Of a stretch of 64,000 nucleotides of DNA, positions 1-64,000 are shown in pieces. Made by a program: the position numbers and the translations under genes. Position 1 is the first letter of the stretch, and each line of letters opens with the position of its first letter. Below the pieces are notes generated by a model. It saw only the letters and a list, made by a program, of their open reading frames with translations. It did no database searches and was not told the DNA's origin. The DNA comes from Alphaproteobacteria bacterium (GTDB lineage: Bacteria > Pseudomonadota > Alphaproteobacteria > CACIAM-22H2), in NCBI GenBank assembly GCA_017308135.1, contig JAFKFM010000009.1, positions 372,001 through 436,000 on the forward strand, in the 5' to 3' direction.

Positions 1-248
1 ACGAAGCCGCGCGCAAACGCCTCGTCGCCGTATTGGCGAAGGCCGAGCCGCCACGCACCGGCAATATCCGCGGGCGGCGCCATATCATGTGGGACGACAG
101 CGACATCAACGCCACGCGCCATGCGCGCGCTTTGGTCGGCGGCGTGCTGGCGGGGGCGGTCGGCGATACGCGGCTATTCGTGTCGGGCGGCGCGGAACAT
201 CAAGGCCCCGATGGCGGCGGCCCGGTCGCGGCGATCGGCCGCGTCTAG
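1..248 (+). CDS. C-terminal end of an unrecognised protein (partial)
   Basis: The reading frame is open from the first bases of the window and ends at TAG 246-248, giving about 81 residues of a C-terminus. A run [21 protein letters not shown] is followed by a glycine-rich tail ending AAIGRV. I see no motif I can assign. An internal TTG at 33 could be read as a start, but the frame is open upstream, so it is most likely the end of a longer gene. Its stop overlaps the stop of truA on the other strand in a shared CTAG (245-248). Function unknown. Confidence 0.5.
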
Positions 249-982
249 TACCCCACGCGCACGAGATAGAGGCCTTCGGCCGGCGCGGTCGGCCCGGCGG
301 CGGAACGGTCGCGCGCCGCCAGCGCGTCGGCAACGTCCTGCGCCGACCATTTGCCTTCGCCCACCATTTTGAGCGTCCCCGCCATGTTGCGGACTTGGTG
401 GTGGAGGAACGAGCGCGCCTCGGTCGTGATCTCGATTTCGTCGCCCACGCGGCGCACGTCCAGACGGTCGAGCGTCTTCTCCGGGCTTTTGGCCTGGCAT
501 TCGGTTGCGCGGAAGGACGTGAAATCGTGATGGCCGACCAGCACTTGCGCGGCGACATGCATCGCTTCGGCGTCCAGGCGATGGGGCACATGCCAGACGC
601 GGCCCGCCTCCAGCACCGGCCGCGCGCGGCGATCCGAGATGCGATAGAGATAAGCGCGTTTCACCGCCGAAAACCGCGCATGAAAATCGGGCGGCACTTC
701 CGCCACGTCGATCGCCGCGACGCCGGCGGGCTGCAAATGCCAATTCAGCGCGTCGCGAATTTTGAGCGGGTCCCAGTCGCGCTCGAGATCGACATGCGCC
801 ACTTGCCCCAGCGCATGCACGCCCGCATCGGTGCGCCCGGCGGCCGCGACGTCCACCGCATGGCCGCAGAATTTCGGGAACGCGGCTTCCAGCGCTTCCT
901 GCACCGACGGCCCGTTGGGCTGGCGCTGCCAGCCGACGAAACCGCCGCCGTCGTATTCGAGGATCAGCTTGTAGCGCGGCAT
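245..982 (-). CDS. truA: tRNA pseudouridine(38-40) synthase TruA
   Basis: Isomerises uridine to pseudouridine at positions 38-40 of the tRNA anticodon arm. The 245-residue protein has the family's normal length. It opens with [20 protein letters not shown] and carries the catalytic aspartate motif [20 protein letters not shown] near residue 50, plus the later [13 protein letters not shown] segment. The start is ATG 980-982, only two bases after the fmt stop, so it is the last gene of a def-fmt-truA operon and probably translationally coupled. An open frame continues upstream through fmt and def but has no TruA homology there. Confidence 0.95.
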
Positions 983-984
983 CG

Positions 985-1899
985 CTACAGCACCGTGCCG
1001 GGCGGCAGGTCGAATCCGTTGGCGAAGGCGGCCGCGTTCATCGGCTTGCCGCCCGCGCGCTGAAGCCGTGTGAGCGCCAACGCGCCGTCGCCGCACGCCA
1101 CGACCGGCGGCGAGCTCAGCACCGTGCCGGGCGCGCCCTTGCCGTCGACCTTCTTGGCGGCGAGCACCTTGATGCGCTCGCCCTTCGCCTCGAACCACGT
1201 GCCCGGAAACGGATCGAAGGCGCGGATACGCCGGTCGAGTTCGTCGGCCGACAGCGACCAATCGAGCTTCGCCTCCGCCTTGTCGAGTTTCTTGGCGTAG
1301 GTGACGCCCGCTTCGGGCTGAGCTTCCGGGCGCAGATCGTCGAGCCGCGCAAGCGCATCGACGATCGCCTTGGCGCCGATCGCCGCGAGTTCGTCGTGCA
1401 ATTTGCCGCCGGTCGTGTCGGGCCCGATCGGGATTTGCGCCTTCAGCAGCATGGCGCCGGTATCGAGCCCGGCATCCATCTGCATGATGGTGATGCCGGT
1501 CGCCACATCGCCCGCTTCGATCGCGCGCTGGATGGGGGCCGCCCCGCGCCAGCGCGGCAGCAGCGAGGCGTGGATATTGAGACAGCCAAGGCGCGGCGCT
1601 TCGAGGATCGCTTTGGGCAAAATCAGCCCGTAAGCCGCGACCACGGCGATATCGAGCGCCAAACCGGCGAAGGCCGCTTGCTCGTCCGGCGATTTGAGCG
1701 AGGCCGGATGACGCACTTGAATGCCGAGCGCCAATGCCTTCTCGTGCACGGGCGAGCGTTGCTCGCGCTGGCCCCGCCCGGCGGGGCGCGGGGGCTGGGT
1801 GTAGACCGCGACGATCTCGTGGTCGGCCTTGGCCAATGCGTCGAGCGCGCCCACCGCGAAATCGGGCGTGCCCATGAAGGCGAGGCGCAGCTTGGTCAC
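985..1899 (-). CDS. fmt: Methionyl-tRNA formyltransferase
   Basis: Formylates Met-tRNAfMet using 10-formyltetrahydrofolate. The 304 residues contain the N-terminal signature [11 protein letters not shown], the folate-binding and catalytic segment [20 protein letters not shown] near residues 105-125 (Asn-His pair), and [17 protein letters not shown], followed by the OB-fold C-terminal domain (about 205-300). The start codon is GTG at 1897-1899, four bases after the def stop. Middle gene of def-fmt-truA; the neighbouring deformylase removes the formyl group this enzyme adds. Confidence 0.96.
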
Positions 1900-1902
1900 C
1901 GC

Positions 1903-2418
1903 TTAGGACGCCTGCTGGCGGCGGGCCTTGGAGACCTTGCGCAGGATCATATTGCGTTTGAGCGTCGACAGATGGTCGACGAACAACACGCCTTCGAGAT
2001 GGTCCATCTCGTGCTGGATGCACACGGCGAGCAAGCCGTCGCAATCGATCTCGTGCCGCACACCGTTCTCGTCCTGATAGCGCACGCGGCATTGCGCGGG
2101 GCGCGTCACTTCGGCGTATTGGCCGGGCACCGAGAGGCAGCCTTCCTCGCACGGCACTTCGTCGTCCGATTCCCAGACGATCTCGGGATTCAAGAATTTG
2201 CGCGGGGCCGCGTCTTCCTCGTCGCGCGCCAAATCCATGACGATGGCGCGCAGCGGCACGCCGATCTGCGGTGCGGCCAAGCCGATACCCTTGGCCGCGT
2301 ACATCGTCTCGACCATGTCGTCGAGCAGCTTGCGCAACTCGTCGTCGAAGGTCTCGACGCGGCGGGCCTTGATCTTCAGCTTGGGGTCGGGAGCGACCAG
2401 GATTTCGCGTATCGCCAT
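1903..2418 (-). CDS. def: Peptide deformylase
   Basis: Metalloenzyme that removes the N-formyl group from nascent proteins. All three family motifs are intact in 171 residues: [10 protein letters not shown] near 45, EGCLSVPG near 92 (metal-binding Cys) and QHEMDHLEG near 134 (two metal-binding His and the catalytic Glu). First gene of def-fmt-truA. It is divergent from the lyase-family gene at 2532 with a 113-bp intergenic region that must hold both promoters. Length and motifs are ordinary for proteobacterial type I deformylases. Confidence 0.97.
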
Positions 2419-2531
2419 AGGCGTTTAGGTAGGCGAGGCCGGGCCCGGGGTCAAGCGCCCGCAAGGCTGGCTTGCGTCCATGACCGGCGCTAAGTTCCCA
2501 CCCGAAATAGGGTTTTTCGGGGAGGCACGTC

Positions 2532-3428
2532 ATGCCCACGACATTGATCAACAAGGCCGACGTTCTGCGCGCGCGTTTGGCCGAAAAGCGCCTGGCGGTG
2601 ATGCCCGGCGTGTTCGACGGGCTGTCGGCCAAGCTAGTACGCGAAGCCGGGCACGAGGTCATGTTCATGTCGGGCTTCGCGGTGTCGGCCGCGCGCCTGG
2701 GCCAGCCCGACACCGGGCTGATCTCGATGTCCGAAATGCTCGACACGCTGCGCGCCTGCGTAGCCGCCGCCGGCGCGGTGCCGGTGCTGGGCGACGGCGA
2801 CACGGGCTGGGGCAACGCATTGAACGTGCGCCGCACGGTCGAGGAATACGCGCGCGCCGGGGCCGCCGCGATCATGCTGGAAGATCAGGTCAGCCCCAAG
2901 AAATGCGGCCACACCAAGGGCAAGCAGGTCGTGAGCCGCAACGAAGCGAAAATGAAAATCCGCGCGGCCTGCGAAACGCGCGACGCGCTACGCAGCACGG
3001 GGGCCGGCGACATTCTGATCCTGGCGCGCACCGACGCGCGCGCGGTCAACGGTTTCGACGACGCCCTCGCCCGCTGCAAGGATTTCGTCGACGAAGGGGC
3101 GGACATCATCTTCCTGGAAGCGCCCGAAAACATCGACGAGATGAAGAAATTCTGCGCGTCGATCCCGCGCCCCTGCCTTGCCAATATGGTGCATCAGGGC
3201 AAGACGCCGGTTCTGCCGCCCAAGGAGCTGGAGGCGATCGGCTATCGCTTGGCGGTCTATCCCGTCATCGCCCTCGCCGCGATCATCCAAACGATGCGCG
3301 CGACGTTCGGCGCGTTGAAGGCGGGCGACGATACGAAACTGCCGCAAGCGATCACTTTCCCCGAATTGCAGGAAGCGGTCGGCTTCCCCGCCTATTGGGA
3401 CGCCGAGAAGAAATACGCCGCCGAGTGA
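2532..3428 (+). CDS. Isocitrate lyase/PEP mutase superfamily enzyme
   Basis: A 298-residue TIM-barrel protein of the isocitrate lyase/phosphonomutase superfamily, which breaks or forms C-C or P-C bonds in small oxo-acids. The metal-binding GDGDTGWGN segment lies near residue 88 and LEDQ near 117. The catalytic loop reads [11 protein letters not shown], the KKCGH form of (methyl)isocitrate-lyase-like members with their catalytic cysteine, not the loop of true PEP mutases. A 2-methylisocitrate lyase or oxaloacetate-decarboxylase-like reaction is therefore likelier than phosphonate synthesis. A GGGGAGG Shine-Dalgarno precedes ATG 2532. It converges on the phosphonate-type transporter operon; TGA 3426-3428 abuts the HAD gene stop in TGATCA. 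Confidence 0.85.
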
Positions 3429-4127
3429 TCAGTTAAGCTCGTCGATCGAGGCGATCGTGGCGTCGGCGCGGCGCGCCAGCAGCGCGCGGTGTTCGGCATC
3501 GGCGGCCACGGCGATGGCGTAGGCCCCGCCGGCACGGGCGAGATTCATGTCGTTGTCGGAATCGCCGACGACGACGATCTCGTCGGGCTTGCAGCGCGCG
3601 AGACGCGCGAATTCGAACACCGCTTCGGGATTCGGCTTGGGCGCGCACGGCCCGTCATAGCCCGAGACGAATTGGAAACAATCGCCCACGCCCAGCGCCA
3701 TCAATTGCTGCTCGGTCGAGACGCGGGAATCGTTGGTGGCGACGCCGAGCTTCAATCCGCGCGCGCGCAAGCGGCCGACCACGCCCTTCAAATCGCCGAG
3801 CGGCGAGACGGAAGCGAGGATCGCCTTGGCGAAGATCGCGTCGAGGCGCCCAGCGTCGTGCGCCGAGCTTTTGCGGCCCAGCAACGCCGCCCAGCGTTCG
3901 GCAATCGCGGCGTTGGGGTTGTTGGCGAAAAACGCGTCGGGCGCGAACGTGCCCTTCGCCTTGTCCCAGCCCACCGCCTCGCACAGCATTTCGGCCTTGG
4001 CGCGGTCGCCGTCGGCGAAATGCAGTGCCCCCGCCATCATCGTGCCCGCCCAAGTGCGGTCGAAATCGACCAGCGTGCCGTCCTTGTCGAACAGGACGGC
4101 TTTGGTCTTCGCGGGCAGCACGCTCAT
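3429..4127 (-). CDS. HAD-superfamily phosphatase of the AEP-type transporter operon
   Basis: A 232-residue haloacid-dehalogenase hydrolase resembling phosphoglycolate phosphatases. Motif I is LFDKDGTLVDF (D14, D16), motif II GVATNDSR, motif III lysine CAPKPNPEAV and motif IV VVGDSDNDM. The start ATG 4125-4127 overlaps the permease stop as ATGA, so it is the last cistron of the transporter operon. That position suggests it dephosphorylates the imported compound or a product. Phosphonoacetaldehyde hydrolase (PhnX) is also a HAD enzyme, but its characteristic DWAGT-type motif I is absent, so PhnX is not supported. Substrate unknown. Confidence 0.85.
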   Translation of the reverse strand: MSVLPAKTKAVLFDKDGTLVDFDRTWAGTMMAGALHFADGDRAKAEMLCEAVGWDKAKGTFAPDAFFANNPNAAIAERWAALLGRKSSAHDAGRLDAIFAKAILASVSPLGDLKGVVGRLRARGLKLGVATNDSRVSTEQQLMALGVGDCFQFVSGYDGPCAPKPNPEAVFEFARLARCKPDEIVVVGDSDNDMNLARAGGAYAIAVAADAEHRALLARRADATIASIDELN

Positions 4128-5791
4128 CGCGTGCGCCACGCCTGGGTGCGCTTGGCCAAATGCGCGGCCAGCAGCGATTGGAGGATCTTCGCGAAGCCCG
4201 AGGTCAATACGATCACGATGCCCATGCCGGCGGCGGAGGCGGTGAAGCCGGCCTCGTCCATGTTGATGATCGAGACCGAGGCGAGTTTGGAGAACGGGCC
4301 GTAGAGGAATACGACGGCGGACACGGTCGTCATCGCGTTGACGAACATGTAGAACCACACGTCGAGCATGGCGGGCGAGACGACCGGCAGCGTCACCTTC
4401 CACGCCGTGCGCCAGACCGAGACCTTCAGCGACGCCGAGACGCTTTCGAACTCCGGGTCCATCTGCTTCAGCGCTTGCAGCGCCGTCAGATGGGCGACGG
4501 TGTAGAAATGGGTGATCGTGTTGAGCGCGAGGATGCCGATCGTGCCGTAAAGAAAGCCGAGCGGATTGCCGGGCTTGTTGAAGAAGAAAATATAGGCGAT
4601 GCCGAGCACGAGGCCGGGCACGGCCAGCGGGATCATCGCCAAAAACTGCACGACGCCGCGCAGGATCTCGGCACCCTTGGTCTTCTCCACCAGCCACGCG
4701 CCGAAAGCGATGATGAAGGTGCCGAAGGTCGCGACCAACGCCGCCATTTGCAGCGTGTTGAAATAGGCGCTCCAGCCCGAGGCGTCGGCATTGGAGAAGA
4801 TGTAGTGCCGCCAGGTCAGCGTCATGTTCCAGGGCCAGTACTGGATGAAACTGGCCCAGGCCGCGATGCCCAGCAGCGTCAGGATGCACAGCGCGATCGC
4901 CGTGCAGAAGGCGAACAGCAGCCAGTCGCGCATCGCGTTGGCTTGCGGCGTGAACGGCACCGCGCGCGCGGTCAGCAGCGCCACTTGGCGGCGCGCGACC
5001 CAGCGGTCGGCGGCGAAGGCCAGGCACGCGGGCAGCAACAGCACCATGCCGACCACGGCGCCCATTTCGAAATTCTGCTGGCCGACGACCTGCTTGTAGA
5101 TATCGGTCGCCAAAACGTTGAAGCGCCCGCCGATCACCTTGGGAATGCCGAAATCCGTCGCGACCATCGTGAACACGACGAAGAACGCGCTGACCAGGCC
5201 GTATTTCACGCCGGGCAGCGTGACGGTCAGGAAGATGCGCGCGTTGGAAGCGCCCAGCACTTCCGCCGCTTCGTAATGGCGCTTGTCGGCGATCGACAAG
5301 GCCGTCGCCAAAATCAGGAACGCGTGCGGGAAGCAGTAGAAGACCTGCGCGATCACGATGCCGATGGGCCCGTAGACGCTGTTGCCCATCAGCACCCAGC
5401 GCGCCAAGCCCTGATTGCCGAACAGATAGATCAACGAAATCGCCGACAGCAGCGAGGGGGCGAGAATCGGCAGCAAGCCGATCGCGCGGAATGTGCCGCG
5501 AAAGCGCATCGTCGTGCGCGTCAGCGCATAGGCGTAGATGAAAGCGAGCGGCACGACGATCGCGGTCGCAAGCAGCGACACCCAAATCGTGTTCCACAGC
5601 GACGCGACCAGCGACGGCGTTTCCATATAACGCAGCCAGTTGGCGAGGCCGACCCAGGCGCCGTTCTGGTCGCGGAAGCTTTTTTCGAACAGCGTGCCGA
5701 GCGGCAGCGCCAGGAAAACGGCGAGATACGCGACCACGCCCAGCAGGGCGAGGCGTTGCAAAAGCGCGTCGGTGTCGAGACGGGTGCGCAA
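4124..5791 (-). CDS. Fused two-half ABC permease, PhnU2-type (2-aminoethylphosphonate)
   Basis: A 555-residue inner-membrane permease made of two homologous halves of about six helices each. The coupling-helix EAA-type motifs are visible in both halves (EAAEVLGASNARIF near 173 and FESVSASLKVSVWRTAWKV near 430). This single-chain layout is typical of the iron(III)/2-aminoethylphosphonate permease class (PhnU2). The most plausible start is TTG 5789-5791, seven bases after the ATPase stop; no ATG lies nearby in frame. It is coupled to the HAD gene by ATGA. Substrate is inferred from the binding protein. Confidence 0.85.
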   Translation of the reverse strand: MRTRLDTDALLQRLALLGVVAYLAVFLALPLGTLFEKSFRDQNGAWVGLANWLRYMETPSLVASLWNTIWVSLLATAIVVPLAFIYAYALTRTTMRFRGTFRAIGLLPILAPSLLSAISLIYLFGNQGLARWVLMGNSVYGPIGIVIAQVFYCFPHAFLILATALSIADKRHYEAAEVLGASNARIFLTVTLPGVKYGLVSAFFVVFTMVATDFGIPKVIGGRFNVLATDIYKQVVGQQNFEMGAVVGMVLLLPACLAFAADRWVARRQVALLTARAVPFTPQANAMRDWLLFAFCTAIALCILTLLGIAAWASFIQYWPWNMTLTWRHYIFSNADASGWSAYFNTLQMAALVATFGTFIIAFGAWLVEKTKGAEILRGVVQFLAMIPLAVPGLVLGIAYIFFFNKPGNPLGFLYGTIGILALNTITHFYTVAHLTALQALKQMDPEFESVSASLKVSVWRTAWKVTLPVVSPAMLDVWFYMFVNAMTTVSAVVFLYGPFSKLASVSIINMDEAGFTASAAGMGIVIVLTSGFAKILQSLLAAHLAKRTQAWRTR

Positions 5792-5798
5792 AGGAATG

Positions 5799-6860
5799 TC
5801 AGTCCGCGAAAACGCGCAAACGATCGGGCGGCAAGGCGACGGTCAGGCGCGAGCCTTCGCGCACGCCCACGTCGCGCAGCAGATTGGCCGAGAAATCGGC
5901 CTGCAAAGCCACACCGCCCGCCACACCCAATTTCGCGCGGCTGAAGGCGCCCATGAAGATCAGTTCGTCGACCGACACGTCGATGCGGTTGGCCGCACTC
6001 TCGGCGACGTTGCGCACCAGAATGTCTTCGGGGCGCACGCAGATACGCAGTTTGGCGCCGGCGACAAGCCCGCCGGGCGTATCGGCGGCCAATTCGCGCC
6101 CGCCCGCGGCGACCTTGCCCGGCGCCACGAAGGTCGCGGGCATGAAATTGGTCGTGCCGACGAAATCCGCCACGAACGGCGTGGCGGGCCGCGCGTACAA
6201 CTCGTGCGGGGCGGCGAATTGCTCGATCTCGCCCGCATTCATCACCGCGATCCGATCGGCCATGGTCAGGCCTTCTTCCTGATCGTGGGTGACCATGATC
6301 GTGGTCACGCCGAGGCGGCGTTGCAGCGAGCGGATTTCGTGGCGCAGATGCTGGCGCACGCGCGCGTCGAGCGCCGACAGCGGCTCGTCAAGCAGAAGCA
6401 AACCCGGCTGGATGGCGAGCGCGCGGGCGAGCGCCACGCGCTGCTGCTGGCCGCCGGACAACTGGGCCGGATATTTCTTGGTCTCGCCGGGCAGGCCGAC
6501 GAGGGTCAGCAATTCCTCGACCCGCGCGCGCGTATCGGCGCGCAAGGAACCTTTGGAACGCAGCCCGTAGGCGACGTTGTCGAACACGGTCAGGTTCGGG
6601 AACAGCGCGTAGCTTTGGAAAACGATGCCGAAATCGCGCTTGGACGGCGGGAAATTCGTGATGTCGACGCCGTTCTGAACGATGCGGCCCGATGTGGCGG
6701 TTTCAAGCCCGGCGATCATGCGCAGCAGCGTGGTCTTGCCGCAGCCCGAGGGGCCGAGAAGGCAGACGAACTCGCCTTGCGCCACCGTGAAACTCGCTTC
6801 GCGCACCGCATGGAAGGCGCCGAAGGACTTGCTGAGCTTGTCGACCGCCAGATGGGCCAT
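5799..6860 (-). CDS. ABC transporter ATPase, PhnT2-type (2-aminoethylphosphonate)
   Basis: Energises the adjacent permease. Walker A GPSGCGKTT, Q-loop FQSYALFP, signature LSGGQQQRVALARAL, Walker B LLLLDEP and the H-loop VTHDQEEG are intact, followed by a TOBE-like C-terminal domain. I chose ATG 6858-6860 (MAHLAVDKLSKSFG, 353 residues) because an 18-codon upstream extension runs into a 12-bp hairpin and adds residues unlike the family. Second cistron after the binding-protein gene and separated from it by that hairpin, so it is probably made in lower amounts than the binding protein. Confidence 0.88.
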   Translation of the reverse strand: MAHLAVDKLSKSFGAFHAVREASFTVAQGEFVCLLGPSGCGKTTLLRMIAGLETATSGRIVQNGVDITNFPPSKRDFGIVFQSYALFPNLTVFDNVAYGLRSKGSLRADTRARVEELLTLVGLPGETKKYPAQLSGGQQQRVALARALAIQPGLLLLDEPLSALDARVRQHLRHEIRSLQRRLGVTTIMVTHDQEEGLTMADRIAVMNAGEIEQFAAPHELYARPATPFVADFVGTTNFMPATFVAPGKVAAGGRELAADTPGGLVAGAKLRICVRPEDILVRNVAESAANRIDVSVDELIFMGAFSRAKLGVAGGVALQADFSANLLRDVGVREGSRLTVALPPDRLRVFAD

Positions 6861-6889
6861 TTCGAATACCGGACTCTTTTCAACGAAGC

Positions 6890-6917
6890 GGGGTGGCGGA
6901 GTTCCCTCCGCCACCCC
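6890..6917 (-). terminator. Intercistronic hairpin between binding-protein and ATPase genes
   Basis: A perfect 12-bp inverted repeat, GGGGTGGCGGAG (6890-6901) and its complement (6906-6917), closes a TTCC tetraloop. It lies 23 bp after the binding-protein stop and 29 bp before the ATPase start. There is no clear U-tract, so it looks like a partial terminator or mRNA 3'-end stabiliser, a common way to keep binding protein in excess of the membrane components. Confidence 0.7.
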
Positions 6918-6940
6918 GGCCGATCATTCCGCTTTCGCGC

Positions 6941-7987
6941 TTAGCGCGGCGCGGATTTGCTGTCGAAGCGCTTGGTCCATTCGGCCAGAACGCGATCGCG
7001 CATTTCGGCGATCGCTGCGAAATCCGCCTTGATCAGGCGGCTTTCGGTTTCGGCCGGATAGTTCGGCGCCGCACCCTTCACGTCCGGATGGGCGACGATG
7101 TTGTAGTACTTCGAATAGACCTCGTTCGCGGCCTTGCTGGCCGAGAAATCCATCAGCTTCTGGGCAGCGGCCATATTGCGCGTGCCCTTCACGATGGCCG
7201 AGGCTTCCATTTCCCAGCCCACGCCGTCCGTCGCGACGACGATGTCGAGCGGGGCGCCCTTGGTCTTTTCCTGGGCGGCGCGCATGTCGAACGAGATGCC
7301 GATCACCGCTTCGCCGCGCGCGGCCTGTACGCACGGGGCAGAGCCCGAATGCGTATAGACGGCGACGTTCTCGTGCAGCTTGGTCATGTAGTCCCAAGCC
7401 TTGGCTTCGCCCATGATCGCGATCCAGGACGAGACAGTCAGATAGCCGGTCCCCGACGAAGCCGGGTTCGGCATGACCAACGCGCCCTTGAAGGCGGGGT
7501 TCAGCAGATCGTCCCACTTGGTGATCGCCGGCAGATTGCGCTGCTTGGCGATCGCGCTGTTGTAGCAAACGGCGGCGGCGAACGCGTCCATCCCGTGCCA
7601 AGTGATCGGCGCGGCCGAATCCTTGAACGCCGGCTTCAACGCGGCGGCGGCGGGCGAGGTGTACTCGGCCAGCAGCCCTTGCTTTTCGAAATTCAGGATC
7701 GACGAAACCGCCAAGCCCCAGATGGCGTCGGCGCGGGGATTGTCCTTCTCGGCCAGGAAGCGCGCGGTGATCGTACCGGTCGAATCGCGCACCCAGGCGA
7801 GTTCGACGTCCGGGTTGGCCTTTTCGAACGCTTCCTTGAACGGCTGGAGCTGTTCGTTCTCGATCGCGGTGTAGACCGTGATGCGCGTGCGCGTCTGCGC
7901 GTCCGCCGAAGCGCCCGCGAGCAGGGCCGTGATGGCCGTCGCCGCGATCGCGAGCGGCCGGAAGCCGCGATGGAAGGTGTCGTTCAT
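6941..7987 (-). CDS. Periplasmic binding protein, PhnS2-type (2-aminoethylphosphonate)
   Basis: First gene of the transporter operon. The 348-residue precursor has a signal peptide ending near ASADAQT (about residue 30). The mature part reads ITVYTAIENEQLQPFKEAF, then VRDSTGTITARFLAEKDNP, ADAIWGLAVSSI and MPNPASSGTGYLTV, which match what I know of the putative AEP-binding PhnS2 family within the iron(III)-type binding proteins. Start ATG 7985-7987. The gene faces away from rpiR. Specificity for AEP is a family inference; other phosphonates or phosphate esters are possible, particularly as the operon ends in a HAD phosphatase. Confidence 0.83.
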   Translation of the reverse strand: MNDTFHRGFRPLAIAATAITALLAGASADAQTRTRITVYTAIENEQLQPFKEAFEKANPDVELAWVRDSTGTITARFLAEKDNPRADAIWGLAVSSILNFEKQGLLAEYTSPAAAALKPAFKDSAAPITWHGMDAFAAAVCYNSAIAKQRNLPAITKWDDLLNPAFKGALVMPNPASSGTGYLTVSSWIAIMGEAKAWDYMTKLHENVAVYTHSGSAPCVQAARGEAVIGISFDMRAAQEKTKGAPLDIVVATDGVGWEMEASAIVKGTRNMAAAQKLMDFSASKAANEVYSKYYNIVAHPDVKGAAPNYPAETESRLIKADFAAIAEMRDRVLAEWTKRFDSKSAPR

Positions 7988-8139
7988 GTGTCCGCCTCGC
8001 CGGTTTATTGATGGGTCTCCTCACGCCTCCGGCAGAGCCGGAACGCGCGGGGGAGGTTATGGCGCCTCCGTTGCAAATTTGTGACCGGCCCGGAAACTTT
8101 CCGCAAGAGCCCTGTCGCGCGGGACCGGTAACCGGCCGC

Positions 8140-8170
8140 GGCGGTGCCCGCACACCATCCGGGCACCGCC
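8140..8170. promoter_or_regulatory. 11-bp perfect inverted repeat in the divergent phn/rpiR intergenic region
   Basis: GGCGGTGCCCG (8140-8150) is followed after nine bases by its exact complement (8160-8170). It sits 46 bp before the rpiR start in the 229-bp region between the two divergent transcripts. It could be an operator or a leader hairpin. The flanking DNA also repeats GACCGG (8092 area and 8123 area). No U-tract follows. Confidence 0.45.
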
Positions 8171-8216
8171 CTGTCCAATCTTTAAGCGATGCGATTGGTG
8201 TAAGCTCGCGCCGACG

Positions 8217-9113
8217 ATGGACAATATTCTGGAACGGCTGGCGGGATTGCGCGACCGTTTGGCCCCGGCCGAACGCCGGGTGGCCGACCGCACGCTCGAC
8301 CATCCCGACGACATCACCCGTATGCCGATGAAGACGCTGGCCGCCGCCGCCAAGGTCAGCGAGCCCACGGTTTTGCGCGTCGTGCGGGCCTTGGGCCTGC
8401 GGGGCTATCCCGAGTTCAAGCTGCGCGTCGCGCAAAGCCTGGTGCGCGGCTTGCCCTATCTGCATCGCGAGATTGCACCCGGTGACGCGCTGGATGTCGT
8501 CGCCACCAAGGTGCTGGATTCGACCGTCTTCGCGATCAACGAGCTGCGCGCCACGCTCGATGCCGGCGCCATCCGCCGCGCGATCGACATCATCGCCAAA
8601 GCCAAGCGCCTGGATTGCTATGGCGTGGGGCCCGCCAACGGCTTGGCCTTCGACGCGCAACAGAAATTCATGCGCTACGGCATTCCGGCGATCGCCTATC
8701 TCGACGGGCATCTGCAAACCATGTCGGCGGCGGCGACCGGCCCGGGCACCGTCGCGCTCTGTTTTTCACATACCGGTGCCGTGAAAGACATCGTGCGCAC
8801 GGCGGAAGTCGCGTTCCAAGCCGGCGCGCAAGTCATCGCGATCACGCGGCGCGACAGCCCGCTCGCCCGGCACGCCCATGTCGTCGTGCATGTCGCGGCG
8901 CAGGAAAACACCGAGCTGACCGCCCCGATGGTCAGCCGCATCGCGCATAATCTGGTCATCGACATTCTGGTGACCGGTGTCGGCCTCGCCATGGGCGAGC
9001 CGCTGCACGAGAAACTGCGCCGGGTGAAAGACAGCCTGGCCGAGCAGCGCATGCATGAAGGGCCGCGCCCGCGCACTACGCGCAAACGCCGCCATGTTCG
9101 TAAAACTACGTAG
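8217..9113 (+). CDS. RpiR-family transcriptional regulator (HTH + SIS)
   Basis: A 298-residue sugar-phosphate-sensing regulator. Residues 1-80 form the RpiR HTH (LAPAERRVADRTLDHPDD, then MKTLAAAAKVSEPTVLRVVR). Residues 120-270 form the SIS domain, with the sugar-phosphate loop around CFSHTGAVKDIVRTAEVA. The basic tail RTTRKRRHVRKTT is unusual for the family. It is divergent from the phn-type transporter and 73 bp upstream of the enolase-superfamily gene. HexR-like half-sites downstream (9102-9152) favour control of the downstream operon; control of the divergent one is not excluded. Confidence 0.9.
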   Translation: MDNILERLAGLRDRLAPAERRVADRTLDHPDDITRMPMKTLAAAAKVSEPTVLRVVRALGLRGYPEFKLRVAQSLVRGLPYLHREIAPGDALDVVATKVLDSTVFAINELRATLDAGAIRRAIDIIAKAKRLDCYGVGPANGLAFDAQQKFMRYGIPAIAYLDGHLQTMSAAATGPGTVALCFSHTGAVKDIVRTAEVAFQAGAQVIAITRRDSPLARHAHVVVHVAAQENTELTAPMVSRIAHNLVIDILVTGVGLAMGEPLHEKLRRVKDSLAEQRMHEGPRPRTTRKRRHVRKTT

Positions 9114-9152
9114 CCAATCGAAAAACCGCCCTCCATAATCGGGAAAACTACG
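9099..9152. promoter_or_regulatory. Repeated AAAACTACG elements, possible RpiR operators
   Basis: AAAACTACG occurs at 9102-9110 and again at 9144-9152, 42 bp apart, or about four helical turns. The first copy is the right part of the inverted repeat CGTA-AAAC-TACG (9099-9110) and overlaps the rpiR stop; the second has a degenerate left arm. The half-site resembles the ACTACA arm of the HexR (RpiR-family) operator. Both lie just upstream of the TTG start at 9187. Inference only. Confidence 0.4.
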
Positions 9153-9186
9153 CCTTTCGAAGGCCCCGCAGGGAGGGATCGTCATC

Positions 9187-10311
9187 TTGGCTTCGAACGC
9201 CATCGCGCGCGTCGTCGCGCATCCGCTGAAATGCGTGCTGCCCAAGACGCAGACCACCGGCCAGCGCGCCTTCCCGGAAATCGAACTCGTCATCGTCGAG
9301 GTCGAAACCGCCGACGGCATCGTCGGCTGGGGCGAATGCTTGGGCCGTACGGGCTCGCCCGCCTATGCCGCGATCGTCGAGAAATTGCTGGCCCCGCTGC
9401 TGATCGGCCAAGACTCGCGCGACATCGCTGGCTTGCACGCAAAAATGCGCCGCATCCTCACGGGACGTTCCGGCGGCATGCTGCTGGAAGCGATCGCGGG
9501 CGTGGATATCGCGCTGTGGGATATCGCGGGCAAGCGCGCGGGCGAACCGGTGTTCCGCCTGCTGGGGGGCATGTCGCGCCCGCGCATCGAAGCCTATGCC
9601 TCGTCGATCAATTGGACCGACGACAAGGGGGCGGCGGAGGAAACCGAAGCCGCCATCGCGCATGGCTTCAAGACGATCAAGGTCAAGATCGGCGCGCCGG
9701 TCGCGCGCGCCAAGGCGCGCATCGCCCAGCTTGCGAATGTCGCCAACGGCCGTGCGGCGCTGTTCGTCGATTCGAACTGGGCCTACACGGTCGACGAGGC
9801 GATCGAAGTCGCGGCCGCCTTGCGCGACAACGGCTATCGCTGGTTCGAAGAACCGATCGTGCCGGAGGATATCGCCGGTTATCGCCGCCTGCGTTCCCTC
9901 GGCTATTGCCCGATGGCGGCGGGCGAAAGCGATTTCACCGTGTGGCAGGCGCGCGATCTGGTCGCCGAACGCCTCGTCGATCTGATCCAGCCCGACGTCG
10001 CGCGCGCCGGCGGCATCACCGAAACGCGCCGCATCGCCGAACTCGCTTTCGCGCATAACGTGGGCTACGCGCCGCATGTCGGCTGGTCGGGGGCGGTGTG
10101 CGCCGCCGCCAGCATGCATCTCGCCAGCGCCATGCCGGCCTTCCGCATCTACGAATGCATGGTGTTCGACAATCCGCTGCGCGATGCGCTGACGCATCCG
10201 ATCGTCGGCGAGCGCACGATGTTGAAGGACGGCATGCTCGACGTACCAACCGCGCCGGGCCTCGGCGTCGAAGTCGACCGCAAAATGCTCGCCAAATATC
10301 GCGCAAGCTAA
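9187..10311 (+). CDS. Mandelate racemase/muconate lactonizing enzyme family protein (enolase superfamily)
   Basis: A 374-residue enolase-superfamily enzyme that abstracts a proton alpha to a carboxylate, typically dehydrating or racemising a sugar acid. The N-terminal capping domain (1-130) precedes the barrel. The KVKIG strand carries the KxK base lysines near 162, and the metal ligands follow as FVDSNW, WFEEPI and AGESDF; a C-terminal HVGWSG supplies a further histidine. The start is TTG 9187 with GGGAGG nine bases upstream. First gene of the eight-gene transport/catabolic operon, so its substrate is probably the transported sugar acid or its oxidation product. Exact substrate unknown. Confidence 0.85.
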   Translation: MASNAIARVVAHPLKCVLPKTQTTGQRAFPEIELVIVEVETADGIVGWGECLGRTGSPAYAAIVEKLLAPLLIGQDSRDIAGLHAKMRRILTGRSGGMLLEAIAGVDIALWDIAGKRAGEPVFRLLGGMSRPRIEAYASSINWTDDKGAAEETEAAIAHGFKTIKVKIGAPVARAKARIAQLANVANGRAALFVDSNWAYTVDEAIEVAAALRDNGYRWFEEPIVPEDIAGYRRLRSLGYCPMAAGESDFTVWQARDLVAERLVDLIQPDVARAGGITETRRIAELAFAHNVGYAPHVGWSGAVCAAASMHLASAMPAFRIYECMVFDNPLRDALTHPIVGERTMLKDGMLDVPTAPGLGVEVDRKMLAKYRAS

Positions 10312-10342
10312 CCCAAAAAAAATATCTCGGGAGGAAATGCAT

Positions 10343-11629
10343 ATGAACGCCGTCGCTCCAGTCCTTCGCCGCCGCGCCTTCCTTGCCGGAAGTGCGGCGA
10401 TCATCGGCAGCGCCGCCCTGCCCGCCATCGCCCAAGCCAAAACGCTGACCGCTTTCGGCCATCGCGTGCATCAGAATGTCGCCACGACAGGCCCCGGCGG
10501 CGACGCCACGGCGGCGTGGCGTCAAGCCTCCGGCTTCGACATCAATTGGGTGACGCTGGGCGACGTCAACGCGATCAACGAGCGTTTGCTGCGCGAATTG
10601 ACGCTGCCGGAAACGGCGTTCGACCTCGCCTATCTGCTCAACGGCCGCGCGGTGCCGCGCAATCTGCGGCTCTTCGAACCGCTGGATGCGTTCCAGCGCG
10701 AAGCGCCGATCGAGGATTTCGACGATATCTCGGCGGGGCTGGTCGCACCGATGCGCCTGGATGGCGCCTTGCACGCGATCCCGATGCGCCACGCGACCAA
10801 CGCGCTGGTCTATAACGAAGCCTTGTTCGAAGAACGCGGGGTCAAAGTTCCCGCCAATTTCGAGGAATTCGTCGACGCGGCGAAGAAGCTGACCTTCACG
10901 CGCCCCGACGGCACGCAAGTCTATGGCCTCGCCTTCACGGCCGTGTTCGCGTCGAACTTCCTGTCGGTCGCGCGCGCCTTCGACGGCGACTACATGACCG
11001 GCGACATGAAGGTGACGTGCGACCTGCCGTCGATGGTCAAGCCGATGGAGGCTTTGGCCGAGTTGTTCAAGGCCGGCGCCATTCCGCGCAATTTCGCCAC
11101 CGTGAACAACGAGGAAATCACGACCTGGATGCAGCAAGGCCGGGCCGCGATGACGATCAACCCCTATGCGCGTCTCGTCAGCTACAACGACCCCGCGCTG
11201 TCGCGCTATCCGGGCAAGATCAAAGCCTCGGTCATGCCGATGACGGCGGCGCTGGCGGGCAAAACGCCCTACGCGTCGACCACCGAATATTGGTCCTTCG
11301 CCATTCCGCGCAATTCCAAGAACAAGCGCGCGGCGTGGGATTTGATCCGCGCGCTGTCGTCGAAGGCGGGCACGCTCGCCCAGGCGCGCAACGGCAACGG
11401 GCCGGTGCGCGTGTCGACCTATGCCGATTCCGCCTTCGCCTCGATGTTGCCTTACGCGGCGGCGGAAGCGGTGGCGCTCAAAACCGCGCGCATCCATTTG
11501 CCCGCTTTCGACAACCAAGCCCGCGCCCACGACGTGTTCGTCGAGGAAAGCCAAGCCGCGGTGCTGGGCATGAAGCCCGCCGAGCGCGCGATGGCCGATG
11601 CCGCCCGGCGCGTACGCGCGCTGCTGTGA
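10343..11629 (+). CDS. ABC sugar-type substrate-binding protein 1 (family 1, Tat signal)
   Basis: A 428-residue precursor of a CUT1-type extracellular solute-binding protein. A twin-arginine signal RRRAFLAGSAAIIG is followed by a cleavage region near AIAQAK. It shares with the protein at 15302 the mature start FGHRVH, the FEPLD..R..APIED block, YNE..F.ERG, GNGPVR.STY and the C-terminal PAFDN..RA segment, so the two are paralogues in one operon. ATG 10343 is preferred over ATG 10337 because GGGAGG sits eight bases before it. The gene ends in TGA overlapping the GTG of the SDR gene. Confidence 0.88.
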   Translation: MNAVAPVLRRRAFLAGSAAIIGSAALPAIAQAKTLTAFGHRVHQNVATTGPGGDATAAWRQASGFDINWVTLGDVNAINERLLRELTLPETAFDLAYLLNGRAVPRNLRLFEPLDAFQREAPIEDFDDISAGLVAPMRLDGALHAIPMRHATNALVYNEALFEERGVKVPANFEEFVDAAKKLTFTRPDGTQVYGLAFTAVFASNFLSVARAFDGDYMTGDMKVTCDLPSMVKPMEALAELFKAGAIPRNFATVNNEEITTWMQQGRAAMTINPYARLVSYNDPALSRYPGKIKASVMPMTAALAGKTPYASTTEYWSFAIPRNSKNKRAAWDLIRALSSKAGTLAQARNGNGPVRVSTYADSAFASMLPYAAAEAVALKTARIHLPAFDNQARAHDVFVEESQAAVLGMKPAERAMADAARRVRALL

Positions 11630-12375
11630 GCGACACGGCCGCCAGTTTGCGCGGCAAACGCGCGTTGATCACCGGCTCGACCCAAGGGATCGGCCGGGCG
11701 ATCGCGCGTGCACTTTCTTCGGCGGGGGCGAAGGTGTTTCTGCACGGGCTTGCCCCCGCCCCTTCGGTCGAAGCCGAAATGGGTGTCGGCTTCGCCGGAT
11801 TCCTCGCCAACGATCTGGGCCAAGCGGGGGCGGCCGATGCGCTATTCGACGCCGCGCGCCAAAAGATGGGCGGGATCGACATCTTGATCCTGTGCGCCTC
11901 CGCCGAGATCCGCGAGACGCATGCCACCCTCACCGACGCGGCGGCGCAAACGCAGCTCGACGTGAATATCGCCGCGAGTTTGCGGTTGCTGACGCTGGCC
12001 GTGCCGCCGATGGAAGCGCAAGGCTGGGGCCGCGTCATCGCCATCGGCTCGGTGCAGGAGATCCATCCCAATCCAGACGCGATCGTCTACACCGCGACCA
12101 AAGCGGCGCAGACCTCGATGATGCGCACGCTGGCGCGCCACGCGGCGCGCAATGGTGTCACGTTCAATACGCTGCGCCCCGGCGCCATCGAAACGGAGCG
12201 CAACGCCGCCAAGCTCGCCGATCCGGCGTTCCGCGCGAATATCATCGCGCGCATTCCGGCAGGGCGCTTGGGGCAGCCGGAGGATTGCGCCGGCATCGCG
12301 GTCGTTTTGTGCGGCGATGCGTGCGCCTATATCAACGGTGCGGAAATCCCCGTCGATGGGGGGCTCGGACTATGA
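11626..12375 (+). CDS. SDR-family NAD(P)-dependent oxidoreductase
   Basis: A 249-residue short-chain dehydrogenase. The Rossmann motif GSTQGIGRAIA is near residue 17, the family NAG position appears as LCASAE, the catalytic Ser lies in IAIGSVQEIH, YTATKAA holds Tyr-x-x-x-Lys, and the end INGAEIPVDGGLGL is classic. GTG 11626-11628 overlaps the preceding TGA (GTGA), and its own TGA overlaps the next ATG, so it is translationally coupled on both sides. Probably oxidises the imported carbohydrate or its acid; cytoplasmic; substrate unknown. Confidence 0.9.
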   Translation: MSDTAASLRGKRALITGSTQGIGRAIARALSSAGAKVFLHGLAPAPSVEAEMGVGFAGFLANDLGQAGAADALFDAARQKMGGIDILILCASAEIRETHATLTDAAAQTQLDVNIAASLRLLTLAVPPMEAQGWGRVIAIGSVQEIHPNPDAIVYTATKAAQTSMMRTLARHAARNGVTFNTLRPGAIETERNAAKLADPAFRANIIARIPAGRLGQPEDCAGIAVVLCGDACAYINGAEIPVDGGLGL

Positions 12376-13259
12376 ACGCGCCCGGCAATCCCAACCGCCT
12401 GCATCCGATGCATCTGGCGATGATCGTGCCGGTGCAGGCGTTGCTGATCGCGACGATCTTCCTGCCGTCGATATACGTGTTCTGGCTGTCGCTGAACGAA
12501 TCGAGCTTCGGCGTGGCGCCCAAATTCGTCGGGCTTCGCAACTATGTCGAAGTGCTGAGCGATCCCTATTTCTGGCGCGCTTTCGTCAACACGGCGATCG
12601 TCATCAACATCGTCGTCTATGTCGAATTGGCGCTGGGCATGGCGATGGCGCTGCTCTTCGCGACCGGCATTCCCTTCCGCAAGACGATGATCTCCATCGT
12701 CCTTGCCCCCTACGCGATTTCGGAAGTCGCGGCGGTGGTGATGTGGCGCTTCATGCTCGATCCGTCGATCGGCATGGTCAGCCAAACCCTCACGGCCCTC
12801 GGCCTGCCGACCATCGAATGGTCGGTCGTCCCCGCCCACGGTCTGGCTGTCGTCTGCGCGCTGTCGGTGTGGCTGCATCTGCCCTTCACCTTCCTGATCC
12901 TGTACGCCGCCCGCCTTGCCATTCCCGCCGATCTATACGAGGCCGCGCGCATCGACGGCGCGTCGCCCTGGAAGCAGTTCGTCCACATCACCGTGCCGGT
13001 GCTGATGCCCGCGATCCTGGTCGCGGTGCTGTTCCGCTACATCTTCGCCTTCCGCATGTTCTCCGAAGTGTGGCTCGTCACCGGCGGCGGCCCGGCGCGC
13101 TCGACTGAAGTGCTGGCCGTTTATCTCTATCAAGAAGCATTCCGCTACAACGAATTCGGCATCGCCTCGGCGACCGGGTGGTTGATGGTGGCGGGTTCGA
13201 TCCTGCTCGCCATTCCCTATCTGCGCTCGCTCTATAAGCGGACCCTGACCGATGCGTAG
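12372..13259 (+). CDS. ABC sugar permease, MalF/UgpA type
   Basis: A 295-residue inner-membrane permease with about six helices beginning near residue 16. The EAA loop reads YEAARIDGASPWKQFVHITVP near 195-215, the CUT1 sugar-permease signature. ATG 12372 overlaps the SDR stop (ATGA), and the end overlaps the next permease by 8 bp. It forms a heterodimer with the downstream permease. No cognate ATPase gene lies in the operon, so an MsmK/UgpC-like ATPase elsewhere in the genome is likely. Confidence 0.92.
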   Translation: MNAPGNPNRLHPMHLAMIVPVQALLIATIFLPSIYVFWLSLNESSFGVAPKFVGLRNYVEVLSDPYFWRAFVNTAIVINIVVYVELALGMAMALLFATGIPFRKTMISIVLAPYAISEVAAVVMWRFMLDPSIGMVSQTLTALGLPTIEWSVVPAHGLAVVCALSVWLHLPFTFLILYAARLAIPADLYEAARIDGASPWKQFVHITVPVLMPAILVAVLFRYIFAFRMFSEVWLVTGGGPARSTEVLAVYLYQEAFRYNEFGIASATGWLMVAGSILLAIPYLRSLYKRTLTDA

Positions 13260-14082
13260 GCCGCTTTACATCAAGGCCCTGCGCGGCCTCGCGCTGCTCG
13301 CCATCGCCTTCTGGTCGGCGTTCCCGATCGCGCTGGTCGTGCTGTCGTCGTTCAAGCCGGCGCGCGATATTTTCGTCTTTCCGCCGACTTGGGCGTTTAC
13401 GCCCACTTTCGCGAATTATGCGGGGCTGTGGCTGCGCTGGCCCGATTTCTTCCGCACGCTGGGGAATTCGCTGATCGTGACGCTGGGCGCCACGGCGCTC
13501 GCGGTGATCGTCAGCGCGATGGCGGGCTACGTCTATTCGCGCAAGCGCAACCCGTATCTGGCGGGCTCGGCCTTCTTCATGATCTTCGTGCGACTGTTCC
13601 CGCCGATCGTGGTGACGCTGCCGCTGTTCCCGCTGGTCAACGCGCTGCGCCTCAACGACACGCATCTGATCCTCGTGATCCTCTACGCCACGTTCTTCGT
13701 GTCGATGGGCACGATGATCCTGAAAGCCTTCGTCGACCAGATCCCGCGCGAGTTGGACGAAGCCGCGATGGTCGACGGGGCCGGTGTGTGGTCGGTGTTC
13801 TGGCGCGTGATCCTGCCCTTGTCCGCGCAAGGAATGATCGCGGTCGGCGTGTTCGTCTTCGTCTATGCGTGGAACGAGTTCCTGTTCGCCTTCATCTTCA
13901 CGACCTCCGCCGCCAAAACCGCACCGCTGGTGCTGTCGGAAATGACCGGCGCGGTCGACGGCGTGGAATGGGGCGTGTTGTTCGCCGCCACCACGGTGCA
14001 GCTCGTGCCCGTGCTGATCTTCGTCCTGCTCGCCCAAAAATACCTCATCGCCGGCCTCACCGCCGGCGCCACGAAAGGATAG
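13252..14082 (+). CDS. ABC sugar permease, MalG/UgpE type
   Basis: A 276-residue partner permease with six predicted helices. Its start has FPIALVVLSSFKPARDIF, typical of MalG-type subunits, and the EAA loop is LDEAAMVDGAGVWSVFWRVI near 165-185. ATG 13252 lies inside the upstream permease gene, an 8-bp overlap that implies coupled synthesis of the two subunits. The next gene starts 3 bp after its stop. Confidence 0.92.
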   Translation: MRRPLYIKALRGLALLAIAFWSAFPIALVVLSSFKPARDIFVFPPTWAFTPTFANYAGLWLRWPDFFRTLGNSLIVTLGATALAVIVSAMAGYVYSRKRNPYLAGSAFFMIFVRLFPPIVVTLPLFPLVNALRLNDTHLILVILYATFFVSMGTMILKAFVDQIPRELDEAAMVDGAGVWSVFWRVILPLSAQGMIAVGVFVFVYAWNEFLFAFIFTTSAAKTAPLVLSEMTGAVDGVEWGVLFAATTVQLVPVLIFVLLAQKYLIAGLTAGATKG

Positions 14083-14085
14083 GTT

Positions 14086-14958
14086 ATGGACACGCTGACA
14101 GCACTTCGTCTGGCGAATCCCAAGCTCTCGCGCTTCTCGCCGATGAGCCGAATCATCGCGTTCGACGATTTCGACGACGGTTTCTGCGGCTACACCCAGC
14201 TCGTCGGCAATTACGAGCACACGCTGGATTCGATGCTGGCGGGCTACGCCCAGCACACGCATCCGCAGCTCTCCAACCTGGCGAATTGGGATTCCGGCAC
14301 GCACGGATCCTTCGACGGCAATTACGCGCTGAAAATCCAGACGCGCCCCAAGCGCGGCGCGCAGAATGTGGCGCTGAAGCGCCTCACCTTCCGCGAGCCC
14401 GGCCCGATCCGCCTTGAATTCTATTTCACCTTCAAGCCCGAGGCGAACGAGCTGCGCCTATCCGAAACCGACGTGCGCTCGATCGGCTTCCTCTACGATC
14501 TGCAAACCGGTTTCGAGAAGGGCGGGACGCGCGTCATGCCGCATGTGCGCTTCCTTAACGCGCTCGACGGCGAGCATTTGCAGAAATGGCAGACCAAGTC
14601 GCGCACCACCGCGATGCTGCCGCTGGGCACGGAAGGAAAGACCGTCACGCATTACCATCTGTCGCCGACGGATTGGGAGGATCTCAAGAACGGCGAGCAG
14701 AAGCTCTGCTACAACGAGATCCCGACCAAGGTGAATTGGCACTATGTGCGCTACGATTTCGATCTGCGCACGATGCGGGCGATCTCGCTTCAGTGCAACG
14801 ACCGCCAATGGGACATGTCGGGCGTCGATCCGATCGTGATCCCGGCGATGCGGAATCTGTGGTGCATGCTGAATATCTGCTTCTTCGCCGAAGCGGATAC
14901 CGACAAGCGCGCCCTCTTCTATCTCGACTCCGTCTGCCTTTCGGGAGAATTCGCATGA
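14086..14958 (+). CDS. Unrecognised 290-residue protein of the sugar operon
   Basis: I do not recognise this family with confidence. The protein has no signal peptide and no membrane segment, so it is probably cytoplasmic. It is rich in aromatic and beta-forming residues (RLEFYFTFKPE, VNWHYVRYDFDLRTM, KRALFYLDSVCLSGEF), suggesting a beta-sandwich of the concanavalin/jelly-roll kind. Conserved-looking acidic runs (AFDDFDDGFCGY, WDSGTHGSFDGNYALK) could bind sugar or metal. It sits between the permeases and a second small unknown, with an ATGA overlap to the latter, so it is a dedicated part of the pathway, perhaps a lyase, isomerase or carbohydrate-binding partner. Function unknown. Confidence 0.75.
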   Translation: MDTLTALRLANPKLSRFSPMSRIIAFDDFDDGFCGYTQLVGNYEHTLDSMLAGYAQHTHPQLSNLANWDSGTHGSFDGNYALKIQTRPKRGAQNVALKRLTFREPGPIRLEFYFTFKPEANELRLSETDVRSIGFLYDLQTGFEKGGTRVMPHVRFLNALDGEHLQKWQTKSRTTAMLPLGTEGKTVTHYHLSPTDWEDLKNGEQKLCYNEIPTKVNWHYVRYDFDLRTMRAISLQCNDRQWDMSGVDPIVIPAMRNLWCMLNICFFAEADTDKRALFYLDSVCLSGEFA

Positions 14959-15296
14959 TGCGCCAATGCGTCACCGCCATCGTTTCGCGCAACGAAGTGT
15001 GGTCGGGCAAAGCGGCGAGCGAGCCCTATGAATGCGGCTGGGCGGGCGAAGCCATCGTGTGGCTGCGCTGCCTGGGTGCGGTCAAAGGCAAGCCCGGCAC
15101 GGCAAAAGCCCGCGTGCAGATCTCGCCCGACGGCATGCGTTGGATCGACGAAGGCACGAAGCTCAAATTTCCTGCCAAGGAAGGCGCCATCGCGCATGCG
15201 CGCCTGACGAATTTCGGCAATTTCCTGCGCGTCGTCGCCGACATGCCGAAGGGCGCGTCGGCCAAAATGCTTCTCACCTTGACCCTGAAGGAGTGA
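14955..15296 (+). CDS. Unrecognised 113-residue protein of the sugar operon
   Basis: A small soluble protein beginning MMRQCVTAIVSRNEVWSGK and ending SAKMLLTLTLKE. It has no signal peptide or membrane helix. Alternating hydrophobic strands (VWLRCLGA, ARVQISPDGMRWIDEG, NFLRVVADM) suggest a compact beta-sandwich. ATG 14955 overlaps the previous stop as ATGA, and binding-protein gene 2 begins 5 bp after its TGA. This tight coupling to the 290-residue unknown suggests the two work together, possibly as a complex. I cannot assign a function. Confidence 0.72.
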   Translation: MMRQCVTAIVSRNEVWSGKAASEPYECGWAGEAIVWLRCLGAVKGKPGTAKARVQISPDGMRWIDEGTKLKFPAKEGAIAHARLTNFGNFLRVVADMPKGASAKMLLTLTLKE

Positions 15297-15301
15297 CCGC
15301 C

Positions 15302-16573
15302 ATGCGTATCACCCGCCGCACGCTGCTCGCCGGGACGGCCGCCGTTTTGGCCGCCCCCGCCGTTCACGCCCAAGCCACGCGCCGCCTGAACGTGTTCGGG
15401 CATCGCGTCCACAAGACCGTCACCGCCGGCCAAGGCGGCGACATCATCGAGGCGTGGGCCAAGGAAAACCGCGTCGACGTCGAATGGGTGACGTTCGACA
15501 CCGGCCCCTTGCAGGAACGCCTGTTCCGCGAAGCCTCGCTCGCCGAAGGCGCCGTCGATGTCGGTTTCATCCTGAACACCCAGGCGACACCGCGCATCGC
15601 GAGCCTGTTCGAGCCGCTGGACGATTTCATGCGTCAGGCGCCGATCGAAGATAAGGCCGACGTGTTCCCCGGCATGCTGTCGGGCCTGACGGTACAGGAC
15701 AAGCTCTACGGCTTGCCCTTCCGCCACGCGTCGTCGGGCATGCACTACAACGAGGAATTCTTCCAGGAGCGCGGCCTGTCGGGCGCGCCCAAGACGATCG
15801 AAGACCTGGCCGAATTCGCCAAGCGCACGAGTTGGACGCGCAACAACCAGCCGGTCGTCGGCCTGGTGCTGCCGGGCGTGACCTACCCCAACGTCATCGA
15901 CATCGCGCGCGCTTGGGACGGCGAGTTCATCACGCCGGACATGCGCGTCGTCGCCAACGAAGCGCCGATGGTCAACGCCATCACGCTGCTGCGCGATCTG
16001 TTCGTCGCCGGCGCCTTCCCGCGCAATTTCGCCTCGATCAGCACCGAGGACGTGAATGTGTGGATGCAGACGGGCCGTGCGGCGATGGTCATCAACTCGA
16101 TGGGCCGCAACTCGATCTACAACGATCCCGCGCGCTCGCAGTTCCCCGGCAAGTTCAAGACGACGACGATCCCGATCTCGCGCGAATTCGCCAACAAGTT
16201 CGAAGTGGCGCCCGCGAAGGTCGAGTTCTGGGGCATGGCGATCCCCAAGAACACCAAGAACAAGGAACTGGCCTGGGGCCTGATGCGCCAGATGCTGTCG
16301 AAGGAGTCGACGCTGAAGGCCGCGCTGAACGGCAACGGCCCGGTGCGCAACTCGACCTACGACGATGCGCGCATCAAGGAAAAACTGCCCTTCGCCGAGG
16401 AGGAGCGCAAAGTCCTGCGCGTCGCGCGCGTGCCGATGCCCGCCTTCGACAACGCGCAACGGGCGGCCGATCTGTTCAAGGAGGAGGCGGAAGCCGCCAT
16501 CCTGGGCATGAAGACGCCGCGCGCGGCGATGGACGACCTGACGCGGCGCACGCAGCGCCTGTTGCAGGGCTAA
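15302..16573 (+). CDS. ABC sugar-type substrate-binding protein 2 (Tat-like signal)
   Basis: A 423-residue precursor, paralogous to the binding protein at 10343. It opens with ITRRTLLAGTAAVLAAPAVHAQ, a twin-arginine-like export signal. The mature protein starts with FGHRVHKTV and includes FEPLDDFMRQAPIED, LPFRHASSGMHYNEE, GNGPVRNSTY and MPAFDNAQRAADLF. It is the last gene of the operon, so one permease pair has two binding proteins, perhaps for related substrates or anomers. TAA 16571-16573 overlaps the stop of the convergent deacylase gene (CTAA). Confidence 0.88.
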   Translation: MRITRRTLLAGTAAVLAAPAVHAQATRRLNVFGHRVHKTVTAGQGGDIIEAWAKENRVDVEWVTFDTGPLQERLFREASLAEGAVDVGFILNTQATPRIASLFEPLDDFMRQAPIEDKADVFPGMLSGLTVQDKLYGLPFRHASSGMHYNEEFFQERGLSGAPKTIEDLAEFAKRTSWTRNNQPVVGLVLPGVTYPNVIDIARAWDGEFITPDMRVVANEAPMVNAITLLRDLFVAGAFPRNFASISTEDVNVWMQTGRAAMVINSMGRNSIYNDPARSQFPGKFKTTTIPISREFANKFEVAPAKVEFWGMAIPKNTKNKELAWGLMRQMLSKESTLKAALNGNGPVRNSTYDDARIKEKLPFAEEERKVLRVARVPMPAFDNAQRAADLFKEEAEAAILGMKTPRAAMDDLTRRTQRLLQG

Positions 16574-17571
16574 AGCAGCGCGTCGCGCGTGCTGGGCGCG
16601 CCGAGATGGGCGACGACGTCGCCCGCCTCGGTCCGCGCCGGCACGCGGCGGCACATCACGATGCCGGGCGCTTCGAAACGGATCGTTTCGGGGGCCCGGT
16701 CCGGCCGCTCGATATCGTGCAAGCGCCCCGCGATATCGCCCGCCGCCACGCTTTGGCCCAGCGACGTCGCGGGCTCGAACAAGCCCCGCCCGGGCGAGCG
16801 CACGAAATGACGCGGCTCGACCGCCAGAAGCCGCACGGGCTTGACCAAAGGCTTGGGCACCGTGACGCCCGCGAAAGCGAGGAAGCGCGAAACGCCGTCG
16901 CGCGCCACGCTCAACGAATAGGGCGTCAAGCTGCCCGCCCCGCCCAGCTCCGCCGAGATCGCGACCTTGCCCGCCGATTGCGCCGCCGACAAAAACGTGC
17001 CGATGGCTTGGGGCTTGGCCACCACGCCCGCATCGGGGGCGCCGAAGGCGATCAACGCGTCGAGCGTGCGCGCGCGTAAATCCTTGTCCGCCGGCAGCCG
17101 CGCCCAGGCGCAGGGCATGTATTCCAGCGTGCGCCCGCCCGAATGCAAGTCGAGCACGTAGTCGGCGAGCGGCAGCAGCAGCCGCGTGATGCCTTCGGCG
17201 ATTTGCGCGGTCGGCGTGCCGTCGCCCTTGCCCGGAAACACGCGCGCGAGATTGCCGCCATCGACCGGCGAGGTGCGCCGCCCGATCGCGGCGGCGGGCG
17301 CGTTCGCCGCCGGCACGATGATCAGGCGCCCGCGCAAGGACGACGGCTCGATATCGCGCGCGAGGTCGGACAGCGCCACCTGGCCTTCGTATTCGTCGCC
17401 ATGCACGCCCGCCGTCGCCAGCACCGTGGGCCCGGGGGCGCCATTGATCACGATCACCGGAATGACGATCTGGCCATAGGCGGATTCGTCGTGCGACCAC
17501 GGCAAACGCATGGCGCCGAAAACCCGGCCGAGCCGTTCCAGCGGGATATCGAGTTCGGCGGGGCCGCTCAT
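16570..17571 (-). CDS. Succinylglutamate desuccinylase/aspartoacylase family hydrolase
   Basis: A 333-residue zinc-dependent M14-type deacylase that releases an amino acid from an N-acyl form. Metal and catalytic motifs are GVHGDEYEG near 56 (His and Glu ligands) and VLDLHSGGRTLEYMP near 137 (His ligand). The second half is the family's beta domain. It follows the PLP enzyme gene with an ATGA overlap, suggesting that the deacylated amino acid or amine is then processed by that enzyme, or the reverse. N-acetyl-diaminobutyrate deacetylase (DoeB-like) is one possibility; substrate not determined. Confidence 0.85.
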   Translation of the reverse strand: MSGPAELDIPLERLGRVFGAMRLPWSHDESAYGQIVIPVIVINGAPGPTVLATAGVHGDEYEGQVALSDLARDIEPSSLRGRLIIVPAANAPAAAIGRRTSPVDGGNLARVFPGKGDGTPTAQIAEGITRLLLPLADYVLDLHSGGRTLEYMPCAWARLPADKDLRARTLDALIAFGAPDAGVVAKPQAIGTFLSAAQSAGKVAISAELGGAGSLTPYSLSVARDGVSRFLAFAGVTVPKPLVKPVRLLAVEPRHFVRSPGRGLFEPATSLGQSVAAGDIAGRLHDIERPDRAPETIRFEAPGIVMCRRVPARTEAGDVVAHLGAPSTRDALL

Positions 17572-18569
17572 GCGTCACCTTCGAACACGCCGGCGTGAAC
17601 GAACAAGCCGGGTGCGCCGCCCGAATGCAGGAACAGCGCGTCGGCGGTTTTCGGAATGCGCCCGTCGGCGAGACCGGCGATCAAGCCCGCCAGCGCCTTG
17701 CCGCTATAGACCGGATCGAGCACCAGCCCTTGCGTGCGGCCCGCAAGGCGCACGGCGGCGATGGATTCGGGCGACGGCACGCCATAGCCGGGGCCGGTCA
17801 TCTCGATCATGTCGAAATCGTTCTCGGCAAGGCGGGTGGAAATGCCGAGCACCTCGGCGCCGCGCGCGGCGACATCGACGATCCACGGCCGCAAACGCGA
17901 TGCCGGTTGCTGCACCGATACGCCGACAAGGCGCGGGCCAAGCCCGCGATGTTTGAAGCCCAGCGCCAGCCCGGCGAGCGTCAAGGACGAGCCGCAGGCG
18001 ACGACCATATGCGTCGCCGTATCGCCGCCCTGTTCGAGAATTTCGTCCGCCCCTTGCGCCCAGGCGGCGACACCCAAACCCGCCGTGTCGCCGGTGAGTT
18101 GGACGATCAGCGGCTTTCGGCCCTTGGCACGCGCCGCGTCCGCGATCTCGTCGAGCTTGGCGCGGATCGCCGGGTCCCACGGATCGGTCAAATCCGTGAA
18201 TGTGACCTCGGCACCGAAGACGTGATCGAGCAGCAGATTGCCGATGCGCGGGCTGCCGGGTTTTCCGCGCAACAACAGCGCGCAACCCAAGCCGATCTTG
18301 GCGGCCGAGCCCGACAGCGCGCGGCAGAAATTCGATTGCGCGGCGGCGGTGGAAATCACCATGTCCGCGCCCTTGGCTTTGGCGTCGCCCAGGATCAATT
18401 CGATCTGGCGCAGCTTGTTGCCGCCGAACGCCGCGCCGGCCAGATCTTCGCGCTTGATCCGCAACGATGCCGCGCCGATCGCGGCGGCAAGGCGGGGTGC
18501 CGCCTCAATGGGCGTGGGGAAACGCGCCAAATCGACGCGCGGGAGGACCGTTTTCGCCAGGGCTTCCAT
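17568..18569 (-). CDS. D-cysteine desulfhydrase / ACC-deaminase-like PLP enzyme
   Basis: A 333-residue fold-type II PLP enzyme. The lysine that binds PLP lies in RIKREDLAGAAFGGNKLRQ near residue 52. The STAAAQSNFCRA segment and the phosphate-binding VACGSSLTLAGLALG stretch near 190 match the D-cysteine desulfhydrase/ACC deaminase family. Members eliminate H2S or ammonia from D-cysteine and related amino acids; several act on other D-amino acids, so substrate is uncertain. First gene of a two-gene operon with the deacylase (ATGA at 17568-17571). It is divergent from the small membrane protein at 18657. Confidence 0.85.
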   Translation of the reverse strand: MEALAKTVLPRVDLARFPTPIEAAPRLAAAIGAASLRIKREDLAGAAFGGNKLRQIELILGDAKAKGADMVISTAAAQSNFCRALSGSAAKIGLGCALLLRGKPGSPRIGNLLLDHVFGAEVTFTDLTDPWDPAIRAKLDEIADAARAKGRKPLIVQLTGDTAGLGVAAWAQGADEILEQGGDTATHMVVACGSSLTLAGLALGFKHRGLGPRLVGVSVQQPASRLRPWIVDVAARGAEVLGISTRLAENDFDMIEMTGPGYGVPSPESIAAVRLAGRTQGLVLDPVYSGKALAGLIAGLADGRIPKTADALFLHSGGAPGLFVHAGVFEGDA

Positions 18570-18656
18570 AGGTTTGAATTAAACCAATGCACGCCCCACG
18601 GCAACGCATGCAAGGCGGTATTGCGGCGCGCGCAACGGGCCGCCAGACTGGCGGGC

Positions 18657-19091
18657 ATGAGCGACGCCCCCCTCGTCTTCTACGCGACATCGCTGGCGGC
18701 ACGGCTGGCGGCGGGGGCGTTCGGGCTTGCCGCCATCGCGGGCGGGGTGGCGCTGCTGCGGGGGGCCGCGTCGGTGTGGATCGCCGGCGCGCTGATCGCG
18801 GGCGGGGCGGCGGTTGCGCTCTACGGCTTCGTCACGCGCGAAGTGTCGCTGACGGGCGCCACGCTTCGCTGCGGCACGTCCGACCGCATGATCGCGCTTG
18901 GCGAATTCACCGACGTGCGCGAAACGACGCGCACCGACCGGGGCCCGCGCAACGAATTCCGGGGCGAACGCGTGCAGCTGGTCCTCACCGGCCCTGACGG
19001 CCGGACCGAGACCTGCCAGCTTTATCATCGCCTCGCCCCCGCCGAGCGGGAACGCCTGCTCGCCGAAATCCGGGCGCGATTGCGCGCGTGA
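18657..19091 (+). CDS. Small membrane protein with a possible PH-like domain
   Basis: A 144-residue protein of unknown function. Two hydrophobic helices (about 10-32 and 38-60) form a hairpin, followed by a soluble part beginning REVSLTGATLRCGTSDRMIAL and ending in a basic amphipathic stretch, AERERLLAEIRARLRA. The soluble part has the strand pattern of bacterial PH-like membrane proteins, but this is a weak resemblance. It is followed after one base by the convergent oxidoreductase stop. Confidence 0.6.
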   Translation: MSDAPLVFYATSLAARLAAGAFGLAAIAGGVALLRGAASVWIAGALIAGGAAVALYGFVTREVSLTGATLRCGTSDRMIALGEFTDVRETTRTDRGPRNEFRGERVQLVLTGPDGRTETCQLYHRLAPAERERLLAEIRARLRA

Positions 19092-19092
19092 G

Positions 19093-20091
19093 CTACGCCG
19101 CCGCGCGCGTTTTCTGCATCACGTCGGCGATGATCTCGAACGAGCGCAGGCGTTTGGCGAAATCGAACATGTCGGAGACGATCATCAACTCGTCCGCTTG
19201 GGTGCGCGCGACGAACGCGTCGATACCTTTTCGCACCGTTTCCGGCCCGCCCATGATGCTGGCCCCCAGCATCTGCATGGCGTGCGCTTTCTCCTGCGGC
19301 GTCCAATAGGTCTCGATATCATCGATCGGCGGCTTGGTCGGCTCGCGCACGCCCCGGAACATATCCGCGACCGACATCTGCTTCGACGTCGCCAGATAGC
19401 GCGCCTCCGCGTCGCTCTCGGCCGCGAAGATATTCACGCCGACCAGCGCATAGGGCTTCGCCAATGTGTCGGACGGCTTGAAACGTTCGCGATAGATTTG
19501 CAGCGCCCGATCCAGCATCTGCGGGGCGAAATGCGAGGCGAAGCCGAAGGGAAGCCCCAGCTCCGCCGCCAATTGCGCGCCGTAGAGGCTCGATCCCAAA
19601 ATCCACAGCGGCACGTTCGTGCCCGCCCCCGGCACCGCCTCGATCCGCTGGCCCGGCTGGACGGGGCCGAGGAAGGCCTGAAGTTCGAGCACGTCTTGCG
19701 GGAAATTCTCGGCACTTTCGGGATCGCGCCGAAGGGCGCGCAATGTCATTTGATCGGTGCCGGGCGCGCGGCCGAGGCCCAAATCGATGCGGCCGGGGAA
19801 CAGCGTTTCCAGCGTGCCGAATTGTTCGGCGATCACATAAGGCGCGTGGTTGGGCAGCATGATCCCGCCCGCACCGACGCGGATCGTTTTCGTGCCCGCC
19901 GCGATATGGGCGATCACCACCGACGTCGCGGCCGTGCTGACCGAGGGCATGTTGTGATGCTCGGCGACCCAAATGCGCTTATAGCCCCAATTTTCGGCGT
20001 GCTGGGCCAAAGCGCGCGCATCGTCCAGGGCCGCACGCCGGTCCGAGCCCTGCCGGACGCGGCCAAGTTCGAGAATGGACAATTGAACCAC
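19093..20091 (-). CDS. Luciferase-like (LLM class) flavin-dependent oxidoreductase
   Basis: A 332-residue bacterial-luciferase-like protein, FMN- or F420-dependent in this superfamily. Typical segments are LSILELGRVRQG at the start, RIWVAEHHNMPSVSTAATSV near 48, RVGAGGIMLPNHAPYVIAEQFG and GRIDLGLGRAPGTD. The start GTG 20089-20091 is chosen because AAGGA lies eight bases upstream; the frame stays open further but matches nothing. Flavin monooxygenase-type oxidation is likely, substrate unknown. It stands alone, divergent from tRNA-Thr. Confidence 0.88.
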   Translation of the reverse strand: MVQLSILELGRVRQGSDRRAALDDARALAQHAENWGYKRIWVAEHHNMPSVSTAATSVVIAHIAAGTKTIRVGAGGIMLPNHAPYVIAEQFGTLETLFPGRIDLGLGRAPGTDQMTLRALRRDPESAENFPQDVLELQAFLGPVQPGQRIEAVPGAGTNVPLWILGSSLYGAQLAAELGLPFGFASHFAPQMLDRALQIYRERFKPSDTLAKPYALVGVNIFAAESDAEARYLATSKQMSVADMFRGVREPTKPPIDDIETYWTPQEKAHAMQMLGASIMGGPETVRKGIDAFVARTQADELMIVSDMFDFAKRLRSFEIIADVMQKTRAAA

Positions 20092-20220
20092 GTGACTATT
20101 CCTTTCGGCCGCCGGATCGCCCCTATAAGTGGCTACGGGCTTCCCCAAAGACAAGGCGGCTGCGGGGGGCTTTACACGGGGCCGGCGGATACGGCACAAC
20201 GCCCCTCGACGAGGCAGGAT

Positions 20221-20295
20221 GCCGGGTTAGCTCAGCGGTAGAGCAGCGGTTTTGTAAACCGAAGGTCGGGGGTTCAATCCCCTCACCCGGCACCA
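20221..20295 (+). tRNA. tRNA-Thr (anticodon TGT)
   Basis: A full cloverleaf: acceptor GCCGGGT (20221-20227) pairs with ACCCGGC (20285-20291). The D-arm is GCTC/GAGC, the anticodon loop TTTGTAA gives TGT, and the T-arm has GGTTCAATCC. The CCA end is encoded at 20293-20295. Confidence 0.96.
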
Positions 20296-20321
20296 GCGCC
20301 GCCCTTGCGGGAGACGACGCA

Positions 20322-21032
20322 ATGTCCGAATTCGGTCTCTCGGCAGCGCAGGTCGCGGCCCTCGACACGCCCATTCTGACGGCGTTGAAAACATCGCATC
20401 GCGGGCTGGCGCTGAACGGGCGTTTCGTCTCGCGCTACCCCGCCGAGATCGCGCCCTTCGCCGCCTTCCACGCGGAGACGCCGGCGGCGCATGACGAATT
20501 GCGGGACTTCGCCAAACTCGGCCCGGTCGCTTTGCTCTACCCCGATATTGGCGCGCCCGCCCCGATCGCGGGGCTCGAGACCAAGCTCGCCGCCAAGGTC
20601 ATGCAGATGATCGCGACGATCCCGGCCGCAGCACCGCCGGGTTTCGCGCCCGAAACCTTGGGCGTGGCGGACGCGCCTGCGATGCTGGAACTGACCGCGC
20701 TGACCAAGCCCGGTCCGTTCTTCGCGCGCACCCACGAACTCGGCCGCTATATCGGGATACGCATCGACGGGCGGCTCGCCGCCATGGCGGGCGAACGGAT
20801 GCGCCCGCAAGGCTTCACCGAGATCAGCGCCGTCTGCGTCCATCCCGATTTTCGCGGCCAAGGCCATGCTTTGGCGCTGGTCAAATCTTTGATGGGCAGC
20901 ATCGCGGCGCGCGGCGAACGGCCGTTCCTCCATCTCTATGCCGACAATCCGGGGGCGCGCGCGTTGTACGAGCGCCTCGGCTTCGTGCCGCGCCAAACCT
21001 TCGAGTTCCGGGTGATGGCCGCCCCCGCCTAA
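20322..21032 (+). CDS. GNAT-family N-acetyltransferase (FR47-like)
   Basis: A 236-residue protein whose C-terminal half is a GNAT fold. AAMAGERMRPQGFTEISAVC is followed by VHPDFRGQGHALALVKSL, the acetyl-CoA-binding R/Q-x-x-G-x-G/A type motif near 173, and by NPGARALYERLGF. The N-terminal 110 residues lack a clear motif, as in FR47-type members. It lies 26 bp after tRNA-Thr and may be cotranscribed with it. Acceptor substrate unknown. Confidence 0.88.
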   Translation: MSEFGLSAAQVAALDTPILTALKTSHRGLALNGRFVSRYPAEIAPFAAFHAETPAAHDELRDFAKLGPVALLYPDIGAPAPIAGLETKLAAKVMQMIATIPAAAPPGFAPETLGVADAPAMLELTALTKPGPFFARTHELGRYIGIRIDGRLAAMAGERMRPQGFTEISAVCVHPDFRGQGHALALVKSLMGSIAARGERPFLHLYADNPGARALYERLGFVPRQTFEFRVMAAPA

Positions 21033-21112
21033 ACGGAACCGTCACCCCGACGCGATATTGTGGAAACCACCGCGCGTGGTAACATAACTGCAATAATAGG
21101 GGGCTTTCACGA

Positions 21113-22348
21113 ATGGACGGAACGACGCCGCAGGCGCCCACGCCTGCTGTCATGGCGGCACTGGCCGCCTATCAACCGGGGCGTTCGCTGCCCCAAGCGC
21201 TTTATACCTCGCCCGAAGCCTTCGCCGCCGATATGGCGAAGATCCACCGCAAGCATTGGCTGTTCGCGGGCTACGGGTTCGAGATTCCCAATCCCGGCGA
21301 TTGGTTCGTCTACACGGTCGCGGGGTCGGAGATCGTGTTCGCGCGCGGGCGCGACATGAAAGTGCGCGGCTTCCACAATGTGTGCCGCCATCGCGGCTCG
21401 CGCATTTGCCTGGAAGGCCACGGCCACAGCTCCGTCCTCGCCTGCCCCTATCACAAATGGAGCTACGGGCTCGACGGTGCGCTGCTGCTCGACACCGCCA
21501 AGGAATTCGGCGTGCCGAAATCCGAACTGGGCCTGAAGCAAGTCGCGGTCGCCGATGCGGGCGGCTTGCTGTTCTTCTCGATCGCCGAGAACCCGCCGGA
21601 CTTCTCCGAAGCCGTCGAAACAATCGGCCGCAAGATGAAGCCGCACGCCCTGCACCGCGTGAAGATCGCGCATCAGGCCGAATATCGCGTGAAGGCGAAT
21701 TGGAAGGTCGTGTTCGAGAACAACCGCGAGTGCTATCACTGCCCGACCAACCACGCGGAATATAACCTGACCGCTTACGACGTCGAACGCGACCGCGCGG
21801 TGATGGACCCGGCCTTGCTGCCCGCGATCGAAGCGATCGTCGCCAAGGCCAACGAACGCTTCGCCGCGTTGGGCTACGACACGGGCGACGCCAGCTCCAA
21901 CATGACCGGCAAGAACTGGCGCTGCCATCGCACACCGCTGAAGGAAGGCTTCGTCACCCAATCGCTGGACGGCAAGCCGGTCTCGCGCCTGATGGGCGAC
22001 GTCAAGGAATGGGACAGCGGCACGCTGCGCTGCACGGTGTTCCCGAATTTCTGGCAGCACACCAATTGCGACTACGCGTGTGCGGCGCGCCTCACGCCGA
22101 TCTCCGCCAACGAGACGCTCGTGCGCGGCTATTGGCTGGTCGACAAGGACGCGGTCGAAGGCAAGGACTACGAGCTGCCGCGCCTCCTGGAAATGTGGGA
22201 CGCGACGAATTCCCAGGATTGGGTGATCTGCGAAAACCAGCAGGCCGGCATTTCCTCGCCCGCTTACGAGCCCGGCCCCTATTCCACCTTGCGCGAACGG
22301 AACGTGGCGCATTTCGTCGACTGGTATCTGGGAGAAATGCGTGGCTGA
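21113..22348 (+). CDS. Rieske non-heme iron oxygenase, glycine-betaine-demethylase (GbcA)-like
   Basis: A 411-residue oxygenase alpha subunit. Rieske ligands are C91 and H93 (CRHRGS) and C111 and H114 (CPYHKW). The mononuclear iron site is H209 and H214 (ECYHCPTNH) with D369. The downstream flavoprotein resembles dimethylglycine/sarcosine dehydrogenases, and the two overlap by 8 bp. By analogy with GbcA this enzyme would demethylate a quaternary amine such as glycine betaine, stachydrine or carnitine-derived compounds. The ferredoxin reductase it would need (GbcB-like) is not in the window. Cytoplasmic. Confidence 0.87.
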   Translation: MDGTTPQAPTPAVMAALAAYQPGRSLPQALYTSPEAFAADMAKIHRKHWLFAGYGFEIPNPGDWFVYTVAGSEIVFARGRDMKVRGFHNVCRHRGSRICLEGHGHSSVLACPYHKWSYGLDGALLLDTAKEFGVPKSELGLKQVAVADAGGLLFFSIAENPPDFSEAVETIGRKMKPHALHRVKIAHQAEYRVKANWKVVFENNRECYHCPTNHAEYNLTAYDVERDRAVMDPALLPAIEAIVAKANERFAALGYDTGDASSNMTGKNWRCHRTPLKEGFVTQSLDGKPVSRLMGDVKEWDSGTLRCTVFPNFWQHTNCDYACAARLTPISANETLVRGYWLVDKDAVEGKDYELPRLLEMWDATNSQDWVICENQQAGISSPAYEPGPYSTLRERNVAHFVDWYLGEMRG

Positions 22349-24764
22349 CATTCCGGCGCAGGCCCGCATCGTCGTCATCGGCGGCGGTGCGATCGGCTGC
22401 TCGATCGCCTATCACCTCGCCAAGCTCGGCGAGCGCGATGTCGTCGTTCTCGAAAAAGCGGCGTTGACCCACGGGTCGACCTGGCATGCGGCGGGCCTCG
22501 TCGGGCAGTTGCGTTCCAAGCGCAATTTGACGCGCCTGATGCAGTATTCCGCGCGCCTCTACGCGACGCTGGAGGAGGAAACCGGCCAAGCGGTCGAGTG
22601 GAAACCGGTCGGTTCATTGCGGCTCGCGTCGTCCGAAGAACGCTGGTCGGAACTGAAACGCATGGCGACGACCGCGCGCAGTTTCGATTTCGAACTTCAT
22701 ACGCTGTCGATCAAGGAAGCCGTCGATAAATTCCCGCTGATCGATCCCAAAGGTGTGGTCGGCGCGGTGTGGGTGCCGAATGACGGCTCGGTCGATCCGT
22801 CGAGCCTGACGCAAGCCTATGCGCGCGGCGCCAAGAAGGGCGGCGTGAAATTCATCGAAGGGATTCGCGTCACCGGCTTCGGATCGAAGGATCGGCGCAT
22901 CACCAGCGTGCGTACCGACAAGGGCGACATCGCGTGCGAGATCGTGGTCAACGCCGCCGGCATTTGGGCGCGCGACGTGGCGAAATTCGCGGGCGTGTCC
23001 GTCCCCGCCGGCGCGGTCGAGCACCAATACCTGATCACCGAGAAGCGCGACGACATGCCCAAGGGCCTGCCGACATTGCGCGACCCCGACAACATCTTCT
23101 ATCTGAAGCCCGAGCCGAGGGCGCTCGCCATCGGCGGCTGGGAACAGGGCACGCCGACCTTCGGCGCCGGCGGCATGAATTTCGATTTCGGGCGCGAGTT
23201 GCTGCCGCCCAACCAAGATCGCCTGGAAGCCTTCGTGCTGCCGGCGGCCGAACGCTTGCCGATCCTCAACGAGATCGGCATTCGCACCGTGATCAACGGG
23301 CCGATTCCGATTTCGCCCGACGGCGAGCCGATTCTGGGCTTGGCGCCGGAGCGCGACAATTTCTACGTCGCGTGCGGCTTCACCTCGGGTATTGCGGCCT
23401 CCGGCGGTGCGGGCAAGGCGATGGCCGAGTGGATCGTCGCGGGCGAACCGTCGATGGATTTGTGGGCGTTCGACGTGCGCCGCTTCGGCAAGCATCACAT
23501 GTCGGCCAAGTATCTCGCCGAGCGCAGCGTCGACGCCTATTGGCGTTACTACCAGATCCATTACCCGGTCGAGGAGCTTGAGTCCGCGCGCGGCGGGCGG
23601 CGCAGCCCGCTTTACGACAAGCTCAAAGCGCAAGGTGCCGTGTTCGGCTCGCGCTTCGGCTGGGAGCGCGCGAATTGGTTCGCACCTAAGGGCACGGAAG
23701 CCGTCGACAAGCCGTCTTTCGAATCGCGCCCGAATTGGTTCAATGCGATCGCCGCCGAGTGCAAAGCCGCGCGCGAACGCGCGGTGATGATCGACCAATC
23801 CTCGTTCTCGAAATTCGAGATCACGGGGCCCGGCGCCTTCGCCGCCGTGCAGCGTTTGGCGGCCAACGAAATCGACAAGCCTTCCGGCAGCTTGATCTAC
23901 ACGCAGCTGTGCAATTCGCGCGGCGGGATCGAGGCCGATCTGACTTTCGCGCGCCTCGACGAGAACCGCTTCTACATGGTCACGGGCAGCGCCTTCGGCG
24001 TGCGCGACCGCGCCTGGATCGAGAAGAATCTGCCGCGCGACGGCTCGGTCACGTTGACCGATGTGACGTCGGCGCGCGCCGTGATCAATCTCGGCGGCCC
24101 GCGCTCGCGCGATATCCTGGCCAAGGTCGCGGATGGCGACGTGTCGAACGCGGCGTTCCCCTATATGACCGCGCAGGAAATCCGCATCGGCTTCGCGCCG
24201 GTGCTGGCGTTGCGCGTGACGTATCTGGGCGAGCTCGGCTGGGAACTGCACATGCCGGTCGAATACGCCGCGCATGTTTACGAACTCCTGCAAGCGGCCG
24301 GTGCCGAATTCGGCGTGGCGAATGCCGGCTATCGCGCGATCGAATCTTTGCGTCTCGAGAAACGCTATCTCTATTGGGGCGCGGATATCACGCCCGATTA
24401 CACGCCTTACGAAGCGGGCTTAGGATTCTGCGTGGCGCTCGGCAAGAAATCCGATTTCATCGGCCGCGCGGCGCTGGAGAAAGCCAAAGCCGAGGGCGTC
24501 AAACGCAAGCTGATCGTGCTGACGGTCGACGCGCCCGTGCAGCTCTATGGTGGCGAGACGATTTTGCGCGGCGGCAAGACGCTGGGCACGGCGTCGTCCG
24601 GCGGCTGGGGCCACACGATCGGCAAAGGCATTCTGTTCGGCTATGTGCCCGCCGACGAAGCCCAGCACCGCGATTGGGAGATCGAGTCCTTCACCCAGCG
24701 CCATGCGGCCGTGCGCATCGACGGGGCGGCGGTCGATCCCAAACGCGCGAAGATTTTGGCTTAG
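22341..24764 (+). CDS. FAD-dependent dimethylglycine/sarcosine dehydrogenase-like protein with GcvT domain
   Basis: An 807-residue flavoprotein. The N-terminal dinucleotide-binding motif VVIGGGAIGCSIAYHLAKLG is at residues 11-30, the DAO domain reaches about 370, then comes an FAO_M-like linker (370-430) and a folate-binding GcvT domain with its C-terminal barrel (430-800). It oxidises N-methyl groups and passes formaldehyde to tetrahydrofolate. GTG 22341 has GGAGA upstream and lies inside the Rieske gene. Together they would perform successive demethylations of a betaine. TAG overlaps the response-regulator stop (TTAG 24761-24764). Confidence 0.9.
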   Translation: MADIPAQARIVVIGGGAIGCSIAYHLAKLGERDVVVLEKAALTHGSTWHAAGLVGQLRSKRNLTRLMQYSARLYATLEEETGQAVEWKPVGSLRLASSEERWSELKRMATTARSFDFELHTLSIKEAVDKFPLIDPKGVVGAVWVPNDGSVDPSSLTQAYARGAKKGGVKFIEGIRVTGFGSKDRRITSVRTDKGDIACEIVVNAAGIWARDVAKFAGVSVPAGAVEHQYLITEKRDDMPKGLPTLRDPDNIFYLKPEPRALAIGGWEQGTPTFGAGGMNFDFGRELLPPNQDRLEAFVLPAAERLPILNEIGIRTVINGPIPISPDGEPILGLAPERDNFYVACGFTSGIAASGGAGKAMAEWIVAGEPSMDLWAFDVRRFGKHHMSAKYLAERSVDAYWRYYQIHYPVEELESARGGRRSPLYDKLKAQGAVFGSRFGWERANWFAPKGTEAVDKPSFESRPNWFNAIAAECKAARERAVMIDQSSFSKFEITGPGAFAAVQRLAANEIDKPSGSLIYTQLCNSRGGIEADLTFARLDENRFYMVTGSAFGVRDRAWIEKNLPRDGSVTLTDVTSARAVINLGGPRSRDILAKVADGDVSNAAFPYMTAQEIRIGFAPVLALRVTYLGELGWELHMPVEYAAHVYELLQAAGAEFGVANAGYRAIESLRLEKRYLYWGADITPDYTPYEAGLGFCVALGKKSDFIGRAALEKAKAEGVKRKLIVLTVDAPVQLYGGETILRGGKTLGTASSGGWGHTIGKGILFGYVPADEAQHRDWEIESFTQRHAAVRIDGAAVDPKRAKILA

Positions 24765-25522
24765 GCGGCGAGCTCGCGCGCGACGCCGACCAGGCGTGCG
24801 CCGTTGATCGGCTTTTGCAGGATACGATCGGCACCGAGCCGGTCGGCGGCTTGCAGCGTCGTCGATGCCTCCATCCGGCCTTCGAGCCCGGCGGAGACCG
24901 CCAGAATCTTCGTGCCGCGCCAGCCGCGCCGCACCACGCGGATCGCTTCGATCCCGCTGATGCCCGGCATGAAGATGTCGATGATCGCGAGATCGACGCC
25001 GATCGCTTCGGGCGATTCCAGTGCGGCGTCGAAGGTTTCATATGCGAAGATTTCGTAGCCCGCCTTTGCGAGCACGGCGCAATAGATCTCGCGCACCGTC
25101 GCCGTATCGTCGACGATGATCGCGCGGCGCGCGCGTTTGGCCTGGCCGAAGCCCTTTTTCGCCAGTGCCGTCAGCAGTGCGGCGGGATCGGAACCCGGCA
25201 TCAAAATGGCGACGGCGCCGATGGCGCGCGCGTGATCGAGATGGATCCGATCCGACGAATCGGCGCCGGGCGGCAAGGCGAGCACGGCGGCGGCGTGGGG
25301 GCGGATCTCCGCCAGCAAGTCGAGGAACTTGACCGCATCGGCGATCGGCAGGCTGGCATCGATAATGACGAAGCGCGTGTCGGGATCGCCGGCATTGGCG
25401 AGAGCGCCCGTCACGCTGGCCGCGCGCAGCGCGGTATGGCCGAAAATCGCCAACGCCTCGTCGATCCCCCCGCAGGGGCCGAGCAGCAAAATCGGGCCTA
25501 AAGTGACTTTCTGGGCGGGCAT
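24761..25522 (-). CDS. Response regulator with a degenerate and an intact receiver domain
   Basis: 253 residues in two receiver-like halves. The C-terminal receiver (133-253) is complete: acidic pair D138-D139, phosphoacceptor D182 in IIDIFMPG, S210 and K237 in ILQKPI. The N-terminal half (8-125) has the receiver spacing and D55 (VIIDASLP) but no acidic pair near its start, so it is probably a pseudo-receiver. There is no DNA-binding output. ATG 25520-25522 has GGAGG five bases upstream. No kinase gene is nearby; the partner is unknown. Confidence 0.8.
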   Translation of the reverse strand: MPAQKVTLGPILLLGPCGGIDEALAIFGHTALRAASVTGALANAGDPDTRFVIIDASLPIADAVKFLDLLAEIRPHAAAVLALPPGADSSDRIHLDHARAIGAVAILMPGSDPAALLTALAKKGFGQAKRARRAIIVDDTATVREIYCAVLAKAGYEIFAYETFDAALESPEAIGVDLAIIDIFMPGISGIEAIRVVRRGWRGTKILAVSAGLEGRMEASTTLQAADRLGADRILQKPINGARLVGVARELAA

Positions 25523-25654
25523 AACGACCTCCGCCGCCCATAAGCCATACGAAGCTGAAGCCAAGCTTTCGCCGCAGCGCAAAAATTCCGTCTTTTCCCC
25601 TTTGGGCCGCGAATCTGTATGATTCGCCGTAAGAAATCCGGCCGGGAGAATTTC

Positions 25655-27280
25655 ATGTCCGCGTTGTCGCTCGCCTTCGCGCCCCGCTATATCTGCCTCA
25701 CCCTCGCCAATTTGCTGTTCGCCGCCGTCGCGATCTATGTCGCGGCCAGCGGGTCTTTCGGCTGGGTCGAGGGCGTTGCGCTCGCCGCGACCGGCGGCGT
25801 CGCACTGCTCGGCTGGCGCGACTTGACCCAGCGCCGCCACGCGATCTTGCGCAACTATCCCATCGCCGCGCATTTGCGCTTCCTGCTCGAAGAAATCCGG
25901 CCGGAGATGCGCCAGTATTTCTTCGAGGACGAAAAGACCGGCATGCCGTTCAGCCGCGACAAGCGCGCGGTCGTCTATCAGCGCGCCAAGGCGGTGCTCG
26001 ACAAGCGCCCCTTCGGCACGCAATACGACGTCTACGCCGAAGGCTACGAATGGCTGCATCATTCGGTGGCCCCCCGCCCGTTGAACGGCGACGATTTTCG
26101 CGTGCGCGTCGGCGCGCCCGGCACCGAGAACGCTTATTCGGCGTCGGTGTTCAACATTTCGGCGATGAGCTTCGGTTCGCTGTCGTCCAACGCGATCCTG
26201 GCGCTGAACAAGGGCGCCAAGCTCGGCGGCTTCGCGCACGACACCGGCGAAGGCGGCTTCAGCCCCTATCACCGCGAGAACGGCGGCGACATCATCTGGG
26301 AACTGGGCTCCGGTTATTTTGGTGCCCGCAACGCCGACGGCAGTTTCTCGCCGGAGAAATTCGCGGAAACCGCGAGGCACCCACAGATCAAAATGGTCGA
26401 GCTCAAAATGAGCCAGGGTGCGAAACCCGGCCATGGCGGCGTGTTGCCGGCGGCGAAGGTCAGCGAGGAGATTTCCAAGACGCGCGGGATTCCCATGGGC
26501 GTCGACTGCATTTCGCCCGCCAGCCATTCGGCCTTCGCCACGCCGATCGAGATGATGAAATTCATCGGCGAAATGCGCCGCCTGTCGGGCGGCAAACCCG
26601 CCGGGTTCAAGCTGTGCATCGGCCATCGCTGGGAGTTCCTCGCGATCTGCAAGGCGATGCTGGAAACCGGCATCCTGCCCGATTTCATCGTCGTCGACGG
26701 CAAGGAGGGCGGCACGGGTGCCGCCCCGCTCGAATTCCTCGACCATCTGGGCACGCCGTTGCGCGAAGGTCTCGACTTCGTCCACAACGCGCTGATCGGC
26801 ATCGGCGTGCGCGAACATATCCGCGTGGGCGCCTCGGGCAAGATCGCGTCGGCCTTCGACGTGGCGCGCGCGATGGCGCTGGGGGCGGATTGGTGCAATT
26901 CGGCGCGCGGCTTCATGTTCGCGCTGGGCTGCATCCAATCGCAAAGCTGCCACACCGATCGCTGCCCGACCGGTGTGGCGACGCAAGACCCAACGCGCGC
27001 GCGCGCGTTGGACGTGCCCGACAAATCCGAGCGCGTGCGCAGCTTCCACAAACAGACTTTGCATGCGCTGGCGGAGCTCGTGGCAGCCGCCGGCCTCGAC
27101 CATCCCGGCCAGTTCCGTCGCGCGCATTTCTTCCGCCGCTTGGCCGACCACGAAGTCGGCAGCTTCGCCGAGTTGTATCCCGAATTGGAAAGCGGCGAAT
27201 TGCTGCGCGGGACGCGCGACAAGCGCTTCGCCGATGCGTGGCGTCTGGCGCGCGCGGATTCGTTCCAGCCCGCCCCTTAA
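25655..27280 (+). CDS. FMN-binding glutamate synthase family protein
   Basis: A 541-residue protein matching the central FMN/Fe-S part of glutamate synthase. Two N-terminal hydrophobic helices (about 12-55) anchor it in the membrane. The barrel carries ISAMSFGSLSSNAILALNKG, KPGHGGVLPAAKVS, VVDGKEGGTGAAP and the cysteine cluster GCIQSQSCHTDRCPTG. There is no glutamine amidotransferase domain, so it does not make glutamate alone as GltB does. ATG 25655 (GGGAGA upstream) is preferred over ATG 25619. It may use the amine-oxidation electrons of the upstream operon, but that is only a context guess. Confidence 0.87.
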   Translation: MSALSLAFAPRYICLTLANLLFAAVAIYVAASGSFGWVEGVALAATGGVALLGWRDLTQRRHAILRNYPIAAHLRFLLEEIRPEMRQYFFEDEKTGMPFSRDKRAVVYQRAKAVLDKRPFGTQYDVYAEGYEWLHHSVAPRPLNGDDFRVRVGAPGTENAYSASVFNISAMSFGSLSSNAILALNKGAKLGGFAHDTGEGGFSPYHRENGGDIIWELGSGYFGARNADGSFSPEKFAETARHPQIKMVELKMSQGAKPGHGGVLPAAKVSEEISKTRGIPMGVDCISPASHSAFATPIEMMKFIGEMRRLSGGKPAGFKLCIGHRWEFLAICKAMLETGILPDFIVVDGKEGGTGAAPLEFLDHLGTPLREGLDFVHNALIGIGVREHIRVGASGKIASAFDVARAMALGADWCNSARGFMFALGCIQSQSCHTDRCPTGVATQDPTRARALDVPDKSERVRSFHKQTLHALAELVAAAGLDHPGQFRRAHFFRRLADHEVGSFAELYPELESGELLRGTRDKRFADAWRLARADSFQPAP

Positions 27281-27693
27281 CCGGGGCACCAACCTTTGCG
27301 CGCGCCACCCGCATAAGGCCGGGCGAGATTCTGCGATACCAGCGTATCGCCCAGATCGCGCCCGTCGATCGCGACATGGGCGAGCGTGCGGCCGTATTTG
27401 TCGCGGCCCTTCTCCGGCACCACGCGCACGGTCGCGGTTTCCATCGCGATCAGTGCCGCGAGCTTGGCGCGCTCCGCCGCCTGGATTTCCGCCGGGCATT
27501 GGCCGTGGAGTTCGGGCGCGTCGATATTGACGAGCCGGATACGCCGCCCGCCGCAATCGATCGTGTCGCCGTCCACGGCATGGCATTCGCCCGGCGCGAA
27601 GTTGCGGGGCGTCATATCGGTGCGGTCCCAGAGTGCGGTGCCGCCCGCGGCCGCCGCCGCGACCGCAAGAATTGCGAAGGATTTACGTTTCAT
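27277..27693 (-). CDS. Exported staphylococcal-nuclease-like (SNase) protein
   Basis: A 138-residue thermonuclease-fold protein. An N-terminal KRKSFAILAVAAAAAGG stretch is a signal or anchor. The nuclease core has DGDTIDCGGRRIRLVNIDAPE with the expected Asp, Arg and Glu, AAERAKLAAL, and KYGRTLAHV with the second active-site Arg. It ends in a Cys pair-like GWCPG. Likely a periplasmic calcium-dependent nuclease. The TTAA at 27277-27280 is shared with the stop of the glutamate-synthase-like gene. Confidence 0.87.
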   Translation of the reverse strand: MKRKSFAILAVAAAAAGGTALWDRTDMTPRNFAPGECHAVDGDTIDCGGRRIRLVNIDAPELHGQCPAEIQAAERAKLAALIAMETATVRVVPEKGRDKYGRTLAHVAIDGRDLGDTLVSQNLARPYAGGARKGWCPG

Positions 27694-27748
27694 CGGCCGC
27701 ATTTTAACCAAGCATTGCGCGGATAGACGCGCTAATTTTTGCGCCGTC

Positions 27749-28528
27749 ATGTTCGCCAAAGGCCCGCTCCAAATCCGCCACGCCGTGGTCACGATGCTCG
27801 ACGCGTTCGTCGCGACGGCCGACGAGGCCGCGATGCGCAACGGCGGGCAAGTCACCGCTGACGATATCGCCAAGATCGCCGATGCGATGAAGCAATCGGG
27901 CGAGATGGACAATTTCTATCGCGCGGTGTTCGGCCAGATCGTCAACACGATCGTCGAGGCGCAGAACCAGAACCGCCGCGTCAACGCCTTCGGCCGCTTG
28001 GTCGTGCATCCGCTGTCGGATTTCTTCCAATCGCAGCAGCTCGATCGCGGCATGCTGCATAACTTCTTTTTCTTCGTCCATTCGCTGGTCGGCGAGACCG
28101 AGCAGGAATGGAACGACGCCTGCGCCGATATCGTCGAGGAGTTGCGCGCCAAGCTGGGCGAAAGTTTCACCTGGGACGATTTCTATCGCGACCCGCGCGC
28201 CGAGACGATTTTCTGGCAGGTGCTGGTGAAGATCGCGCAAGCCTTCAAGCGCTTCGAAACGCGCCGCGATTGGCTGTTCAAGATCATGCAGCACAAGCAG
28301 ACTTCGATCAGCCTGGCGCCGAACAAATACGTCAATCTCGGCGACGGCCACGACGTGGCGCAATTCACCAAGGCCGATTTCCTGACCGTGTTCGACAATC
28401 TGTTCGCGCCCGTGCGCAATCTGAGCTTCGAACAAGCCGTGCGCTTCGAACAGGCGACGGGGCTCGAGCCCAAAGCCGCGTTCGCGAAGTTCTTCGACGA
28501 CCTCGCTGCCTATCGCGCGGAAGGCTAG
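27749..28528 (+). CDS. Conserved-looking hypothetical protein
   Basis: A 259-residue soluble protein, mostly helical and rich in Phe, Asp and Gln (for example NFFFFVHSLVGETEQEWNDA and DWLFKIMQHKQTS). It has no signal peptide, membrane segment or recognisable catalytic motif. ATG 27749 begins MFAKGPLQIRHAVV. It is divergent from the nuclease, and its TAG shares CTAG 28525-28528 with the prmA stop. Function unknown. Confidence 0.7.
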   Translation: MFAKGPLQIRHAVVTMLDAFVATADEAAMRNGGQVTADDIAKIADAMKQSGEMDNFYRAVFGQIVNTIVEAQNQNRRVNAFGRLVVHPLSDFFQSQQLDRGMLHNFFFFVHSLVGETEQEWNDACADIVEELRAKLGESFTWDDFYRDPRAETIFWQVLVKIAQAFKRFETRRDWLFKIMQHKQTSISLAPNKYVNLGDGHDVAQFTKADFLTVFDNLFAPVRNLSFEQAVRFEQATGLEPKAAFAKFFDDLAAYRAEG

Positions 28529-29409
28529 CGCTTCCTTTTCAGCACCAGCGTGCGCCAGCCGGCCGTATCGGGCCCGGCCTTGGCGCGGCCTACGAAGGTG
28601 AGGCCGCGCGCGAGATAGGCGCGCAGCACCCAGGTCTCCTGTTCGGCCAGCAAGCCCGACAGCACGAGATTGCCGCCCGGCCTCACGCTGCGCGACAAGG
28701 GTGTGGCGAGCTGCGTCAGCGGCCGCGCCAGAATATTCGCGATCGACAGATCGAAGCGCCGCCGCGTGGGCGGCATTTTGGCAAAGCCGTTCGCCGCGAT
28801 CACCTTCACGCGGCGCGCCACACCGTTGTCGCGCATATTGATCCGCGCGAGATCGGCCGAGGCGACGTCGATATCCGAGGCGAGCACGCGCTTGGCACCC
28901 GCGCGCACCGCACCGATCGCCAGAATGCCGGAGCCCGTCCCCAGGTCGAGCACGTTGCGGATCCGGCGGCGCTTGGCGATCGCTTCGATTGCCGCAAGAC
29001 AGCCTTTGGTCGTCGCATGCTCGCCCGAGCCGAAGGCGATCGACGCATCGAGCGCCACCGACCACGCACCTGCGGGCGGCTTGTCGGCGATATGGCTGCC
29101 ATAGACGAAGAAGCGACCGATCTTCAGCGGCGGAAACGACGCGCGGTTTTCCGCGAGCCAATCGCGCTCCGGCAGTTCGTCGACCTCGAGCGTGGGCACC
29201 GGGCGGCGCAATTCCTTCGCCGCCGCGATGATCGGCGGCGCGAGGCGCCCGAGATCGGGCTTCGTTTCGAAATAGGCTTCGATGCGCCACGGGCCTTGCG
29301 GCGACGTTTCGAACGCGGTCACGGCGCCCGCTTCTTCTTCGAGCGTGCGCACATAGGCCTCTTGCGAGACCGCGTCGCCGATCAGCACCAAACGCCAGAG
29401 AGTGGCCAT
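28525..29409 (-). CDS. prmA: Ribosomal protein L11 methyltransferase
   Basis: A 294-residue SAM-dependent methyltransferase that methylates ribosomal protein L11. The family markers are the N-terminal ferredoxin-like domain, the substrate-loop segment DASIAFGSGEHATTKGCL near 122, the SAM motif LDLGTGSGILAIGAVRAG near 152, and the catalytic motif SIANILARPL (NxL). ATG 29407-29409 begins four bases after the helicase stop, so the two are cotranscribed. Confidence 0.93.
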   Translation of the reverse strand: MATLWRLVLIGDAVSQEAYVRTLEEEAGAVTAFETSPQGPWRIEAYFETKPDLGRLAPPIIAAAKELRRPVPTLEVDELPERDWLAENRASFPPLKIGRFFVYGSHIADKPPAGAWSVALDASIAFGSGEHATTKGCLAAIEAIAKRRRIRNVLDLGTGSGILAIGAVRAGAKRVLASDIDVASADLARINMRDNGVARRVKVIAANGFAKMPPTRRRFDLSIANILARPLTQLATPLSRSVRPGGNLVLSGLLAEQETWVLRAYLARGLTFVGRAKAGPDTAGWRTLVLKRKR

Positions 29410-29413
29410 CGCC

Positions 29414-31621
29414 TCACGCCTTCCGAACGAAACTGTCCATGACCTTTTTGGGCCCGGTATGCTCGAACTCGATTTCGAGCTTGCCCGCCTCGGCCGCGAC
29501 CACGCGACCATAACCGAATTTCTCGTGGAACACGCGCATACCCGGCACGAAATCGGGGGCCGCGCGTTCGCCCAAACGCGTCGCTTTGCCTTCGAGCAAC
29601 GGCGCACGCGTGCGGCCGAAGCTGCGCGGATTGCGGGCAAAGGGATCCTCGGCGAAATCGGGACCGGAGCCCCATAGCCCCGTCTCCGCCTTCACATCGA
29701 CATCCGAGGCGGGCAGTTCCGCGACAAAGCGCGACGGAATCGAGGATTGCCAGGTGTTGTAGATGCGCCGGTTGGCCGCGAAGGTGACGTAAGCGTGTTT
29801 GCGCGCGCGCGTGAGGCCGACATGTGCCAAGCGGCGCTCTTCCTCCAGGCCTTCCTCGCCCTTCTCGTCGAGCGCGCGCGGATGGGGGAACAGGCCTTCC
29901 TCCCAGCCCGGCAAAAACACGACGTCGAATTCGAGGCCCTTGGCGGCGTGCAGCGTCATCAAGCTCGCCATTTCGTCCGAGGCTTTCTCCACGCTCTCCA
30001 TCACCAGCGAAACGTGTTCGAGGAACGCGGGCAGCGTGTCGAACTCCTCGATCGCGGCGACGAGCTCCTTCAAGTTTTCGAGGCGGCCGGGCGCTTCCGG
30101 GCTTTTGTCCATCTGCCACATCGCGGTGTAGCCGCTCTCGTCCAGAATGGTGCGGACGAGATCGGCATGCCCGATCGTCTCGAGGCCCGCGCGCCAACGC
30201 GCGAAATCCTCGACCAGCCGCGTCAACGAACGCCGCGGCGCGGGCTTCAATTCATCGGTGCCGATGATTTCCTGCGACGCGGCATAAAGCGAAATGCGCC
30301 GCGCCGAAGCAAGGCCGCGCACGATGCGCAACGCCGCATCGCCCAACCCGCGCTTGGGCGTGTTGACGATCCGCTCGAACGCCAGATCGTCGTCTTGCTG
30401 CACGGTCACGCGCAGATAGGCGATCGCGTCGCGGATTTCCTGGCGTTCGTAGAAGCGCGGGCCCCCGACGACGCGGTACGGCAGCCCCAACGTGACGAAG
30501 CGCTCTTCGAATTCGCGCGTCTGGAATCCGGCGCGCACCAGCACGGCGATCTGCGACAGCGGCACCTTGGCCCGTTGATGGGCCTCGATCTCCTCGCCCA
30601 CGAAGCGCGCTTCTTCCTCGCCGTCCCACACGGGCTTCACGACGACTTTCTCGCCGCCCTTGTCGGCGGTCCACAGCGTCTTGCCGAGGCGCCCGCGATT
30701 ATGCGCGATCAGCGACGACGCGGCCGACAGGATATGTTCGGTCGAGCGATAGTTCTGTTCGAGCCGCACGACCTTGGCGCCCGGGAAATCCTGCTCGAAG
30801 CGCAGAATGTTGCCGACTTCCGCGCCGCGCCAGCCATAGATCGACTGGTCGTCGTCGCCCACGCAGCAGATATTGCGATGGCCTTGGGCCAGGATGCGCA
30901 GCCACAGATATTGCGCGACGTTCGTGTCCTGATACTCGTCGACCAGTATGTATTTGAACTTGCGGTGATACTCGGCCAGCACCGACGCGTCGTTCTGGAA
31001 GATCGTCAGCGTGTGCAGCAGCAGATCGCCGAAATCGACGGCGTTGAGCGTCTTCAAACGCTCCTGATACATCGCGTAGATCTCGACCGCGCGGCCGTTG
31101 GCGACTTCCGACGCCGCCTCGGCCGTCACGCGCTGGGGCGAGAGGCCGCGATCCTTCCAACGCTCGATCACGCCGTGCACCACGCGCGCGGGCCAGCGTT
31201 TGTCGTCGATCCCTTCGGCCTGGAGCAATTGCTTGATCAGCCGGATCTGGTCGTCCTGGTCGAGGATCGTGAAATTGCTTTTAAGGCCCGCAAGCTCGGC
31301 ATGGCGGCGCAGGATGCGTGCGGCGAGCGCGTGGAAGGTGCCGAGCCACATGCCCTCCGCCGTTTCGCCGATGATCGCGGCGACGCGCTCGCGCATCTGG
31401 GCGGCGGCTTTATTCGTAAAGGTCACGGCCAGAACCTGGCCGGGGAACGCCTTGCGCTGGACCAGCAGATGGGCGATTCGCGTGGTCAGCACGCGGGTTT
31501 TGCCCGTCCCCGCCCCGGCCAGCACCAGCAACGGCCCGTCCAGCGTGCGCACGGCATCGAGCTGGGGCGGGTTCAATCCGCGCAGATAGGGCGGCAACGA
31601 CTCGGGAACGATCTCGACCAT
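29414..31621 (-). CDS. uvrD: UvrD/PcrA-type superfamily 1 DNA helicase
   Basis: A 735-residue 3'-5' helicase for nucleotide excision repair and replication. Motif I is AGAGTGKTRVL, motif II LVDEYQDTN, motif III GDDDQSIYGWRGA, motif IV LEQNYRST, motif V TLHAAKGLEFDVVFLPG and motif VI LAHVGLTRARKHAYV. The C-terminal segment VPGMRVFHEKFGYGRVV is the PcrA/UvrD Tudor-like domain that binds RNA polymerase. ATG 31619-31621 is chosen because GAGGG precedes it; a further-upstream open frame is not homologous. Operon with prmA. Confidence 0.93.
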   Translation of the reverse strand: MVEIVPESLPPYLRGLNPPQLDAVRTLDGPLLVLAGAGTGKTRVLTTRIAHLLVQRKAFPGQVLAVTFTNKAAAQMRERVAAIIGETAEGMWLGTFHALAARILRRHAELAGLKSNFTILDQDDQIRLIKQLLQAEGIDDKRWPARVVHGVIERWKDRGLSPQRVTAEAASEVANGRAVEIYAMYQERLKTLNAVDFGDLLLHTLTIFQNDASVLAEYHRKFKYILVDEYQDTNVAQYLWLRILAQGHRNICCVGDDDQSIYGWRGAEVGNILRFEQDFPGAKVVRLEQNYRSTEHILSAASSLIAHNRGRLGKTLWTADKGGEKVVVKPVWDGEEEARFVGEEIEAHQRAKVPLSQIAVLVRAGFQTREFEERFVTLGLPYRVVGGPRFYERQEIRDAIAYLRVTVQQDDDLAFERIVNTPKRGLGDAALRIVRGLASARRISLYAASQEIIGTDELKPAPRRSLTRLVEDFARWRAGLETIGHADLVRTILDESGYTAMWQMDKSPEAPGRLENLKELVAAIEEFDTLPAFLEHVSLVMESVEKASDEMASLMTLHAAKGLEFDVVFLPGWEEGLFPHPRALDEKGEEGLEEERRLAHVGLTRARKHAYVTFAANRRIYNTWQSSIPSRFVAELPASDVDVKAETGLWGSGPDFAEDPFARNPRSFGRTRAPLLEGKATRLGERAAPDFVPGMRVFHEKFGYGRVVAAEAGKLEIEFEHTGPKKVMDSFVRKA

Positions 31622-31682
31622 CGGCGCCCTCATAGCATACGAAATCGCACGGGGGGACTTGGCGGCGCGACCGGAAAGGCCC

Positions 31683-32705
31683 ATGCTCTTTCCTATGCCA
31701 TTTCCCCCGGTCCGCGCGGCCGTCTTGGCCGCTCTCCTCGCCTTCACCGCCCCGCTTTCGGGCCATGCGCAATCGCTCGAAACGATCGTCGAGCCGGTGA
31801 TGCGCTTCAAAGCCTATGTGCCCGCCGATGCGCGCACCGCGACCGGCTTGGGGCGCGAGCGCGAAGGCTCGGCCATTTTGATCGACGCGAGCGGCCTGAT
31901 GCTGACCGTCGGCTATTTGATGGTCGAGGCCGAGCGCGCCGACGTGGAATTGCCCGATGGCTCGGTCGCGGCGGCCGAAATCGTCGCCTATGACCACGAC
32001 ACCGGCTTGGGCCTGTTGCGCGCGCGCGTGGCCGCGCGCGCGGCCAAGCCCGTGGCGTTGGCGCGCAATGCCGAGGACGTGAAGCAAGGCGATTCGGTTT
32101 TGGTCGTGCCCTTCGGCGGCGTGGACAACGCCGCCCCGGCGCGCGTCGTCTCGCGCCGGCCTTTCGCGGGCAATTGGGAATATATGCTCGACAGCGCGAT
32201 CTTCACCGTGCCGCCGCATCCGTTGTGGAGCGGGGCGGCGTTGCTCGACGCGCGCGGGCGGTTGATCGGCGTGGGCTCGCTGATCGTCAACGACGCGAGC
32301 GGGGCGCGCGGCAGCGGCGAAGGCCCGCGCGTGCCCGGCAACGTGTTCGTGCCCATCGACGTGCTCGAGCCGATTTTCGCCGACATGATCGCCGAAGGCC
32401 GCGCGATGACGCCGCGCCGCCCCTGGACCGGCATGACGCTGGAGGAAACGCCGCAAGGCTTGGTCGTCGCGCGCGTCACCCCCGGCGGCCCGGCGGAACG
32501 TGGCGGGATGTCGCGCGGCGACACGATCGCGGGCATCAAAGGCAAGGCCACGCCCACGCTGGTCGAATTCTATCGCGGGCTGTGGGCGCAAGGCCCGGCG
32601 GGCACGCAGGTCGAATTCGACGTGCAGCGCGAAGGCCGCATCCAGCGCCAGACCCTGCGCTCGGTCGACCGGCTCGATCAGCTCAATCTGAAACGCGCAC
32701 CCTAA
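31683..32705 (+). CDS. HtrA-like pseudoprotease with PDZ domain (trypsin triad lost)
   Basis: A 340-residue exported protein: signal peptide to about 30, S1C trypsin-like barrel to about 240, PDZ domain 245-330. It aligns with DegP-type proteases (GSAILIDASGLMLT, AYDHDTGLGLL, LWSGAALLDARGRLIGVGS). At the histidine position it has Y78 (TVGYLMVE against TNNHVV), at the aspartate G108; only S183 remains. It therefore probably does not cut proteins and may act as a chaperone, scaffold or adaptor in the periplasm. A TTG at 31659 is an alternative start. Its TAA shares CTAA 32702-32705 with the thioesterase stop. Confidence 0.8.
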   Translation: MLFPMPFPPVRAAVLAALLAFTAPLSGHAQSLETIVEPVMRFKAYVPADARTATGLGREREGSAILIDASGLMLTVGYLMVEAERADVELPDGSVAAAEIVAYDHDTGLGLLRARVAARAAKPVALARNAEDVKQGDSVLVVPFGGVDNAAPARVVSRRPFAGNWEYMLDSAIFTVPPHPLWSGAALLDARGRLIGVGSLIVNDASGARGSGEGPRVPGNVFVPIDVLEPIFADMIAEGRAMTPRRPWTGMTLEETPQGLVVARVTPGGPAERGGMSRGDTIAGIKGKATPTLVEFYRGLWAQGPAGTQVEFDVQREGRIQRQTLRSVDRLDQLNLKRAP

Positions 32706-33181
32706 CGCTTCATCGCGACAGCGCGGCCGACCCCATCCGGCAAGGGCAGCGCCGCATGCGCCGCGACGGCGTCGCGTGCGCGTTGCAGATCGTCGGGCGC
32801 CATCGAACCCGCTTTGCGCGTTGTCATGTCGACCACCAGCGACATGACCTCGAACGTCGCGGCGACGGCGCCGGTCTCGGCATTGCGCATGATATGGAAA
32901 TGGTGGAGCCGCTTGGCGTCGGCCCCCAGCAGGCGCGATTCGACCGTCAGCAGCGCGCCGAGCTTCACTTCGCCCAGATAGCGGATATGCGCCTCGACCG
33001 CGAAATGCGAGCGCCCGGCGGCTTCACGCCAATCGCGGCCATAGCCCAATGCTTCGAACAACACATCGACCGCATTGTCGAACACGACGACGTAATAGGC
33101 GACGTTCATATGGCCGTTGAAGTCGATCCATTCCGGGCGCACGCGTTCCGAATGGCGGTCGAACGGGGTCGGGAAATTCAA
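32702..33181 (-). CDS. Hotdog-fold thioesterase family protein
   Basis: A 159-residue hotdog thioesterase. WIDFNGHMNVAYYVVVFDNA near 18-37 has the asparagine/histidine acyl-CoA site typical of 4HBT-like and betainyl-CoA-thioesterase-like proteins, and IRYLGEVKLGALLTVESRLL follows. The start is TTG 33179-33181 with a near-perfect CAGGAGG seven bases upstream. Substrate acyl-CoA unknown; a link with carnitine or betaine breakdown (compare the Rieske/GcvT genes 9 kb away) is possible. Confidence 0.85.
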   Translation of the reverse strand: MNFPTPFDRHSERVRPEWIDFNGHMNVAYYVVVFDNAVDVLFEALGYGRDWREAAGRSHFAVEAHIRYLGEVKLGALLTVESRLLGADAKRLHHFHIMRNAETGAVAATFEVMSLVVDMTTRKAGSMAPDDLQRARDAVAAHAALPLPDGVGRAVAMKR

Positions 33182-33213
33182 CGCTTTGCCTCCTGGCGGC
33201 CGGGCCTGTAGCT

Positions 33214-34176
33214 TTGGCGGCCCCGGCGGTTCCGGGCAAGGAAAAGATCATTCTGGGTTTTCTCGATTTTCTCGCACGTCACGCGCGCTGGGCGATGCCG
33301 TCGGGCCTCGCGATCGGCATCGCGCTGCCCGATCTTGCCGCCGCGTTGAAGCCGATCCTGTCGCCGTCGGTCGTGCTGATCCTGCTTGCGTCGATGCTGC
33401 GCGTGTCGCCCGCGTCGATCGGCGCGGCGTTCGGGCGCTTGCCGATGCTGGGCTTCGCCTGGGTCTGGGCGCTGCTCGCCGTGCCCTTCATCACCTTGGT
33501 GATCGGCGCCGCGTTGGGTCTGCCGCGCGATCTGCACGATGCGCTAACGGTCAGCGCCGCCGCCCCGCCCTTGCTGTTCGGGGCGATGTTCGCGGCCGTG
33601 GTCGGGCTCGATGCGGGGCTTGCATTGGTCACCGTGCTGGGCGGCACGATGATCGCGGCGCTGACGATTCCGCTCGTCGCGGCATTGGCGGGTTTGAATC
33701 TCGGCGACGTCACGACCGGCGAGTTCCTGCTGCGCTCGGTCGGCATTATCGCGGGCACGGCGATCGCCGCTTACCTCGTTCGGCGCGTCTTGGGCGAAGC
33801 GCGGTTGCAAGCGAACGCCAAGATCCTGGAAGGGATCGGCGTGTTGCTGATGATCGTGTTCGCCGTCGCGGTGATGGACGGGATCACCGCCATCGCCATG
33901 GCCGAGCCATGGCGCCTCGCCGCGTTCGTGATCGCGGCCTTCGCGCTGAATTTGGGGCTTCAAGCCGGCTCGGCGCTGATCTTCTGGCGCAAAGGTATTC
34001 GCACCGCCGGGACGATGGCGGTGGCGACGGGCTTCCGCAACAACGCGCTGCTGATCGCCATTCTGCCGCCGCCCACGCCGCCCGAAATCCTGCTGTTCAT
34101 CGCGGCGGCGCAATTCCCGATCTATATCGTGCCCAGCCTCGCCTGGAAGCTTTACACCCGCGCGGCGAAGGGCTGA
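33214..34176 (+). CDS. Bile acid:sodium symporter (BASS) family-like transporter
   Basis: A 320-residue polytopic protein with about nine or ten hydrophobic helices. Small-residue helices (SAAAPPLLFGAMFAAVVG, VLGGTMIAALTIPLV) and the late MAVATGFRNNALLIAIL, which resembles the BASS crossing motif (GxRNxxL), support the assignment. The N-terminus is uncertain: TTG 33214 is the earliest start, and a later one near 33250 would still keep all helices. Transported solute unknown. TGA abuts the metH2 stop in TGATCA 34174-34179. Confidence 0.7.
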   Translation: MAAPAVPGKEKIILGFLDFLARHARWAMPSGLAIGIALPDLAAALKPILSPSVVLILLASMLRVSPASIGAAFGRLPMLGFAWVWALLAVPFITLVIGAALGLPRDLHDALTVSAAAPPLLFGAMFAAVVGLDAGLALVTVLGGTMIAALTIPLVAALAGLNLGDVTTGEFLLRSVGIIAGTAIAAYLVRRVLGEARLQANAKILEGIGVLLMIVFAVAVMDGITAIAMAEPWRLAAFVIAAFALNLGLQAGSALIFWRKGIRTAGTMAVATGFRNNALLIAILPPPTPPEILLFIAAAQFPIYIVPSLAWKLYTRAAKG

Positions 34177-36816
<2,640 letters not shown>

Positions 36817-36817
36817 G

Positions 36818-37870
36818 TCAAAAATTCGCCGCTTCCATGCCGGCGAGCCGCAAACGCGCGCCGATTTTCGGGATCTCGCGGGGCTTCACCCCGGCGACCG
36901 ATTGCGCGATCGCGTTGATATGCGCGGGCGTGGTGCCGCAGCAGCCGCCGACGACGTTGATCCAGCCGTTGCGCGCCCACACGCCGACCAGACGCCCGGT
37001 CATTTCCGGCGGCTCGTCGTAAGCGCCCATGTCGTTGGGCAGGCCCGCATTGGGATAGACGCAGATCAGCGTATCGACGCGCGAATTGAGCTCGCCGACA
37101 TAAGGGTGAAGCTCGGTCGCCCCGAACGAGCAGTTCATGCCCATCGTCAGGGGTTTGGCATGGCGCATCGAGTTCCAGAACGCTTCGACCGTCTGGCCGG
37201 AGAGATTGCGCCCGGCCATGTCGGTCAGCGTGAAGGAACACATCACCGGGATTTCCTCGCCGCGCGCTTCGCCCGCATCGGCGACGGCGACCAACGCCGC
37301 CTTGGCGTTCAGCGAGTCGAACACGGTTTCGACGGCGATGAAATCCACGCCGCCGTCGAGCAGACCTTCGATCTGCTCGCGATACGTATCGCGCATCTCC
37401 TCGAACGACACGGCGCGATAGCCGGGATTGTTGACGTCCGGGCTGATCGACAGCGTCTTGTTCGTGGGCCCGAGTGCCCCGACGACGAAGAGCGGCTTGG
37501 CCGGATTCTTCGCCATCGCCGCATCGACCACGGCGCGGATCACGCGCGCGGAGGCGGTGGCGATTTCCTTCGCCATCGTCTGGATGCCGTAATCGGCCTG
37601 GCTGATACGGTTGGCGTTGAACGAGTTCGTCGCCAGCAGATCGGCGCCCGCATCGACATAGGCTTGGCAAATCTCGCTGACCACGTCGGGCCGCGTCAGG
37701 TTCAGCAGGTCGTTATTGCCCTTCTGATCCATGTTGAAGCTGCGACCGGCGCGGAAACCGTCTTCGTCGAGCTTGTAGGTCTGGATCATCGAGCCATAGG
37801 GCCCGTCCTTCACCAGAATGCGTTCCGACGCGAGCTTGCGGAAGAGCGCGGCTTTTTCGCTGCGGGTCAT
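36818..37870 (-). CDS. Methionine synthase homocysteine-binding subunit (MetH1)
   Basis: A 350-residue S-methyltransferase barrel. The zinc site that activates homocysteine is intact: GMNCSFGA near 242 and [10 protein letters not shown] near 310. It equals the N-terminal module of one-piece MetH and needs the cobalamin subunit encoded next (ATG one base after this TGA). It lies 10 bp downstream of metF, which supplies methyl-THF. Cytoplasmic. Confidence 0.92.
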
Positions 37871-37880
37871 ACTGTGATCC

Positions 37881-38762
37881 TCATGCCGCCGGGCGCAGGC
37901 CCAGAATATGGCAGATCGAATAGGCGAGATCGGCGCGGTTCAGCGTGTAGAAGTGGAACGAATCCACGCCGTGTTCCTGCAAGCGGCGGCATTGTTCGGC
38001 CGCGACCATCGCGGCGACCAGACGGCGCGTATCGGGATCGCCGTCCAAGCCTTCGAACAAATGCGCGAGCCACGCCGGAACCGACGCGCCGCACATTTTG
38101 GAGAATTTCACGACCTGCGCGAAATTCGTGACCGGCAGAATGCCGGGCACGATCTCGGCTGAAATGCCGCGCGCGGCGACCTTGTCGCGATAGCGCAGAT
38201 AGACTTCCGCATCGAAGAAATACTGCGTGATGGCGCGCGTCGCACCCGCATCCAGCTTCGCTTTGAGGAAGTCGATATCCTTTTCCGCATCCGGCGAGTC
38301 CGGATGTTTTTCGGGATAGGCGCCGACCGAGATTTCGAAATCGCCGATCTTCTTGATGCCCGCGATCAGATCGTTGGCATAGGCGTAGCCGCCCGGATGC
38401 GGCGCGTATTTCGCGGCTCCCGCCGGCGGGTCACCTCGAAGAGCTACAATATGCCGCACGCCCGCGTCCCAATAACCGCGCACGACGTCGTCGATTTCGT
38501 CGCGCGTCGCGGAAACGCAAGTCAGATGCGCCGCCGGCTTCAGCTTGGTTTCCTGAACCAGACGCTTGACGGTCGCGTGGGTGCGTTCGCGCGTCGTGCC
38601 GCCGGCACCGTAGGTGACCGACACGAAGCGCGGCGCCAAGGGGGCGAGACGCTCGACCGAGGCCCACAACGTCTTTTCCATCTCCTCGTTCTTCGGTGGG
38701 AAGAACTCGAAGGAGATGTTCAGCTTGTGGCCCGGCGCGGAACCGAACAGACGCGGCGACAT
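37881..38762 (-). CDS. metF: Methylenetetrahydrofolate reductase [NAD(P)H]
   Basis: A 293-residue FAD-dependent barrel enzyme reducing 5,10-methylene-THF to 5-methyl-THF. Key segments are ISFEFFPPKNEEME (with the catalytic Glu), FVSVTYGAGGTTRERT, HIVALRGDPPAG and AGATRAITQYFFDAEVY. ATG 38760-38762 with GGAAA upstream gives the family's normal N-terminus; the frame stays open 60 codons upstream without homology. Second gene of the ArsR-MT/metF/metH1/metH2 operon. Confidence 0.95.
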   Translation of the reverse strand: MSPRLFGSAPGHKLNISFEFFPPKNEEMEKTLWASVERLAPLAPRFVSVTYGAGGTTRERTHATVKRLVQETKLKPAAHLTCVSATRDEIDDVVRGYWDAGVRHIVALRGDPPAGAAKYAPHPGGYAYANDLIAGIKKIGDFEISVGAYPEKHPDSPDAEKDIDFLKAKLDAGATRAITQYFFDAEVYLRYRDKVAARGISAEIVPGILPVTNFAQVVKFSKMCGASVPAWLAHLFEGLDGDPDTRRLVAAMVAAEQCRRLQEHGVDSFHFYTLNRADLAYSICHILGLRPAA

Positions 38763-38772
38763 GGGGGTTTCC

Positions 38773-39720
38773 TCAGGAAAGGGGCCGGTCGGCGGCCCAG
38801 AGACAAACGGTGAGCGGATTGCCCGGCAAGGCGATGGGCTCGGCGGGAATGAGGCCGGCGGCGGAAAGCCAGGCGCGCATTTCGGAATCGGCGAAACCCA
38901 ATCGGCGATGCGCGTGACGCGCGCGCAGCTCGTCCTGCGCATGCGGGGCGAAATCGACGACGACGAGGCGCCCGCCGGGCGCGAGCACGCGCGCGGCTTC
39001 CGCCAGCACAGCGGCGGGATCGTCGGCGAAATGCAGGACTTGATGGATCACTACCGCGCCGAAGGTTGGCTCGTCCCACGGCAGGCGATACATGTCGCCC
39101 TGGCGCACATAGGCGTTGGGCAAATTCGCGTTGGCGAGATTGGCGCGCGCGACGCGCAGCATATCGACCGAGGAATCGATGCCGATGCCCTTCACGCCGT
39201 GACGGCCGAATAGTTCGAGGACGCGGCCCGTGCCCGTGCCGATATCCAGCAACTCGCCCGCGATCTTCGCCGGCGGCAACAGTGCCAGCAGCCGCTTTTC
39301 GACTTCCGCGTCGTCGACATGCAGCGAGCGGATCTCGTCCCAACGTTCGGCGTTCGCCGCGAAATACTCCCCCGCCAAAGTCGCGCGCGCGGCGCGCACG
39401 GCAGTCAAACCGTCGCGATCGCGGGACAGCTGCGGGTCGGCCTTGGGGATCATGTCGGCGATCTGGCGCACCAAGCCGTTGGCCCTGCCGCCTTCGGCCA
39501 GGCGGTAGAAAACCCAGCCGCCCTCCGGCAAACGGTCCAACAGCCCGGCATCGCAAAGCAGCTTCAAATGCCGGGACACCCGCGGCTGGCTTTGGCCCAA
39601 AATCTGGACCAATTCGCTGACGGTCAGCTCGCCCTCGGCGCACAACGCCATCAGCCGCAGCCGAGTCGGCTCGGCGGCGGCGCGCAATCCCTCAAGAACG
39701 GTATCTAATGACCGTGCCAT
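38773..39720 (-). CDS. ArsR-type regulator fused to a SAM methyltransferase (SahR-like)
   Basis: A 315-residue fusion: an ArsR winged helix (1-90, with LTVSELVQILGQSQPRVSRHLKLL) followed by a class I methyltransferase (130-300, LLDIGTGTGRVLELFG). First gene of the methionine operon, 10 bp before metF. ArsR proteins at this locus, some with this methyltransferase extension, are known in alphaproteobacteria and relate to the S-adenosylhomocysteine-sensing SahR group. It likely represses its own operon through the palindrome at 39732-39749. What the methyltransferase half does, sense or catalyse, is unclear. Confidence 0.88.
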   Translation of the reverse strand: MARSLDTVLEGLRAAAEPTRLRLMALCAEGELTVSELVQILGQSQPRVSRHLKLLCDAGLLDRLPEGGWVFYRLAEGGRANGLVRQIADMIPKADPQLSRDRDGLTAVRAARATLAGEYFAANAERWDEIRSLHVDDAEVEKRLLALLPPAKIAGELLDIGTGTGRVLELFGRHGVKGIGIDSSVDMLRVARANLANANLPNAYVRQGDMYRLPWDEPTFGAVVIHQVLHFADDPAAVLAEAARVLAPGGRLVVVDFAPHAQDELRARHAHRRLGFADSEMRAWLSAAGLIPAEPIALPGNPLTVCLWAADRPLS

Positions 39721-39731
39721 AGCTCAATCTT

Positions 39732-39749
39732 TATAAAGGTATCTTTATA
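39732..39749. promoter_or_regulatory. Candidate SahR/ArsR operator upstream of the methionine operon
   Basis: The 18-bp sequence TATAAAGGTATCTTTATA is palindromic except for one central pair. It sits 12 bp upstream of the ArsR-methyltransferase start and would overlap its promoter. It resembles the ATAAAGATATCTTTAT-type site I recall for SahR regulators. A further ATCTTT half-site follows at 39749-39755. Confidence 0.65.
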
Positions 39750-39755
39750 TCTTTC

Positions 39756-40050
39756 AAGATACATTTTATTCCCCATCCCTCAAATCGCCTGTGAAACTGT
39801 GACCGGACCGCAACATCCGGCATGCCTTTGTGGGTATTGCCGCTGGTTGCCTACCCTCCCAGAAGGCCATGTGATAGCTATTTGCGTAAGTTGAGGAATC
39901 GGGGCGCCCCCGTTCCGTGCCATGTTCGCTGTCCATCAGGCTTCGGTCGAAGCCGATGTGGCGACGGACAGCGCGAAACGTGTATCGAGAGTGTGGCTAC
40001 GCGAATCGCCTTAACGAGTGCGTAGAGTCCATAAGGAACGAGTCGTCGAA
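39756..40050. other. Intergenic region upstream of mlaA without a recognised gene
   Basis: About 330 bp separate the divergent methionine operon and mlaA (39721-40050). Besides the operator I see no coding region. AAGGA at 40033-40037 is the likely mlaA Shine-Dalgarno. The region must hold the mlaA promoter, but I cannot place it. Confidence 0.4.
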
Positions 40051-40875
40051 ATGTCCTGCACGCTCCCCCGCTTCGCCCGGCACATCGCTTTGTCGGCCGT
40101 TATCGTCGGCACGTTGTCGACGGCGGCTCATGCCGAAGAAGCGCTCGCACCGCGCCAGCAAGCGCAGCAATCGACGGACATCAACGACCCGTTCGAATAC
40201 GTCAATCGCGGCATCTTCGAGATCAATATTTTCCTCGACGAAATCGCGCTGAAGCCCTTGGCCGCATGGTACGGCGTGCTGCCCGATCGCGCGCGCGAAG
40301 GCACGCACAACTTCCTCGCCAATTTGAAGACCCCCTGGGTCGCCGTGAACGACGCCGCGCAAGGCGAAGGCCAGCGCTTCGGCAATTCGATCGCGCGCTT
40401 CTTCATCAACACGCTGCTCGGCTTTTTCGGCACGTTCGATCCCGCCGCCCATATGGGCTTCCCCGCGCACGAGGAAGATGCGGGCCAGACCTTCGCTGTC
40501 TGGGGTGCGGGCGAAGGCCCCTACATCATGCTGCCGGTCTTCGGGCCGTCCAACGCGCGCGATACGCTCGGCTTCGCGGTCGACTCGTTCCTCGATCCGG
40601 TGAACTTCGCCGCCAACCGCTCCGACAAGCTCGACTGGGTGCCCTATGCGCGCGGTGGCGCAAGCGCCATCGACTCGCGTCAGCGCAACTGGCAGACGCT
40701 CGAGGATCTGAAGCGCAACTCGACCGACTATTACGCGACGATCCGCCGCGTCTACACCGAACGCCGCCGCGCCGCGATCCGCAACGACGCGGGCGGCGAA
40801 TCGATGCCGGTGCCGCGCATGTCGGATGCCGACGACGCCCCCGCGCCGTCGCGCGCCGACGCCACGCGCCAGTAA
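40051..40875 (+). CDS. mlaA: MlaA (VacJ) family phospholipid-transport protein
   Basis: A 274-residue protein of the outer-membrane lipid asymmetry pathway; MlaA removes phospholipid from the outer leaflet and hands it to MlaC. Signatures are NDPFEYVNRGIFEINIFLDE, ARFFINTLLGFFGTFDPAA and YIMLPVFGPSNARDTLGF. The signal peptide (LSTAAHAEEA) lacks the lipobox cysteine of E. coli MlaA, so this version is probably not lipidated. ATG 40051 is preferred over GTG 40018. Operon with mlaC. Confidence 0.92.
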   Translation: MSCTLPRFARHIALSAVIVGTLSTAAHAEEALAPRQQAQQSTDINDPFEYVNRGIFEINIFLDEIALKPLAAWYGVLPDRAREGTHNFLANLKTPWVAVNDAAQGEGQRFGNSIARFFINTLLGFFGTFDPAAHMGFPAHEEDAGQTFAVWGAGEGPYIMLPVFGPSNARDTLGFAVDSFLDPVNFAANRSDKLDWVPYARGGASAIDSRQRNWQTLEDLKRNSTDYYATIRRVYTERRRAAIRNDAGGESMPVPRMSDADDAPAPSRADATRQ

Positions 40876-40904
40876 CGGTGCGGGCGCCAACGGACGCCGC
40901 TTCG

Positions 40905-41543
40905 ATGAAACGCCGGGATTTCCTGATCGCCGCCGCCGCGTTCAGCGCGCTGCCCGGCTTCGCGCTGCCCGGCTTCGCGCTGGCGCAAGGCTCCGGCAAT
41001 CAGGTGCCGGCCGCTTCGCAGTTCATCGAACGCTTGGCCCAGCGCGCCATCGAAGGCCTGACCACGCGCGACATCGATGCGGGCGAGCGCACCAAGCGCT
41101 TCCGCGCGCTGTTCACCGAAAGCTTCGACGTGCCGAAGATCGGCCGCTTCGCGCTGGGCAACGCTTGGCGCACGGCCAACGCGGCCGACCGCGAAGCCTA
41201 TCTTTCGGCGTTCGAGGATTTCATCGTCGCGAGCTACGCCACGCGCTTCGCCGATTACGGCGGCGAGACGATCCGCGTGGTCAACTCCCGCTCGCTGGAA
41301 GACGGCGAAGCCGCCGTCGGCACCCATTTCGTGCGTACGCAAGGCGAGCCGATCCGCGTCGACTGGCGCTTGGCGCCGGACGGCCAGAACTGGAAGATCA
41401 TCGACGTGGTGATCGAAGGCGTGAGCATGGCGATCACGCAACGCGACGACTTCAACGCGACTGTCCAGCGCAACGGCGGGCGCGTCGGCCCGCTGATCGA
41501 GATGCTGCGCGACAAGGTCAAAGCGCCGCCCGCGCGCGGCTGA
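40905..41543 (+). CDS. mlaC: MlaC family periplasmic phospholipid-binding protein
   Basis: A 212-residue MlaC-type lipid carrier that shuttles phospholipid between MlaA and the inner-membrane MlaFEDB pump. The start MKRRDFLIAAAAFSA is a twin-arginine-like signal, and DIDAGERTKRFRALFTESFDVPKIGRFALG is typical of the family. An in-frame GTG at 40878 is an alternative start. Its signal region contains a 15-bp tandem duplication. mlaFEDB are not in the window. Ends 22 bp before a strong terminator. Confidence 0.88.
   Translation: MKRRDFLIAAAAFSALPGFALPGFALAQGSGNQVPAASQFIERLAQRAIEGLTTRDIDAGERTKRFRALFTESFDVPKIGRFALGNAWRTANAADREAYLSAFEDFIVASYATRFADYGGETIRVVNSRSLEDGEAAVGTHFVRTQGEPIRVDWRLAPDGQNWKIIDVVIEGVSMAITQRDDFNATVQRNGGRVGPLIEMLRDKVKAPPARG
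40947..40976 (+). repeat. Perfect 15-bp tandem duplication in the mlaC signal sequence
   Basis: GCGCTGCCCGGCTTC occurs at 40947-40961 and 40962-40976, giving ALPGFALPGFALA. The frame is kept. It lengthens the hydrophobic and cleavage region of the export signal by five residues and looks like a recent slippage event. Confidence 0.9.
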
Positions 41544-41564
41544 CCGCCGGCCAAGCCCCCAACG

Positions 41565-41594
41565 AAAAACGGCGCCCGCGCGGGCGCCGTTTTT
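41565..41594. terminator. Bidirectional intrinsic terminator between mlaC and ettA
   Basis: A perfect 30-bp palindrome: AAAAACGGCGCCCGC (41565-41579) followed directly by its complement ending GTTTTT. The GC stem with flanking A and T tracts works in both directions for the convergent mlaC and ettA transcripts. Confidence 0.93.
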
Positions 41595-41617
41595 GTTTGT
41601 GCCGATGGGGCGCGCGC

Positions 41618-43300
<1,683 letters not shown>

Positions 43301-43393
43301 AAGGGGCGGTCCTTCGAAAATGAATGCGCGTTCGGGCCGCCGGAATAGCACGGTCCCGGCGACGGGCGAAAGAGCGGGGTTTTAAGCCGAAAA

Positions 43394-44581
43394 CTAGGTC
43401 CGGGCGGCCAGAACGGCGCGCTTCTCGGCCTCGTCCTGGAAACGCGCCAAACTGTCTTCGATCTCCTTGCGCGGGATTTCCCGCACGATGAAGACGAATT
43501 TGGACCGGCGATCTTCGTCGGGCCAGCGGGGCACGCGCGCGGGCGGATGGAAAAGATGCTGCACGCCATGCACGGCGATGGGCGTGTCCTCGCCCGCGAC
43601 GTTGACGATACCCTTCATGCGCAGCAGATCGGGGCCCCGGCTTTGGGCGAGCGACCCCAGCCAGCCCGCGACCACGTCCCAGTCCATCGGCTTGTCGATG
43701 ACGATGCAATAGGCGCGAATGCGGTCGTCGTGGCGGTTCACGTCGTCGTGATGGTGGTGATGCCCGTGATCATGCCCATGATGATCGTGCCCATGATGGT
43801 CGTGATCGTGGTCGTGATCATGGGCATGATGGTGGTGATGATCGCCATGGCTATGCCCATGGGCATAGGCTTCTTCGTTCAGCCAGCGGCGCACATCGGC
43901 CGATTTGGTTTCCGGATTGTAGAGCCCGGCTTCCAGGATCAGCGACGGATCGATGTCGCCGTGGCTCACCTCGAACAGCGGCGCGCCGGGATTGATGTCG
44001 TGCAGGCGCGCGCGCAGTTGCATCAGCTCGCGCGGCTTGGCGAGATCGACCTTGGTGATCAGCAGACGGTCGGCGACCGCGGCCTGCTTGACGCTTTCCT
44101 TTTCCTTGTCGAGCTGGTCCATCGCATTGACCGCATCGACCGTCGTCACCACGCCGTCGAGGCGGTAATAGGCGGCAAGGACCGGATCGTCCATCAGCGT
44201 GTGCAGGATGGGAGCGGGATCGGCCAGACCGGTCGTTTCGATCACCACGCGTTTGAAATCCGGGATCTGCTTGCGCACGCGCTTCAGATAAAGGTCGCGC
44301 AACGCGACTTCCAAATCGCCGCGCACGGTGCAGCACAGACAGCCCGCGTTCATCTTCACGAACTGGGTCTGCTGGTTGGGGTCGACATGTTCCAGCAACT
44401 CGCCCTGGACCAGCAAATCGTCGAGCCCGATTTCGCCGAACTCGTTGATGATCACGGCTGTATCGGCCATGCCGGGATGGCGCAGCAGCTTGGTGAGCAG
44501 CGTGGTCTTGCCGCTGCCCAAAAAGCCGGTGAGTACGGAGATCGGCAGCGGGGTCCAGGTCTTGGCGTCGGTGTCGGTCAT
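43394..44581 (-). CDS. CobW/COG0523 G3E GTPase with a His-rich metal-binding linker
   Basis: A 395-residue metallochaperone-type GTPase. Walker A is TGFLGSGKTTLL near 18-29, followed by INEFGEIGLDD, the zinc-binding GCLCCTVRGDL (CxCC near 81-84), ETTGLADPAP and ITKVDL. Residues 241-284 carry about 26 histidines mixed with Asp and Gly, a zinc, nickel or cobalt reservoir, before the CobW C-terminal domain. ZNG1/YjiA-like zinc delivery is the likeliest role; a cobalamin role is possible since a B12-dependent metH is 7 kb away. A palindromic AT element (44588-44598) lies just upstream. Confidence 0.9.
   Translation of the reverse strand: MTDTDAKTWTPLPISVLTGFLGSGKTTLLTKLLRHPGMADTAVIINEFGEIGLDDLLVQGELLEHVDPNQQTQFVKMNAGCLCCTVRGDLEVALRDLYLKRVRKQIPDFKRVVIETTGLADPAPILHTLMDDPVLAAYYRLDGVVTTVDAVNAMDQLDKEKESVKQAAVADRLLITKVDLAKPRELMQLRARLHDINPGAPLFEVSHGDIDPSLILEAGLYNPETKSADVRRWLNEEAYAHGHSHGDHHHHHAHDHDHDHDHHGHDHHGHDHGHHHHHDDVNRHDDRIRAYCIVIDKPMDWDVVAGWLGSLAQSRGPDLLRMKGIVNVAGEDTPIAVHGVQHLFHPPARVPRWPDEDRRSKFVFIVREIPRKEIEDSLARFQDEAEKRAVLAART
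43730..43861 (-). repeat. His/Asp codon-rich low-complexity tract inside the CobW gene
   Basis: The tract encodes residues 241-284 and consists of repeated GAT/CAT/CAC/GGC codons (ATGATCGTG-like units on the plus strand). It is coding and in frame, not a CRISPR or satellite. Length variation between relatives is expected. Confidence 0.85.
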
Positions 44582-44587
44582 TGGGGT

Positions 44588-44598
44588 GATATAATATC
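44588..44598. promoter_or_regulatory. AT-rich palindrome and TATAAT box between cobW-type and exonuclease genes
   Basis: GATATAATATC is an 11-bp palindrome containing TATAAT (44590-44595), placed 39 bp before the exonuclease ATG and 6 bp before the CobW start. It may be a -10 box for the plus strand and, by its symmetry and position, a regulator site. A Zur-type box is a possibility because of the zinc-related gene; the match is loose. Confidence 0.45.
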
Positions 44599-44634
44599 TC
44601 GTGCGGCATCCCGCCAGGGCCTATCCTGATCGAA

Positions 44635-45591
44635 ATGGAAACGCGCGACCGCCCGCCTTTTGCCGGAACGCTCGCCGCCGTGATCGGCGGCTTGGCGGTG
44701 TTCGCTCTGCTCTATTGGGCGGCTTCGCGCGGTCCGGCGGGGGCGGGACTCCTCGGGATCGGCATCGCCGCCCTCGCCGGGATCGGTACGGCTTTGGCGA
44801 TTTCCTATGTCGTTCTGCGCGGCGCGGTGGTCCGGCCTTTGCGCGCCGCCCTTGCCGCGCGGGAAATGGAGATCGCGCGACTGACCGCGAATACCCCGCC
44901 GCCGCCGCCGCGCGCGCCCCGCCCCGAGTTTTTCGACCCCGAACTCGCCCGATTGACGCCCGCCGGCGGTGCGGAAGGTAAGCGCAAGCTCGCCGCCCTC
45001 ACTTTCGTGGTGTTCGATCTGGAGACGACGGGCCTCGACACCAAGAACGATCAGATCGTGTCGATCGGCGCCGTGCGCACGCGCGGCGCGGAATGTTTGG
45101 ACGGGCAATGTTTCGCGACGCTGGTCGATCCCGGCCGTCCGATTCCGAAGGCGAATACCGCGATCCACGGCATCGATGATATGGCCGTGGCGGGCGCCCC
45201 CAATGCAGGCGCGGCGGCGAAGCTGTTCGCCGGCTTCACCCGCGACGCCGTGCTGGTCGCGCATAATGCGGCCTTCGACCTCGCGTTTCTCAAACGCGCG
45301 GGCGCCCCGGCGGGCATCGAATTCGACCACCCGCCATTCGACACGCTGCTGATCGCGCGCCATCTGTTCCCCGAGCTTCACGATCACAGCTTGGATGGGC
45401 TCGCCGCCTTGCTGCGGATCGAGATCGGCCGCCGGCATTCGGCGCTGGACGACGCGCACGCCACCGCGCGCGTCTTCGCGCGGCTGCTGGAAGTGTGCGC
45501 GCTGCGCGGCATCGACGATTACGACGAACTGGTGGAAGCGTCGAACATGGCGCTGGAACTTCGTTTGGCCGCTAGATCAATCGCCCGGTGA
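44635..45591 (+). CDS. Membrane-anchored DEDDh 3'-5' exonuclease (DnaQ-like)
   Basis: 318 residues: two transmembrane helices (11-30, 39-62), a proline-rich linker, then a DnaQ-type nuclease domain (120-290). Exo I is FDLETTGLD (D128, E130), Exo II AHNAAFDLAFL (D215), Exo III RHSALDDAHATA (H268, D273), so catalysis should be intact. It digests nucleic acid or short oligonucleotides at the cytoplasmic face. Its 3' end overlaps the convergent DUF294 gene by 20 bp. Exonuclease and DUF294 genes recur together near sodium:solute symporters in proteobacteria, which fits a signalling rather than a replication role. Confidence 0.88.
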   Translation: METRDRPPFAGTLAAVIGGLAVFALLYWAASRGPAGAGLLGIGIAALAGIGTALAISYVVLRGAVVRPLRAALAAREMEIARLTANTPPPPPRAPRPEFFDPELARLTPAGGAEGKRKLAALTFVVFDLETTGLDTKNDQIVSIGAVRTRGAECLDGQCFATLVDPGRPIPKANTAIHGIDDMAVAGAPNAGAAAKLFAGFTRDAVLVAHNAAFDLAFLKRAGAPAGIEFDHPPFDTLLIARHLFPELHDHSLDGLAALLRIEIGRRHSALDDAHATARVFARLLEVCALRGIDDYDELVEASNMALELRLAARSIAR

Positions 45592-47029
45592 ATTCGGCGC
45601 GCGTGCGCGCGGCGAAACGGTCGATCGCCTTCAACGCGTCGATCAGCCGCGCGCGTTCGCGCTTTCCCATTTCGTCGGGCCGCACGTAATTGTCGGGCGC
45701 CTTGCCGTTGTCGATATCGGTCAACTGCCCGCGCAACAGCACGAACGTGACCGCGTCGAACGCGTCGGCCAGCTCGGCGGCCTCGTCGTCCTTTACGACA
45801 CCCATCGCGCGCAACGCGGCCAGACGCTCGCGCGTGCCCGTCGCTTCCACGCCCTGCGCCAGCGCCCAGAACCGCGCGGAGGCGACCAGCGGCATCGTGC
45901 CATGGAGTTTGAGATCGATCTCGCCCGCATGTTCGCCCGCCCCGGTGGTTTTCAACCCGCCGAACAGGCCGATCGCCACGTCCAAGCGCCGATCGCCCGA
46001 CAATAGCGCGTGCAGAAAGCCGCGCTCGCGCTTCAGCGTTTCGGCGACCATCGCGCGCAATTCGAGTGCCGGTGCCGGATCGCCCCAGGCGGGCGCGAAA
46101 TCGAAAAAGATGTCGGCGTAGAGCAACGCGACGGGCGAGCGGCGGCGCAGCCACAGCGCGATCTGGTCGTGCCATTGCGTGCGCGTTTTGCGCCACAGCG
46201 GATTGGTCGCCATGACGTTGCCCTTGCACAGCTCGAACCCGGCCTTGTCGAGCGACAAGGTGAAATGCGTGGCGACATCGACGAACCACGAATCGATCGC
46301 GGTGTGCGCGTCGTCGGGATAATCGGCGATCAGGAAGCCGTTGTCCTGATCGGGCGACAGGAAGCTTTCGCCGCGCCCGCCCGAGCCCATGATCAACAAC
46401 GTGAATGGCACCGGCGGGGCTTGGCCCGTGCGCGCGATCGCCGCGTCGAGCAGATCGCGATGGATGTCGCGGTTGATCTCGCTGATCGCGCGCTGGATGT
46501 CGGGGGCGGGCAAACCGTCGTCGAGCAGCGCGCGCGCGAAGGCGGCTTGCGCGCGCTTGGCGGCGATATGATCGTCGAGCCCGTGGCCCAGGCGGCCGAG
46601 CACGTCGAGCTCGGCCAGCAGCCGCGCGGATACGGCGGCGAGCGCATCGGCGCGCCCGATCACGCCCAGCGGGGCGCCGTTCGCATCGACGACCGGCACG
46701 TGCCGGAAGCCGCGCCGGCGCAGCGTCGCGACGACACGATAAAGCGGCTCGTCCGGCGGGGCCGTTTCGGGACTGGGCGTCATCGCCGTGGCGAGCGGCG
46801 CGGCCGGATCCATTTTGAACGCGACCCGCGTGACCGCGTCGCGCTCGGTCAACAGCCCGGCCAGACGCCCCGCCCCGTCCACCGCCAGGGCGATCGAGGA
46901 TCCGCTTTCGGCCATCGCCCCGATCGCCGCGCGCACCGGTGCGGTCGCCGGCAGGATCGGCACATCGCGCAGCGCGTCGCGCGCCGGGCGCAGGAACAGA
47001 TCGAGGGCGATCGAGTAACGGTTTGTCAT
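45572..47029 (-). CDS. CBS-domain DUF294 nucleotidyltransferase-like protein
   Basis: 485 residues: a CBS pair (about 20-135), a DUF294 nucleotidyltransferase domain (180-330) and a C-terminal DUF294_C domain. The polymerase-beta-type motif is complete, GSGGRGESFLSPDQDN with D227 and D229, and resembles GlnD uridylyltransferase. CBS domains usually bind adenine nucleotides, so activity may report energy state. Target unknown; a transporter or PII-like partner is possible. A TATAAT -10 box lies 33 bp upstream at 47062. It is convergent with the membrane exonuclease and divergent from the MFS gene. Confidence 0.87.
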   Translation of the reverse strand: MTNRYSIALDLFLRPARDALRDVPILPATAPVRAAIGAMAESGSSIALAVDGAGRLAGLLTERDAVTRVAFKMDPAAPLATAMTPSPETAPPDEPLYRVVATLRRRGFRHVPVVDANGAPLGVIGRADALAAVSARLLAELDVLGRLGHGLDDHIAAKRAQAAFARALLDDGLPAPDIQRAISEINRDIHRDLLDAAIARTGQAPPVPFTLLIMGSGGRGESFLSPDQDNGFLIADYPDDAHTAIDSWFVDVATHFTLSLDKAGFELCKGNVMATNPLWRKTRTQWHDQIALWLRRRSPVALLYADIFFDFAPAWGDPAPALELRAMVAETLKRERGFLHALLSGDRRLDVAIGLFGGLKTTGAGEHAGEIDLKLHGTMPLVASARFWALAQGVEATGTRERLAALRAMGVVKDDEAAELADAFDAVTFVLLRGQLTDIDNGKAPDNYVRPDEMGKRERARLIDALKAIDRFAARTRAEFTGRLI

Positions 47030-47061
47030 TCCGGGCAGTTCTGCCTTTCAGAATTCACCAG

Positions 47062-47067
47062 ATTATA
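47062..47067 (-). promoter_or_regulatory. Candidate -10 box for the DUF294 gene
   Basis: On the minus strand TATAAT is exact at 47067-47062, 32 bp before ATG 47029, within an AT-rich divergent region (47030-47243). No convincing -35 is seen at 17 bp, so an activator may be needed. Confidence 0.5.
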
Positions 47068-47243
47068 CTCGGTCTTTTATTCGATTTTCCTGAACTTCGC
47101 TGTATTACCGCCGTCACCGATCGTAACTCAGTGACACGGCAACGCATTTTGGGTTCAGCCACAAAGCAAGGCAAGACCCCGGTTGTTCGTCACGATCGGA
47201 AATCAAAGCGGCATCAAACGAATTTTTGGGAGGGCTTTTGACG

Positions 47244-48962
47244 ATGACCGACACGATGGCAGAGAGCGCGCGCTCTCGCCCGATGACGCAGGAAGAGAAG
47301 CGAGTCATTCTCGCGTCGTCCGCAGGTACCGTTTTCGAGTGGTACGACTTCTATCTTTACGGTTCGCTGGCGGCGATCATCGGCGCGCAGTTCTTCTCGT
47401 CCTTCCCGGAAGCGACGCGCAACGTCTTCGCGCTGCTGGCTTTCGCGGCGGGCTTCCTGGTTCGCCCGTTCGGCGCGCTGGTGTTCGGCCGCTTGGGCGA
47501 CATGGTCGGCCGTAAATACACCTTCCTGATGACCATCCTGATCATGGGCTCGTCGACCTTCCTGGTCGGCTGCTTGCCCGGCTACGAAACGATCGGTTGG
47601 GCCGCCCCCATCGCGCTGATCGCGCTGCGCATGGCGCAGGGTCTGGCGCTGGGCGGCGAATACGGCGGTGCGGTGGTTTACGTCGCCGAACACGCGCCGC
47701 ACGGGCGCCGCGGATTCTACACCAGCTGGATTCAAACGACCGCCACGCTGGGCCTGCTGCTGTCGCTGATGGTCATCCTGCTCGTCCGCAGCTACATGGG
47801 CGAAGCGGCCTTCGCGGCGTGGGGCTGGCGCATCCCGTTCCTGATTTCGATCTTCCTGCTGGCGATCTCGGTCTATATCCGCTTGCAGATGGAAGAAAGC
47901 CCGGCCTTCAAGAAGATGAAGGAGGAAGGCACGCATTCGAAGGCGCCGCTGTCCGAAGCGTTCGGCCAGTGGAAGAACGCCAAGTTCGCGCTGCTGGCCC
48001 TGCTCGGCCTCACCGCCGGTCAGGCCGTGGTCTGGTACACGGGCCAGTTCTACGCGCTGTTCTTCCTGCAGAGCATCCTGCGCATCGACGCGTGGACGGC
48101 CAACGTGCTGATCGCGTGGTCGCTGATCCTGGGTACGGGCGGCTTCATCGTGTTCGGCGCGCTGTCGGACCGCATCGGCCGCAAGGTGATCATCCTCGCC
48201 GGCTGCGCATTGGCGATCGTCACGTATTTCCCGGTGTTCAAGGCGATCACCGAATACGCGAACCCGATGCTGCACAAGGCGCAACAGGAAGTCAGCGTCG
48301 TGATCAAGGCGGATCCGGCGGATTGCTCGTTCCAGTTTAATCCGACGGGCACGTCGAAATTCACCAGCTCGTGCGACAACGCCAAGGCGCTGCTCGCGCG
48401 CGGATCGGTGAATTACAAAAACGAACCGGCACCCGCGGGCTCGACCGCGAAGATTGCGATCGGCGACGTCGAAGTCGAATCCTACGACACGACGAAGCTC
48501 GCGGGCGACGCCGCGCGTGCCGTCCCGGCGGCGTTCACCGCGGCCGTCAACGGGGCGCTGGGCAAGGCCGGCTACCCGATGCCGGGCGTGGCCAACCCCG
48601 ACATCGTGAAGCTCAGCGGCTTCTTCGACGCGCTGACGGGCAAGGCGTTCGTGCTGGTGATTCTGCTGACCTATCTCGTGATCCTGGTCACGATGGTCTA
48701 CGGGCCGATCGCGGCGGCGCTGGTGGAATTGTTCCCCACCCGCATCCGCTACACCGGCATGTCGCTGCCCTATCACATCGGCAACGGCTGGTTCGGCGGC
48801 CTGCTACCGGCCACGTCCTTCGCGATGATCGCGCAGACGGGCGATGTCTATTACGGCCTGTGGTACCCGATCATCATCGCGGGCATGACCTTGGTCATCG
48901 GCACGCTGTTCGTGCCCGAGAACAAGGACAAGGACATCTTCACGAAGGAATCGTCGGGCTGA
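47244..48962 (+). CDS. MHS-type MFS transporter with a large extracytoplasmic insertion
   Basis: 572 residues, longer than the usual 430-450 of MHS (ProP/ShiA-like) carriers. The start has ILASSAGTVFEWYDFYLYG and FGRLGDMVGRKYTFL, and the family motif GGEYGGAVVYVAEHAP follows. Between the eighth and ninth helices about 125 residues (about 335-460) are inserted; they carry C361 and C377, which could form a disulfide, and no hydrophobic helix. ATG 47244 is chosen because GGGAGGG lies nine bases upstream. Likely a proton symporter of an organic acid; substrate unknown. A terminator follows. Confidence 0.87.
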   Translation: MTDTMAESARSRPMTQEEKRVILASSAGTVFEWYDFYLYGSLAAIIGAQFFSSFPEATRNVFALLAFAAGFLVRPFGALVFGRLGDMVGRKYTFLMTILIMGSSTFLVGCLPGYETIGWAAPIALIALRMAQGLALGGEYGGAVVYVAEHAPHGRRGFYTSWIQTTATLGLLLSLMVILLVRSYMGEAAFAAWGWRIPFLISIFLLAISVYIRLQMEESPAFKKMKEEGTHSKAPLSEAFGQWKNAKFALLALLGLTAGQAVVWYTGQFYALFFLQSILRIDAWTANVLIAWSLILGTGGFIVFGALSDRIGRKVIILAGCALAIVTYFPVFKAITEYANPMLHKAQQEVSVVIKADPADCSFQFNPTGTSKFTSSCDNAKALLARGSVNYKNEPAPAGSTAKIAIGDVEVESYDTTKLAGDAARAVPAAFTAAVNGALGKAGYPMPGVANPDIVKLSGFFDALTGKAFVLVILLTYLVILVTMVYGPIAAALVELFPTRIRYTGMSLPYHIGNGWFGGLLPATSFAMIAQTGDVYYGLWYPIIIAGMTLVIGTLFVPENKDKDIFTKESSG

Positions 48963-48988
48963 GTTCGACCTCCACCCGACTAACCTGG

Positions 48989-49025
48989 GGGCCGCTTCGT
49001 TCACCCGAAGCGGCCCTTTTCTTTT
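48989..49025 (+). terminator. Intrinsic terminator after the MFS gene
   Basis: An 11-bp stem GGGCCGCTTCG (48989-48999) pairs with its complement (49006-49016) around a six-base loop, followed by TTTTCTTTT. It terminates the plus-strand MFS transcript and overlaps the end of the convergent gene at 49025. Confidence 0.9.
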
Positions 49026-49669
49026 CACACCGCGCGCAGTTCCAATTCGCGATCGGCCGGCGCGCCGTCGAGCAACGCGTTAGCCGCCGCTTCCGGCGGA
49101 ACGCGTTTGCGCAAGCGGTCGTAATAGGCGATCAGTCCGAAATCGAAAGCGTTGCGGACCACTTTGTGATCCTCCGCCTTGTTCTTGCTGTAGACCGGCA
49201 GCAATTCGAAGACCCGCTTGGCGGTCGGTTTGGCGAGTTTGATGGGCTCGAGCGGTCCCTCGACCGCCTCGAGTCGCATTTTGCACTCGGCCAAAAGATC
49301 GTCCCACCCGTCCGGCCGATGCTCGGGTGCGGGGTATTCACGTAGCGCGGAGGCGTACACCTCGGCCATCCGGGCGGCCAAGGCCGCGCGGCTCGCAAGC
49401 CCGGCCGGGGTCGCCACCATGCGCCCTAGCGCCAGCGCCGTCATATCGATCCCGAGCAGGCCGAACGCCTCCCACCGGCACTTGGCGTAAACCTTCACAA
49501 ACCCTTGATTTGCAAAGTAATGCTGCCCGAACCACGCAAGGGTATTGCGCGAAAACTCGTACACCGCGCGCTGCGTCAAATACGACGCCTCGCCGCTGAT
49601 GAAGCGGCGCAGTTCGGAAGGGTCGACGATCGGCAATGGGCGAAATCGTCGGATCAAAGCGGTCAACAT
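49025..49669 (-). CDS. Uncharacterised 214-residue protein beside the symporter genes
   Basis: A soluble, mostly helical protein with no signal peptide or recognised motif. Segments such as RAVYEFSRNTLAWFGQHYFA and FVKVYAKCRWEAFGLLG are aromatic-rich, and the C-terminal half includes NAFDFGLIAYYDRLRKRVPP. It lies between the MFS gene and the symporter pair and is divergent from the latter across 279 bp. The company suggests a role in transporter regulation, but nothing in the sequence shows it. Confidence 0.65.
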   Translation of the reverse strand: MLTALIRRFRPLPIVDPSELRRFISGEASYLTQRAVYEFSRNTLAWFGQHYFANQGFVKVYAKCRWEAFGLLGIDMTALALGRMVATPAGLASRAALAARMAEVYASALREYPAPEHRPDGWDDLLAECKMRLEAVEGPLEPIKLAKPTAKRVFELLPVYSKNKAEDHKVVRNAFDFGLIAYYDRLRKRVPPEAAANALLDGAPADRELELRAV

Positions 49670-49948
49670 GGGTTTCCGTCCGTTTGCGGTATTTAGTTAT
49701 TTCCCCCGGAAATTACCATCCAGGTTGTGCGTTTGCCGAGCCCCATGCTATCAGGGACCCCAATGGCGCCGGTAGTGCGTCAAACGACAGGTCTGGACTC
49801 GCCCACTCAGTCTTCCATTTCGGACGATCGATCCACATGCCGCGCAATCGGTATGGGGCGGCTTAACCGGGCCTGATGCGATGTGCCATCCATTGACACA
49901 TTCGGCGACCGGCGGCGTATGCCCAACGGTCCGCCGCGGAGAGGTCGA

Positions 49949-50215
49949 ATGAGCAAAAAACTATCCCAAGAGGAAATGCAGTCCTACTGGGGCAAGACGT
50001 CCAAATTGATGTGGACGATCCTGGCCCTGTGGTTCTTTTTCAGCTTCGTCGTCCACTTTTTCGCGGTCTCGTTGAACGAGATCCGCGTTTTGGGCTTCCC
50101 GCTCGGCTTCTATATGGCCGCGCAGGGATCGCTGATCGCTTTCGTCGTGCTTTGCTTCTGGAACGCTTCGGCCCAGAACAAGATCGACGAAGAGTTCGGC
50201 GTGTCGGACGAGTAA
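49949..50215 (+). CDS. Sodium:solute symporter small subunit (DUF4212)
   Basis: An 88-residue membrane protein with two helices (about 23-43, 53-75). QSYWGKTSKLMWTILALWF at the start is typical of the DUF4212 small subunit that always precedes a VC_2705-type symporter. GGAGAGG lies four bases before ATG 49949; an upstream in-frame ATG at 49883 adds unrelated residues. The next gene starts 15 bp downstream. It probably assembles with or stabilises the large subunit. TTGACA at 49893-49898 with TATGCC at 49918 is a weak promoter candidate. Confidence 0.9.
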   Translation: MSKKLSQEEMQSYWGKTSKLMWTILALWFFFSFVVHFFAVSLNEIRVLGFPLGFYMAAQGSLIAFVVLCFWNASAQNKIDEEFGVSDE

Positions 50216-50230
50216 GGCAGGAGAATCCCC

Positions 50231-52138
50231 ATGGCCGGCGCCGCCGCAAACAGCAGCTTCCTCCAGAACCTCGGCAAGATCTACGCGATCTATACCGGGT
50301 CGTTCGCGGGTTTCGTGATCTTCCTCGGCATTCTCGAATTCTTCGGGGTGCCCGACAAGATCCTCGGATACCTGTTCATCTTCCTCACGATCGGCGTCTA
50401 CGCGCTGATCGGCATTCTGTCGCGCACGGCGGAAGTGTCGGAATACTACGTCGCGGGCCGCTCGGTCCCGGCGCTGTATAACGGCATGGCCACGGGTGCG
50501 GACTGGATGTCCGCCGCCTCGTTCATCGGCATGGCGGGTTCGCTCTATTTCGGCGGCTACGACGGCTTGGCCTTCGTGCTCGGCTGGACGGGCGGCTACG
50601 TGCTGGTGTCCATCCTGATGGCGCCTTACCTGCGCAAATTCGGGCAGTTCACGGTTCCCGATTTCTGCGGCGCCCGCTACGGCGGCAACGCGGCGCGCAC
50701 GCTCGCCGTGATCGTGCTGATCACCGCGTCGTTCGTCTACGTCGTGGCGCAGATCGTGGGCGTGGGCATCATCACCTCGCGCTTCCTGGGCATGGACTTC
50801 AAGCTCGCCTGCTTCGTGGGCCTCATCGGCATTCTCGTGTGCTCGATGCTCGGCGGCATGAAGGCGGTGACCTGGACCCAGGTCGCCCAGTACATCATCC
50901 TGATCATCGCCTACCTGATCCCGGTCGTGATCATGTCGGCGCAGGTCACGGGCGTTCCCATCCCGCAGTTGATGTACGGTCAGGCGCTCGAGAAGATCGC
51001 CGCACTGGAAACGACGCTGGGCGTGGCCAAGGGCCACGTCGCGGCCTTCGCCGATGCGCGCGGCACCTTCAACATGACCTCGGCGATCAACTTCTTCGCC
51101 TTGATCCTGTGCTTGATGGTCGGCACCGCGTCGCTGCCGCACATCCTGATGCGCTACTTCACCACGCCGTCGGTCCGTCAGGCCCGCGACTCGGTGGGCT
51201 GGTCGCTGTTCTTCATCTTCCTGCTCTACTTCACGGCGCCGGCCTACGCGGCCTTCGCCAAGCTGGAGGTGTATCAGAACATCATCGGTCAGCCGATCTC
51301 GGCCCTGCCGAGCTGGATCGCTTCGTGGGGCAAGCCGGGGCTCGCCCTGGTCGGCGCCTGCGACGCGGCCAACGCGGCGGAGATCTTCCCGATCTGCCGC
51401 GGCGGTGCGGCGGGCAACGGCGACGGCATCCTGCAGCTCTCCGAGTTCCGCATCCATCCGGACGCGATCGTGTTGGCGACCCCCGAAATCGCGGGTCTGC
51501 CCTACGTGATCGCGGGCCTGGTGGCCGCGGGCGGTCTGGCGGCGGCGCTTTCCACCGCCGACGGTCTGCTGCTGGCGATCGCCAACGCGCTCTCGCACGA
51601 CATCTACTACAAGATGATCGACCCCAACGCCGACACGAAGCGCCGCCTGATCATCAGCCGCGTGCTTCTGGCCGTCGTGGCGGTGATCGCGGCTTACGTC
51701 GCGGGCACCCTGGGTGCGGACATCCTGTTCCTCGTGTCGTGGGCCTTCTCCATCGCCGCGTCGGGGCTGTTCGCCGCCCTCGTGCTCGGCATCTGGTGGA
51801 AGCGGGCCGGCGACGCGTCGGGCGTGTGGAGCATGCTGATCGGCTACGGCGTGTGCATGTTCTTCCTGATCACCACGGAGTTCTACGGGCCGGCCCTCAA
51901 GGCCGCACTCGGCGACATCGTGACGATCGTGAACGTGCGCGGCCGCCAAGTCGCGTATCTCTGGGGCATCAACAACATCTCGGTCGGTATCTTCGGCATC
52001 CCGGCGGCGTTCCTCGCCCAATGGGTCGCGCAGAAGTTCACCGCCGAGGCGAGCCCCGAGATGCAGGACTTCATCGACTCCATCCGCGTTCCGGCCGGCG
52101 ACGTCAGACTCGCCCCCGGCATGGCGGCCAAGGAGTAA
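50231..52138 (+). CDS. Sodium:solute symporter large subunit (VC_2705 type, acetate/ActP-like)
   Basis: A 635-residue SSS-family symporter with about 13 to 14 helices. SEYYVAGRSVPALYNGMATGADWMS near 73-97 is the sodium:solute symporter core, followed by GGMKAVTWTQVAQYI and LSTADGLLLAIANALSHD. A loop of about 45 residues near 375-420 contains NGDGILQLSEFR, an EF-hand-like calcium loop whose first position is Ala instead of Asp. Substrate probably a short-chain monocarboxylate such as acetate, by family resemblance. Two hairpin terminators follow the gene. Confidence 0.9.
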   Translation: MAGAAANSSFLQNLGKIYAIYTGSFAGFVIFLGILEFFGVPDKILGYLFIFLTIGVYALIGILSRTAEVSEYYVAGRSVPALYNGMATGADWMSAASFIGMAGSLYFGGYDGLAFVLGWTGGYVLVSILMAPYLRKFGQFTVPDFCGARYGGNAARTLAVIVLITASFVYVVAQIVGVGIITSRFLGMDFKLACFVGLIGILVCSMLGGMKAVTWTQVAQYIILIIAYLIPVVIMSAQVTGVPIPQLMYGQALEKIAALETTLGVAKGHVAAFADARGTFNMTSAINFFALILCLMVGTASLPHILMRYFTTPSVRQARDSVGWSLFFIFLLYFTAPAYAAFAKLEVYQNIIGQPISALPSWIASWGKPGLALVGACDAANAAEIFPICRGGAAGNGDGILQLSEFRIHPDAIVLATPEIAGLPYVIAGLVAAGGLAAALSTADGLLLAIANALSHDIYYKMIDPNADTKRRLIISRVLLAVVAVIAAYVAGTLGADILFLVSWAFSIAASGLFAALVLGIWWKRAGDASGVWSMLIGYGVCMFFLITTEFYGPALKAALGDIVTIVNVRGRQVAYLWGINNISVGIFGIPAAFLAQWVAQKFTAEASPEMQDFIDSIRVPAGDVRLAPGMAAKE

Positions 52139-52142
52139 AACC

Positions 52143-52171
52143 AAATCCGCCCCGGCGACGGGGCGGATTTT
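52143..52171 (+). terminator. First terminator after the symporter operon
   Basis: AAATCCGCCCC (52143-52153) and its complement GGGGCGGATTT (52160-52170) form an 11-bp stem with a six-base loop, ending in TTTT, 5 bp after the symporter stop. Confidence 0.85.
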
Positions 52172-52176
52172 CCTGG

Positions 52177-52207
52177 GGCGGGGTCTTCGGACCCCGCCTT
52201 TTTCTTT
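52177..52207 (+). terminator. Second tandem terminator
   Basis: GGCGGGGTC (52177-52185), a stable TTCG tetraloop, and GACCCCGCC (52190-52198), followed by TTTTTCTTT. Tandem to the first, it strongly insulates the downstream genes. Confidence 0.88.
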
Positions 52208-52278
52208 GGGCCGATTTTTGTCGGCCGGGCTTTCTTTCGATGGACAGGCCGCGCGCGTTGCGGCATTCACGAAACACG

Positions 52279-52599
52279 ATGACCGACAGCCAGTTCTTCC
52301 TCAATTATCCGGTTTTTTGGATCGTCAATTACGGCTTGGCGATCGTCATCTGGTCGTGCGTCGGCCGCTTCCTGCTCGCCTTTTTCGTGCCGTCGATGCA
52401 GCCCACCAACTACATCTGGCGCGCCTTCGTGGCGCTGACGGAATGGGCGCTGATCGCGGTGCGCTACATCACGCCAAGCTTCGTGCGGCCCTTCATGCTG
52501 CCGCCGATCGCGGCGTTCTGGCTCTTTCATATCCGCGTCGTCGCGTTCCTGGTCATGTGGCGCTGGGGCCTGGTGCCGCCGATCGGGGCGGGGGGCTGA
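52279..52599 (+). CDS. Small membrane protein, weakly YggT-like
   Basis: 106 residues with hydrophobic helices near 8-37, 45-62 and 72-92. The order helix, then QPTNYIWRAFVALTEWALIAVR, ITPSFVRPF, then helix, resembles the YggT family pattern (NPxxR..LTEP.LRP), but the match is loose. First of three small membrane genes after the tandem terminators; the next ATG follows 6 bp after its TGA. Function unknown. Confidence 0.65.
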   Translation: MTDSQFFLNYPVFWIVNYGLAIVIWSCVGRFLLAFFVPSMQPTNYIWRAFVALTEWALIAVRYITPSFVRPFMLPPIAAFWLFHIRVVAFLVMWRWGLVPPIGAGG

Positions 52600-52605
52600 G
52601 GCGCC

Positions 52606-52929
52606 ATGGAACGCCATCAGATTTTCGCGCTGATCCTGGGCCTGTCGGTCGTCAACGGCATGTTTTCGCCCTATCTCGACCTGACGATCGCGCTCGCCCC
52701 GATTTGGGTCCCGTCCTGGCTGCCCGACAACCCGTCGCTGCTGTTCTATTTCGCCTCGCTGCTGACCGCGACGACCACGCTGCTGGTGTCGGGCGTGCCG
52801 GCGGGATTGGCCGAAGGCGCCGTCCCCGGCTTGCGCAATTCCAATACGTCGCTGTGGATCTGGGCCGGGGCGGCTTCCGTGCTGACCATCCCGGGTATCC
52901 TGCGGCTGATCTATCTCCTCGCCGCCTGA
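52606..52929 (+). CDS. Small membrane protein of unknown function
   Basis: 107 residues with about three hydrophobic segments (6-30, 43-65, 84-106). Features include DLTIALAPIWVPSWLPDNPS and SGVPAGLAEGAVPGLRNSNTS. There is no recognised motif. It is 6 bp downstream of the preceding membrane gene, so the two are cotranscribed and perhaps form one complex. Confidence 0.65.
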   Translation: MERHQIFALILGLSVVNGMFSPYLDLTIALAPIWVPSWLPDNPSLLFYFASLLTATTTLLVSGVPAGLAEGAVPGLRNSNTSLWIWAGAASVLTIPGILRLIYLLAA

Positions 52930-52991
52930 CGGCGCCGGCCGTTGGTGATAGGCTGGCGGCTTCTACCCCCCGGCCTTGCGCGAGAGACGAC

Positions 52992-53399
52992 GTGCAGGAA
53001 ATCGAACGCATTCGGGCGGCGGCGATGACGTCGATCGGCCGCGCGTGCCTGTTCTTCATGCTGGCGGTCGGCACGGTGATGGCCGGCCTCACCGCGTGGC
53101 CCTATCTCGCCTTCAAAAGCGGCGCGATCCTGACGACGCTGTTGGCGATGATCCTCACCTTGCGCGCCACGCTGATCGACCGCCAGGACATCAAGCGCAC
53201 CGAGACTTGGTTTCTGCTGCGCGCGCGCGACGAAAAGCTCGACGAACGCGCGCGGCGCATGATCGCCGGCGTGCTGCAGGAAACCTATCGCACGCTCGCG
53301 CTCTACGCGGCGCTGATCGCCGTCGGCTGCTGGATGTTCGCCTTCGCGGCGCTGCTCGTCCTGCCTCAGGCTGTCGTCACGCCGCGCACGCTCGTATAG
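52992..53399 (+). CDS. Small membrane protein of unknown function
   Basis: 135 residues starting at GTG 52992 (VQEIERIRAAAMTSIG); ATG 53025 is an alternative start. Helices lie near 18-36, 40-58 and 102-123, and the central loop is charged (DRQDIKRTETWFLLRARDEK). Its last 34 bp overlap the end of the convergent lactonase gene. Function unknown. Confidence 0.65.
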   Translation: MQEIERIRAAAMTSIGRACLFFMLAVGTVMAGLTAWPYLAFKSGAILTTLLAMILTLRATLIDRQDIKRTETWFLLRARDEKLDERARRMIAGVLQETYRTLALYAALIAVGCWMFAFAALLVLPQAVVTPRTLV

Positions 53400-54298
53400 A
53401 TCGAATAGAGCGAGTGGCTCGCCGCCATGAACAGGCGGGTGTGATATTTGCCGCCGAAGCACAGATTGGCGCAGCGTTCCGGCAGATCAATATGCAGGAT
53501 CGGCGTGCCGTCGGGCGCGAAGACGCGCACGCCGTCCAGCCCCTCGCCCATGCCCCAGCCCGCCCACACATTGCCGCGCTCGTCGCAGCGCCAGCCATCG
53601 GGCGTGCCCAATTCGCCGCAATCGGCGAAGGGGCGCTTGTTGGCGAGCTTGTCGCCGACCACGTCGAATACCCAGGTGCGGCGCGGGCGCGACGCGCTCT
53701 CGACCACGTAGAGCAATTTCTCGTCGGGCGAGAAACACAGCCCGTTGGGGCCGTCCATGCCGTCGGCGACGACCGTCAGTTTTCCGGTCGCGGGATCGAG
53801 GCGATAGAACGCCATCGGAAGTTCGCTCGGTGCCCGTTCGCCTTCGTAATCCGACAGGATGCCGAAAGCCGGATCGCTGAACCACACCGAGCCGTCCGAC
53901 TTCACGACCACGTCGTTGGGCGAGTTCAGGCGCTTGCCCTCGAACTTATCCGCCAGCACGGTGATCGTGCCGTCGTATTCGGTGCGCGTGACGCGGCGGG
54001 TGAAATGCTCGCAGGAGACGAGGCGGCCCTGCCGGTCGCGCGTGTTGCCGTTGGAGAAGTTCGACGGCTTGCGGAACTCGGAGACGGCGCCGGTTTCTTC
54101 GGTCCAGCGCAGCATGCGGTTGTTGGGGATGTCCGACCAAACCAGAAAATGCCCGTCGCCGAACCAGACCGGGCCTTCCGACCAGCGCGTGCCGGTGTAA
54201 AGCCGCTCGACCGAGGCGTTCATCGGGATGAGCCCGGCCCCGCGCGGATCGAGGACGCGCACGGAAGGATCGGGATAGCGTTCGGACGGCGTCCACAT
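53366..54298 (-). CDS. SMP-30/gluconolactonase family hydrolase
   Basis: A 310-residue six-bladed propeller lactonase. Metal-site and blade motifs are RWSEGPVWFGDG near 36, RLNSPNDVVVKSDGSVWFSD near 108-128, DGPNGLCFSPDEKLLYVVES and LGTPDGWRCDERGNVW. It opens aldonolactones to sugar acids, so it may serve sugar oxidation pathways such as the operon at 9187. ATG 54296-54298 has a G-rich Shine-Dalgarno. No export signal. The open frame extends into the tRNA upstream, but that part is not coding. Confidence 0.9.
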   Translation of the reverse strand: MWTPSERYPDPSVRVLDPRGAGLIPMNASVERLYTGTRWSEGPVWFGDGHFLVWSDIPNNRMLRWTEETGAVSEFRKPSNFSNGNTRDRQGRLVSCEHFTRRVTRTEYDGTITVLADKFEGKRLNSPNDVVVKSDGSVWFSDPAFGILSDYEGERAPSELPMAFYRLDPATGKLTVVADGMDGPNGLCFSPDEKLLYVVESASRPRRTWVFDVVGDKLANKRPFADCGELGTPDGWRCDERGNVWAGWGMGEGLDGVRVFAPDGTPILHIDLPERCANLCFGGKYHTRLFMAASHSLYSIYTSVRGVTTA

Positions 54299-54382
54299 GA
54301 TGGCGAATTCCCCCAGGATTTTCGTTCGGCTTATTTGGCTCGAAGCGGTGCGGCCGCGCAAGCGCGACGCGCCCGGCTCCGG

Positions 54383-54455
54383 TGGGCCCGGCAGGATTCG
54401 AACCTGCGACAACACCGTTATGAGCGGCGCGTTCTGACCGCTGAACTACGGGCCC
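54383..54455 (-). tRNA. tRNA with CAT anticodon (Ile2 more likely than elongator Met)
   Basis: Acceptor GGGCCCG (54455-54449) pairs with CGGGCCC (54390-54384), D-arm GTTC/GAAC, anticodon loop CTCATAA giving CAT, T-arm CAGG/CCTG around GTTCGAAT. The CCA end is not encoded (CCG follows). The GGGCCCG acceptor and the CGCCG anticodon stem resemble the lysidine-modified isoleucine tRNA of alphaproteobacteria; elongator Met remains possible. Confidence 0.85.
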
Positions 54456-54547
54456 GCCGGAACCGGCGGCACCGGTTTAGCCGGTTTGGCGCGCGCCGCC
54501 AACCGGTGTCGTTGACGGCGCGGATAAACAGAAAGCGAAGCCGGCGA

Positions 54548-55309
54548 TCAGCGGAGCTGTTGAATCGTGATCGTGGCGGGCGTCGTGGGGGATGCCTTCA
54601 GCTCCCGCGCATCCGCCCCCGTCGGCCGAACCATCATTCGCGTTTCCATCGGTCGCGTTTCGCCGAACGCGACAAGTGCCGCCCGCGCGCCGTCCGGCGA
54701 TGCGCTGATCGCCAAACTCCGCTTTTCGGGATTCCGGCCATCAAAAACGAGATCGCCGATATAGACGACTTCGTTGGCGCGCGCCGAGAAGATCGGCGTT
54801 TCGGGCGTGGCGACCGGATCGATCAAGTCCGTATGAGAATAGGTTTCGCGTGTCGGCGAGAATACATAGGTTTCGCGTGTATTAACGTTATAAGCGCGCT
54901 GAAATGAAACAAGATGATATCGAACGCCGGCGTTTATTTGGATGACGCCGTAGTTTCCGGGGGGCATCCGTAGAATATGATAGTCGAGTTCATCCTCGGC
55001 CAAGGTTAGGCGTTGCCCAAGCGGCGCCGTGCCGAAAAATCCGATCCAAGACTGTGTCGCTCGTCCGTCGATTTTCTCGCCCTCGGCGCCCGCTATCGTA
55101 TAGCCGAACGTGGGAACCCCCATCCGGCGCAGCCCGACAACGACGATCGCCTGGCTTTCGAAGTTCGGCGAATATATCAACGTCCCCAACCGGGCCGTCT
55201 TGTTCGCCGGCTGCATCGATCCGCTGCGCTGAACGCACGCGCCGAGCGTCAAAAGCGCAACAAGCGCTAGGCAGGCGCCCCAAAGTCGACGAGATTCGAA
55301 TTTTAACAT
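54548..55309 (-). CDS. Orphan lipoprotein of unknown function
   Basis: A 253-residue precursor with a lipoprotein signal (LVALLTLGAC, lipobox cysteine at residue 25). The mature part is beta-rich with VGLRRMGVPTFGYTIAGAEG and YGVIQINAGVRYHLVSFQRA. I recognise no family. The region is more AT-rich than its neighbours and sits next to a tRNA gene, suggesting horizontal gain. The second lipoprotein gene lies 37 bp upstream on the same strand, so the pair may be one operon. Confidence 0.72.
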   Translation of the reverse strand: MLKFESRRLWGACLALVALLTLGACVQRSGSMQPANKTARLGTLIYSPNFESQAIVVVGLRRMGVPTFGYTIAGAEGEKIDGRATQSWIGFFGTAPLGQRLTLAEDELDYHILRMPPGNYGVIQINAGVRYHLVSFQRAYNVNTRETYVFSPTRETYSHTDLIDPVATPETPIFSARANEVVYIGDLVFDGRNPEKRSLAISASPDGARAALVAFGETRPMETRMMVRPTGADARELKASPTTPATITIQQLR

Positions 55310-55346
55310 GGCGAGATTTCCATTTCCCTGACGAAACGCCGCCGCG

Positions 55347-55955
55347 TCAATCGATCAATCCATCGTCGCGCAACTGTTTCGACAGCATCTCCCAATACTC
55401 GCCGATCACATCGCCGCGCGCGCCATATGCCGGCGTCGCGACGACGCCGCCGCGTTGGGTCCAACGCACTTGGCGCGCACGCGTATCGTAAAGCGTCGTC
55501 GCCAGGGTGATGTCGATGCGGCAAGCGCGGCCGAAAAACCCGCCGCAGTAAATATTCGACGATGCCGGCACGACGATCAGCGCGTATGGATCGGCGTAGG
55601 GATGCTGCAGCATCTGGGCGGCGGCAAATGGATTGGAAAGCGGCTCAGGCGATGGCGCTATCGAAATACGCCGATAGAGGCCGTCTTTTTCGAGCAATGT
55701 GCGAAAGCCCGTTCGAACTTGCTCTTCGAGCCCCTTCGAGGCCTCCGAAAGCATCTTGTCGAGATCAAATGAACTGACCGGGCCGGCCGTGCTGTGCCCG
55801 CTCACCGGCAGCGGCAATCGCGTCAAATACACGACCTCGAAACCAGCGACCTTTTCGGCACCGGGCAGAAGCCTTCCCTTGTGAACTTCCGGAGCGCAGC
55901 CGCCCAGAAAGGCGACTGTCGCGACGCAAAAAATCGAAAGAAGCCGCCGCCCCAT
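55347..55955 (-). CDS. Orphan lipoprotein of unknown function
   Basis: 202 residues with lipobox FLGGC (cysteine 20). The mature part has GLEEQVRTGFRTLLEKDGLY and a possible disulfide pair in NIYCGGFFGRACRIDITLAT. That strand pattern and the domain size recall periplasmic lipoproteins that make beta-sheet assemblies, but I cannot name one. Probably outer-membrane. First gene of a two-gene unit with the lipoprotein at 54548. Confidence 0.7.
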   Translation of the reverse strand: MGRRLLSIFCVATVAFLGGCAPEVHKGRLLPGAEKVAGFEVVYLTRLPLPVSGHSTAGPVSSFDLDKMLSEASKGLEEQVRTGFRTLLEKDGLYRRISIAPSPEPLSNPFAAAQMLQHPYADPYALIVVPASSNIYCGGFFGRACRIDITLATTLYDTRARQVRWTQRGGVVATPAYGARGDVIGEYWEMLSKQLRDDGLID

Positions 55956-56068
55956 AACGCCCCCCGAACCCCGGATTTGCTCCGGAGTATAGGGGCGTCA
56001 CGGCGAAAACCGCAACCTAGTCGAGAGCGGCCCCGCTGGCAGCGTCGCGAAGGTTGCCGCGCTTCGCC

Positions 56069-58159
<2,091 letters not shown>

Positions 58160-58214
58160 ATGGCTTCGACCTCGGGGCGGATCATTTTCCGCCGAATGAA
58201 CATCGCGTCGCGCG

Positions 58215-60098
58215 TTACGTCGTACCGTAAGCGTCGTCTTCGTCGCCGCCGCCTTGCGCGTTCAAATCGCGCAAGATCGCGGTCAGCGCATCGACCCGCG
58301 CCAGCAATTCCGGCTCCGGGGCGTCGGCGACCGCGCGCGCAGCTTCACGAAGCTCTTCTTCGATCCGCGGGCGCGCCAGCAACGACAAGACGGAGCGAAA
58401 GCCCGCCCGCGCTTCGTCTTGCGACGCGCCCGGACCGGCAAAAGCTCCGTGTTCGTAAGAGCTTGGCTTCGTCAGCGATGCCGCTTCCTCGGCCAAACCC
58501 ATGCCGGATAAGTGGGCGATCACGCCCTGCGAGTCAAGCGGAGACTGGGCTGCGGCGGCCTCATGCGCGCAATCCAGCAATGCCGCGCGCAAGCGCGCCG
58601 CCACGGGATCGGAAAACCCAATCTCGGCAAAGGCTTCGGCGTTCTCCCAGAGCAGCTCCGGATGATTGAGCACGGCGGTCAGAAGCAGCTTCTGGGCGCG
58701 CCGCCCCAGAATGTCGGGATTACCGGCGGTCCGCAGGCCGAAATCGCGGGGGCCGACGGACTCGCGTCGTCCCTTGCCCGGCGGCCGGGGGGCGCCCGAA
58801 AACGCCAGGCGCGGCCGCACCGGTTCCGGCCGGCCAAGGCGCCGCAACCGGACCCAAATCCACTCGTTCTCGTAGGCTTTTTGGACGGTCTTGTCGGCGA
58901 TCCGCGCCAGCCGCGCGCGCAACGCGGCGTCGAGGGTCGCGCGCCGGTCGGGCGTATCGACCGGGCCTTTGGCGAGTTCGCTTTCCCAAACGACGTCGTC
59001 GATGCCCTTCGTGCGTTCGAGCAAGCGTTCGAACGCCGCCGCCCCGTCGCGCTTGATCAGCGAGTCCGGATCGTCCTCCGCCGGCAACACGGCGAAGCGC
59101 AGCGCGCGGCCGGGTTTGAGCAAGGGCAACGCCGTCTCGGCCGCCTTCAGTGCCGCGCGCTGGCCGGCGGCGTCGCCGTCGAGGCACACGACGGGTTCGG
59201 GATGGATGCGCCACAGCGCTTCCATCTGTTCTTCCGTCAGCGCCGTGCCGAGCGGGGCGACCGCGCCCACGAACCCCGCCTGATGGAGCGCGATCACATC
59301 CATATAGCCTTCGGCGACCAGCGCCGTCGCCTTGCGCTCGCCCACGCCAAGCCGCGCCTTGTCGAGCGCGTAGAGATTGCCGCGCTTGTGGAACAACGGC
59401 GTGTCGCGGCTGTTGAGATATTTGGGCTTCGAATCGTCCATCACGCGCCCGCCGAAGGCGATGACGCGCCCGCGCCGGTCGGTGATCGGGAACATGACCC
59501 GGTTGCGGAAAAAGTCGAACGGCTCGGGCCGGTCTTCGGGCTTCGCGATCAAGCCCGCTTCCAGCAGCATCGCCTCGTCGAAGCCGCGCAGCTTCAGCGC
59601 GGCGGCGAGATTGCGCCAGCCTTCGGGCGCATAGCCCAAGCGGAAACGCTCGATCGTGTCGTCGCTAAGACCGCGCCCGTGCAGATAGGCCAGCGCCGCG
59701 CGGCCTTCGGGCGCGCGCAGTTTTTCCTGATACCAGACGCAGGCCGCTTCGACCGCGTCGCCCAGCGTCTTCGCGCGTTCGGCCTTCTCGCGCTCGGCCG
59801 GGCCCATGCGCGGCACGTCGAGCCCCGCCTCGCCCGCCAATTTCTCGATCGCTTCGGGAAACGACAGATGATCGGCGCGCATCGTGAAGCCGATCACGTC
59901 GCCATGGGCACCGCAGCCGAAGCAATGGAAGAATTGCTTGTCGTCGTTGACGTAGAAGGACGGTGTCTTCTCGTTATGGAACGGGCAGCACGCCTTGTAT
60001 TCGCGCCCCGCTTTGACGAGGCGCGTGCGCCGGCCGACGAGGCTCGACAGCGTCAGCCTTGCGCGCAGCTCCTCGAGAAAAGCCGGGGGAAACGCCAT
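58215..60098 (-). CDS. dnaG: DNA primase DnaG
   Basis: A 627-residue primase. The zinc site is C38, H41, C59 and C62 ([11 protein letters not shown], then [10 protein letters not shown]). The Toprim catalytic core has [15 protein letters not shown] and [10 protein letters not shown] with its DxD. A C-terminal helicase-binding region follows. ATG 60096-60098 is the better start; a TTG five codons upstream is possible. Upstream, yqeY is normally adjacent in this block, but a toxin-antitoxin pair is interposed on the opposite strand, so dnaG must start from its own promoter within 60099-60252. Confidence 0.96.
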
Positions 60099-60234
60099 CG
60101 CCGCAGAGCCCAATCCTTCATGCAGCGCCGGAAATATCCCCGTATTCCACAGACTTGCGGGGCGGCGTGCGGCGGATTTGGCCCCTCGCGAGTGGGCCCG
60201 TCAAGCGGTACCTGGACGGGTTACAGAATCATCT

Positions 60235-60251
60235 GTAGTCTCTGTGACTAC
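60235..60251. promoter_or_regulatory. Inverted repeat upstream of the antitoxin gene
   Basis: GTAGTC (60235-60240), five bases, then GACTAC (60246-60251), ending one base before ATG 60253. The position suits an autoregulatory operator bound by the antitoxin/toxin complex, overlapping translation initiation. Confidence 0.55.
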
Positions 60252-60252
60252 T

Positions 60253-60534
60253 ATGAGCAAAAACGTCAAATCCGACAAAGCCTGGACCGTCCGCGACGCG
60301 AAAACGCATTTCTCAGAAGTGTTCGAGCGCGCGCTCAAATCGCCACAGCGCGTCGTGCGCAACCCGCGTGACGGCCGCAAGGCGCGCGAGGTCGTCGTGC
60401 TGTCGGCGGACGCCTTCGAATCGCTGACTAGGCCCGACTTGCCGTTCGGCGACTTCCTGGCGAGCTTCGCGTTCGACAAGTTCGAGCCAGCGCGCGACGA
60501 ATCCTTCGACCGCGAGGTCGATTTTTCGCCGTGA
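60253..60534 (+). CDS. Antitoxin of the Phd/YefM type
   Basis: 93 residues. The N-terminal WTVRDAKTHFSEVFERALK is the Phd/YefM DNA-binding fold, and RKAREVVVLSADAFESLT completes it. The C-terminal acidic tail (LPFGDFLASFAFDKFEPARD) should wrap and inhibit the toxin. Its TGA overlaps the toxin GTG (GTGA), the usual coupled order. It lies on the opposite strand to yqeY and dnaG, between them. Confidence 0.87.
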   Translation: MSKNVKSDKAWTVRDAKTHFSEVFERALKSPQRVVRNPRDGRKAREVVVLSADAFESLTRPDLPFGDFLASFAFDKFEPARDESFDREVDFSP

Positions 60535-60962
60535 ACGGTTGGTTGCTCGACACCAACGTGATCAGCTTAGCGATGAAGCGTGCGCCCGATCCACGCGCCG
60601 TCGCTTGGCTGAATTCGAAACCTGACGCAGATCTCTATGTCAGTGCCTTCACATTCGCCGAGATCGCCAAAGGCATCGCCAAACTAGAAGCCGAGGGCGA
60701 TACCGATTGGCGCCGCTTGGCGACCATCTCCGCCGCTATCCGTGCGCGCTATGGCGAGCGCGTGCTGCCGATCGACGATCGCGTCCTCGCGCGATGGGGA
60801 AGGATCGCCGGCCAAGCGGCAGCGAAAAAAATCACGCTATCCGGTATCGATCTGATCGTCGGCGCGACGGCGTCCGTCCATGGCCTGGCCGTCGCGACGC
60901 GCAATGTTCGGCACTTCCCCGAGATCGTCGGCGTATCGGTCGTCGATCCGTGGGCCGCTTGA
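60531..60962 (+). CDS. VapC/FitB-type PIN-domain toxin
   Basis: A 143-residue PIN ribonuclease. D7 (LLDTNVIS), E44 (TFAEI) and D107 (SGIDLIVGATA) are conserved; the fourth position is N125 in VATRNVRHF, as in FitB-like toxins. It would cleave tRNA or other RNA when freed of its antitoxin. GTG 60531 overlaps the antitoxin stop. The stop TGA 60960-60962 abuts the yqeY stop in TGATCA. Confidence 0.9.
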   Translation: MNGWLLDTNVISLAMKRAPDPRAVAWLNSKPDADLYVSAFTFAEIAKGIAKLEAEGDTDWRRLATISAAIRARYGERVLPIDDRVLARWGRIAGQAAAKKITLSGIDLIVGATASVHGLAVATRNVRHFPEIVGVSVVDPWAA

Positions 60963-61424
60963 TCAACCGCCCAGCAGGCGTTTGACGGTCGCGGAGGCGA
61001 GGCCCAGATCCATCTGGCCGGTGAATTTCGCCTTCATGGCGCCCATCACCTTGCCCATATCCTTGACCGACGTCGCCCCGGCGGCGGCGATTTCTTCCTT
61101 CGCGGCCGCTTCGATCGCGGCGGCGTCGAGCTGTTTGGGCAGGAAGGTTTCGAGCACGGCGATCTCCGCCTGCTCCTTCGCGACCAATTCGGGCCGCCCG
61201 CCCTTCTCGTACATGACGATCGAATCGCGGCGCGAAGCGATCAGCTTCTGGATCGCCGCCTGCAATTCGGTATCGGGAATGCCATTCGCGTTGCCGAGGG
61301 CCCGCGCGTCGATATCGCGCTTCTTCATCTCGGCGATCGCCATGCGGATGGTGTCGGTGCGCACCTGATCCTTGGCCTTCATCGATTCCTTGAGGGCGTC
61401 GGTGAGCTGGGCGCGAAGCGACAT
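60963..61424 (-). CDS. yqeY: GatB/YqeY domain-containing protein
   Basis: A 153-residue helical protein related to the tail of GatB, thought to bind tRNA in amidotransferase-type reactions. Signatures are RTDTIRMAIAEMKKRDIDAR, GGRPELVAKEQAEIAVLETF and GKVMGAMKAKFTGQMD. It normally lies directly upstream of dnaG, but here 864 bp with a toxin-antitoxin module separate the two. Start ATG 61422-61424; the upstream gene ends 25 bp before. Confidence 0.93.
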   Translation of the reverse strand: MSLRAQLTDALKESMKAKDQVRTDTIRMAIAEMKKRDIDARALGNANGIPDTELQAAIQKLIASRRDSIVMYEKGGRPELVAKEQAEIAVLETFLPKQLDAAAIEAAAKEEIAAAGATSVKDMGKVMGAMKAKFTGQMDLGLASATVKRLLGG

Positions 61425-61448
61425 GGGTTTTACTCCGTCAAAGAAAAA

Positions 61449-62534
61449 TCAAGCGGACGCGAGACCGAACGCGGTCTTGCGCAGAACGTCGTCGGCGCGG
61501 GTCCACACCGCGTCGCGCCAAGCGGCGTCGGCGGGCGCGAAGGCGTCGCGCATCTGCGTTTTGATGCGCCGGCTGTCTTCGCCCGCGATGTCGCCGTGCA
61601 GATGCAGCCAATTGTCGGCGCGGATCGCGTCGAGCACGTCGGGTACGGGCAGCGTGCCGTATTCGAGCGCCACATGCGAAAACGCGGCGTGCGCCAGGAA
61701 CCGCGCGAAGCCTTCGCCGTTGGTGCCGTGCAAGGGCGGCGATGTCGACGTGCCCATTTCGGGCGAAGTCAAATCGGCGCCGTACCACGCTTGCGACAGC
61801 TTGCTGCCGGGATGCGTGGGCGGCAGACCGCAGATGATCTCGCCATAGCCGCGCGGGCCCAGGCCGGTATGGAAATCGACGATCCCGATGCGCTTGGACA
61901 GATACAGCCAATCGGCGAACAATGTGCGGATCACGCGATGCGACCACGTGGGCGCGTGGCCGCCGAAGAACACGCCGTCGGGATGCGAATACTGGCCCGA
62001 GGAGATCGCGCCCTGAAGGGCGAAATCGCCGTGGCGCTTGGCGAACTCGGCCAGGATCGCGGCACTGGCTTTGCGCGACGCCTCGGTCCATTCGTTCGGG
62101 CAAATCGCGTGGGCGAGGCGCTCGTAAGCCGGGTTCTCGGGATAGGGGCGGATATGGTCGACGAAATTGCGGTTGAGGTCGACATTGTCCTCGTTCACCC
62201 GGCGCAGCCAGGCGAAGCCGTGCGGATTGACGGCATGCAGATGAAGCTGCGCCACGTCCGGCGGAATCTCGCGCCACGCCCCTGTCGCGTACCACGCGGT
62301 TTGCGCGCCCGAGCCGCAGAAACCTTCGATGCCGTGCGTGGCCGAAATCGTGACCAGCACGCGGTCGGCGACCATCGGACCCGACCACACGGCATCGCAG
62401 AAAAGCTGTTCGCCCCGGGGCCCGCGCAGCGGGTTTTGGAAGGCGCGATAGCGCGTCGCATGGGGCTTGGCGGCGGCGAGGAATTTCTCCCGCGCGCCGG
62501 TGTAATCCCGGGCGAAATGGCTGTCGGCGGACAT
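61449..62534 (-). CDS. DUF2817 family M14-like metallopeptidase
   Basis: 361 residues with zinc-carboxypeptidase-like motifs: ISATHGIEGFCGSG (His and Glu ligands), NEDNVDLNRNF, DFHTGLGPRGYG (His) and SHVALEYGT with a late Glu. No signal peptide is seen from ATG 62532-62534. The DUF2817 family is placed within the M14 clan; substrate peptide or amide unknown. Divergent from the TPR gene and upstream of yqeY, with which it may be cotranscribed (24-bp gap). Confidence 0.86.
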   Translation of the reverse strand: MSADSHFARDYTGAREKFLAAAKPHATRYRAFQNPLRGPRGEQLFCDAVWSGPMVADRVLVTISATHGIEGFCGSGAQTAWYATGAWREIPPDVAQLHLHAVNPHGFAWLRRVNEDNVDLNRNFVDHIRPYPENPAYERLAHAICPNEWTEASRKASAAILAEFAKRHGDFALQGAISSGQYSHPDGVFFGGHAPTWSHRVIRTLFADWLYLSKRIGIVDFHTGLGPRGYGEIICGLPPTHPGSKLSQAWYGADLTSPEMGTSTSPPLHGTNGEGFARFLAHAAFSHVALEYGTLPVPDVLDAIRADNWLHLHGDIAGEDSRRIKTQMRDAFAPADAAWRDAVWTRADDVLRKTAFGLASA

Positions 62535-62595
62535 TCCCCTTGTTAGACCTTCGCCTGCCCGAAAATGCAAGTTTACAGCCGCCCGGCGGGCGCGC

Positions 62596-63189
62596 ATGAT
62601 TTCCCCCATGCGTATTTCGGGGCGCTTGGCATCGATGCTGGACCTCGGTAGGGCGATGGCCCTCGCCGTAATGCTCGTCTTCGCCGCCGTTCCGGCCGAC
62701 GCAGCGCAAGATGCCCGCCTCGACCCGCTGTTCGAAAAGCTGAAAGCCGCCGCCGACGCGCGCGAGGCGCAGATCTACGAAAACGCCATCTGGCGCGTGT
62801 GGCTGGAGCCGGACGATGGTGCGATCAACTCGCTGATGCGCCTGGGGCTCGACGCGCAGAATCGCGGCGACATGTTCGGCGCCTTCGCGATCTACGACGC
62901 GATCACGGGCCTGAAGCCCGATTACGCCGAAGGCTGGAACCGCCGCGCGACCGTGCTGTTCCTGCTCGACCGGCTGGAGGAGTCGCGCAAGGACGCCGAG
63001 AAGACCTTGGAGCTGGAGCCGCGCCATTTCGGCGCGCTGTCGGGCTTGGGCCTGATCGCGATGCGCCAAAACCACCCCGACAAGGCGCTGGAGGTCTTGG
63101 AAAAGGCCCTGGCGATCAACCCCCATATGGCCAATGTGCGCGGCCAGGTCGAACAGTTGCGCAAAAAAGCGCGCGACGGCGCGATCTAG
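62596..63189 (+). CDS. Exported tetratricopeptide-repeat protein
   Basis: 197 residues. The N-terminus (LGRAMALAVMLVFAAVPADA) is a signal peptide with cleavage around residue 36; the start is uncertain (ATG 62596, 62608 or 62635). The mature part has at least three TPR-like helix pairs (AIYDAITGLKPDYAEGWNRR, then RKDAEKTLELEPRHFGALSG, then ALEVLEKALAINPHMANVRG). Probably a periplasmic protein-interaction scaffold; partner unknown. MsrP begins 59 bp downstream. Confidence 0.83.
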   Translation: MISPMRISGRLASMLDLGRAMALAVMLVFAAVPADAAQDARLDPLFEKLKAAADAREAQIYENAIWRVWLEPDDGAINSLMRLGLDAQNRGDMFGAFAIYDAITGLKPDYAEGWNRRATVLFLLDRLEESRKDAEKTLELEPRHFGALSGLGLIAMRQNHPDKALEVLEKALAINPHMANVRGQVEQLRKKARDGAI

Positions 63190-63248
63190 TAACTTCCGGC
63201 TTACGTAAAGCGAAACGCCGGAGACAGATTCATTCGGAGACGAAACCC

Positions 63249-64000
63249 ATGTTGATCCGTCGCCCCCGCGGCTGGGAAATTCCCGAACGCGAAACCACCC
63301 CCGAAGCCTTGTGGACGCGCCGGCGCACGCTGGGCGCAGGGCTTGGCATGATTGCCGGCGGATTGCTTGGCGGCGGGCGCAATGCGATCGCCCAGGAAGA
63401 TCCGTCGGCGGGGCTGTATCCGGCGATGCGCAACATGCGCTATCGCGTCGATCGCGAGATTTCGGCCGAGAACGACGCGACGACGTTCAACAATTTCTAT
63501 GAATTCGGCACCTCGAAAACCATCTGGCGCGCGGCCGAGAAACTGCCGATCCGCCCCTGGCAGGTGCGCATCGAGGGCATGGTCGAACAGCCGCGCACGG
63601 TGGATTTCGACGATATCCTGAAGGCGATGACGCTGGAGGAACGCGTCTATCGCTTCCGCTGCGTCGAAGCCTGGGCGATGACCGTGCCGTGGTCGGGCTT
63701 CGCGCTGAAGCAATTCGTCGAATGGTGCAAGCCGACCTCCAGCGCCAAATACGTCGTGATGCAGACGTTCCAGAACCCGTCGGTCGCCAGCGGCCAGCGC
63801 GCGACCTGGTATCCCTGGCCCTATACTGAAGGCCTGACGATCGACGAGGCGACCAACGAACTCGCCTTCATCGCGACCGGTCTTTACGGCAAGCCGATCC
63901 CGCGCCAAAACGGCGCACCCTTGCGCCTGGTCACGCCGTGGAAATACGGCTTCAAGGGCGTCAAATCGATCGTGCGCTTCAATTTCACCGACCAGCGCCC
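63249..64000 (+). CDS. msrP: Protein-methionine-sulfoxide reductase catalytic subunit MsrP (partial)
   Basis: The first 250 residues of a molybdopterin enzyme that repairs oxidised periplasmic methionines; the gene continues past the window end. A twin-arginine signal TRRRTLGAGLGMIAGG lies at 23-38. The molybdenum-ligand cysteine is C138 in RFRCVEAWAMTVPWSGF. ATG 63249 has GGAG nine bases upstream. The heme subunit msrQ would be expected just beyond 64000. Confidence 0.93.
   Translation, partial: MLIRRPRGWEIPERETTPEALWTRRRTLGAGLGMIAGGLLGGGRNAIAQEDPSAGLYPAMRNMRYRVDREISAENDATTFNNFYEFGTSKTIWRAAEKLPIRPWQVRIEGMVEQPRTVDFDDILKAMTLEERVYRFRCVEAWAMTVPWSGFALKQFVEWCKPTSSAKYVVMQTFQNPSVASGQRATWYPWPYTEGLTIDEATNELAFIATGLYGKPIPRQNGAPLRLVTPWKYGFKGVKSIVRFNFTDQR

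Follow-up and report, generated by a model that had tools for sequence, protein, structure and literature searches.

The eight genes at positions 9187 to 16573 of the window, by which we mean the whole 64,000-nucleotide stretch of DNA analyzed, are a conserved bacterial unit. On balance, they probably encode a CUT1 importer with two solute-binding proteins of different specificity, together with the enzymes that open a non-phosphorylative oxidative sugar-acid route. In the gene calls for the window all eight lie on the + strand, with overlaps or short gaps between them, and the family of each is backed by Pfam. The genes and their neighbors are the following, with the junctions as read from the sequence.

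8217 to 9113, + strand: MurR/RpiR-family regulator, HexR-like (Pfam HTH_6 and SIS), preceding the operon
9187 to 10311, + strand: ENO, TTG start, enolase superfamily, mandelate-racemase subgroup (MR_MLE N and C domains); 31-base gap to SBP1
10343 to 11629, + strand: SBP1, solute-binding protein, accessory paralogue (SBP_bac_1/8); 4-base overlap with SDR
11626 to 12375, + strand: SDR, GTG start (adh_short_C2); 4-base overlap with permease 1
12372 to 13259, + strand: permease 1, CUT1-type, UgpA/MalF-like (BPD_transp_1, UgpA best, EAA loop); 8-base overlap with permease 2
13252 to 14082, + strand: permease 2, CUT1-type, UgpE/MalG/GlcU-like (BPD_transp_1, GlcU/UgpE best, EAA loop); 3-base gap to U1
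14086 to 14958, + strand: U1, DUF6772 protein (Pfam PF20562, AlphaFold2, Foldseek, invariant residues); 4-base overlap with U2
14955 to 15296, + strand: U2, predicted small beta-sandwich protein, partner of U1 (sub-threshold DUF6385 match, AlphaFold2); 5-base gap to SBP2
15302 to 16573, + strand: SBP2, solute-binding protein, core paralogue (SBP_bac_1/8)
16570 to 17571, - strand: putative M14 deacylase, DoeB-like (DoeB model), convergent
17568 to 18569, - strand: PLP enzyme, D-cysteine desulfhydrase/CuyA/ACC-deaminase family, convergent, accompanying the cassette in relatives

The preliminary description of this DNA had proposed an eight-gene operon with overlapping genes, and the eight genes are real, with four overlaps and three gaps at their junctions. 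The extent that it gave holds for these eight, but the unit is larger: in relatives, the preceding RpiR gene and the M14 and PLP genes that follow are linked to it. The RpiR-like regulator is the sole match of its kind in the genome and occupies the equivalent position in loci L037, L086 and L091; it scores 263 bits against the HexR model, below the cut-off of 296. The minus-strand ABC genes nearby (3429 to 7987) form a separate gene set.

Dozens of alphaproteobacterial loci have an orthologous gene set, the conserved cassette being found in about 40 loci, and the gene set is thus more than a chance arrangement. Around U1 and U2, the partners vary and comprise three kinds of CUT1 importer or, in their place, an MFS carrier, as well as ENO, SDR and lactonases. 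The cassette of Rhizobium sp. Q54, for instance, comprises a UgpC ATPase, permeases, an SBP, an SMP-30 lactonase, an SDR and FadR, with ENO, U1 and U2, and that of genome G563 an ATPase, permeases, an SBP, an SDR and GntR, with two ENO genes, U1, U2 and SMP-30. These varying partners fit sugar import, oxidation to an aldonate, dehydration, and an action of U1-U2 on the imported compound. We propose an oxidative route from sugar to sugar acid because homologous cassettes bring together an SMP-30 lactonase, the same SDR clade and ENO. From the set typical of such a route (sugar dehydrogenase, lactonase and dehydratase), the window holds SDR and ENO, while the lactonase is found only in the homologous cassettes L074 and L093; these roles are assigned by sequence.

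In the model that we favor, two related sugar compounds would reach a single permease pair by way of SBP2 and SBP1, with a shared MalK-type ATPase supplying the energy. In the cytoplasm, U1-U2 would act on the imported compound as a carbohydrate-active enzyme of concanavalin fold with its small partner. The aldose brought in by SBP1 would be oxidized by SDR at C1, giving a lactone, ENO would dehydrate the aldonate to a 2-keto-3-deoxy acid, and the HexR-like regulator may sense the keto-deoxy acid formed downstream.

ENO carries the MR_MLE N and C domains, the K-x-K motif, three metal ligands and the D/H pair of the mandelate-racemase subgroup, and is probably an acid-sugar dehydratase. Residues K165, K167, D195, N197, E221, E247, H297 and E323 are invariant across 34 cassette copies, and D270 is kept in 33 of them. 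In L042, L054 and L065, cassettes on contigs that are cut on one side, ENO was not found. The gene set might instead be an ordinary operon of a described acid-sugar pathway (galactonate, arabinonate, mannonate, galactarate or similar) with unrelated hitch-hikers, as could be argued from the alignment of ENO with several acid-sugar dehydratase models and with solved dehydratases. It aligns over most of its length with 5olc, a galactonate dehydratase, and with 4ggb, which we take to be a galactarolactone cycloisomerase, sharing the K-x-K motif, the metal ligands and the D/H pair. The relationship is remote, however, and ENO falls far under every isofunctional cut-off (arabinonate, galactonate, mannonate, talarate/galactarate, gluconate and rhamnonate), with 199 bits of the required 650 for arabinonate dehydratase and 198 of 311 for galactonate dehydratase, which places it outside the described isofunctional groups by the curated cut-offs. 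Moreover, U1-U2 and the transporter recur with ENO across families, and an actinomycete keeps U1-U2; they are therefore not hitch-hikers, and we consider the ordinary-operon explanation very unlikely.

SDR is probably a sugar 1-dehydrogenase. Its catalytic residues S142, Y155 and K159 are present in 26 of 26 cassette copies, it groups in one clade with the SDRs paired with SMP-30 lactonase, and a single clade (SH-aLRT 94) unites the SDRs from cassettes with either transporter type. The pairing of SDR with a mandelate-racemase-type enzyme, and the SMP-30 lactonase of homologous cassettes, recall non-phosphorylative oxidative sugar pathways. In contrast to these, the operon in the window has no lactonase, aldolase or semialdehyde dehydrogenase gene, whereas it includes the obligate DUF6772-U2 pair and, optionally, M14 and PLP genes. 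The earlier view that the enzyme set matches no standard sugar-acid route thus survives in part: a described pathway with this gene set was not found, yet the enzyme logic is still recognizable.

The importer belongs to the CUT1 type of carbohydrate transporters, combining SBP_bac_1/8 binding proteins with two BPD_transp_1 permeases that carry EAA loops. As first described, the two binding proteins are paralogous (45% identical over 423 aligned columns); in the tree SBP1 (19 members) and SBP2 (26 members) form their own clades, and by sequence they are ancient paralogues. They are likely, and only likely, Tat-type: a twin-arginine motif can be read in each (RRRAFLAG and TRRTLLAG), but neither reaches the cut-off of the Pfam TAT model, which SBP2 alone touches (16.0 bits against 22.7) and SBP1 does not match. 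SBP1 is an optional module whose presence follows that of SDR: both occur in 17 loci, neither in 10, and no locus is discordant, L037 and L091 in these counts being from one genome. On supported branches, this link counts just three independent changes (sign test, p 0.25). Because SBP1 comes and goes with SDR, the two proteins probably bind different ligands, and the ligand common to both that had been anticipated is probably not to be expected. The co-occurrence thus predicts two different ligands for a single permease pair. Solved relatives of the SBPs are weak matches to mixed sugar binders only, and no ligand was assigned from them.

The operon had been announced as one for uptake and catabolism that lacks an ATPase, and indeed the eight genes include none. 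The ATPase gene at 5799 to 6914 was rejected as the importer's partner, as it lies on the opposite strand in a separate gene set that has a permease and binding protein of its own. The search for a UgpC/MsmK-type ATPase elsewhere in the genome gave a candidate. There are 13 OB_MalK matches, and one of them, a stand-alone MalK/UgpC-type ATPase without permeases nearby, lies at G000:C6 (about 160109 to 161155), flanked by GST and HU genes. Among the genome's MalK-like ATPases it is the nearest (66%) to the one encoded directly after U2 in L045, and it is our best candidate to power the importer. Its orthologues adjoin HU in Tagaea relatives; Tagaea genomes that lack DUF6772 have it too, and it is therefore not dedicated to this operon. 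ATPases shared among CUT1 importers are documented for MsmX in B. subtilis and MsmK in streptococci (PMC5730181, PMC4519317, PMC7658222). Those systems likewise join SBP_bac_1-type SBPs to two MalF/MalG-type permeases with EAA loops, in an operon lacking an ATPase gene, with a stand-alone MalK-type ATPase elsewhere. The present system differs in its two ancient SBP paralogues per permease pair and in being alphaproteobacterial, and here ATPase sharing is inferred only.

The two proteins first listed as unrecognized can be placed in part. U1 is a clear member of DUF6772, a Pfam family of unknown function (PF20562, E 1.6e-125, 418.5 bits against a gathering cut-off of 27), and the searched literature contained no paper mentioning the family. 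U2 is at most remote kin of DUF6385 (PF19912), scoring 20.8 bits against a gathering cut-off of 26.8; the match is sub-threshold in 23 of 23 U2 members (best E 6.7e-6, up to 1). In each of the 45 loci examined the two genes are neighbors, among them the locus of an actinomycete and a second copy in the source genome, and both are held by the identical 11 of 23 family genomes and found in the identical 7 plasmid records. DUF6772 thereby gains an obligate partner and an operon context. The pair is retained beside different transporters (CUT1 types A and B, a third CUT1 in L016, and MFS in Nonomuraea), which argues against a transporter subunit.

U1 has 21 polar or aromatic residues that are invariant among 44 sequences, of which 41 are distinct and which reach down to about 35% identity; five of these residues (E111, Y113, T115, K117 and E119) alternate along one predicted strand, and candidate catalytic residues for DUF6772 are now available. 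The AlphaFold2 model of U1 (pLDDT 82.5, pTM 0.86) is a concanavalin-like beta-sandwich, for which Foldseek returned lectin and lyase matches. The predicted fold is that of concanavalin A-like lectins and polysaccharide lyases (Emp46/47, alginate lyase vAL-1, ulvan lyase), to which U1 is about 10% identical and matches with low TM-scores, and from which it differs in lacking a visible signal peptide and in having its own invariant residues. The U2 model (pLDDT 95.8) resembles generic beta-sandwiches. Profiles of U1 and U2 gave only chance matches among PDB sequences, and U1 sequence searches in phages and PHROGs gave nothing above chance. Despite this, a Gordonia phage protein was a strong match by structure in Foldseek.

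The pair probably acts on the imported sugar, and its substrate and chemistry become testable now that it is tied to an importer and an oxidative enzyme set. Since the PDB matches of the U1 model have TM-scores of just 0.3 to 0.4, an enzymatic role can only be inferred, and lectin-type binding is possible. Our tentative suggestion is that DUF6772 and U2 may be new two-component intracellular carbohydrate-active enzymes (glycosidase or lyase, concanavalin-like fold) making the first cut on sugars from interchangeable transporters and feeding the oxidative acid-sugar route, with an extra N-acylated amino-sugar-acid branch in some lineages. A non-enzymatic cytoplasmic sugar-binding accessory of lectin-like fold, sensing or regulating uptake, would suit the L-type lectin domains that are the best PDB matches of U1, the carbohydrate-binding modules among the matches of U2, and the constant position of the pair beside a transporter. 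We regard it as rather unlikely, as so many invariant charged residues are more typical of an active site and the pair persists when the transporter type changes.

The downstream genes raise a last alternative, namely an N-acylated amino-sugar acid as the main substrate (an N-acetylaminoaldonate, formally an N-acetyl-D-alpha-amino acid), which M14 would deacylate and the PLP enzyme would convert, by eliminating ammonia, into the 2-keto-3-deoxy acid that SDR and ENO, on their branch, would also yield from the neutral sugar. M14 is closest to N-acetyl-L-2,4-diaminobutyrate deacetylase (288.2 bits against the cut-off of 402.7 for the DoeB equivalog TIGR02994, which it does not reach), and the PLP family acts on D-amino acids; two SBPs would also suit two branches. 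The DoeB substrate is, however, L-configured, and all Bosea, Chelatococcus, Roseomonas and type B loci are without both genes. Neither family is known to have an amino-sugar activity, and the searched literature held nothing usable on N-acetylglucosaminate or cog3964. We therefore find this alternative quite unlikely, and M14 and PLP were rejected as the core function, which they cannot explain because most cassettes lack both. M14 has the zinc-site residues H57, E60 and H143 and 6twm as its best solved relative, while the PLP enzyme, below all equivalog cut-offs, has the invariant PLP lysine K52 and is assigned to the wider family only. M14 adjoins SBP2 in Elioraea, L042 and the Tagaea relatives, where both genes accompany the cassette. 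The PLP gene is found in cassettes L039-L042, L055, L065, L090 and others, alone in L055 and L090 and with a PRK09237-type amidohydrolase in L065; in several relatives, M14 and PLP genes are part of the unit.

The eight-gene operon proposed in the preliminary description is real and can be extended. Its genes lie on the plus strand as follows, joined by overlaps of 4, 4, 8 and 4 bases and by gaps of 31, 3 and 5 bases, and are shown with their neighbors.

8217-9113, HexR-like RpiR gene, directly upstream of the operon
9187-10311 (+), enolase-superfamily enzyme (ENO)
10343-11629 (+), binding protein SBP1
11626-12375 (+), SDR
12372-13259 (+), permease 1
13252-14082 (+), permease 2
14086-14958 (+), U1
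14955-15296 (+), U2
15302-16573 (+), binding protein SBP2
16570-17571 (-), convergent deacylase gene (M14)
17568-18569 (-), convergent PLP-enzyme gene (PLP)

Pfam assigns the operon a mandelate-racemase-type enolase, two SBP_bac_1/8 proteins, an SDR, two BPD_transp_1 permeases, and DUF6772. It is of an already known sugar-uptake and sugar-acid kind, and its hallmark is the uncharacterised, obligate U1-U2 pair. Both members had been described as unrecognised; U1 is the DUF6772 protein, and U2 (113 aa) has a DUF6385 match that is sub-threshold only, as in 23 of 23 relatives scanned. The window corresponds to G000:C9:372001-436000 in the host genome, G000. The closest named relatives are contigs of Tagaea sp. 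(Alphaproteobacteria, Rhodospirillales), with protein identities in the operon mostly of 92 to 100%. The RpiR gene is the sole match of its kind in the host genome. Further upstream, a minus-strand set at 3429-7987 encodes a HAD-like protein, a long permease, an ATPase, and a binding protein, and it reads like a phosphonate/iron-type ABC system.

DUF6772 is rare, occurring in 3 of 289 genomes from the class and 3 of 398 from the phylum (counts that include the host's own), but 11 of 23 family genomes carry it. At all 45 loci examined, a few of which are duplicate records of one genome (e.g., L037 and L091), U2 directly follows U1, making the pair the invariant element. An independent U2 search recovered the same 11 of 23 family genomes, every copy beside U1 as expected, and the same 7 plasmid records. 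The gene order seen most commonly runs from SBP2 through a GntR/FCD regulator, a divergently oriented ENO, and permeases 1 and 2 to U1 and U2.

The transporter, by contrast, varies. Type A, the window's kind, lacks an ATPase, whereas type B (Chelativorans, Microvirga, Aureimonas, Rhizobium, and some Tagaea) has another binding protein and permeases, usually with its own UgpC-type ATPase. A third set accompanies the host's second DUF6772-U2 pair (L016; G000:C10:143000-162999). The operon there also encodes GntR, an SBP, permeases, an aldo-keto reductase, a fuconolactonase-like amidohydrolase, and a zinc alcohol dehydrogenase, and an ATPase is likewise absent; adjoining it are UPF0261 and PEP-hydrolase-like genes, whose role is unknown. 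In Nonomuraea, an MFS carrier replaces the ABC importer. At that locus in N. gerenzanensis (L075, a region without annotation in its record), the carrier, accompanied by beta-lactamase-family hydrolases, is on one side of the pair and a LacI regulator on the other.

The absence of an ATPase among the operon's genes was confirmed, and the suggested search for a UgpC/MsmK-type ATPase yielded one stand-alone candidate among 13 OB_MalK matches in the host genome.

L022:8110 to about 9156 (G000:C6, about 160109-161155), stand-alone MalK-type ATPase flanked by GST and HU genes

MalK-like ATPases at the examined loci sit beside permeases, with this single exception. Since the C6 protein has no permeases nearby, is the nearest of the host's own MalK-like ATPases to that encoded directly after U2 in locus L045 (66%), and has orthologues in relatives (74 to 98%), it is a plausible candidate for a shared ATPase serving the importer. 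These orthologues, HU-adjacent in most Tagaea, also occur in genomes without DUF6772. Sugar importers that share an ATPase have been described before, with MsmX and MsmK as the examples (PMC5730181, PMC4519317, PMC7658222). The stand-alone MalK-type ATPase, beside its HU gene, is conserved in the genus.

SBP1 and SBP2 share 45% identity and fall into two supported clades common to many families (SH-aLRT 96 and 99), so their duplication is old. Across 27 sufficiently complete loci that lack the type-B transporter, SBP1 and SDR were both present in 17 (16 minus one duplicate record), both absent in 10, and discordant in 0, even where the two genes are not adjacent. Because only 3 independent changes fall on supported branches, this co-occurrence is suggestive but not significant; we interpret SBP1-SDR as an accessory module that would serve a second ligand.

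Structure prediction gave models of U1 (pLDDT 82.5, pTM 0.86) and U2 (pLDDT 95.8, pTM 0.87). The PDB matches of U1 are L-type lectins, alginate lyase, and ulvan lyase (E 2e-5 to 1e-3, low TM-scores); in BFVD it is best matched by A0A7L7SJ40, a Gordonia phage protein that is itself uncharacterised (E 5.5e-13, TM 0.6-0.7) and with which no sequence similarity was detected. U2 is a generic beta-sandwich. Among 44 U1 sequences (41 distinct), R99, E111, K117, E119, R149, R155, N158, W197, C208, N210, E211, T214, K215, N217, W218, Y220, D226, N238, D239, N263, and R275 are invariant. E111, Y113, T115, K117, and E119 occupy alternate positions of a single predicted strand and therefore should share one face, as residues do on the ligand face of carbohydrate-active proteins with the U1 fold. 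No signal peptide was seen by eye in either protein. The rival to an enzymatic role is that the pair serves in binding; we favor U1-U2 as a putative enzyme acting on the imported compound.

In the cassettes (the pair with its surrounding genes) of Rhizobium sp. Q54 and another genome, G563, U1-U2 is accompanied by an SDR, an SMP-30 lactonase, and either a single ENO gene or two. Window-type and type-B SDRs form a single clade (SH-aLRT 94), so the SDR of the window, too, probably acts as a sugar 1-dehydrogenase. ENO catalytic residues are kept in every cassette copy except one (D270N), and ENO scores under every cut-off of the isofunctional models. Together, the enzymes support a proposed route from sugar through lactone and aldonate to a 2-keto-3-deoxy acid. 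At L093:7411-9656, two tandem enolase-superfamily genes precede U1-U2 and an SMP-30 lactonase, which suggests two dehydration or isomerisation steps.

Tagaea relatives, Elioraea, and L042 have both M14 and PLP linked to their cassettes; PLP occurs without M14 in the L055 and L090 cassettes, and L065 has PLP plus an amidohydrolase, with similarity to M14 also seen there. The closest solved relative of M14 is DoeB, and PLP is closest to D-cysteine desulfhydrase and CuyA, both genes scoring under the equivalog cut-offs. We speculate that both would be employed if the pathway had a branch handling N-acylated amino-sugar acids.

The host is unusually rich in mandelate-racemase-type enzymes: 43 stretches of its genome match the window ENO, amounting to several dozen paralogues, some in tandem (C10:301649-305166).
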